From positions 1 through 35,319 of the forward strand of contig CALFNN010000044.1 of the NCBI GenBank assembly GCA_937902925.1: a stretch of 35,319 nucleotides of DNA, in the 5' to 3' direction. Below are positions 1-35,319 of the stretch, piece after piece; the stretch's first letter is position 1; every line of letters begins with the position of its first letter. Position numbers and translations under genes: made by a program. Under the pieces are notes generated by a model. The model was given only the letters and a program-made list of their open reading frames with translations, made no database searches and was not told the DNA's origin. Source of the stretch: an uncultured Opitutaceae bacterium (GTDB taxonomy: Bacteria > Verrucomicrobiota > Verrucomicrobiia > Opitutales > Opitutaceae).

Positions 1-683
<683 letters not shown>

Positions 684-697
684 CGCGGCGCCATTCC

Positions 698-760
698 GTC
701 ATCCTGAGTGCCACGAAGGCTCCGCAGACGGTAGGGCCCGACCTCCGGGCGGGCCGCGGT
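698..760. repeat. Possible dispersed intergenic repeat with small hairpin
   Basis: The gap after ychF contains GTCATCCTGAG (698-708), followed by a short hairpin whose arms GCCCG (736-740) and CGGGC (746-750) flank a five-base loop. GTCATCCTGAG followed by a GAAGG-like stretch resembles a short intergenic repeat that I recall from many bacterial genomes. Only one copy is in the window, so repetition cannot be shown here. There is no U-run after the hairpin, so it is not a convincing terminator. Confidence 0.3.
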
Positions 761-841
761 CGCGCCAACAACGCCACGCGCCCGCTTCCGGCGCGGCGAT
801 TAATATCGTCGAACGCCGCGCGCTTTCCCTAGAGATTTCCC

Positions 842-2839
842 ATGCCGAAGCGCCCCAGCGAACCCCCGCCCTCCCCGCCTCCCACGGCGGCGCGCGAATT
901 TCCCGGCTGGCCGACCCCGTGGTGCTGCGCGCTCATCTTTCTCACCGCCCTCGTCGCCTACTGGCCGGCACTGGGCGCGGGGTTCATCTGGGACGACGCC
1001 GGGCACGTCACCCGCGCCGACCTGCGCTCGCTGCACGGCCTCGTGCGGATCTGGTTCGAGCCGGGCGCGACGCAGCAATATTATCCGCTGCTGCACTCGG
1101 CGTTCTGGCTCGAACACCACCTGTGGGGCGACTCGGCGTTCGGTTATCACCTGCTCAACATCCTTCTTCATGCGACGTCCGCCTGTCTGCTCGGTGTGAC
1201 GCTGCGCCGGCTCGCCGTGCCGGGCGCGTGGCTCGCCGCGCTGCTTTTCGCGCTCCATCCCGTGTGTGTCGAATCGGTCGCATGGATTGCCGAGCAGAAG
1301 AACGCGCTCTCCACCGTCCTCTACCTGTGCGCCGCCCTCGCCTACCTGCGGTTCGATGAGCGGCGCCGCCCTGCGCACTACATTCTCGCCACGGCGATCT
1401 TTCTTGCGGCGCTCTTCACCAAGACCGTGACCGCCACGCTGCCCGCCGCCTTGCTCGTGATCTTCTGGTGGCGCCGCGGGCGACTCGGCGCGCGGCGCGA
1501 CGTGCTGCCGCTCCTGCCGTGGTTCATGTGCGGGGTCGTGGCGGGATTGTTCACTGCGACGTTTGAACGCACCCTGATCGGCGCCGAGGGCGCGGATTTC
1601 TCGCTGGATTTCGTGCAACGCTGCCTGCTCGCCGGCCACGTGATCTGGTTCTACCTCGGGAAACTGCTGCTCCCGGTGAACCTCATCTTCATCTATCCGC
1701 GCTGGAACGTGGACGTGTCGCAGGTCTGGCAGTTTTTGTTTCCGCTCGCAGTCGTGGCGCTGCTCGGGTGGCTCGCGGTGGGGCAGCGGCAGCGGCAGCG
1801 GCGCGGCCTGCTGGCGGCGGCGCTGTTTTTCTGCGGCTCGCTCTTCCCCGCGCTCGGCTTCGTCAACGTCTATCCGTTCATCTTCTCCTTCGTCGCGGAC
1901 CATTTTCAATATCTCGCGTGCATGGGCATCCTCGCCCCGGTCGCCGCCGGCCTCACGCTCGGGCTCGCCCGGTTGCCGCGCGGCAGCGGCCCGGTCGCGT
2001 TGTCGGTCCTCCTGCTCGTGCTCGGCACGCTGACGTTCCGCCAGAGCGCGACCTATCACGATGTTTTTGTGCTCTACGAGACGACGCTCGCCCGCAACCC
2101 GGCGTGCTGGATGGCGCACAACAATCTCGGCAACGCCCTCGTCGACGCCGGCCGTGCCGACGAGGCGATCGCGCACTTCGAGGCCGCGCTCAAGCTCCGC
2201 CCCGACTTCGCGCCCGGCGAAAGCAATCTCGGCGACCAGCTCACGCGCATCGGCCGCGCCGCGGAGGCGATTCCCCACCTCGAACGCGCCATCCAGCTCC
2301 AGCCCAACTACGCCGAGGCGCACAACAACCTCGGCGTGGCGCTCATCGCGACCGGCCGCGCGGCGGAGGCCATCGCGGAATTTCGCGCGGCGCTGCGCTT
2401 CAATCCCGACTATGCGGTCGCGCATTTCAACCTCGGCCTCGCGCTCTCGACCGGCGGCAACGTCGCCGAGGGCCTTCCCCAGTTTCGGGAGGCGCTGCGG
2501 CTCAAGCCCGATTACGCCGAGGCGCAGATGAACTGGGGCATCGGCCTCGTGATGACCAACCGGCTCGACGAGGCGTTGCCGCATTTCGCCGAAGCCGTGC
2601 GGCTCGGACCCGCGTCGCCCGACACCCATTTCACCTATGGTCGCGCCCTTGTCCGCGCCGGCAAAAACGACGACGCGATCGCCCAGTTCCGCGCCGCCAT
2701 CGAGCTCAATCCGGGTTTCGCCGACGCCCACCTGAACCTCGCGCTGGCCCTGCGCCAGGCCGGCCGGCTCGACGAGGCGACCGGCCAATACAACGAGGCG
2801 GTGCGCCTGAACCCCGCTCTCGGCTCCGCGCGGCCGTGA
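842..2839 (+). CDS. Membrane protein with GT-C/TMTC-like N-terminus and C-terminal TPR repeats
   Basis: This is a 665-residue protein. The first 415 residues are polytopic, with about ten hydrophobic segments. The first extracytoplasmic loop carries GFIWDD near residue 50, like the acidic motif of GT-C fold glycosyltransferases and TMTC-type proteins. The motif LFALHPVCVESVAWIAEQKNA (about 137-157) is typical of this TPR-containing membrane family. Residues 420-655 hold seven consecutive 34-residue TPR units with the pattern NNLGxALxxxGRxxEAIxxFxxAL. The TPR tail probably follows the last membrane segment and binds a partner or substrate. A protein glycosylation role is an inference from the fold; the donor and acceptor are unknown. 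The start ATG at 842 fits the N-terminal proline-rich cytoplasmic leader before the first membrane helix. Confidence 0.85.
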   Translation: MPKRPSEPPPSPPPTAAREFPGWPTPWCCALIFLTALVAYWPALGAGFIWDDAGHVTRADLRSLHGLVRIWFEPGATQQYYPLLHSAFWLEHHLWGDSAFGYHLLNILLHATSACLLGVTLRRLAVPGAWLAALLFALHPVCVESVAWIAEQKNALSTVLYLCAALAYLRFDERRRPAHYILATAIFLAALFTKTVTATLPAALLVIFWWRRGRLGARRDVLPLLPWFMCGVVAGLFTATFERTLIGAEGADFSLDFVQRCLLAGHVIWFYLGKLLLPVNLIFIYPRWNVDVSQVWQFLFPLAVVALLGWLAVGQRQRQRRGLLAAALFFCGSLFPALGFVNVYPFIFSFVADHFQYLACMGILAPVAAGLTLGLARLPRGSGPVALSVLLLVLGTLTFRQSATYHDVFVLYETTLARNPACWMAHNNLGNALVDAGRADEAIAHFEAALKLRPDFAPGESNLGDQLTRIGRAAEAIPHLERAIQLQPNYAEAHNNLGVALIATGRAAEAIAEFRAALRFNPDYAVAHFNLGLALSTGGNVAEGLPQFREALRLKPDYAEAQMNWGIGLVMTNRLDEALPHFAEAVRLGPASPDTHFTYGRALVRAGKNDDAIAQFRAAIELNPGFADAHLNLALALRQAGRLDEATGQYNEAVRLNPALGSARP

Positions 2840-2917
2840 TTCCTCGGGTCCGGGTTACGGTTCGGCAACAACAGTGGTTGCCTGCCCCGGGGCGAATTGT
2901 CACGTTGGTCCCCCTCC

Positions 2918-4534
2918 ATGAGCGATGCTTCAACCGGACCCGGCGTCCCTGACAACGATGGCACAGCCCTCGACTCGGCCATCCTCCGCCAGTTGATGGA
3001 GTCGGTCCCCGACCGCATCTATTTCAAGGACCGCCAGAGCCGGTTCGTGCGCAACAACCTCGCGCACGCCCGTTCGCTCGGGGTCGCCTCGCCCGAGGAC
3101 TGCGTGGGCAAGACGGACGCCGATTTCTTTTCCCGCGAGCACGCGGAGCGCGCCTTCATGGATGAGCAGGTCATCATTCACACCGGCCGCCCCATCATCG
3201 CCAAGATCGAGCGGCTCACGATGCGCGACGGCAAACAGGGCTGGGCCTCCACCACCAAGATGCCGTGGCGCGACGCAACCGGCCGCATCATCGGAACCTT
3301 CGGCCTCACCCGGGACGTGACGGACACGAAGGACGCCGAGGAAAAGCTCCTGCAGGAGCGCAACCTGCTCCGCACGATCATCGATCACCTGCCAAGCCGG
3401 GTCTATGTGAAGGACCTCTCGTCCCGTTACCTGATCAACAACCAGGCCCACCTGCGCGCGCTCGGGATCGAATCGCAGGACCAGGCGCGCGGCCGGACGA
3501 CCACCGATTTTTTTCCCGGCGAACGCGGCCGGCAGGCCATCGCCGACGACCGCAAGGTGCTCGACACCACGCAGCCCATCATCGACCAGGAAAAATCCGA
3601 CTTCGGTGCCGAGGGCCGGACCCATTGGTCGCTCACGACCAAGGTGCCGCTCCGCGACGTCCGCGACCGGATCGTCGGCATCGTCGGCATCAGCCACGAC
3701 ATCACGGAGCGGAAGCGGATCGAGCAGGAACTCCAGCGGCGCACGGCCGAGATGGAGGAGGACGTGCGCATGGCGCGGCAGATCCAGGAGGCATTCTTCC
3801 CGCGGCGCTACCCGGTGTTCCCGCGCAACACGCCCGCGGAGCGGAGCGCGCTGCGCTTCGCGCACCGCTACGTGCCGGCTGCCACGCTCGGCGGCGATTT
3901 CTTCGACATCATCCAGCTCTCCGACACGCGCTGCGGCGTGCTCGTGTGCGACGTGATGGGCCACGGCGTCCGCGCCGGCCTGCTGACCGCCCTTATCCGT
4001 GGCGTCGTCGAGGAACTTGGCCCGCGCGCCGACGATCCCGCCCGCGTCCTCGCCGAGATCAACCACGGCCTCATCCCCGTCATCAACGCCACCGGCCAGC
4101 CGGTCTTCGCCACCGCGTTCTACGGTGTCGTCGACACCGCCGCCGCCACGCTCACCCATGCGAACGCCGGCCATCCGCCGCCGCTCGTCTTGCGCGGAGC
4201 GACGGGTGCCGTCGAGCCGCTCGCGCTCGACAACCCCGAGCCGGCGGCGGGCCTGATGGAAGATTTCGCCTATTCGCGCCATGCGGTCCCGTTCCAGCCC
4301 GGCGATGTCCTGCTCGGCTACACCGACGGCTTGTTCGAGGCGAGCGACGCATCCGGGGCCATGTTCGGCGACACGCGGCTGCACGACCAGTTGTCTGGCG
4401 CCCGGGGCGTTCCCGGCAGCGAGATTATCGAACGAATGATGAAGGACGTCGAAGCCTTCACGGGCCGGAAGGATTTCGACGACGACCTCTGCCTCCTCGT
4501 CGTCGAGTCGGTCAAGCCCGCGCCGGCCCCTTAA
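2918..4534 (+). CDS. PAS-PAS-PP2C serine phosphatase (RsbU/SpoIIE type)
   Basis: This 538-residue soluble protein has two PAS domains (about 20-130 and 145-260). The two share the pattern Y-x-KD-x(2)-SR, N-x-AH and DFF and look like an internal duplication. A coiled-coil linker follows (about 262-292, ending RQIQEAFFP), then a SpoIIE-type PP2C phosphatase domain (about 300-530). Metal-binding motifs are intact: GGDFFD near 325, CDVMGHG, NAGHPPP, YTDGLFEA and DDDLCLLVV. Such proteins usually dephosphorylate an anti-anti-sigma (STAS) partner to release a sigma factor, or act in another partner-switching pathway. No STAS or RsbW-type gene is in the window. I chose ATG 2918 rather than TTG 2897, because the extra residues are not PAS-like and ATG is the commoner start. 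The stop codon overlaps that of the convergent DUF979 gene. Confidence 0.9.
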   Translation: MSDASTGPGVPDNDGTALDSAILRQLMESVPDRIYFKDRQSRFVRNNLAHARSLGVASPEDCVGKTDADFFSREHAERAFMDEQVIIHTGRPIIAKIERLTMRDGKQGWASTTKMPWRDATGRIIGTFGLTRDVTDTKDAEEKLLQERNLLRTIIDHLPSRVYVKDLSSRYLINNQAHLRALGIESQDQARGRTTTDFFPGERGRQAIADDRKVLDTTQPIIDQEKSDFGAEGRTHWSLTTKVPLRDVRDRIVGIVGISHDITERKRIEQELQRRTAEMEEDVRMARQIQEAFFPRRYPVFPRNTPAERSALRFAHRYVPAATLGGDFFDIIQLSDTRCGVLVCDVMGHGVRAGLLTALIRGVVEELGPRADDPARVLAEINHGLIPVINATGQPVFATAFYGVVDTAAATLTHANAGHPPPLVLRGATGAVEPLALDNPEPAAGLMEDFAYSRHAVPFQPGDVLLGYTDGLFEASDASGAMFGDTRLHDQLSGARGVPGSEIIERMMKDVEAFTGRKDFDDDLCLLVVESVKPAPAP

Positions 4535-5493
4535 AACCGGTAGACGCAGAAATACATCAGCGCGATGTTCGCGCCGAGGATCGTGAGCCCGAGGGGAAGC
4601 TGCGCTTTGATGACGGCGTTCTTGTCCTTCAGCTCGAGCAGCAGCGCCGGCACGATGTTGAAGTTGGCCGCCATCGGCGTCATCAGCGTGCCGCAGTAAC
4701 CGGACAGCATGCCGATCGCGGCCATGATCGCCGGGTTGCCACCGTGTTTCACCACGATGAACGGCAGCCCGATGCCAAGCGTGATCACCGGGAACGCCGC
4801 GAACGCGTTGCCCATGCACATCGTGAACAGCGCCATCCCCACGCAATACGCCACCACCGCCACGAATGGAAACTGCGTCGGCAGCGCCCGCGCCACCAGG
4901 TCCGCCACGACCGGGCCGACGCCGGCCACGGCGAAAATCCCGCCCAACGCCGCCAGCAACTGCGGCAGGATCAGCGCCCAGCCGACCGTCTGCAGCAACC
5001 GGCTGCCCTCGGCGACGGGCGTCGCCAGCGGCGCGCGCGTCAACCGCAGCCCCGCGACCACCGCGACGATCGCGCCGAGGCACACGGACGACACCGTGAC
5101 GTTCGCCGAATCGAGCAACCAGAAATCGCCCACGTGCAGTTTACTGAGCAGCAGCGTGCTGACGACCGCGGTCACCGGAATGAGCAGCGCCGGCCAGAAA
5201 AGTTTGTTCTGCAACCGCTCCGCCGATGCCGCGCGCTCCTCGGCGGTCGTCGTGTGCGAGTGCGGCCCGGAAAGTTGTTTCGTCGCGGCGAGCACCACCA
5301 TCGCCAGCACCATGTAACCGACGACGAGCGGCGGGAGTTGTTTTCCAGCGAGGAACACGACCGCCAGCAAACCCCAGAACAGCGCCGTGCCCCAGCGTTT
5401 CGGCTGCCGGCGATCCCCCGCGGCCCGCCCGGCCACGAGCAGAAGAAAAACGCCGAGAATCGCGTAGAAGACGTCGAGGTTGAGCAGCTTCAC
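4531..5493 (-). CDS. DUF979 family membrane protein (probable transporter subunit)
   Basis: This 320-residue polytopic protein of the DUF979 family has about nine or ten hydrophobic segments. Conserved-looking stretches include YCVGMALFTMCMGNAFAAFP, GLPFIVVKHGGNP and MLSGYCGTLMTPMAANFN. DUF979 is normally encoded beside DUF969, and the pair is often found with 5-oxoprolinase or pyrrolidone-carboxylate peptidase genes, so a two-component permease for 5-oxoproline or a related compound is a reasonable inference. The GTG start at 5493 overlaps the DUF969 stop as GTGA, implying translational coupling. The frame is open further upstream, but that stretch reads antisense-like low-complexity sequence over DUF969 and is rejected. 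The TAA stop (4533-4531) overlaps the PP2C gene stop on the other strand. Confidence 0.88.
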   Translation of the reverse strand: MKLLNLDVFYAILGVFLLLVAGRAAGDRRQPKRWGTALFWGLLAVVFLAGKQLPPLVVGYMVLAMVVLAATKQLSGPHSHTTTAEERAASAERLQNKLFWPALLIPVTAVVSTLLLSKLHVGDFWLLDSANVTVSSVCLGAIVAVVAGLRLTRAPLATPVAEGSRLLQTVGWALILPQLLAALGGIFAVAGVGPVVADLVARALPTQFPFVAVVAYCVGMALFTMCMGNAFAAFPVITLGIGLPFIVVKHGGNPAIMAAIGMLSGYCGTLMTPMAANFNIVPALLLELKDKNAVIKAQLPLGLTILGANIALMYFCVYRF

Positions 5494-6188
5494 GGCGTGT
5501 CCTCTTTTTTTCCGGCGACTTTCGCCGCGGCATCGCGCGCGATCCGGCGGTCCAGCGCCCGCACCCGCCACCACAACGCCCCGAACGCGGCCAGCGCGGT
5601 CGGCACGCCCCACCACGACAGCGCCCACAGGCTGACATCGTATCCCGCGGTTTTCAGCACGCCGTGAATGAGGAGCACGGCGCCGACGGCGAACACCGTG
5701 TCCTCGCCAAAGAAATTCCCGACGTTCTCCGCCGCCGCCGCGTGCGCCCGGATCGCCGCCACCGTCGTCTCCGGCAATTCGCCGTGCCGGGCATGGGCGG
5801 CGCCCTCGGCCATCGGCGCCACCAGCGGACGGACCATGCCGGCGTGTCCACCGACATTCACGCCGAGCGCGATCGAGATTTGCCGCATCGCCGCATAGGC
5901 CAGCAGCACGCGGCCCGCCGTCGCCGCCTGCACGCGCTTGATGAGCGCCTCGGCGCGCTCGCGCAACCCGTAGCGTTCGAGCAGTCCAATGACGGCCAGC
6001 ATCAACCCGACCGGCAGCGTGACGTAGCGGTTCTCCACGAAAAGTTTCCCGAACTCGGCAATGATGTCGTTGAACGGCATCCCCGCGCAGAGTCCGGTCG
6101 CGATTCCGGCGGCCATGACGACGAGCAGCGTGTTGATCCGGAGCGCGAACCCCGCGGCGACCACGACGATGCCGATCAGTTTGATCAT
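5490..6188 (-). CDS. DUF969 family membrane protein (probable transporter subunit)
   Basis: This 232-residue protein of the DUF969 family starts [19 protein letters not shown]. It has about five or six membrane segments, including [18 protein letters not shown] near the N-terminus and [14 protein letters not shown] and [21 protein letters not shown] near the C-terminus. The loop [23 protein letters not shown] is characteristic. It is the usual partner of DUF979. Its ATG at 6188 overlaps the pxpA stop as ATGA, and its own stop overlaps the DUF979 GTG start, so the three genes are translationally coupled. Transport of 5-oxoproline or a precursor is inferred from this context and has not been shown from sequence. 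The longer open frame up to 6284 runs into pxpA and is not used. Confidence 0.88.
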
Positions 6189-6919
6189 GAGGCGAACGCC
6201 TTGAGCTCGATTCCCGCCGCGCGGAGTTCCGCATTCAACCGCCGCGCAAACGCGACTGCGTGCGGCCCGTCGCCGTGCAGGCAAACGGTGTCGGCGACGA
6301 TCGGCACCTCCGTGCCATCGGTCGCCCGCACCACACCGTCGCCGATCATCCGCAGGACTTGTGCAACCGCCACGCCCTCGTCGCGGATGAGCGCGTCGGG
6401 CTGCGACCGCGGCGTCAGCGAACCATCGCGCTGATAGGTCCGGTCGGCAAAAACCTCGCTCGCGACGCGCAACCCCCGCTCGCCTCCCGCGCGGACCAGC
6501 TCGCTCCCGGCGAGCGCGAACAGGACCAGCGCCGGATCGACCGCCCGCACGGCGTCGACGATGGCGTCCGCCAGCGCGGCGTCGCGCGCCGCCAGGTTGT
6601 AGAGCGCACCGTGCGCCTTCACGTGCCGCACCGGACCGAGTGCGCGCAACGCCTCCGTCTGGTTGCGGACCAGCGCCTGCACCTCCGCGGGCGTCGCCGG
6701 CAATTCCCGTCGCCCGAAATTCTCCCGATCCGCGAACCCCGGATGCGCCCCCGCGGCCACACCGTGCTTCACCGCAAGCGCCACCGTGGCCCGCATCGTC
6801 GCCGTATCGCCCGCATGGGCGCCGCAGGCGATGTTCGCGGACGTGATGAGCGGCATCAATTCGGCATCATGGCCGGCACCCTCGCCCAGATCGCAGTTGA
6901 GGTCGATGTGTCGTTGCAC
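6185..6919 (-). CDS. pxpA: 5-oxoprolinase subunit PxpA (LamB/YcsF family)
   Basis: This 244-residue protein is typical of PxpA: N-terminal DLNCDLGEG, then [36 protein letters not shown]-like [25 protein letters not shown] and [11 protein letters not shown]. These are the conserved acidic and histidine motifs of the YcsF family. With PxpB and PxpC it hydrolyses 5-oxoproline (pyroglutamate) to glutamate in an ATP-dependent reaction. The start is GTG at 6919, one base after the pxpC stop; no better start is available because the conserved DLNCDLGEG begins at residue 6. The downstream overlap with DUF969 is ATGA. The length is normal for the family (about 245-255 residues). Confidence 0.96.
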
Positions 6920-6920
6920 G

Positions 6921-7844
6921 TCAGCGAAGCTTCTCGGCGAGACCCTCGTGCAGGATCGCGAGGGTCCGCTCGCGCGCCAGCAGCACCTCGTGCGCCTCGG
7001 CGAGCGTCACCTCGCGAAAGCGCACCGCGTCGCCGGGCCGGAGTTGGGCCACCAGCGGGCGGTCGACGTCGATGACGTGCGCCAGCTGCGGATAGCCGCC
7101 GATCGTCTGCGCGTCCGCCATCAACACGATCGGCTGGCCGTCGGGCGGCACCTGGATCGTCCCCGGCACGACCACGGCGGAAACGAGCTCGGTCGCGTCG
7201 TGGCGCGTGAGCGGCGGGCCGGACAAGCGCACGCCCATCCGGTCGGATTGCGGGCTCACCTTGAAATTCGCATCGCGCAGCGTGTCGTCGAACTCATCCG
7301 CCTGCGCCCCGCGCAGCACCCGGACCAGCGGCGCCGGCGAATAGGCCGGCAGGATGCGCTCGTCGATGTGCCAGTGGCCCATGACCTCGCGCACCACGTC
7401 GAGCACGGGCAGCACGTCGCCGTCGCGCAGCGCGCGACCCTGGAAGCCGCCGAGCGTCGCCCGCAGGTAGGTGCTGCAACTTCCGAGCGCCGGCGCGACC
7501 GCAAGGCCACCCGCGACCGCCAGGTAGCCGCGGCAACCGCTCCGCGCCGGCCCGAACTTCACCCGTTCCCCGGCCGGCACGCGCACCGGCTGCCAGCGGG
7601 GCAGCGCGCCGAAATCGCCCCCACCCACCGCCACAATCGTGTCCGTCGAAAACTCCAGCTCGGGCCCGACCAGCGTGAACTCGAGGCCGGCGGCGTTCTC
7701 GGGGTTGCCCACGAGCAGATTCGCCACGCGCAGTGCGATCGCATCCATCGCGCCGCTCAGCGGCACACCCGCCGCCCGGTGGCCGCGCCGGCCGAGGTCC
7801 TGCACGGTCGTGAGCATCCCGGCCCGGATGATTCTCATTTCCAT
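6921..7844 (-). CDS. pxpC: 5-oxoprolinase subunit PxpC (biotin-dependent carboxylase-like)
   Basis: This 307-residue protein belongs to the KipA/PxpC (urea amidolyase-like) family. It begins with [18 protein letters not shown], then [22 protein letters not shown] and [14 protein letters not shown]. Later motifs include [39 protein letters not shown] and [19 protein letters not shown]. It forms the 5-oxoprolinase with PxpA and PxpB. Two in-frame ATG codons are possible. The one at 7844 has a GGAGGAG sequence 8-10 bases upstream and overlaps pxpB by 10 bases. The one at 7838 would give an ATGA overlap with the pxpB stop. I use 7844 for its better ribosome binding site spacing. Confidence 0.95.
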
Positions 7845-8509
7845 GCGGCAAACTCCTCCGGGTTGATCGCCCGAAATCTCACGCGGTCGCCCACGCCCAG
7901 CCGGGCCGGTTCCGCCTGCGCCGCGTCGAACAAGGCCAGCGGCGTGCGCCCGATCAGGTTCCAGCCGCCCGGCGTCGACAGCGGATAGACCCCGGTCTGC
8001 GCCCCGCCGATCCCGACCGAGCCCGCTGGCACGCTCGTCCGCGGCGTCGCGCGGCGCGGCACGTGGATTTTCTCCGGCAGCCCGCCGAGATAGGCGAAGC
8101 CGAGCGTGAACCCCACCGCGTGCACGAGATAGTTCGCCCCGCTGTGCAACGCGATCACGCGTTCCGCCGGCAGCCCGCTGCGCGTGGCCACTTCGGCGAG
8201 ATCCGGCCCGAAGGCACCGCCGTAGCACACGGGGATTTCGATGAGCGGCGATTCGTGCGAAACCAGCGTGGCCTCGGCGCGGGCGGCACAATCCTCAATC
8301 GCCCGGCACAGCGGCTCGAAGCCGGCGCCGTGCGCCGCGTCGTAAAACACCGTGACGGTCGCAAACGCCGGCACGATCTCGACCACGCCGACCGGCCGGT
8401 CGTGCTCAAGCGCCGCCACCAACGCCCGCACCCGGGGCAAGGCCGACTCGTCGAGCCCGCTGGCGAGTGTGACCACGATGGCTGAGTCGCCCAGCGGGAA
8501 GAGCGTCAT
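7835..8509 (-). CDS. pxpB: 5-oxoprolinase subunit PxpB (KipI-like)
   Basis: This 224-residue protein of the PxpB/KipI family is the first gene of the minus-strand pxp operon. Family motifs are present: PLGDSAIVVTL at the N-terminus, the IPVCYGGAFGPDLAEVA segment, the VIALHSGANYLVHAVGF-TLGFAYLGGLPE core, and TPRTSVPAGSVGIGGAQTGVYPLSTPGGWNLIGRTP. It works with PxpC and PxpA in ATP-dependent opening of 5-oxoproline. The KipI name comes from Bacillus sporulation-kinase inhibition, but nothing here suggests such a role. ATG 8509 is a well-placed start. The 145-bp gap to the divergent lipoprotein gene should contain the operon promoter, but I see no strong -35/-10 pair there. Confidence 0.95.
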   Translation of the reverse strand: MTLFPLGDSAIVVTLASGLDESALPRVRALVAALEHDRPVGVVEIVPAFATVTVFYDAAHGAGFEPLCRAIEDCAARAEATLVSHESPLIEIPVCYGGAFGPDLAEVATRSGLPAERVIALHSGANYLVHAVGFTLGFAYLGGLPEKIHVPRRATPRTSVPAGSVGIGGAQTGVYPLSTPGGWNLIGRTPLALFDAAQAEPARLGVGDRVRFRAINPEEFAAWK

Positions 8510-8654
8510 GACGGGGCCATCGTGCGCCCTCGCCGGGGCGCAGCAAAGGAAAAAGCCATGCCGTCTCCGCCTCTAATTCGCCCGGCGAGGCCGCCTCATA
8601 ATTTTCGGGTTTGGGTTGAATTTTTCGGGCATTGCGGCGAAGAAGTCGGGTTCC

Positions 8655-9782
8655 ATGGCCATCTGTCGTTCCCACCTGGCCTTCGCCGCGCTGCTGTTGT
8701 CGACCGCCTGCCACAAGCCCGAGGTCACCGCCTATCGCGTGCCGAAGGAAAAAGACTCCGACGTCGCCGCCAGCGACGCGACGGCCACCCCCACCGCGCC
8801 CCCGGGCATGGCCGGCACGCCCGTCACCACCGCCGAGGGCCCCGCACTCGCATGGACCGCGCCCGCCGGGTGGATGGCCAAACCTCCGTCCGCCATGCGC
8901 AAGGGCAGCTACACGATTCCCGGCGCGGGCGGAGCCGACGCGGATTTTTCGATCACGGCGTTTCCCGGCGACGTCGGCGGCGAAGCCGCCAACGTGAATC
9001 GCTGGCGCGGTCAGGTGCAGTTGCCGCCGCTCGCCGAATCGGAGATTGCTTCCGCCGTCGCCCGCGTGGAACAGGACGGCCTGAACTTCGCAGTGGTGGA
9101 TTTTGCGAGCACCGACGCGGCGAATCCCCAGCGGATTCTCGGCGCGATGACACCGTTCGCCGGATCCACGTGGTTCTTCAAGATCATCGGGCCCGACGTC
9201 GTCGTCGCGAAGGCGAAGCCGGCCTTTCTCGAATTCCTCAAGACGGTGCACGCCTCCGCCGGCTCCGACGCCGCCCCACCCGCCACCTCGGCAGCGCCGC
9301 CGATGCCTCCGGTCGCCGCACCGCCCGCCGGCATGACCGGCACGGCCGTCCCGACCGCCGCCGGCGCCGGACTGACCTGGAGCGCTCCGTCGAGTTGGCG
9401 GGCGAAGCCCGCGAGCGCAATGCGCAAGGGCAGCTTTGACGTTCCGGGCGACGGGAGCGAAACGGGTGATCTCTCGATCACGGCCTTCCCCGGCGATGTC
9501 GGCGGCGAACTCGCCAACGTCAACCGCTGGCGCGGTCAGGTCCAGTTGCCGCCGGTCGCCGAGGGCGACCTCGGCTCCGTCGTCACCCACATAACGCAGA
9601 ACAATCTCCCGTTCACCGTCGTGGATTTCGCCGGCACCGGCGCCAACGCCCAGGGCATTCTCGGGGCGATGGTGCCGTTCGACGGCGCCACCTGGTTCAT
9701 CAAGCTCGCCGGGCCCGCGCCGCTGCTCGCGAAGCAGAAACCGGCGTTCCTGGAATTCCTCAAGACCGTCAAGGCGCCATGA
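8655..9782 (+). CDS. Putative lipoprotein with internal duplication, coupled to resB
   Basis: This is a 375-residue predicted lipoprotein of unknown function. An N-terminal hydrophobic segment ends in LLLSTAC, a degenerate lipobox with Cys near residue 19. The mature part holds two copies of a domain of about 130 residues, spaced 175 residues apart and separated by a Pro/Ala-rich linker. Shared features are AMRKGS, the SITAFPGDVGGE block, ANVNRWRGQVQLPP, then a VVDFA and ILGAM-PF stretch, and KPAFLEFLKTV at each repeat end. I chose ATG 8655 over TTG 8616, because it directly precedes the signal peptide. The stop overlaps the resB start as ATGA, so the protein is probably made together with ResB, perhaps at the outer face of the membrane. 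I do not recognise a named family. Confidence 0.8.
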   Translation: MAICRSHLAFAALLLSTACHKPEVTAYRVPKEKDSDVAASDATATPTAPPGMAGTPVTTAEGPALAWTAPAGWMAKPPSAMRKGSYTIPGAGGADADFSITAFPGDVGGEAANVNRWRGQVQLPPLAESEIASAVARVEQDGLNFAVVDFASTDAANPQRILGAMTPFAGSTWFFKIIGPDVVVAKAKPAFLEFLKTVHASAGSDAAPPATSAAPPMPPVAAPPAGMTGTAVPTAAGAGLTWSAPSSWRAKPASAMRKGSFDVPGDGSETGDLSITAFPGDVGGELANVNRWRGQVQLPPVAEGDLGSVVTHITQNNLPFTVVDFAGTGANAQGILGAMVPFDGATWFIKLAGPAPLLAKQKPAFLEFLKTVKAP

Positions 9783-10999
9783 ACGCCCTCGTCCGCGATT
9801 TCCGCGACTTCTTCGTCTCGCTCAAGCTGACGGTCGTCCTGCTCGTCCTGGGCATGCTGCTGGTATTCGCCGCCACGCTCGACCAGACGAACCTCGGCAT
9901 CTGGGGCATCCAGCAAAAATGGTTTCGCAGCTTTTTCGTGCTGCAGGATGTCAACGGCATCCCCGTGCCGATCTTTCCCGGCGGCTACCTGATCGGCGGC
10001 CTGTTGTTCATCAACCTGATCGCGGCGCACATTTACCGCTTCAAGTTCGTGTGGCGCAAAACCGGGATTTTTCTCACCCACCTCGGACTCATTCTTTTGC
10101 TCGTCGGCGAGCTGCTCAGCGGGCTCTGGCAGGAAGATTTCCAGATGCGGCTCGAGGAGGGCCAGACGAAGAACTACTCCGAAAGCTACCGGCTCGACGA
10201 GCTCGCGCTCGTCGACACGACCGACCCGAAGTTCGACGATGTCGTCGCGATTCCCGAGGCGATCGTCGCCCGCGGCGAACCCGTGCAACACCCGAAGCTG
10301 CCCTTCCGCGTCGTCACGAAGCTCTACTATCCCAACTCGGTCGCGCAGCCTCGCGCGCAAGTCGCGAATCCCCCGCCGCCGCTCGCCGACCAGGGCCCGC
10401 TCGCCGGCAGGTTCGTGTTCTCGCCGCAGCCCGTCACCTACAAGGAAAACGACCGCAATATCCCCGTCGCCGTGGTCGAACTCGTCGCGCCCGAGGGCAC
10501 GCTCGGTTCCTGGGTCGTCACCACGGATGTGCCGGTGCTGCGGACGGTCGACGGCGCCCAGCAGCTCGGTCTCGCCGAACCGCTCCCGCAGAAATTCGAC
10601 TACGCCGGCCATACGTGGACGATCGCGCTGCGGGCCCGGCGCGCCTACCGGCCGTTTTCGCTGACCCTCCTGAAATTCCACAACGACGTCTACGCGGGCA
10701 CCGACATTCCCAAGAATTACTCCAGCCGCATCCGCCTGACCACGCCCGACGGCCGCGACGACCGCGACGTGCTGATCTACATGAACAACCCGCTGCGCTA
10801 CGCCGGGCTCACGTTCTACCAGGCGAGCTTCGAGAAGGGCAACGACCACGTGACGATCCTTCAGGTCGTCCGCAATCCGAGCTGGCTGCTGCCCTACATC
10901 TCCTGCGCCCTGATGGCGCTCGGGCTCGTCGTGCAATTCGGCATCCACCTCCTCGGCTTTATCCGCAAACGCCGCGGCATGGCCGCCGCCGCCGCCTAA
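9779..10999 (+). CDS. resB: Cytochrome c biogenesis protein ResB
   Basis: This 406-residue ResB-like protein is part of system II cytochrome c maturation, which moves haem across the membrane and works with CcsA/ResC. It starts with a cytoplasmic stretch RDFRDFFVSLKLTVVLLVLGMLLVF (first membrane helix), a typical ResB N-terminus. Two further helices follow (GGYLIGGLLFINLIAAHIYRF and GIFLTHLGLILLLVGELLSG). A large extracytoplasmic domain (about 120-375) ends with the family-typical MNNPLRYAGLTFYQASF, and a final helix precedes the Arg/Ala-rich tail. The start overlaps the preceding lipoprotein stop as ATGA. In most relatives ccsA follows directly; here 474 bp carrying a broken GxxExxY gene lies between them. 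Confidence 0.92.
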   Translation: MNALVRDFRDFFVSLKLTVVLLVLGMLLVFAATLDQTNLGIWGIQQKWFRSFFVLQDVNGIPVPIFPGGYLIGGLLFINLIAAHIYRFKFVWRKTGIFLTHLGLILLLVGELLSGLWQEDFQMRLEEGQTKNYSESYRLDELALVDTTDPKFDDVVAIPEAIVARGEPVQHPKLPFRVVTKLYYPNSVAQPRAQVANPPPPLADQGPLAGRFVFSPQPVTYKENDRNIPVAVVELVAPEGTLGSWVVTTDVPVLRTVDGAQQLGLAEPLPQKFDYAGHTWTIALRARRAYRPFSLTLLKFHNDVYAGTDIPKNYSSRIRLTTPDGRDDRDVLIYMNNPLRYAGLTFYQASFEKGNDHVTILQVVRNPSWLLPYISCALMALGLVVQFGIHLLGFIRKRRGMAAAAA

Positions 11000-11005
11000 T
11001 TCCAA

Positions 11006-11036
11006 AAAACGCGGAGGACACGGAGAACGCGAAGCC
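11006..11036 (+). repeat. Left 9-bp-period repeat arm flanking the GxxExxY gene
   Basis: Three degenerate 9-bp units lie at 11010-11036: CGCGGAGGA, CACGGAGAA and CGCGAAGCC. Together with the preceding A residues, 11007-11019 (AAACGCGGAGGAC) is the perfect inverse complement of 11447-11459 on the other side of the GxxExxY gene. The arm starts 7 bp after the resB stop and ends 4 bp before the GxxExxY ATG. Confidence 0.75.
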
Positions 11037-11040
11037 CCCT

Positions 11041-11477
11041 ATGAGCAATCAATCCATCAACGAGCTTTCGCATGAACTCATCGGTGCCGCTATCGAGGTC
11101 CATCGCGAGCTCGGCCCCGGACTTCTCGAATCGGCCTATGAAGGCGCCTACGCCCATGAACTGACACTGCGGAGCATTCCGCATGTTCGCCAAAAACTGA
11201 TGCCCATCGTTTACAAGGGAGTCGTGATCGAAACCGGCTACCGGATTGACATCCTCGCCTGCGATCGGTGGTTCTCGAACTGAAGGCCGTGGAAAAAATT
11301 CTCCCTATCCACGCCGCCCAATTGCTCACTTACCTGCGTCTCGGCGGGTTCGCGCTCGGCCTCCTCGTGAATTTCAACGTCCGCAAGCTGGTGGATGGCA
11401 TCGAGCGTGTCTCAAACGACGCCCCAAGTCTCTCTGCATCCCCCGCGTCCTCCGCGTTTCAAGATCGATCCCCATGA
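11041..11477 (+). pseudogene. Frameshifted GxxExxY protein gene (PD-(D/E)XK nuclease-like family)
   Basis: The first part (11041-11283) reads SHELIGAAIEVHRELGPGLLESAYEGAYAHEL and then KGVVIETGYRIDILACDR, which is the GxxExxY family N-terminus (Pfam PDDEXK_3-like). It then hits a stop. The remainder of the family (VVLELKAVEKILPIHAAQLLTYLRLGG, then GLLVNFN) continues in another frame up to 11477. Adding one base near 11265-11268 would restore a single protein of about 145 residues, so a 1-bp deletion (or a sequencing error) is the simplest explanation. Function of the family is not established; the nuclease-like fold is predicted. The last codons read through the right repeat arm, giving a Ser/Ala-rich tail, and the stop overlaps the ccsA start as ATGA. 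Confidence 0.85.
11430..11459 (-). repeat. Right 9-bp-period repeat arm flanking the GxxExxY gene
   Basis: Read on the minus strand, 11459 to 11430 is AAA followed by three 9-bp units: CGCGGAGGA, CGCGGGGGA and TGCAGAGAG. It mirrors the left arm at 11006-11036 in opposite orientation, with 13 bp perfectly inverted. It lies 15 bp upstream of the ccsA ATG and overlaps the 3' end of the GxxExxY reading frame. Confidence 0.75.
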
Positions 11478-13423
11478 AGCGGTTCCTCCCACTCCTCGCC
11501 CTGCTCGGCGCCCTCGGCTTCGCGCTTTCCACGCTGCGGCCGCCAGAGGAGCACACCCCGTTCGATACGAGCGGCTTCGGCCGCCTGCCCGTCCTCGCCA
11601 ACGGCCGGATCAAACCCCTCGACACCGTCGCGCGCAGTGCGCTGCTGCAGTTGCAGGGGCGGCAATCGGTCATCAAGCCCGACGCCCCCGATCTCTCGTT
11701 CACCGCAACCCTCTCCGACCTCTTTCTCCACGGCGGAAAACAATACTACGCCGCGCACCCGGCGCCCACGGAATGGCTGCTCGATGTCCTGTTCGCGTCC
11801 GACCGGTCCGACACCTATCAAACGCTCGCCATCGACAACCCCGACGTGCTCGCGTTGTTCAACTTGAAGCCGCAGGACGGCCTCGGCAACCGGCGGTTTT
11901 CCTTTTCCCAGCTCACGGGGAAACTGGGTGAACTGCAGCGACAGGCCCAGCTCGCCTCCGCGGTCGACGAACCCGTGCGGACGGCCTTTCAGCGCGGCGT
12001 GCTCCAGCTCTACGAAAACCTCCTGCACTATCAGCGGCTGAAACACATGGTCGTGATGCCGGGGCAGGACGACTTCCTCGGCGACCTGCTGCACTTTCAG
12101 GACCAGCTCGTCACGGGCGTGGCCGCCGTCCGCGCCAAGCAGGCCGGCCAGCCGGCGGACGAAACCGCCGTCACCGCGATGACCACGATGGGCGAGCAGT
12201 TCATGACCATGTCGGAGTCGACCAACCTCCTCGCGATCCCGCCCGACACCGGCAATCCCGATCCAAATGCATGGCAGACGACCGGTGCAGCCCTGCTCGA
12301 GACGTTCCAGCGCGGCAGCGTCAACTCGAGCGCCCTCGCCTACGCCGGCCTCGCGCACGCCTGGCGCCACAACCAGCCCGATCAGTTCAACCACCTCGTC
12401 GGCCTCTACCATGACGGCCTCGCGAAGCGATTCGCGCCGCAACTCGCCAAATGCGTCGCGGAAACGCGCTTCAATTCGGCGGAGCCGTTCTACACGAGCA
12501 TCGTGCTCTACGCCCTCGCGTTCTTCGTCGCGATCGTGTCGTGGCTCGCCTGGCCAAACATCCTCGGCAAGTCGGCCTTCTATCTTGTCGCGGTTGCGTG
12601 GATCGTCGCCACCGCCGGCATCGCCACCCGCATGTGGCTCGAAGGCCGCCCGCCCGTCACCAATCTCTATTCCTCCGCGTTGTTCGTCGGCTGGGGCGCC
12701 GTCGCACTCTGCCTCGTGCTCGAGGCCATCTACAAGAACGCCATCGGCAGCGTCGCCGCCGGCACCATCGGGTTTTCGACGCTGCTCATCGCCCATCACC
12801 TCGCGCTTGGCGGCGACACGCTCGAGATGATGCGCGCCGTGCTCGACTCGAACTTCTGGCTCGCGACGCACGTGGTCGTCGTCTCGACGGGCTACGCCGC
12901 CACGTTCCTCGCGGGCTTCCTCGCGTTGATCTACATTTTCCGCGGCCTGTTCACGACCACGCTCGACCAGGCGACCGCCGACGCGCTCACGCGGATGGTC
13001 TACGGCATCGTCTGCTTCGCCACGCTCTTCAGTTTCACCGGCACCGTGCTCGGCGGCATCTGGGCCGACCAGTCGTGGGGCCGGTTCTGGGGCTGGGACC
13101 CGAAGGAAAACGGCGCGCTCATCATCGTCATCTGGAACGCGATCATTCTCCACGCGCGCTGGGGCGGCATGGTGAAGCAGCGCGGCCTGATGTGCCTCGC
13201 GGTCGGCGGCAACATCGTCACGAGCTGGAGCTGGTTTGGCGTGAACATGCTCGGCGTCGGCCTGCACAGCTACGGTTTCACGGAGGCCGCGTTTTTCTGG
13301 CTGATTGCGTTCGTCGTCAGCCAGGCCGTCGTCATCGGCCTCGCCAACCTTCCGCTGGCGAAGTGGCGCAGCTTCCAGCCCGCCGCCAAGACTGTCCCCG
13401 CCGACGCGCTACCGGCCAAGTAG
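11474..13423 (+). CDS. ccsA: Cytochrome c biogenesis protein CcsA/ResC with long N-terminal domain
   Basis: This 649-residue CcsA-type protein is part of the system II haem handling and cytochrome c synthetase complex with ResB. An N-terminal signal-like helix is followed by a large extracytoplasmic region (about 25-340) that contains GRLPVLANGRIKPLDTVARS. The C-terminal half has about eight membrane helices and the tryptophan-rich WWD motif (WGRFWGWDPKENGALIIV, around residues 535-552). Histidines suited to haem coordination lie near 441-442, 466, 560 and 598. CcsA proteins without the N-terminal region are about 300 residues long; the extended form occurs in several phyla. ATG 11474 fits the signal-like start. 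The 3' end overlaps recN by 15 bp on the opposite strand. Confidence 0.92.
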   Translation: MKRFLPLLALLGALGFALSTLRPPEEHTPFDTSGFGRLPVLANGRIKPLDTVARSALLQLQGRQSVIKPDAPDLSFTATLSDLFLHGGKQYYAAHPAPTEWLLDVLFASDRSDTYQTLAIDNPDVLALFNLKPQDGLGNRRFSFSQLTGKLGELQRQAQLASAVDEPVRTAFQRGVLQLYENLLHYQRLKHMVVMPGQDDFLGDLLHFQDQLVTGVAAVRAKQAGQPADETAVTAMTTMGEQFMTMSESTNLLAIPPDTGNPDPNAWQTTGAALLETFQRGSVNSSALAYAGLAHAWRHNQPDQFNHLVGLYHDGLAKRFAPQLAKCVAETRFNSAEPFYTSIVLYALAFFVAIVSWLAWPNILGKSAFYLVAVAWIVATAGIATRMWLEGRPPVTNLYSSALFVGWGAVALCLVLEAIYKNAIGSVAAGTIGFSTLLIAHHLALGGDTLEMMRAVLDSNFWLATHVVVVSTGYAATFLAGFLALIYIFRGLFTTTLDQATADALTRMVYGIVCFATLFSFTGTVLGGIWADQSWGRFWGWDPKENGALIIVIWNAIILHARWGGMVKQRGLMCLAVGGNIVTSWSWFGVNMLGVGLHSYGFTEAAFFWLIAFVVSQAVVIGLANLPLAKWRSFQPAAKTVPADALPAK

Positions 13424-15070
13424 TTCCTCGGCGTGGAGGAGCGCGCTCTTCGCCCTGCTGTCGCCGAGCATCCGCGCGAGCTCGGTGACGCGCGCCTTTC
13501 GGCTCGCCTGGATCGCCTCGATCTTCACGACCGCGCGATCCTTCGATTGGTCCTTGGTCACGACGAGATGACACGCCGCCTGCGCCGCGACCTGCGGCAG
13601 ATGCGTGACGCATAGCACCTGATGGTGCCTCGCGATCGCCGCCATATTCTCGCCGACCACGACGCCAATCTCGCCGCCGACGTTTGCGTCGACCTCGTCG
13701 AACACGAGCAACGGAATCTCATCCAAGTCGGCCAGCACCGTCTTCAGCGCCAGCATCACCCGTGCAAGCTCGCCGCTCGACGCGACGCGGTTCAGCGGCA
13801 GCGGCGTCTCGCCGACGTTCGGCGAAAACAGGAACTCGCACCCGCAGTCGCCCGCCGGGCCCAACTCCGGCAACGGCACGACGCGCACCGAAAAATCCGC
13901 CTTCCTGAACCCGAGCTGCGCGATGCCCTTCGCCGCGATCCTCCCGAGTTCCTTCGCCGCCTTCTCGCGCAGCGCCCGCAGCGCCGCCGCGTCCTTCCTC
14001 GCCACACGCTGTGCGTCCGCAATCTGCTTTTCCAATTTCGTCAGCGTCCCCTCGAGGTCGCCCTGCGCTTCCAGCCGTCGCCGCAATTCGTCGCGCGCGG
14101 CGACGACCGCCGGCAGGTCGCCGCCGTGTTTCCGTCTCACCTCGAGCCAGGTGTTCATCTTCGCCTCCAGCCCGCCCGCCTGCTCCGGGTCGAACTGCAG
14201 CTGCTGGCCAAGCGCGGAGAATTCGGCGCCGAGGTCGTTCAACTCGACCGCTGCGGACGACAGCCGGTCGGCGAGCGGCTTGCTCGCAGCGTCGAGTTGC
14301 TCGAGCTGTCGCGCCTCGCGGAGCAAGGCCGCCACGCGCGCCTGCACGCCCTCTTCGCCCACGAGACCCGCGGAAAGGGTCGACGACAGCGCGATGAGTT
14401 CCTGCGCGCTGCTCATCCGTTGGAAATCGCGCTCCAGCGCCTCGATCGCCTCGCCGGTCAGGTCCAGCGCGTCGAGGCGGGCGAGCTGGTTGCGAAGAAA
14501 ATCGAGCTGCTCGGCCGAGAGCCGCGTTTCGCCCGCGATCCGCTCCCGCTCCGCGATCGCCGCCCGCCACGCCGAGTATTTTTCGCGATAGGCCGCGAGC
14601 GCCCCGCCCGCGCCCCCAAAGAGATCGAGGAGCTCGAGCTGGCAGTTTTCCCTGAGCAGGCGCCGCGGCTCGCTCGGGCCGTGAAAATCGATCCAATGTT
14701 CGCCGAGCGCCTGGAGCGCGGCGAGCGTCGCGAGACTGCCGTTGACGGTGATCTTCGGCGCCTTGTCGCGCGCCAGGCTGCGCTTGAGGATGAGCAACCC
14801 GTCCTCGCACGGCGGCAGATCGAGTCGCGCCAGCACCTCGTCCATCTTATTCGGGCGTTCGAAAAACAGACCCGCCTCGACTTCGCAGGCCGCCGCGCCC
14901 TGCCGGATGATCGACTTGTCCGCCCGTTCGCCCGCCAGCAGCCCGAGCCCGCCCAGCAGGATGCTCTTGCCGGCACCCGTTTCCCCCGTGACCGCGGTGA
15001 ATCCCGCCTCGAAATCCAGCGCGACTTCGTCGAGGAGTGCGAGGTTGCGGATGCGGAGCGATTGGAGCAT
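13409..15070 (-). CDS. recN: DNA repair protein RecN
   Basis: This 553-residue SMC-like ATPase acts in double-strand break repair. The N-terminus MLQSLRIRNLALLDEVALDF and Walker A GETGAGKS (29-36) are typical, as is GERADKSIIRQGA. The central part (about 150-350) is coiled coil. The ABC signature SSGELARVMLALK and Walker B LLVFDEVDANVGGEIG lie near the C-terminus, followed by VLCVTHLPQVAAQA, the D/H-loop region of RecN. The length is normal (about 550). ATG 15070 is the only sensible start before the conserved N-terminus. The upstream gap shared with tetR shows no obvious LexA box that I can recognise. Confidence 0.96.
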   Translation of the reverse strand: MLQSLRIRNLALLDEVALDFEAGFTAVTGETGAGKSILLGGLGLLAGERADKSIIRQGAAACEVEAGLFFERPNKMDEVLARLDLPPCEDGLLILKRSLARDKAPKITVNGSLATLAALQALGEHWIDFHGPSEPRRLLRENCQLELLDLFGGAGGALAAYREKYSAWRAAIAERERIAGETRLSAEQLDFLRNQLARLDALDLTGEAIEALERDFQRMSSAQELIALSSTLSAGLVGEEGVQARVAALLREARQLEQLDAASKPLADRLSSAAVELNDLGAEFSALGQQLQFDPEQAGGLEAKMNTWLEVRRKHGGDLPAVVAARDELRRRLEAQGDLEGTLTKLEKQIADAQRVARKDAAALRALREKAAKELGRIAAKGIAQLGFRKADFSVRVVPLPELGPAGDCGCEFLFSPNVGETPLPLNRVASSGELARVMLALKTVLADLDEIPLLVFDEVDANVGGEIGVVVGENMAAIARHHQVLCVTHLPQVAAQAACHLVVTKDQSKDRAVVKIEAIQASRKARVTELARMLGDSRAKSALLHAEELLGR

Positions 15071-15206
15071 GCGGCATCAGGGCACAAAAACCGGCCGGCT
15101 TTCAAGCGGCGTGTGCGTCCTGACCGGTATCACGCTCCTGTCCCGCAGCCAGTTGCATCCGACCCGGCGGGAAAAGCGTGTTTCGCCTTGCGCCGCCGCG
15201 ATTGTG

Positions 15207-15224
15207 TGCAAGTAGTTGCTTGCA
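15207..15224. promoter_or_regulatory. Candidate TetR operator palindrome at tetR start
   Basis: TGCAAGTAGTTGCTTGCA has perfect 6-bp inverted arms (TGCAAG and CTTGCA) around a 6-bp centre. It ends on the A of the tetR ATG. Such a palindrome next to a tetR-emrB-emrA operon is a natural autorepression site. It also lies in the recN/tetR divergent gap, but about 135 bp from recN. Binding is inferred from position and symmetry only. Confidence 0.5.
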
Positions 15225-15850
15225 TGCCAGCCGCCCGCTCCTCTGTCGCCGACACCCGCGGCCGCCTCCTGGCGGCGGCCGCCCGGGTGTTCGCACGCGA
15301 CGGCCTCAGCGGCGCCACCACCCGGGCCATCGCCGAGGAGGCCAGGGTCAACGAGGTCACCCTTTTCCGTCACTTTCGCACCAAGGACGGGCTGCTCGCC
15401 GCCGTGGTCGGAGAAAATTTCGGCATCCCCGCCACCGGCCACCAGGCTCCTCTCCCCGAGCCGACCGCGGATTTACGCGCCGACCTGCTGGCGCTGGGCC
15501 GCCACTACGAGACACTGCTCACCGACAATCTGCCGTTGGTGCGCACCATGATTGGCGAGATTCATCACCATCATCGCGACCATGAGCGCCAGGTCTTCCG
15601 CGCAATTTTCCGCCCGGTGAAGGCGGCGCTTGTCACCCGTCTCGAGGCCGCCCAAGCCGCCGGCGGGCTGCGCAACGAGTTCGCGCCCGACCTCCTCGCC
15701 GATCTCCTCGGCGGCATGATTTTCACCGGCGTCATCCGGCGGGCATCCAAGGACATCAAGCTCGGATACTCCGCTTCCACCCATCTCGCCGCCGCCGTCG
15801 ACCTGACACTCCGCGGCGCCACCGCCGCAACGGAAGGGAGCCCCGCGTGA
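15224..15850 (+). CDS. TetR/AcrR family transcriptional regulator
   Basis: This 208-residue regulator has an N-terminal TetR helix-turn-helix (about 8-57): DTRGRLLAAAARVFARDGLSGATTRAIAEEARVNEVTLFRHF-RTKDGLLAAVV. The C-terminal ligand-binding and dimerisation domain is helical and contains the His-rich IHHHHRDHERQ stretch. The ATG at 15224 places the family-typical alignment at the right distance; the frame is open upstream but that part overlaps recN and reads as low-complexity shadow. The stop overlaps the emrB-like GTG start as GTGA, so regulator and pump are one operon. It probably represses the operon through the palindrome at its own start. The ligand cannot be told from sequence. Confidence 0.93.
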   Translation: MPAARSSVADTRGRLLAAAARVFARDGLSGATTRAIAEEARVNEVTLFRHFRTKDGLLAAVVGENFGIPATGHQAPLPEPTADLRADLLALGRHYETLLTDNLPLVRTMIGEIHHHHRDHERQVFRAIFRPVKAALVTRLEAAQAAGGLRNEFAPDLLADLLGGMIFTGVIRRASKDIKLGYSASTHLAAAVDLTLRGATAATEGSPA

Positions 15851-17460
15851 GTCAATCCCACCACGGGCTCTACGGCTCCGACCGCAGCCTGTTGTCGCCT
15901 CCCGCCGCGCGGCTGGCGGACCGCGGCATGCTGAAATGGGTCATCGCCATCACGGCCGCGCTCGGCGCGATCCTGGAGATCATCGACACGAGCATCGTCA
16001 ACGTCGCGATGCCCGACATCCAGGGCAATCTCGGCGCCACGTTGTCCGAGGTCGGCTGGATCTCCACCGGCTACGCCTGCGCCAACGTCGTGATGATTCC
16101 GTTGACGGCCTGGCTCAGCGATCGGTTCGGGCGCAAGCAATACCTTCTGTTTTCCCTCGTCGGCTTCACCGCCGCGTCGGTCTGGTGCGGCGTGGCCAAC
16201 AACCTCGCGATGTTGATCATCGCGCGCGTCGTGCAGGGGCTCTGCGGCGGCGGCCTGCTGGCCAAGGGCCAGTCGATTCTCTTCGAGACTTTCCCGCGTC
16301 ATGAACAACCGGCGGCGCAGGCCATCTTCGGCATCGGCGTCATCGCCGGCCCGGCGTTCGGACCCGTGCTTGGCGGCTACCTGACGGACACGCTCGGCTG
16401 GCGCTGGATTTTCTTCATCAATCTTCCGGTCGGCATCATCGCCGTGCTGATGACGATTGTTTTTCTGCCCCGCGACACCCGCGAGTCGCTCGTGCGCAAG
16501 GCCGTCGACTGGACCGGCATCGCGCTGCTCGCCGTCGGCCTCGGCTGCTTCCAGACCATGCTCGAGGAAGGCCAGCAGGAGGACTGGTTCGCCTCGCGCT
16601 TCATCATCGGGATGGCCCTCGGCGCGGCCGTGGGACTCGCGCTGTTTGTCTATCGCGAGCTCACGGTGGAGCACCCCGCCGTCGACCTCCGGGTGCTGCG
16701 GCACCGGTCGCTGGCGGCCGGCAGCCTTTACTCACTCGTGCTTGGGATGGGGCTCTACGGCGTCATGTTCGCCGTGCCGATCTTCGTGCAGGATTTCCTG
16801 CACTTCACCGCGATGCAGGCCGGCATGATCATGATGCCGGGCGCCCTCGCGTCCGCCGTCACGATGCTGGCGATGAGCAAGATCTCGGGCCGGGTCGACG
16901 CCCGGGTGTTGATCGGCGGCGGCGCGCTCGTCACGACCGCCACCGCCCTGCTCCTCGCGGGCATCAGCCCGGACACGGGGACCGGGACGCTTTTTCTTCC
17001 CCTGGTCCTGCGCGGCCTCGGCGGGGTGATGATGTTCATCCCGCTCAGCCTCGCCACGCTCGGCGACCTGCCGAAGCGCGATGTCGCCGCCGGTTCCGGC
17101 TTTTACAACCTGACCCGCCAGATGGGCAGCAGCATCGGCATCGCCCTCATCGCCACCACGGTCGCCCACCGCGAGGCGGTCCATCGCGCCGTCCTGGTCG
17201 AGAACATCACCTCCTACTCCACCGCGACCGAGGCGCGCATGCAAATGCTCGCCGGCGCGTTCCACGAGCATGGCGCCGACCCGGTGACGGCCCGGCAACA
17301 GGCCCTCGCCATGATCGACCACGCGGTGAACGGCCAGGCCATGCTGCTGTCGTTTGCCGACGTCTTTCGCTACGTCGGCATCGCGTTCGTCATCACCCTT
17401 CCACTGCTCCTGCTTCTCGGCCGGGGCGCCAATCGCAGCGCCGCGGCCGCGGCCCACTGA
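15847..17460 (+). CDS. DHA2 family MFS drug transporter (EmrB-like)
   Basis: This 537-residue, 14-helix MFS permease belongs to the DHA2 drug:H+ antiporter family. Motifs include DTSIVNVAMPDIQG in the first helix (motif D1), GWISTGYACANVVMIPLTAWLSDRFGRKQYL (loop 2-3 motif A) and the motif C-like GPAFGPVLGGYLTDTLGWRWIFFINLPVG. It should export hydrophobic compounds together with the HlyD-type protein encoded 30 bp downstream. The GTG start overlaps the tetR stop as GTGA. No TolC-type outer membrane protein gene is in the window, so the third part would have to be encoded elsewhere. The substrate is unknown. Confidence 0.94.
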   Translation: MSQSHHGLYGSDRSLLSPPAARLADRGMLKWVIAITAALGAILEIIDTSIVNVAMPDIQGNLGATLSEVGWISTGYACANVVMIPLTAWLSDRFGRKQYLLFSLVGFTAASVWCGVANNLAMLIIARVVQGLCGGGLLAKGQSILFETFPRHEQPAAQAIFGIGVIAGPAFGPVLGGYLTDTLGWRWIFFINLPVGIIAVLMTIVFLPRDTRESLVRKAVDWTGIALLAVGLGCFQTMLEEGQQEDWFASRFIIGMALGAAVGLALFVYRELTVEHPAVDLRVLRHRSLAAGSLYSLVLGMGLYGVMFAVPIFVQDFLHFTAMQAGMIMMPGALASAVTMLAMSKISGRVDARVLIGGGALVTTATALLLAGISPDTGTGTLFLPLVLRGLGGVMMFIPLSLATLGDLPKRDVAAGSGFYNLTRQMGSSIGIALIATTVAHREAVHRAVLVENITSYSTATEARMQMLAGAFHEHGADPVTARQQALAMIDHAVNGQAMLLSFADVFRYVGIAFVITLPLLLLLGRGANRSAAAAAH

Positions 17461-17490
17461 TCTTCAAACTCACCGCATCCTTTCGCCATC

Positions 17491-18651
17491 ATGAATTCCG
17501 CCACCGACACCGCCTCGACCACACCACCGCTTCCCGTGCCCGCCGCGCAGCCGGCACGCTCCCGCCGGCACCGCGCCGGCCACGCAATCGCCGCGGCGCG
17601 GCCCATCCTGCTTGCCGTGCTCGCCGTCGGCGCCCTCGCCTGGTGCGCGCACACCGCCTGGGGCCTCTACCACTACGAGACGACCGACGACGCCTACGTG
17701 GTCGGGCACCTGCACCAGATCAGTTCGCAGATCGACGGCCAGGTGCAGGAAGTCCTCGTGCACGACAACCAGATCGTGCGGGCCGGCGACGTCCTCCTCC
17801 GCCTCGACCCGCTCGAGTTTCAGATCGCCCTGCAAAAAGCCGAGGCCGGCGTCGCGGAGGCGCACGCCCAGGCCACCCAGGCGGAAGCCGCCGTCCACCA
17901 GACCGACGCCGCGCTCGCCGAGGCCCACGCGCGCGTCACCCAGGGCGAGGCGCAACTCGCCCAGGCCGAGGCCCAGCTCACGCTTGCCAAGCTCACGCTC
18001 GCCCGCAACGACCAACTCTTCGCCCATGGCGGCGCGGTCACGCAGGCGGACGTCGACACGGCCCGCAGCGGGTCGCTCGCCGCGCAGGCCAACCGCGACG
18101 CGGCGCAAGCCGCCATCGCCGCCGCCCACGCGGCCGTCGGGTCCGCCGAAGCCAATCAGGCGGCGTCGCGGGCCCAGGCCGCCGCCGCGGGCGCCAACGT
18201 CGGCGTGGCCGAGGCCGCGCGCAGCGACGCCGCCCGCCTCCTCGCCCAGGCGACCGTCGTCGCTCCGGCCGCCGGTCGCATCGGCAACAAGCACATCGAA
18301 CCCGGCAACCGGGTGCTCGCGGGCCAGGCGCTGCTCGCCCTGGTCGAGCCCGACACCTGGATCATCGCCAACTTCAAGGAAACGCAGCTCGCGCACATGA
18401 ATCCCGGCCAGCAGGTCGAACTTAAAATCGACGCCCTCCCGGGCACGGACATCCACGGCACGCTCGAAAGCCTCTCGCCTGCCAGCGGCGCCCAGTTTGC
18501 CCTCCTGCCCCCGGACAACTCGACCGGCAATTTCAACAAGGTCGTGCAGCGGGTCCCGGTGAAAATCCTCCTCGACGACGCCAGCCGCGCCGCCGTGGGC
18601 GACCGCCTGCGGGTCGGCCTGTCGGTCGAGGTCGGCGTGCGCGTTCGCTGA
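17491..18651 (+). CDS. HlyD family membrane fusion protein (EmrA-like)
   Basis: This 386-residue periplasmic adaptor has a short cytoplasmic tail, one membrane helix (PILLAVLAVGALAWCAHTAWGLY, about 35-57), then the N-terminal half of a lipoyl-like domain (ETTDDAYVVGHLHQISSQIDGQVQEVLVHDNQIVRAGDVLLRLDP). An Ala/Gln-rich coiled-coil hairpin (about 110-255) follows, then the second lipoyl half (VVAPAAGRIGNKHIEPGNRVLAGQALLALV) and a beta-barrel segment (WIIANFKETQLAHMNPGQQVELKIDALPG). This is the EmrA arrangement, and the partner is the DHA2 permease just upstream. The ATG at 17491 lies 30 bp after the permease stop. Confidence 0.94.
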   Translation: MNSATDTASTTPPLPVPAAQPARSRRHRAGHAIAAARPILLAVLAVGALAWCAHTAWGLYHYETTDDAYVVGHLHQISSQIDGQVQEVLVHDNQIVRAGDVLLRLDPLEFQIALQKAEAGVAEAHAQATQAEAAVHQTDAALAEAHARVTQGEAQLAQAEAQLTLAKLTLARNDQLFAHGGAVTQADVDTARSGSLAAQANRDAAQAAIAAAHAAVGSAEANQAASRAQAAAAGANVGVAEAARSDAARLLAQATVVAPAAGRIGNKHIEPGNRVLAGQALLALVEPDTWIIANFKETQLAHMNPGQQVELKIDALPGTDIHGTLESLSPASGAQFALLPPDNSTGNFNKVVQRVPVKILLDDASRAAVGDRLRVGLSVEVGVRVR

Positions 18652-18660
18652 CGAACCGCC

Positions 18661-18692
18661 AAAAATCAAAAACCGCCATGAAAATGGCGGTT
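18661..18692 (-). terminator. Intrinsic terminator after tRNA-Val
   Basis: On the minus strand a 9-bp perfect stem (arms 18671-18679 and 18684-18692, loop TTTC) is followed by TTTGATTTTT. It lies 5 bp after the tRNA-Val 3' end and should end transcription of the tRNA and probably the upstream ribF operon. On the plus strand the same hairpin lacks a U-run, so it is a weaker stop for the convergent emrA-like gene. Confidence 0.8.
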
Positions 18693-18696
18693 CAGA

Positions 18697-18773
18697 TGGT
18701 GGACCTTACTGGACTCGAACCAGTGACCTTTTCCATGTCAAGGAAACGCTCTAACCAACTGAGCTAAAGGTCC
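18697..18773 (-). tRNA. tRNA-Val (anticodon GAC)
   Basis: The minus strand folds as a complete tRNA of 77 nt. The acceptor arms GGACCTT and AAGGTCC pair fully, with discriminator A and an encoded CCA. The D arm is GCTC/GAGC, the anticodon stem TTTCC/GGAAA with loop TTGACAT gives anticodon GAC (valine), and the T arm is ACTGG-TTCGAGT-CCAGT. It sits 37 bp after the ribF stop in the same direction with no obvious promoter between them, so it may be cotranscribed with ribF. Confidence 0.97.
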
Positions 18774-18810
18774 GAAAAACGGAGTCGGCGAGTAACGCCA
18801 GCGGGACACG

Positions 18811-19755
18811 TCAGCGCAAGGAAAAATCTGCGGTCGCCGTCTCGCGGTCGCGGGCGATCTGTGCGCGAAGTTCGTCGACGTTGCCAAACTTCATCTCGGG
18901 CCGCAGGAAACGCAGCCATTCGACCGTGATGGCGTCGCCGGCATCGAAGGGACATTCCCCGAGCACGTGGGTCTCGAGCCGGGGCTCGGTCGACTGCTCG
19001 ACCGTGGGCCGCAGCCCGTAGTTGGCGACGGCCGGCAGCGGCGCCGTCGCTTTCGCCCCGGACACGCGCGCCACATAGACCCCGAACCGCGGGCGCTGAC
19101 CCGGCGACCATGCGAGGTTGAGCGTCGGAAACCCGATGGTCCGGCCCAGGCGTTTGCCGGACGCCACGACGCCCTCGGCGAAATACGTGTAGCCGAGCAG
19201 CGCGTTGGCCGCCGCGATCTCGCCCGCCGCCAGCAGCCCGCGGATCCGCGTGCTGCTGATCGGCTCGCCGTCGAAGCTGATCCGCGGCGCGCTGAACAGG
19301 TCGAGACCGAGGCGGCGTGCCTCGGCCACCAGCAGGGCGACGTCCCCGCGGCGTCCGCGGCCAAACCGGAAATTCTCGCCGGCGTAGACCGCGGCGAGGT
19401 GCGGCAGCTTCTGCCCGAGCCACGGCAGAAAATCCTCCGCGGCGATCGCGGCAAATTCCCGGGTGAACGGCTGCGTGATCACCGCCTCGACTCCCAGTCG
19501 CAGCAGCAGTCGCGCCCTCGTGGCCCCGTCCAGGATAAGCGGCGTGGGATGCTCCGGGCGAAAGAGTGCGCTCGGATGCGGCCAGAAGGTCAGGACCGCC
19601 GCGATCCCGTCGCTGCGGCGCGCGGATTGCACCGCCGCCTCGACCACCGCGCGATGCCCCAGATGCACCCCGTCGAACATCCCGATTGCCAGGTGCAGCG
19701 GCCGGTCGGGGAGCGCGACGCGGTCCAGGCCGTCGAACTGGGCGGGCGGGTTCAC
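18811..19755 (-). CDS. ribF: Bifunctional riboflavin kinase/FAD synthetase RibF
   Basis: This 314-residue protein makes FMN and FAD. The N-terminal FAD synthetase half has [12 protein letters not shown] (nucleotidyltransferase motif), [27 protein letters not shown] and [15 protein letters not shown]. The C-terminal riboflavin kinase half has [35 protein letters not shown] and ETHVL. The start is GTG at 19755, overlapping the truB stop as GTGA; the frame is open far upstream but that part covers truB and nrnA. ribF next to truB at the end of a nusA-infB operon is a common arrangement. The tRNA-Val follows downstream. Confidence 0.95.
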
Positions 19756-20477
19756 AACGCAACACTCGGCACCGCGTCGCGCACGTGAATCAGGCGCTTC
19801 TCGATCTCCGGCAGCGACAGCGCCTGAATCTGGTCGAGCGTGAGCGCCTGCGCCACGTTGAACTTTTCCGTCGCCGTCCGCCGCAGCGCGGAGAGATGCG
19901 CTCCGCAGCCGAGTTTCTGGCCGAGGTCGTGCGCGAGCGTGCGCACGTAGGTGCCCTTCGTGCAGCGGAGCCGGAAATCGAGTTGGGGCGGCGCGAACCG
20001 CGTCAGCTCCCAGCTCATCACGCGGATGAAGCGGGGCTCGCGCACGATTTCCTCGCCCTTGCGCGCGCTCTTGTAGAGCGGCACCCCGTCGATCTTGATC
20101 GCGGAATACATCGGCGGCGTCTGGTATTGGTCGCCCAGGAAGGTCTTGATCGCCGCCAGCACGTCCGCCTCCGTCAGCGGCGGGACCGGGCGCGTTTCCA
20201 TCACCTCGCCGTCGGCGTCCTGCGTGTCGGTGACCCGGCCGAGCTCGATCGTGCCTTCGTATTCCTTGTCGAGGCTGATGAGAAATTGCGAGACGCGCGT
20301 CGCCTTGCCGACAAGGATGATCAACAACCCCGTCGCCATCGGGTCGAGCGTGCCGGCGTGCCCGATGCGTTTCATTTTCAACTTGCCGCGCAGACGGGCC
20401 ACGACGTCGTGCGAGGTGTGGTCGCGCGGCTTGTCCACGAGGAGGACGCCCTCGAGTTCCTTTGGTGGCTGCAACAT
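19752..20477 (-). CDS. truB: tRNA pseudouridine(55) synthase TruB
   Basis: This 241-residue enzyme converts U55 of the tRNA T loop to pseudouridine. Motif I is intact: [17 protein letters not shown], with catalytic Asp45. [42 protein letters not shown] and [30 protein letters not shown] are further TruB signatures. The protein is shorter than the E. coli enzyme (314 residues) and appears to lack a C-terminal PUA domain, as in other short TruB forms. The ATG at 20477 lies 3 bp after the nrnA stop; the stop overlaps the ribF GTG. Confidence 0.96.
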
Positions 20478-20480
20478 GGC

Positions 20481-21494
20481 TCAGCCTTTCCCCGCCGCGT
20501 CGACCGCGGCGATGCGCAACGCCAGCGCCGCGACCAGCCGCGCGTAGAAGTCCTCCCCGCCGCCCTTGAGATTCAACCCCGCCGCGCACGCATGGCCGCC
20601 GCCGTTGAACTGGCCCGCGATGAGGTCGACCCGATAGGCCGGATCCTTGGCCCGCAGGCTCGCCTTCACCGCCCCGCCCGGCCGCTCCTCGATCAACGCA
20701 CCGATGTCGACGCCGTCGATGCTCCGGGCGTAGTCGACCAGGCCCTCCGTGTCCTCGGCGCTTGTGCCCGTCTGTGCAAAGATGCCGTCGCTGAGCCGGC
20801 CGATGCACACCCGGCCGCCGCACTCGAGTTTCAACGAGGACAGGAAATGCTGCAGCAGGCGCAACTTGCCCTCGGACTCGCGCTCGTAGAGCTCGAAACC
20901 CGCCTCGGCGGGCTTCGCCCCGCGTGCCACCAACTCGCCCGCCAGCACGAAGCAGCGACGCGACGTGGAGTTGAAGCGAAACTGTCCCGTGTCGGTCAGG
21001 ATGCCCGCATAAAGCGCCTGGGCCGTCTGCGCATCCACCGGCAGCCCGTTGTCGAAAAAGATGCCGGCGAGGATCTCGCAGGTCGCCGCCGACGCACTGT
21101 CGACCAGGTTGGTGATCGCGAAGGCGACGTTCGACAAATGGTGATCGATCGCGGCGACCGGCGACGGGTAACGGGCCTTGAGCCGCTCGCCGCCCCGCGC
21201 ATGGTCGGCGCAGTCGACAAAAATCGCGACGCGATCGTCCGGCTGTTGCAGCACGTCGTCAGTGCGGATGAACCTCATCCCGGGCGCCAGGAATGCGAGA
21301 CGGCGCGGCACGGCGTCGGCGTTGACGCAGACGACATCGTGGCCGAGCGCGGCGAGCACGCGCGCCAACGCCACCTGCGAGCCGATGCAGTCGCCGTCCG
21401 GTCGCGCGTGGCCGACGACCGCGATCTTGCGGCGCGCAAGCGACGGGAGCAGGCGGGCGAACGCCGCGGAGAGTTCGGGATAGAATTTCTCCAT
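20481..21494 (-). CDS. nrnA: DHH family phosphoesterase (NrnA-like nanoRNase/PAP phosphatase)
   Basis: This 337-residue DHH-DHHA1 phosphoesterase resembles NrnA, which degrades very short RNA oligomers and dephosphorylates pAp. Metal-binding motifs are VGHARPDGDCIGSQ (I), FVDCADHARGG (II), AIDHHLSN (DHH, III) and LYAGILTDTGQFRFNST (IV). The C-terminal DHHA1 domain ends with GQFNGGGHACAAG. It lies between rbfA and truB, its usual position in many genomes. The ATG at 21494 is one base after the rbfA stop, and the stop is 3 bp before truB. The nrnA name is by family similarity. Confidence 0.9.
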   Translation of the reverse strand: MEKFYPELSAAFARLLPSLARRKIAVVGHARPDGDCIGSQVALARVLAALGHDVVCVNADAVPRRLAFLAPGMRFIRTDDVLQQPDDRVAIFVDCADHARGGERLKARYPSPVAAIDHHLSNVAFAITNLVDSASAATCEILAGIFFDNGLPVDAQTAQALYAGILTDTGQFRFNSTSRRCFVLAGELVARGAKPAEAGFELYERESEGKLRLLQHFLSSLKLECGGRVCIGRLSDGIFAQTGTSAEDTEGLVDYARSIDGVDIGALIEERPGGAVKASLRAKDPAYRVDLIAGQFNGGGHACAAGLNLKGGGEDFYARLVAALALRIAAVDAAGKG

Positions 21495-21495
21495 G

Positions 21496-21882
21496 TCAGC
21501 CCTCCGCCTCCGGCGGGGTGGCGTCGGCGCCCGCCTCGCCCGCGACCGGCGGCGGCAGTTCGTCGAGCATCCGGATGATCCGGGTGCCGCGGATGGCGGA
21601 CCGATCGAGCACATATTCGAACCGCGGCAAAAACTTGAGCACGATGCGGCGCCCCAATTCCTGGCGGATGGCCGGCGCCCGGCTGCGCAGCCAGCGAAGT
21701 TTCTGGGTCGCCGTCTCCTCGTCGCCCACGATGGACACAAAGACGCGACCATCCCGCAGGTCCGGCGCCACGCGCACCTCGGTGATCGTCACCGCGACGG
21801 TCTCGCTCTGGTATTGCTGGTGCAGGATGGCGCTGAGCTCGCGCTGCACGAGTTCGTTGACGCGAATGGTGCGGTTGCTCAT
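21496..21882 (-). CDS. rbfA: Ribosome-binding factor RbfA
   Basis: This 128-residue KH-fold protein helps 30S subunit maturation at the 5' end of 16S rRNA. The N-terminal pattern MSNRTIRVNELVQRELSAIL, then VTITEVRVAPDLRDGRVFVSIVG, and finally LGRRIVLKFLPRFEYVLDRSAIRGTRIIRMLDEL fit RbfA. The ATG at 21882 agrees with the family start; the longer open frame to 22068 runs into infB and is rejected. The C-terminus has a short Pro/Ala/Glu extension. The stop is one base before the nrnA start. Confidence 0.94.
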   Translation of the reverse strand: MSNRTIRVNELVQRELSAILHQQYQSETVAVTITEVRVAPDLRDGRVFVSIVGDEETATQKLRWLRSRAPAIRQELGRRIVLKFLPRFEYVLDRSAIRGTRIIRMLDELPPPVAGEAGADATPPEAEG

Positions 21883-21920
21883 CGGCGGGTCGATTGCGAT
21901 TCGCGCTTTTCGATTTCCGG

Positions 21921-21957
21921 CCGGCGGTCTCGCGAAACGAAAATCGAGAACCGCCGG
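21921..21957 (-). other. Hairpin in the infB-rbfA spacer
   Basis: Inverted arms CCGGCGGTCTCG (21921-21932) and CGAGAACCGCCGG (21945-21957) can form a stem of about 12 bp with one bulged base in the 82-bp gap between infB and rbfA. There is no U-run downstream on the minus strand, so it is not a standard terminator. It could be an mRNA processing or stability element; this is only inferred from structure. Confidence 0.4.
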
Positions 21958-21964
21958 GCGGGAA

Positions 21965-24469
21965 TCAGAGGGACGCCCGGACCTTCTGGATTTCGTAGCA
22001 CTCGATGACGTCGCCCTCTTTGTAGCCGTTGAAGTCATCGAGCTTGATGCCGCACTCGAGGCCGGCACGGACCTCGTTCGCGTCGTCCTTGAAGCGCTTG
22101 AGCGTGGCGATTTTGCCCTCGTGCACGATTTCGCGGCCGCGCCGCAGGCGGGCCGAGGCGTTGCGGTTGATCTTGCCCTCGGTGACGAGGCAGCCGGCCA
22201 CGAAGCCCTTCGCGAGCGGAAACACCTGGCGCACCTCGGCGGCGCCGGTCTTCGTCTCCTTGAGATCCGGGTCGAGCAGGTCCGCCATCATCTCGCGCAC
22301 CTTGTCCCCCATCTCGTAAATGATGTCGTAGGTCTCGACCCGCACCCCGTGGTGCTTGGCGAGCGGCGTGACGCCGTTTTCGAGCTTGGTATGGAAACCG
22401 ATGATCACCGAGCCCGCGGCGCTGGCCATCAGCACGTCGTTCTTGGTCACGAGGCCGACGTCGATCGCGACGATCTCGAGTGAAACCTTGGTGCTCTTGA
22501 TGCCCTCGAGCACGGAACGCACCGCCTCGGCGGAACCGAAGACGTCGGTCTTCACGATGAGCTTGAGCACCTTCGCCTGCGTGGCCGCGATGTTGGCGAA
22601 GAGCTGCTCGACCGAAACTTCCTTCGGCGCGGCCGCGGCGGTCGTGACCACGCTCTTCAGGCGCAACTCCTCCTCCTCGGCGAGTTTCTCGGCCTCGCGG
22701 GCGTTCTTGACGGCCTTGAAGGTCGCGCCGCTGTCCGGCGTGCCGGACCAGCCGATGACGCGCACGGGCGTCGACGGCGGGGCTTCCTTCAAGTTTTCGC
22801 CCTTGTCGTCGAACATCGCGCGCACCTTGGCGTAGTGCGGGCCGCAAACGATGGCGTCGCCGACGCGCAACGTGCCGCGCTGCACGATGACCGTCGCGAG
22901 CGGGCCGCGGCCGAAATCGATCTCGGATTCGATGATGACGCCGCTGGCCTCCGCCTTCGGGTTGGCCTTGAGTTCCAGCACGTCCGCCTGCAGCAGGATC
23001 ATCTCCAGCAGGTCGGTGACGCCGGTGCCCTTGATGGCGGAAACCGGCACAGTGATGGTTTCGCCACCCCAGTCCTCGGGCGCGATATTGCGCTGCTGCA
23101 TCTGCGCCTTGACCTGCTCGAGGTTCGCGCCCTTCACGTCCATCTTGTTGACCGCGACGAGCAGCGTGACCTTGGCGTCCTGGGCGTGCTTGAGCGCCTC
23201 GTCCGTCTGGGGCATGAAGCCGTCATCGGCGGCGACGACCAGCACGGCGATGTCGGTGACGTTGGCCCCGCGGGCCCGCATCTTGGAAAACGCGGCGTGG
23301 CCCGGCGTGTCGAGGAAGGTGATCTTGCGGCCGTTGAATTCGATCTGGTAGGCGCCGATATGCTGGGTGATGCCGCCGGCCTCGCCGTCGGCGACATGCG
23401 CCTTGCGGATTGCGTCGAGCAGCGACGTCTTGCCGTGGTCGACGTGACCGAGGATGCACACGACGGGCGGCCGCGGCTGGAGATGCTTCGACTCGTCCTC
23501 CTCGGGTTTCTTTTCCTTCTTGTCCTTCTGGGCCTGCTGCACCGCCGGATCGCCGCGATGCTTGATCTCGAGCAGAATCCCGTATTTCTCGGCGACCTTC
23601 TGGGCGACCGCCTCGTCGATGGTCGAGTTCATCGCCGCGAAACCCACGAGCTGGTTGAGTTCGGAGATGAGCTTGAACGGCTTCAACCCGAGCGCGACCG
23701 CGAAGTCGCGCACGATGATCGGCGGCTTCATCGGGAGAACCTTGATGCCTTCCCGCATCGTGATGACCGGCACGGTCGCCGGCATCGGCGGCGGCACGGG
23801 AGCGGCGCCGGGAAGCGGTGGCGGTTTCGGGGCCATCACGGCGGACCGCACCGGCAGCGGCGGCGGGGCGGCCGGCACCTTCGCCACGGGCGGCGGCGCC
23901 GAAACGACGGGCGGCGCGGAGACCGGGACCGGCCGGGCTACGAACGGGGCGGCGGCCGGAGGGGCCTTGGCCACGGGAGTCGGTGGGGAATAAGGGGACG
24001 ATGTCGGCCGCGGCGCCGGCGACGGGGCGACGGGAATGCGGGCCACCGGCGGCGGCGCGGAAACGGGCCGGGGGGCAGCCGGAGCCGGCTTCGCGACCAC
24101 GGACGGAACGGGCGTCGCGGCAACCACCGGATTCGCCGGGACACTCTTGGCGGCGGCGGCGACCTCGTGCTCGCGTTGAATATCTTCCTTGGATTTGACG
24201 AACACCCCCGCCGGCAGGACCACCTTCGGCTGCACGTCGGTCTCGACCGTGGGTGCGGCCGGTGCCGCCGCCGGCGCCTCCGCGTGGGCGGCGGGTGCCG
24301 TGGCTTTCGCCGCAAATTCCTTCTCGATCTCCTCGATGTAGATTTTGCTGACCGTGCTCGACACCGACTTGGTGTCCGCCGCGACCCAGCCACGCTTCTT
24401 CAGCAAGGTGAGGAGTTCCTTACCTTCCATATTGATGCGTTTGGCGAGTTCGTGGATGCGGAGGCTCAT
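21965..24469 (-). CDS. infB: Translation initiation factor IF-2
   Basis: This 834-residue IF-2 recruits fMet-tRNA to the 30S subunit. The N-terminal IF2_N domain starts MSLRIHELAKRINMEGKELL (1-55). A long Ala/Pro/Val-rich linker (about 60-275) is followed by the second N-domain (IIVRDFAVALGLKPFKLISELN) and the GTPase domain with GHVDHGKTS (G1, near 341-349), DTPGHAAF (G3) and NKMD (G4). Domains II, III and C2 end the protein, with the family-typical GYKEGDVIECYEIQKVRASL-type end. ATG 24469 is set by the IF2_N start; the open frame beyond it overlaps nusA. The gap to nusA is 34 bp and I see no Shine-Dalgarno sequence there. Confidence 0.96.
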   Translation of the reverse strand: MSLRIHELAKRINMEGKELLTLLKKRGWVAADTKSVSSTVSKIYIEEIEKEFAAKATAPAAHAEAPAAAPAAPTVETDVQPKVVLPAGVFVKSKEDIQREHEVAAAAKSVPANPVVAATPVPSVVAKPAPAAPRPVSAPPPVARIPVAPSPAPRPTSSPYSPPTPVAKAPPAAAPFVARPVPVSAPPVVSAPPPVAKVPAAPPPLPVRSAVMAPKPPPLPGAAPVPPPMPATVPVITMREGIKVLPMKPPIIVRDFAVALGLKPFKLISELNQLVGFAAMNSTIDEAVAQKVAEKYGILLEIKHRGDPAVQQAQKDKKEKKPEEDESKHLQPRPPVVCILGHVDHGKTSLLDAIRKAHVADGEAGGITQHIGAYQIEFNGRKITFLDTPGHAAFSKMRARGANVTDIAVLVVAADDGFMPQTDEALKHAQDAKVTLLVAVNKMDVKGANLEQVKAQMQQRNIAPEDWGGETITVPVSAIKGTGVTDLLEMILLQADVLELKANPKAEASGVIIESEIDFGRGPLATVIVQRGTLRVGDAIVCGPHYAKVRAMFDDKGENLKEAPPSTPVRVIGWSGTPDSGATFKAVKNAREAEKLAEEEELRLKSVVTTAAAAPKEVSVEQLFANIAATQAKVLKLIVKTDVFGSAEAVRSVLEGIKSTKVSLEIVAIDVGLVTKNDVLMASAAGSVIIGFHTKLENGVTPLAKHHGVRVETYDIIYEMGDKVREMMADLLDPDLKETKTGAAEVRQVFPLAKGFVAGCLVTEGKINRNASARLRRGREIVHEGKIATLKRFKDDANEVRAGLECGIKLDDFNGYKEGDVIECYEIQKVRASL

Positions 24470-24503
24470 TCGTGATCGGGCAGTGGAGGAGTTCGTTAGA
24501 TGA

Positions 24504-25736
24504 CTAGGACTTCGCGCCGGCAACCCGGCCGATGATGTCGGCGGCTTCCTCGGCGGTGAAGCCGGCGCCGACGAGGTCGTCGCCCTCGACGCCCTCGAAA
24601 AGTTCGAGCGAGACAAAGCCGGCTTTGACGAGGCGCAGCGCCGTCTCGTCGGACAGGCCCAGCGCCGCGACGAGCTTGCGCTTGGCGTCGCCCTCGGGAT
24701 CGGCGCCGACCGCTTTGAATTCCTCGATGTCGAGGCGCCAGCCGATGAGGCGCGAGGTGAGGCGCGCGTTCTGGCCCTTGCGGCCGATCGCAACCGCAAG
24801 GTCGTCGGTGGCCACCTTCAGGAGGATGCGGTGGGTCTTGTCGTCGAGCGTGATCTCGCGCGGCACGGCCGGCTTGAGCGCCTCGATGATCATCTCCCGC
24901 GGGTCGGCGTAATACTTGATGATGTCGATTTTCTCGCCGTTGAGCTCGCGGACGATCGTCTTCACGCGAGCCCCGCGGGCGCCAACGCACGCGCCGACGG
25001 GATCGACCTTCGGGTCGCTGCTCGTCACGGCGATTTTGGTGCGGTAACCGGGCTCGCGGGCGAAGGCCTCGATCTTCACCGTGCCGTCGGCGACCTCGGT
25101 CACCTCGAGTTCAAACAGGCGGCGGACAAATTTCGGGCTGGCGCGGGTGAGGATGATCTCGGGACCGCGCGGCGTGCTCTCGATTTCCAACAGGAGGCAG
25201 CGGATGCGCTCGCCCGGCTGGTATTCCTCGCCGGGGACCTGCTCCTTGCCTGGCATGACCGCCTCGGCCTTGCCGAGGTCGACGTAAAGGTCGTTGCGCT
25301 CGCGGCGGCGGACGGTGCCGGTGACGATGTTGCCCACCTGATCCTTGAAGTCGTCGTAAATGCGGTCCTTTTCGAACTGCCGCAGGCGCTGCATCACGGC
25401 CTGGCGGGCGGTCTGCGCGGCGATGCGGCCGAGGGTCGACGGATCGATTTCCTTCTCGATCATCTCGCCGATCACGGCGCCCGGCTTCACCAACTGGGCC
25501 TTCTCGATGTGAATCTCGGTCTTGGGGTTGCTGATCGAGTCGACCACCTTCATCACCGCCCAAGCGTGCAGCTGGCCGTTCTTGGGATTGATGTCGATCT
25601 TCAGCTCCTGGCCCGAATTCACGCCCTTCTGCGCGGCAGTCTTCAGGGCGTTCGAAATCGTCGCGATCATGTCGGATCGCGGGATGCCCTTCTCCTTCTC
25701 CATGTATTCCAGGACGGAAAGAATTTCGCTGCTCAT
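24504..25736 (-). CDS. nusA: Transcription termination/antitermination protein NusA
   Basis: This 410-residue NusA has the N-terminal RNA-polymerase-binding domain (about 1-130), an S1 domain (about 135-200, [28 protein letters not shown]), two KH domains (about 200-345; [30 protein letters not shown] and [13 protein letters not shown] are diagnostic) and a short C-terminal helix-hairpin-helix repeat. It modulates pausing, intrinsic termination and antitermination. The upstream leader contains a promoter-like pair and, 17-48 bp before the ATG, a terminator-like hairpin, described separately. No Shine-Dalgarno sequence is visible before ATG 25736. The usual upstream neighbour rimP is absent here. 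Confidence 0.96.
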
Positions 25737-25753
25737 AAGGTTGGCTAAATGGG

Positions 25754-25785
25754 AAAAAAAAAGCGGGCCGCAGGGCCCACTTTTT
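25754..25785 (-). terminator. Terminator-like hairpin in the nusA leader
   Basis: On the minus strand a 12-bp stem (AAAAAGTGGGCC with GGCCCGCTTTTT, one G-U pair, loop CTGC) runs into a stretch of nine T residues and ends 17 bp before the nusA ATG. On the plus strand the U-run is shorter and the stem has a C-A mismatch. It may end transcripts from the upstream DUF2851 gene, but it also lies downstream of the best nusA promoter candidate, so nusA transcripts probably have to pass it. That makes an attenuator plausible. Confidence 0.75.
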
Positions 25786-25795
25786 GGAAAGTGAG
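25776..25795 (-). promoter_or_regulatory. Alternative stem overlapping the nusA leader terminator
   Basis: On the minus strand CTCACTTT (25795-25788) can pair with AAAGTGGG (25783-25776) around the loop CCAA, giving 8 pairs including one G-U. The second arm is part of the left arm of the terminator stem, so the two structures exclude each other. This is the layout expected of an antiterminator, but the terminator stem looks more stable and no ligand or protein site is apparent. Confidence 0.45.
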
Positions 25796-25811
25796 TTTGA
25801 TTGAGTCGGTA

Positions 25812-25841
25812 AACCTACCGTGTCGACGGATTTCTTGTCAA
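25812..25841 (-). promoter_or_regulatory. nusA: Candidate sigma70-type promoter for nusA operon
   Basis: On the minus strand a perfect TTGACA (25841-25836) is followed 18 bases later by TAGGTT (25817-25812), a fair -10 match. Transcription would begin near 25805, giving a leader of about 70 nt before nusA that contains the terminator-like hairpin. It lies just after the DUF2851 stop. No other good promoter is seen between the hairpin and nusA, where only 17 bp remain. Confidence 0.6.
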
Positions 25842-25861
25842 GCCCGGCACCCGGCCGCGAC

Positions 25862-27073
25862 TCACCGGCGGGCATCGTGTTCCAGCAGCCAGCCCAGAAG
25901 TCCCTGCGCCAGTCCGTGGTTCATCGGCACGGCGCGGCGGTCGACCACCCCGAGGGCACGCAAACTACGCCCCAGTCCCGGCGGCAGGTCACCCGGATAC
26001 CAGTGAAACCAGAGCCCTGAAATTTCGGGCGCACCTTCCGTTCGCGCGGCAAGCAACGGCAAAAAACCGTCGCACACGAGATTGTCGAGGCGCGTGCCGC
26101 CAACCGCACCGCCACAAAGCCGGCCAAATTGCTGGCGAAGACCGGCGATCCGATGAACCCGGCGCGCCAGCCCGGTCGTGGCCTCCGCTGATGCCTGGGG
26201 TAACCGCGCGCCCAGCGCCGCCAGCTGCTGCGTCCAATCCGGTTCGGCACGGACCCAGCCGGCGTATTGGCGCAGGCGGACTCGGGGGCGATTCGCCGGG
26301 CGGACCCCTTGCAGGCTCCACGCGCCGTGCTCGGCCGCGACCGCATGGTCGACGTCCACCCTGCCCTCCTTCCACGCTGCGAGCGGCGAGCGCGCCGCCA
26401 CCCGGAGCATCGGCCCGCGGTTGAACCGGTAACCGAGAATTTCCAGCGCTGCGTGATGACAGGCGGCGTCCCAACCAAGCCGGCGCAGCCGCAGCCGCGC
26501 GAAATGGACTTTCTGCCGCCAGCGCATCGCCGCTTGCGCGTGCAACAATGCCGTCAACTCGTCCGGCCCGAGCGCGACCAGTTCTTCCGGCACCCGCAGC
26601 GCGGTCGCGCGACCCGCGAGTGTCTCCACCGCCTCGTCAGCCGCGAATTCCTCGAGGTCGTGCAAGAGCAGCGGCAGGAGCACGAGCACCGGAATCTCCC
26701 GATCGCCCGCACCGCGCGTGCGCTGGCCCGGCTCGGGGGGAAACAGCACCACGTGCAACACGACGCCGTCGTAGGCCGGATCGCGCGCGTGCGCGTGCGC
26801 CGCCCAATCGGTTGCGTGCAAGTGGAGTTCCACGTCACCGGTGATTTCCGGGCCGTCGCCCCAGCGCAGCCGCGCCCCGCGAAAATCCGGGCCGCCCAGC
26901 AGATTCCACTTCCCCGGCGCAATCACCCGCACCCGCCGGCCGTCGAGGGCGGTCGCGGCGTCGCGATCGAAGTCGCCGCGCAGCCAGATTTTCTGGAGCA
27001 GTTTTTCCGGAAACGAAAACGGTCCGTATAGGCCCTGAAGCTCCGCGACGGTGCTAGCGGTCACTTTCGTCAT
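25862..27073 (-). CDS. DUF2851 family protein
   Basis: This 403-residue soluble protein belongs to DUF2851, whose function is unknown. Recognisable parts are the N-terminal GPFSFPEKLLQKIWLRGDFD, RVRVIAPGKWNLLGGPDFRGARLRWGDG, and VELHLHATDWAAHAHARDPAYDGVVLHVVLF, where the conserved histidines and Asp could bind metal. The middle has WRQKVHFARLRLRRLGWDAACHHAALEILGYRFN. The protein is encoded on the same strand as nusA and ends about 125 bp upstream of it; the nusA promoter and leader hairpin lie between, so it is probably a separate unit. ATG 27073 is a clear start. The shared gap with the divergent binding-protein gene (104 bp) shows no convincing promoter. Confidence 0.85.
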   Translation of the reverse strand: MTKVTASTVAELQGLYGPFSFPEKLLQKIWLRGDFDRDAATALDGRRVRVIAPGKWNLLGGPDFRGARLRWGDGPEITGDVELHLHATDWAAHAHARDPAYDGVVLHVVLFPPEPGQRTRGAGDREIPVLVLLPLLLHDLEEFAADEAVETLAGRATALRVPEELVALGPDELTALLHAQAAMRWRQKVHFARLRLRRLGWDAACHHAALEILGYRFNRGPMLRVAARSPLAAWKEGRVDVDHAVAAEHGAWSLQGVRPANRPRVRLRQYAGWVRAEPDWTQQLAALGARLPQASAEATTGLARRVHRIAGLRQQFGRLCGGAVGGTRLDNLVCDGFLPLLAARTEGAPEISGLWFHWYPGDLPPGLGRSLRALGVVDRRAVPMNHGLAQGLLGWLLEHDARR

Positions 27074-27178
27074 GGATTTGCCCGAGTCATCTGCTAGGTT
27101 TCCACCGGGCCGTCAAACTGTGACGCGCGGTCGCGGTCGCCGCCCGAGCCTCCCGCACGTCCCGCCGACCCGAACGCC

Positions 27179-28084
27179 ATGGACCTTTCCTTCCAGTGTC
27201 GCGGCGTGGCGGTGGCGCTCTTGTGCTGCGCGTGCAGTCGGGCGTGGGGCGATCCACCGATGCGATATATTTACCACCCGCCGGAGTCGGCCCTGGATCA
27301 GCGTTACGTTTATCACTGGAAAATCCTCCAGACCGCCCTCGAGCGCACCACGGCGGAATACGGACCCTACGTCATGGAGCCGTCGGTGTTCATGACGGAA
27401 AAACGCCAGGCCTTCGAACTGCGCAACGCGACGGGCAAGCTGACCGTGATGTATCTGAGCACCACGCCGGAATTCGAACACGACCTCGTGCCCGTCCGCA
27501 TTCCCGTGGACAAGAATCTCGGCGGCTATTGCGTCTTCCTGATCCGGAACGACCGTGCGGAGAGGTTTCGCTCGGTCCGCACGTTGGACGACCTGCGGAA
27601 ATTCCGCTACGGACTCGGGCTCGGCTGGATCGACGTCGGCATCCTCGAGTCGAATCGCTTCCGAGTCGTCACGGGTTCGAGTTACGACGGCTTGTTCGAG
27701 ATGCTGGTTGCCGGCCGGTTCGACGTGTTTCTGCGCGCCGCGATCGAGGTGACCGGCGAATATGACGAGCGCCGGACTGCGATGCCGGAGCTGAGGATCG
27801 AGGACATGTTGTGCCTCTACTATCCGCTGCCGATGTATTTCTGGTTCGCCAGGACCGACGAAGGCCGGCGACTCGCCGCGCGCGCCGAGAAAGGGATGCG
27901 ACTGATGATCGCCGACGGCACCTACGATCGCATCTTCACCGCCTATCAGGACGCCAAGATCCAGCGGCTCGACCTGAAACACCGGAAAACCTTTTCCATC
28001 GCCAATCCCAACCTCGGTCCCGAAACGCCTTTTCAGGACAAGCAACTATGGTTCGACCCGCAGACCTACCAGCCGGCGCGGTGA
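27179..28084 (+). CDS. Periplasmic substrate-binding-like protein, coupled to a histidine kinase
   Basis: This 301-residue protein has a short N-terminal signal-like segment (VAVALLCCACSRAWG) and a body resembling the extracellular solute-binding family 3 (PBPb) fold. Typical elements are VRTLDDLRKFRYGLGLGWIDVGILE (the second-lobe entry), SSYDGLFEMLVAGRFDVFLRA and a C-terminal GTYDRIFTAYQDAKIQRLDL. No permease or ABC ATPase gene is nearby. Instead the stop overlaps the GTG start of a membrane histidine kinase as GTGA. It therefore probably serves as a ligand-sensing partner of that kinase rather than as part of a transporter; this is inferred from context. The ligand is unknown. Confidence 0.8.
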   Translation: MDLSFQCRGVAVALLCCACSRAWGDPPMRYIYHPPESALDQRYVYHWKILQTALERTTAEYGPYVMEPSVFMTEKRQAFELRNATGKLTVMYLSTTPEFEHDLVPVRIPVDKNLGGYCVFLIRNDRAERFRSVRTLDDLRKFRYGLGLGWIDVGILESNRFRVVTGSSYDGLFEMLVAGRFDVFLRAAIEVTGEYDERRTAMPELRIEDMLCLYYPLPMYFWFARTDEGRRLAARAEKGMRLMIADGTYDRIFTAYQDAKIQRLDLKHRKTFSIANPNLGPETPFQDKQLWFDPQTYQPAR

Positions 28085-30285
28085 CCGCGCCCTCGCCTCC
28101 GGCCGTCCGCCGACCCCGGCTTTCCATCGCCGGGATCGTCACGGTGGGCTTGGTCGCCGCTGCCACGCTCCTGCTCGGCGCGCTCGCCTTCGTCGGCTAC
28201 GACACCTACCGGTCCCGCCAGCGGGAGGAGTTTCGGCGCGAGCACGAGGTCCTGGCGGACCAGCTCGCCACCAGCCTCGCGCTGCCACTCTGGAATTTCG
28301 ACCGCGGGGTCGTGAACGAAGTCATGGACGGCGCCATGCGCGACAACGATGTGGCCGGGATCCTCATCCGCACCACGGACCGGACGGCCACGATCATCGC
28401 CGAGGCCCGGGACGCCCACTGGCGGCCGGTGGCCGCCGCCGGCGATTTCCCGGCCGCGGGACTGCTCGTCGAAAAACGCGGCATCCTCGTCGCGGGCGAT
28501 ACCATCGGCCAGGTGCAGGTGTTCGCCACTCCACGGTTTCTCGAAGCCCGCCTGCGCCAAACCCTCGTGTCGATCGTCGGCTTCATCGGGCTGCTCGACC
28601 TGATTCTCTTCGCCAGCCTCTATCTGCTCCTGTGGCGGACGGTGCTGCGGCCGCTCCGGGAAGTCGAACGCGATGCCGTCGCCGTGAGTTCGGGCGACCG
28701 GGCCGGCGGAGGCCGCCCGCCCGGACGGTATCTCGGCGAGCTTGAAAGCCTTCGCCAGTCGATCGAGAAAATGATCGCGATGCTCGCAGCGCGTTACGCC
28801 GAGCTGCAAAAATCGGAGGCGCGTTACCGCGGACTGGCGGAAACGCTGCGCGAGTCCGAGGAGAAATTCTCGACGGCGTTCCGCGCGAGCCCGGATCCCA
28901 TTCTCATCTCGGATCTGGAGACGGGCCGGGTGCTCGACGCGAACGAGGGATTCCTCCGCATTTACGGCTCCACCCGCGAAAACGCCGTCGGCCGCACGAC
29001 CTTCGAACTGGGTCTCTGGGTCGATCCCGCCGACCGCGACGGCATCGTCGCGGCGCTCCGGGCCCACGGCTCGCTGCGCAATCGCAAAATATCCAACCGG
29101 ATGTCCACCGGCCGCCTGATCACCGTGTTGCTCAGCTCCGAGCTGGTGAAGCTGCGCGGCCAGTGGTGCATCCTCACGGTCGTGCACGACATCACCGACC
29201 AGGAAGAGGCCGAGGCCGCGTTGCGGGAATCGGAGGAGAAATTCTCCACGGCGTTCCGCTCCAGTCCGGATGCCATGGCGATCGCCGAGGAGACATCCGG
29301 CTGCTATCTCGAGGTGAACGGCGGGTTCGAGCGCCTGTTCGGCTACAGCCGCGCCGAGACGCTCGGGCGCACGTCGCTCGACCTGGGGATCTGGCCCGAC
29401 GCCGCCAGCCGTCATGGTTTTCTCGAGCGGCTGCGCGCCGAGGGCGCCGTGCGCGACCTCGAGGTCAGCGGCCAAAACCGCCGCGGCGAAAAAATCACCT
29501 ATCTTCTCAGCGCCGAGGGCATCGAGCTCCAGGGCCGGACTTGCGTCGTGTCGGTGGTGCACGACATCACCGATCGCAAGCACGCGGAGGATGAGCACGC
29601 CCGTTCCGTCGAGCGTGAGCGGCGGGCCCGGGACGAATTCACCCAACGCCTTATCGCCTCGCAGGAGGCGGAACGCAGCCGCATCGCGGGCGAGCTGCAC
29701 GACAGTCTCGGCCAGAATCTCCTGCTCATCAAGAATCGCGCGCAACTCGCCCTCGCCAGCGGCGCGATCCCGCCCGACCTCGCGTGGCAGCTGGAAAGCA
29801 TCCAGGACATGGCCGGTCAATCCATCACCGAGGTCCGGCAGATTTCCCACGACCTGCGGCCCTACCAGCTCGATCAACTCGGGCTGACCCGGGCGCTCGA
29901 AGCCCTGGTCGACGGCGCTGCGCGCAATACGGGGTTTCAATTCACGAAGAAGCTCGATGCCGTCGACGATGTGTTGTCGCCCGACGCGGCGACGAATCTC
30001 TACCGGATCGTGCAGGAGAGCCTGAACAACATCCTGCATCACGCGCGCGCGCACCACGCCCACGTCGCGCTCGAACGCGACCTGCGCGAGCTGCGCCTGC
30101 TGGTCGAGGACGATGGCCGCGGCTTCACGCCCGGCGAGCCGGCGCCGGCGCGCACGGAGGGAGGCTTCGGGCTGCGCAACGTGGCGGAACGCGTGCGCAT
30201 TCTCGGCGGCGTGCTGTGCATCAATTCGGCGCCCGGCCGGGGCACGCGCGTCGAGCTGACGATTCCGCTTCCCGACGAGGTCTGA
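28081..30285 (+). CDS. Membrane histidine kinase with two PAS domains (NarX/HisKA_3 type)
   Basis: This 734-residue sensor kinase has two membrane helices (about 14-40 and 163-187) enclosing a periplasmic region of about 120 residues. A HAMP-like linker (about 187-245) follows, then two PAS domains (about 260-375 and 385-500) that resemble each other (both start ESEEKFSTAFR-SPD). A HisKA_3 dimerisation domain carries the phospho-acceptor His540 in GELHDSLGQN, and the HATPase domain has NLYRIVQESLNN, DDGRGF and GGFGLRNVAERV. The kinase most likely phosphorylates the LuxR-type regulator encoded 72 bp downstream. The GTG start at 28081 overlaps the binding-protein stop as GTGA, which suggests the binding protein feeds the sensor domain. 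Confidence 0.92.
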   Translation: MTAPSPPAVRRPRLSIAGIVTVGLVAAATLLLGALAFVGYDTYRSRQREEFRREHEVLADQLATSLALPLWNFDRGVVNEVMDGAMRDNDVAGILIRTTDRTATIIAEARDAHWRPVAAAGDFPAAGLLVEKRGILVAGDTIGQVQVFATPRFLEARLRQTLVSIVGFIGLLDLILFASLYLLLWRTVLRPLREVERDAVAVSSGDRAGGGRPPGRYLGELESLRQSIEKMIAMLAARYAELQKSEARYRGLAETLRESEEKFSTAFRASPDPILISDLETGRVLDANEGFLRIYGSTRENAVGRTTFELGLWVDPADRDGIVAALRAHGSLRNRKISNRMSTGRLITVLLSSELVKLRGQWCILTVVHDITDQEEAEAALRESEEKFSTAFRSSPDAMAIAEETSGCYLEVNGGFERLFGYSRAETLGRTSLDLGIWPDAASRHGFLERLRAEGAVRDLEVSGQNRRGEKITYLLSAEGIELQGRTCVVSVVHDITDRKHAEDEHARSVERERRARDEFTQRLIASQEAERSRIAGELHDSLGQNLLLIKNRAQLALASGAIPPDLAWQLESIQDMAGQSITEVRQISHDLRPYQLDQLGLTRALEALVDGAARNTGFQFTKKLDAVDDVLSPDAATNLYRIVQESLNNILHHARAHHAHVALERDLRELRLLVEDDGRGFTPGEPAPARTEGGFGLRNVAERVRILGGVLCINSAPGRGTRVELTIPLPDEV

Positions 30286-30357
30286 GGTCGCGCCCGCCCC
30301 CTGCCCGCCACTTCAAACTCGTGTCGCCGAGCGGTCGGGCCATGCTGCGACCTCGTT

Positions 30358-31011
30358 GTGGCTGGCAGCATCAAAGTCCTGATCGTCGACGACCACCCGC
30401 TGTTCCGGCAGGGGCTGCGGCAACTGGTGGAGTCCGACGGACGCTTCGAGTTTGCCGGCGAGGCCGGCGACGGCCCGACGGCGCTGCAGTTGATTCTGCG
30501 CGACAAGCCGGATGTCGCAGTGCTCGACGTCAACCTGCCCGGCTTGTCGGGACTCGAAGTTGCCCGACAGCTGCAGGCGAAACGCGCCGTCACGCGCGTC
30601 GTGATCCTCACGATGTTCAAGGAGGAGGAGACCTTTAACCGCGCGCTCGACCTCGGCGTGCTGGGTTTCGTGCTCAAGGAAAACGCCGTGCAGGACATCC
30701 TCAACAGCCTCGTCGCGGTCGCGCGCGGCGAACACTACCTGAGCCCGACGATCTCGAGCTACCTGGTGCGGCGGCGCGGCCGCGCGGAGACGCTCGCCCA
30801 CCGGCGACCCGGCCTCGACGACCTGACGAAGGCCGAGCGGCGGATCCTGAAGCTCATCGCCGAAAAGAAAACCAGCCGGGAAATCGCGACCGAGCTCTTC
30901 GTCAGCCCCCGCACCGTCGAGGCACACCGCGCGAATATCTGCGCGAAACTGGATCTCCACGGCAGCCACAGTCTCATCCAGTTTGCCCTCGAACATCGCT
31001 CGGCGCTTTGA
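30358..31011 (+). CDS. LuxR/NarL-type response regulator
   Basis: This 217-residue regulator has a receiver domain with the acidic pair Asp11-Asp12 and phospho-acceptor Asp57 (VLDVNLPG). The switch Lys lies in GFVLKENAV. The C-terminal LuxR helix-turn-helix spans about 150-212 (LTKAERRILKLIAEKKTSREIATELFVSPRTVEAHRANICAKL). It is the natural partner of the HisKA_3 kinase encoded upstream. The start is GTG at 30358; upstream ATG 30342 is out of frame. No clear Shine-Dalgarno sequence precedes the start. The 120 bp downstream contain repeated CCTA-type sequences that could be its binding site. Confidence 0.93.
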   Translation: MAGSIKVLIVDDHPLFRQGLRQLVESDGRFEFAGEAGDGPTALQLILRDKPDVAVLDVNLPGLSGLEVARQLQAKRAVTRVVILTMFKEEETFNRALDLGVLGFVLKENAVQDILNSLVAVARGEHYLSPTISSYLVRRRGRAETLAHRRPGLDDLTKAERRILKLIAEKKTSREIATELFVSPRTVEAHRANICAKLDLHGSHSLIQFALEHRSAL

Positions 31012-31036
31012 GCGCCCGGCTGGCCGGCGGCGTTTC

Positions 31037-31109
31037 ACCTACGCAGACCGACCTAGAAAAATAGCGAGGGCTACCTAGGCAAAAATACGCGGAGCCGCCA
31101 ATAGGCGGC
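31037..31109 (+). promoter_or_regulatory. A-rich upstream region with repeated ACCTA motifs and a hairpin
   Basis: Three ACCTA copies occur at 31037, 31051 and 31073. The last two extend into the related stretches ACCTAGAAAAATAGCG (31051-31066) and ACCTAGGCAAAAATACGC (31073-31090). A perfect 6-bp hairpin GCCGCC-AATA-GGCGGC follows (31094-31109). The A-rich tracts stand out in this GC-rich DNA and lie just upstream of the receiver gene at 31132. They could bind the LuxR-type regulator encoded just upstream; this is inferred. Confidence 0.45.
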
Positions 31110-31131
31110 GCCCCGCGATTCGGCTAGGGTC

Positions 31132-31560
31132 ATGGCAGCCAAAACAACCATGACCAAATTTTTGATCGTCGATGACCACGCGGGCGTGCGGACCCTGATC
31201 CGCCAGCTCGCGGTCGGAGCCCACGACACGGTGCGCGAATGCGCCACCGGCGAGGAGGCGGTGCGCCTCGCCCGTGAATTCATGCCCGACATCGTCACGA
31301 TGGACCTCCGGCTGCCCGGGGTCGGCGGACTCGAGGCCACCCGCGACATCTGTGCGCTGCAAGCGTCCGTCCGCGTCATCGTCGTGACGGCCTGCGACCA
31401 GCCCGAGCTGCGGCACGCCGCGCATCGCGCCGGCGCCACGGGCTACGTCGTGAAGGACAACCTGGGAGAATTACGATCGGTGCTGGCGGAAACAAATCCG
31501 GATGCAACGTCGTGCGGGGTTGACGCCCGCCAGTCCGCCGAGAGCGGAAGGAAGGGATAG
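31132..31560 (+). CDS. Single-domain response regulator (CheY-like receiver)
   Basis: This 142-residue protein consists of one receiver domain and a short tail. The acidic pair is at residues 14-15 (FLIVDDHAG), the phospho-acceptor is Asp58 (IVTMDLRLPG), the Thr is in VVTACD, and Lys108 lies in GYVVKDN. No output domain follows; the C-terminal 25 residues look unstructured. The sequence is NarL-like rather than CheY-like in its LRLPGVGGLEATR stretch, so it may derive from a LuxR-type regulator that lost its DNA-binding domain. It lies 5 bp before a hybrid kinase gene and probably exchanges phosphoryl groups with that kinase. Met7 (31150) is a possible alternative start. Confidence 0.9.
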   Translation: MAAKTTMTKFLIVDDHAGVRTLIRQLAVGAHDTVRECATGEEAVRLAREFMPDIVTMDLRLPGVGGLEATRDICALQASVRVIVVTACDQPELRHAAHRAGATGYVVKDNLGELRSVLAETNPDATSCGVDARQSAESGRKG

Positions 31561-31565
31561 TTTCC

Positions 31566-33170
31566 GTGACAACCGAGTTATGCGAAGCCGGCTCACACGA
31601 TGAGCCGGGCACACCTGCGTCCGAGGCGATGCGACAGGATTCCGAGCGATTCCGCCTGCTGGTCGAAAACTCCCTGGACCTGGTGGTCGAGGTCACCCCC
31701 GAGGGGCGGATCCTTTATGTGAGCCCCAACGTGCGTTGCGTCCTGGGCTACCTCCCGGGCGAACTGCTTGGCGCCGATGCTTACGCGCAGGTGCACCCCG
31801 ATGACCTGTCACCGGTGCGCGAGCGCTTTGCCGAGCCCGGCAGCCACCGCGCCACGTGCCGCTACCGGCACAAGGACGGATCGTGGCGCTGGCTCGAGAC
31901 CACCGGCCGGCGCTATCGCACCGGGGCCGGAGAGGAGCGCGGCGTGCTCATCGCGCGCGACCGGACGCAGCTCAAGGAAGCCGACGCCGAGCGCGAGCGG
32001 CTCGAGGCGGATCTCTACAAGGCGGAGAAACTCACCGCCCTCGGCACCCTCGCGGGCGGCATCGCCCACGATTTCAACAACGTCCTCACCGCCATCATCG
32101 CCTACACGAACCTGGCGCGGGCCGACACGCAGGAGCCGCGCGTGTTCGATTCGCTCTCCCAGGTGCTCAAGGCCGCCGACCGCGCGAAGAATCTCGTCCA
32201 GCAAATCCTGACCTTCAGCAGCCAGCAGAAGAACAAGCGGCAGGCGGTCAAACTTTCCGCCATCGCCCACGAGGTTCTCAAGCTTCTCCGGCCCACTCTG
32301 CCCGCCACCATCGAGGTCGTCACCGACATGCGCGATGAAACCGGCACCGTCCTCGCCGATCCGACGCAGATGCACCAGGTGATCGTCAACCTTTGCACCA
32401 ATGCCCTCCACGCGATGCGGCACCAGCCCGGCCGGCTGGAGGTGCGCGTCGCGGCGGTCTACGTCGACGAGGTCCTCGCGCAAAGCCACCCCGGGCTCCG
32501 GCCCGGGCCCCACGCGCGCCTGTCCGTGATCGACACCGGACACGGGATGGACGCCGAGACCCGCAAGCGGATTTTCGAACCCTTGTTCACCACGAAGCGC
32601 CCTGGCGAAGGCACGGGGCTGGGGCTCGCGGTCGTGCAGCGGATCGTCGCGGATCACGGCGGGGCCATCCAGATGTCGAGCCGGCCCGGCGGCGGCTCGA
32701 CCTTTCACCTGCTTTTCCCCTGGCGCGCCGATCCGTCGCCCACGGGCGGCCTCGATCCGCTGTTGTGCGGCGCCGGCGAACGCGTGCTGTTCGTCGACGA
32801 CGAGACCTCGGTGTGCGATACCGCCGGCAAGATTCTCCAGGCGGGAAACTACGTGGTCACCACCCACACCGACCCGCGCTGCGCGTTGGATTTTTTCCAC
32901 GCCCATCCGGGAGCCTTCGACCTTGTGATCACCGATCTGGCCATGCCGGGTCTGACCGGCGTCGATCTCGCCACGGAAATCCTGAAGCTGCGCCCGCAAC
33001 TGCCCGTGCTCCTCACCTCGGGCGCGCTCGGCAGCTGGACGCTCGAGGAGGCGCGCAAGCTCGGGATCCGCGGCATCCTCGGCAAGCCGTTTACGCTCAC
33101 CGGGCTCCTCGGCGCCGCGCAGCACGCGTTGCGCGAATCCGTGCGACCATCCGCCGAACCCGGCTCCTGA
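31566..33170 (+). CDS. Hybrid histidine kinase (PAS-HisKA-HATPase-REC), soluble
   Basis: This 534-residue cytosolic hybrid kinase has no membrane segments. A PAS domain (about 20-140, [27 protein letters not shown]) is followed by a short coiled-coil and a HisKA domain with phospho-acceptor His168 ([17 protein letters not shown]). The HATPase domain shows the N box ([14 protein letters not shown]), the D box SVIDTGHGM and the [15 protein letters not shown] box. The C-terminal receiver domain has the acidic pair VLFVDDETS and phospho-acceptor Asp457 ([10 protein letters not shown]). The start is GTG at 31566, preceded by GGAAGG at about 10-16 bp. The HDFNN type is common in bacteria with many orphan sensors. 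It may act on the receiver encoded just before it. Confidence 0.92.
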
Positions 33171-33189
33171 TTTTCCCACCACGTCCCTC

Positions 33190-34833
33190 ATGAAAACCCA
33201 CCAACGGTCCCTCGGCACCAAGTTAATCACCGGCTTTCTCGCCGTCGCGACACTCACCGTCATGGTGGGCGCCGGCGGCTACTACGGCCTCAGCCGCGCG
33301 CTCGCCGACGCCAGCGCCATCATCCAGCAAACCAAGAACCGCGGGCGTTTCGTCACGCAATCGGTCGACCTCGCGCGCTCCGCCCAGGTTAATTTCAAGA
33401 AGCAGGTCCAGGAATGGAAAGACGTCCTCCTGCGCGGCAGGGACCCGGCCGCCTTCACGAAGCATCTCGACGGTTTCACCCAGGACGAGTCCCTGACACA
33501 GGAAAACCTGCGCGCACTGGGCACCCTGCTTTCGCAGGCGGGCTTGGATAGCTCCGTCGTCGAGAAGGCGCGGGAGGATCATCGCGCGCTCGGCCTCAAG
33601 TATCGCGAGGCGCTCAAGAACTACGACCGCACCACGTCCAATCCGCAGGAACTCGTCGACCAGCAGGTGCGCGGGATCGACCGCGCAGCCACCGACGAAA
33701 TCGACGGCGTCGTCGCCCAGGTGCGGCAGTTCGATGAGGAGACCACCCGCGAGTTGGAAGCGCAGTTCGATGCCCGCATTCAACGCGTCAAGCGGCTCAC
33801 CTTGCTCGGCGTGATCGCCGGGGTCGCCGCCGCCATCGCGCTGGGAATTCTTCTCAGCCGCTCCCTCGCGCGCCAGTTGCGCGATCTGGCGACGCAGTTG
33901 CGGGCCGGCAGCGACGGTGCAGCCGCCGCCGCCGGCCAGGTCGCCGCCGCGAGCCAGTCGCTGGCCGAGGGCGCCAGCGAGCAGGCCGCGGCGATCGAGG
34001 AGACGGGTTCCTCGCTCGAGGAACTGACCAGCATGACCAAGAGCAATGCCGGGCATGCGCAAGCCGCCAAGGCCATCTCCGCGCAAACCCGCGCGGCCGC
34101 CGAGGCCGGCGCCGCCGAGATGAATGCGATGTCCCGCGCCATGGACGACATCAAGGGCTCCAGCGACAACATCTCGAAGATCATCAAAACCATCGACGAG
34201 ATCGCGTTTCAAACGAACCTGCTCGCGCTGAACGCCGCGGTGGAAGCGGCGCGCGCCGGCGAAGTCGGGATGGGATTCGCCGTGGTGGCCGAGGAAGTGC
34301 GCAGTCTCGCCCACCGCAGCGCCCAGGCCGCCCGCGAGACCGCGGGAAAAATCGAGGACTCGATCCAGAAGAGCCAGCACGGCGTGGCGATCAGCGCCAA
34401 GGTGGCCGCGAGCCTCGACGAGATTGTCCAGAAGGCCCGCCAGATCGACGAACTCGTCGCCGAGATCGCCACCGCCTCCGCCGAGCAGAACACCGGCCTC
34501 GGCCAGATCAATTCCGCGGTCCGGCAGATGGACAAGGCGACGCAGCAAAACGCCGCCGCCGCCGAGGAGAGTGCCGCGGTGGCGGAGGAGCTGAACCGCC
34601 AGGCCGCCGCCTTGCAGGAAAGTGTGCAGGAACTGCTGCAGCTCGCCGGTGGCCGGGCTGCACCCGGCCGCCCAGCCGCGACCGCGCGGGGTTCCGCCGA
34701 CCGCGGTTTCCCGCGCGGGGAGATCGACGCCGGGTTTGATTTGAACTCCGTGGCAACCGTCGAATCCACCCCGCCGGTCAAATCCTCCCACCAGCGCGAA
34801 CTCCAGCCCGCGACCGAAAACGCCGCGAAATGA
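33190..34833 (+). CDS. Methyl-accepting chemotaxis protein lacking a clear HAMP domain
   Basis: This 547-residue chemoreceptor has an N-terminal membrane helix (about 12-35), a helical ligand domain resembling a four-helix bundle (about 36-200), and a second helix (about 203-223). The cytoplasmic signalling domain (about 240-500) follows directly, with the highly conserved hairpin tip [23 protein letters not shown] (about 336-358) and [22 protein letters not shown]. Only about 20 residues separate the second helix from the signalling domain, so a standard HAMP domain appears to be missing. The C-terminus lacks a visible CheR-binding pentapeptide. No CheA or CheW gene is in the window. The next gene, a receiver, overlaps its stop as ATGA. 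Confidence 0.9.
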
Positions 34834-35213
34834 ACGCCAGCATTCTGCTCATCGAGGACGAACCGGCGCTGCGCAATTTGTTCGAGGCCGTCCTGACTCG
34901 CGCCGGCTATACCGTTGCGACCGCCGAGAACGGGCGCACGGCGATGCGCATCCTCGCCACGCGGGCATTCGACGTCGTCGTCACCGACATCGTGATGCCG
35001 GAACAGGAAGGCATCGAGACCATCATGAAAATCCGGCAGCTCTGGCCGGGGCTGCCGATCATCGCGATGTCCGGCGGCGGGCACGTCGAACCGGAACGCT
35101 ACCTGCGGATCGCGCGGTCCGCCGGGGCGATGCGGCTCCTCGCCAAGCCCTTTGCGCCCGCCAGGCTCCTCGGCTGCGTCTACGAGTTGCTGTCGCCGCC
35201 GACGACAGCGTGA
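34830..35213 (+). CDS. Single-domain response regulator coupled to the chemoreceptor
   Basis: This 127-residue receiver domain has the acidic pair Glu9-Asp10 (ILLIEDEPA), phospho-acceptor Asp53 ([13 protein letters not shown]), Ser in IIAMSGG and Lys in LLAKPF. No output domain is present. The start overlaps the chemoreceptor stop as ATGA, so the two are translationally coupled. The sequence is closer to receivers that follow hybrid kinases ([14 protein letters not shown]) than to true CheY, so it may act in a non-motility phosphorelay; this is an inference. The likely donor kinase is the hybrid kinase two genes upstream or a distant CheA. Confidence 0.92.
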
Positions 35214-35276
35214 GCGTGGGGACGGAAGAAAGCTCGACAAGCCCGGCAATTCGCCGAGGTTTTCCGGCGTGCCGCC

Positions 35277-35319
35277 GGAGAGGTGGCAGAGTGGTCTATC
35301 GCGGCGGTCTTGAAAACCG
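35277..35319 (+). tRNA. tRNA-Ser (anticodon TGA), 3' part outside window
   Basis: The sequence begins with acceptor arm GGAGAGG, then TGGCAGAGTGGTC of the serine-type D arm, and an anticodon arm CGGT-CTTGAAA-ACCG whose loop gives anticodon TGA (serine). The window stops right after the anticodon stem, so the variable arm, T arm and 3' end cannot be seen. The match to bacterial tRNA-Ser(TGA) is close. Confidence 0.9.

Follow-up and report, generated by a model that had tools for sequence, protein, structure and literature searches.

A predicted rimP-leader-type attenuator placed directly before nusA in an Opitutaceae genome

The nusA operon and its leader

The window analyzed here is the whole stretch of 35,319 nucleotides, a contig of a 6.0-Mb genome from an uncultured Opitutaceae bacterium. 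By profile search, its minus strand carries nusA, infB, rbfA, a DHH-family gene with an NrnA match below the cut-off, truB, and a frame in which riboflavin kinase and FAD synthetase domains are recognized. The nusA product scores 387.7 bits against TIGR01953 (NusA; cut-off 253.4) and is 92 to 94% identical, over the best segment, to the NusA of the three top named contigs, all from Opitutae/Opitutaceae metagenome genomes. On the same strand 5' of nusA, a DUF2851 gene (25862–27073, minus strand) ends at 25862 and matches only the first 212 of the 375 profile positions. At the far end of the gene group the ribF domains begin at residue 375 of a 670-aa frame (18811–20823, minus strand) whose listed start overlaps truB, and the true ribF start probably lies further downstream than that listed start; a 333-aa ORF at 18764–19765 has no Pfam match. 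Directly 3' of the nusA-ribF group is a tRNA gene (18700–18773, minus strand), which is the sole Rfam match at the gathering score in the whole window. The short interval between the DUF2851 gene and nusA holds the leader, whose elements are as follows.

25836–25841, minus strand: -35 element TTGACA (from the sequence)
25812–25817, minus strand: weak -10 element TAGGTT, after an 18-bp spacer following the -35 element (from the sequence)
25803–25808, minus strand: predicted transcription start region (placed by its spacing to the -10 element only)
25788–25795, minus strand: left arm of the alternative stem, CUCACUUU, outside the terminator, with conserved UCACUUU
25776–25783, minus strand: right arm of the alternative stem, AAAGUGGG, shared with the terminator left arm
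25774–25785, minus strand: terminator left arm, AAAAAGUGGGCC (fold of -18.5 kcal/mol; covariation in the alignment)
25758–25769, minus strand: terminator right arm, GGCCCGCUUUUU (fold; covariation in the alignment)
25754–25762, minus strand: run of nine U, the first five also paired in the stem (from the sequence)
25737–25753, minus strand: 17 nt from the U-run to the start codon (from the sequence and the alignment of relatives)
24504–25736, minus strand: nusA, 410 aa, with NusA_N, S1 and KH domains (PF08529, PF13184, PF00575)

The intrinsic terminator (25785–25758, minus strand) consists of a 12-bp stem with one U.G pair, a 4-nt loop and an uninterrupted U9, after which 17 nt remain to the ATG at 25736. 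Its folding energy of -18.5 kcal/mol corresponds to z = -3.67 for a 34-nt and -4.27 for a 51-nt piece against dinucleotide shuffles. The alternative stem has 8 bp, a CCAA loop and an energy of -6.4 kcal/mol on its own, and because its right arm lies wholly within the terminator left arm, the two stems are mutually exclusive. The preliminary description of this DNA had named these parts, namely a TTGACA/TAGGTT pair with 18-bp spacing, a 12-bp stem with a U-run 17 bp before the nusA ATG and an 8-bp stem exclusive of the terminator, and all of them are present in the sequence. The -10 element is weak: TAGGTT (25817–25812) shares three of its six letters with TATAAT. From the spacing, we predict transcription to start at about 25805 (+/-3), which would place the end of the U-run approximately 52 nt and the ATG approximately 69 nt downstream. 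A consensus promoter scan listed none at the nusA leader, and a simple terminator scan listed a plus-strand version at 25765–25778 instead of the minus-strand terminator. No Shine–Dalgarno-like sequence was seen by eye in 25737–25753.

Conservation of the promoter and terminator

Upstream regions of nusA were collected from the best 80 of 562 named contigs and from further genomes. Among 57 relatives, 53 had a nusA match and 50 leaders were read (30 + 20 loci), leaving out two with incomplete nusA (G035, G049) and one whose sole match was a weak S1-domain match (G027). A sample of the phylum (145 genomes, of which 141 had a match) contributed 44 extra non-redundant loci outside the order, mostly better matches and a non-random set. 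Removal of redundancy (identical last 90 nt) reduced 190 loci to 179. We use ‘Opitutales-like’ for loci L002–L058 and L082–L165 minus rRNA loci; some of these are close relatives, hence counts do not represent independent events. Within them, 66 ‘Opitutaceae-type’ leaders were chosen for the string GTGGGCC, which is therefore invariant by construction.

With limits of -10 kcal/mol for the folding energy and 150 nt for the distance from nusA, a terminator is present in 108 of 112 Opitutales-like loci (dinucleotide shuffles 8/1120), in 34 of 44 other Verrucomicrobiota loci (2/440) and in 10 of 14 further named outgroup contigs (10/140); none of 9 Firmicute-type and other contigs has one within that distance. 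The exceptions in the phylum, with the terminator absent or weaker, are L055, L139, L141, L146 and ten of the 44 other Verrucomicrobiota loci. Where there is a terminator, its left arm contains G[UC]GGG in 103/108 Opitutales-like and 30/34 other Verrucomicrobiota loci, and the longest U-run has a median of 9 in the 66 Opitutaceae-type loci. Across 79 aligned leaders, 92.7% of terminator cells are paired and six of the twelve pairs have changed on both sides, a level of covariation reached by none of 500 shuffles.

The promoter is conserved along with it. Of the 110 Opitutales-like loci that have any terminator, 101 carry TTGACA 30–80 nt 5' of it, against 80 of 11,000 mononucleotide shuffles, and 25 of 34 other Verrucomicrobiota loci have TTGAC upstream of theirs. 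All 66 Opitutaceae-type leaders carry TTGACA, and their -10 columns read T 57, A 57, N, N, T 54, T 53. The most conserved blocks in these leaders are TTGACA, the -10 element, the outside arm UCACUUU and the terminator, and the stretch from the U-run to the ATG is mostly poorly conserved. The earlier claim that nusA transcripts from this promoter have to read through the terminator thus agrees with what is seen in relatives, given that the terminator stands between promoter and ATG and is conserved beyond chance.

Searched with a covariance model of the leader at E up to 1, the window's own genome gave a single match, which lies at nusA. The model also matched 51 of 57 relatives, with the best match beside nusA in 45 of the 51 (places compared by hand). 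In G037, G046, G048 and G051 the best match lies away from nusA, and for G026 and G030 there is no nusA match to compare with. Since many of these leaders served to train the model, matches at nusA are expected; what is informative is that strong matches elsewhere are few. One genome has a second, weaker match away from nusA (G018:C3:52619-52675, E 1.7e-4). No curated Rfam family matches the leader at the gathering score, and at E up to 10 the eight weak matches do not include a rimP family.

We considered whether the hairpin simply ends transcription of the upstream neighbor. The same-direction upstream gene is DUF2851 in 34 of the 58 named loci (L002–L059), as it is in the window. On the opposite strand, twelve upstream ORFs were located and ten scanned, of which eight have substantial Pfam domains: GDPD, QueC (two), EF-P, Iso_dh (three) and ABC. 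In these eight relatives the neighbor is divergent, so the terminator acts only on transcription towards nusA, which rules out an upstream-gene terminator there. The remaining two divergent ORFs, with an N_methyl motif only (L007) and no Pfam match (L036), are from Opitutaceae-type loci, and all eight Pfam-supported cases lie outside the 66 Opitutaceae-type leaders; for that type, the argument rests on the shared promoter and the short distance.

A related possibility is that the terminator is constitutive and unregulated, serving only to damp expression of the operon or to protect nusA from stray transcripts that arrive from upstream, while the outside arm has a role in initiation or some other purpose. 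Its strength (-18.5 kcal/mol, U9) and the frequent same-strand DUF2851 gene would suit such a role, but the conserved promoter upstream with no room for another downstream and the divergent neighbors in some relatives do not, and neither does an outside arm that, in the Opitutaceae type, is conserved and pairs better than shuffled segments. Nor would an unregulated block be expected to persist phylum-wide, and we regard this explanation as unlikely.

A competing stem in Opitutaceae-type leaders

Taken alone, the window's leader (L082) has an alternative stem close to chance level (p = 0.04 when the 5' segment is shuffled), and a 40-nt piece ending before the complete terminator has z = -1.71, with 11 of 200 shuffles folding as well. 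Support for the stem therefore comes from its conservation in relatives. The outside arm UCACUUU is nearly invariant in the 66 Opitutaceae-type leaders (U 55, C 66, A 59, C 65, U 61, U 57, U 59), and since it is dispensable for the terminator, its conservation favors a second function. The stem is also more stable than expected: native Opitutaceae-type leaders average -5.84 kcal/mol compared with -3.01 kcal/mol after shuffling of the 5' segment, with 38 of 43 beating their own shuffle mean (p 1.3e-9), and the same test on 18 more distant representatives gives 15 of 18 better (p 0.0012). Among other Opitutales-like loci the stem does not outperform shuffles, with 15/31 and 19/37 better than their own shuffle mean (p 0.13 and 0.14).

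We further used a swap test, in which 5' segments are exchanged between loci and native pairing is compared with swapped pairing. Native pairing is better in 48 Opitutales-like representatives (p 0.0008) and in 22 representatives (p 0.003), compared with p 0.09 to 0.39 for three control segments. Outside the Opitutaceae type, native segments beat swapped partners in 31 representatives (p 0.001), and nine very distant representatives give p 0.059. Over 50 random representative sets the median p is 0.021, with 37 sets below 0.05. Within the Opitutaceae type (GTGGGCC subset, 18 representatives, p 0.33) the test is uninformative because both arms barely vary.

In a fixed register, the alternative stem has no excess covariation. 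Covariation in both stems had been put forward as support for a switch; it is clear for the terminator, with the 6/12 pairs and 0/500 shuffles given above, and not in excess for its partner in this register. In one locus (L022), UUUUCAG together with CUGAAGG replaces the UCACUUU arm and the pairing is kept at -7.3 kcal/mol; the sequence of L025 resembles this arm and is weak in the scan (-2.6). Hence, our claim of a second stem is confined to the Opitutaceae type, and outside that group the support is mixed. A correlation between U-run and alternative-stem strength, in the sense of a trade-off, was also considered (rho -0.38 over all loci) and was rejected. It vanishes without the Opitutaceae-type loci (rho -0.03, p 0.82), so it reflects one between-group contrast and gives no independent support.

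Mechanism, signal and relation to known leaders

Folding of the growing RNA, with the last 10 nt hidden in the polymerase and lengths counted from 25808, gives the 8-bp hairpin as the best fold at lengths 44–52 and the terminator from 56; at 54, a shortened 8-bp hairpin coexists with the terminator top. The U-run is transcribed at RNA lengths 47–55, so that the early hairpin would be in the way when termination is decided. Our preferred reading, to which we assign a probability of roughly 60%, is that the leader is a compact attenuator that meters polymerase into the nusA-infB-rbfA-nrnA-truB-ribF operon, most likely by NusA feedback. Transcription would start approximately 52 nt before the end of the strong intrinsic terminator, and the 8-bp hairpin would form first on the emerging RNA, occupying the terminator left arm. 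The full terminator could then complete only by displacing this hairpin with the polymerase in or near the U-run, and because of this requirement the dwell time of the polymerase would set termination. High NusA would slow the polymerase, favor the terminator hairpin and stop transcription, and low NusA would let the polymerase escape into the operon. This kinetic competition between the stems is an inference, as are the start site and NusA as the signal.

A tentative and more specific version is that, in Opitutaceae, the nusA-operon terminator has been rebuilt into a kinetic switch of about 52 nt, in which the early antiterminator restrains the U9 terminator and reads NusA-dependent dwell without a ligand-binding domain. 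If true, this very short attenuator with two states would have the termination machinery itself as the thing it senses.

The choice of NusA as the signal draws on precedent in Bacillus subtilis and Escherichia coli, and on the fact that RimP was not found. A search for RimP_N was positive in 0/57 relatives and 0/145 phylum genomes, two overlapping samples, and in 10 of 14 control genomes; in sampled Verrucomicrobiota, RimP may have been lost, and not merely have diverged past the profile. RimP is disfavored as the signal in these genomes, which keep the leader on nusA without a detectable RimP. The leader sequence has no feature that points specifically to NusA over another factor, and a strong terminator with a perfect U9 might not need NusA. 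The same anatomy could respond to another signal, such as IF2, RbfA, the NusG/Rho state, polymerase speed, nucleotide supply or hairpin-melting RNA chaperones of the cold-shock response. The anatomical evidence fits this equally, and translation factors are among the products of the operon. A proposal of cold-shock antitermination exists for the E. coli operon, although PMC6511841 argues against it. Since the precedents name NusA (PMC12288461 and PMC2965389), we consider a different signal the less probable of the two.

Antitermination of the kind used in rrn operons was weighed as well: the leader would then combine a boxA site, bound by NusB/S10, with a terminator. Autoregulation of other Nus genes through boxA has been described (PMC5725501), two leaders (L002, L084) carry CTCTTTAACAA, and the E. 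coli consensus GYTCTTTAANA is found within one mismatch in 4 of 66 leaders, where 0.1 are expected; the mean best match over the 66 is 7.35 of 11, against 6.70 in shuffles. However, the Opitutales rrn boxA TCTTTGAAA is not matched to within one mismatch by any of the 66 (0.2 expected), the core TCTTTRA occurs within one mismatch in 9 leaders against 6.9 expected, and the window's own leader has no match by eye. We therefore rejected boxA as a general explanation, which we judge very improbable. The single-stranded 5' part does look boxA-like in L002, L084 and L014, and in a few leaders (the 4/66 that fit the E. coli consensus) boxA may be real. No resemblance to a mycobacterial NusA KH site is claimed here.

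As an observation on the rrn operons themselves, the leaders L112, L117, L119, L124, L125, L129 and L132 have a boxA-like block around TTCTTTGAAA or CTCTTTGAAA, followed by GTGCGATTG or a close variant. These are seven distinct cases among 21 loci scanned, the others being without a 16S start on the strand read; the 16S searches behind them gave loci in 3/57 and 18/57 genomes, and none in the window's own genome.

In most Firmicute-type loci the corresponding hairpin sits further from nusA. With L072 left out, a hairpin with a GUGGG left arm lies 448–714 nt 5' of nusA in seven of eight such loci, a gap that rimP presumably fills, as in the known gene order. In the eighth, the clostridial L078, a AGAGUGGG hairpin lies 52 nt from nusA, and in L062 (Erginobacter) it lies at 80 nt; by sequence, this suggests that nusA-first versions of the leader also exist outside Verrucomicrobiota.

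As for earlier descriptions of the leader in Verrucomicrobiota, no title or abstract among the open-access matches listed describes it, although the species list of PMC2965389 may include members of the phylum, and the available parts of PMC8060035 and PMC12691694 hold no statement on a nusA leader.

Several known systems resemble the leader. Boxes of the boxA kind mediate Nus factor autoregulation (PMC5725501), which likewise works through leader RNA of Nus genes; unlike there, the leader here is without the boxA consensus. The E. coli metY-rimP-nusA-infB operon (PMC6511841) also has leader terminators, t1 and t2 upstream of rimP, and reported NusA self-regulation, but its leader is longer, with several promoters, RNase III sites and a tRNA gene. 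According to a review (PMC12288461) that cites Mondal 2016, B. subtilis NusA controls its own expression by stimulating termination within its 5' leader. Attenuation in the operon leader is common to both, and a terminator in the nusA leader behind a promoter is present here by sequence, with a predicted start (TTGACA in 101/110 Opitutales-like loci); in contrast, the B. subtilis operon begins with rimP (ylxS), and for the leader here a dependence on NusA is a prediction.

The closest relative is the rimP-leader of Naville and Gautheret 2010 (PMC2965389), described there as the most ubiquitous transcription attenuator: a GGGc...gCCC terminator stem and a U-stretch before rimP-nusA-infB, in a general form without a visible antiterminator. 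NusA is named as the best candidate regulator, and whether the signal is RimP or NusA is left open. The window's leader has the same GGGc...gCCC stem (AAAAAGUGGGCC/GGCCCGCUUUUU) with U9 just before the first gene of a nusA-infB operon, 17 nt before nusA and hence inside the reported 4–130 nt, with rimP not found. It differs in that it sits directly on nusA, in that its U9 is uninterrupted and in that an alternative 8-bp stem, whose outside arm is conserved in the Opitutaceae type, overlaps the left arm; the absence of an antiterminator is a reported property of the rimP-leader and not a requirement. By its sequence, we take the nusA leader to be the known rimP-leader attenuator type, placed directly on nusA where rimP is undetectable. 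The preliminary description of a leader attenuator before nusA holds for the conserved terminator and its exclusive partner stem, but it missed this kinship with a widespread type. What is new relative to the known rimP-leader is the competing stem, and this overlapping, conserved element is a small and easily mutated test piece for how NusA may set its own level.
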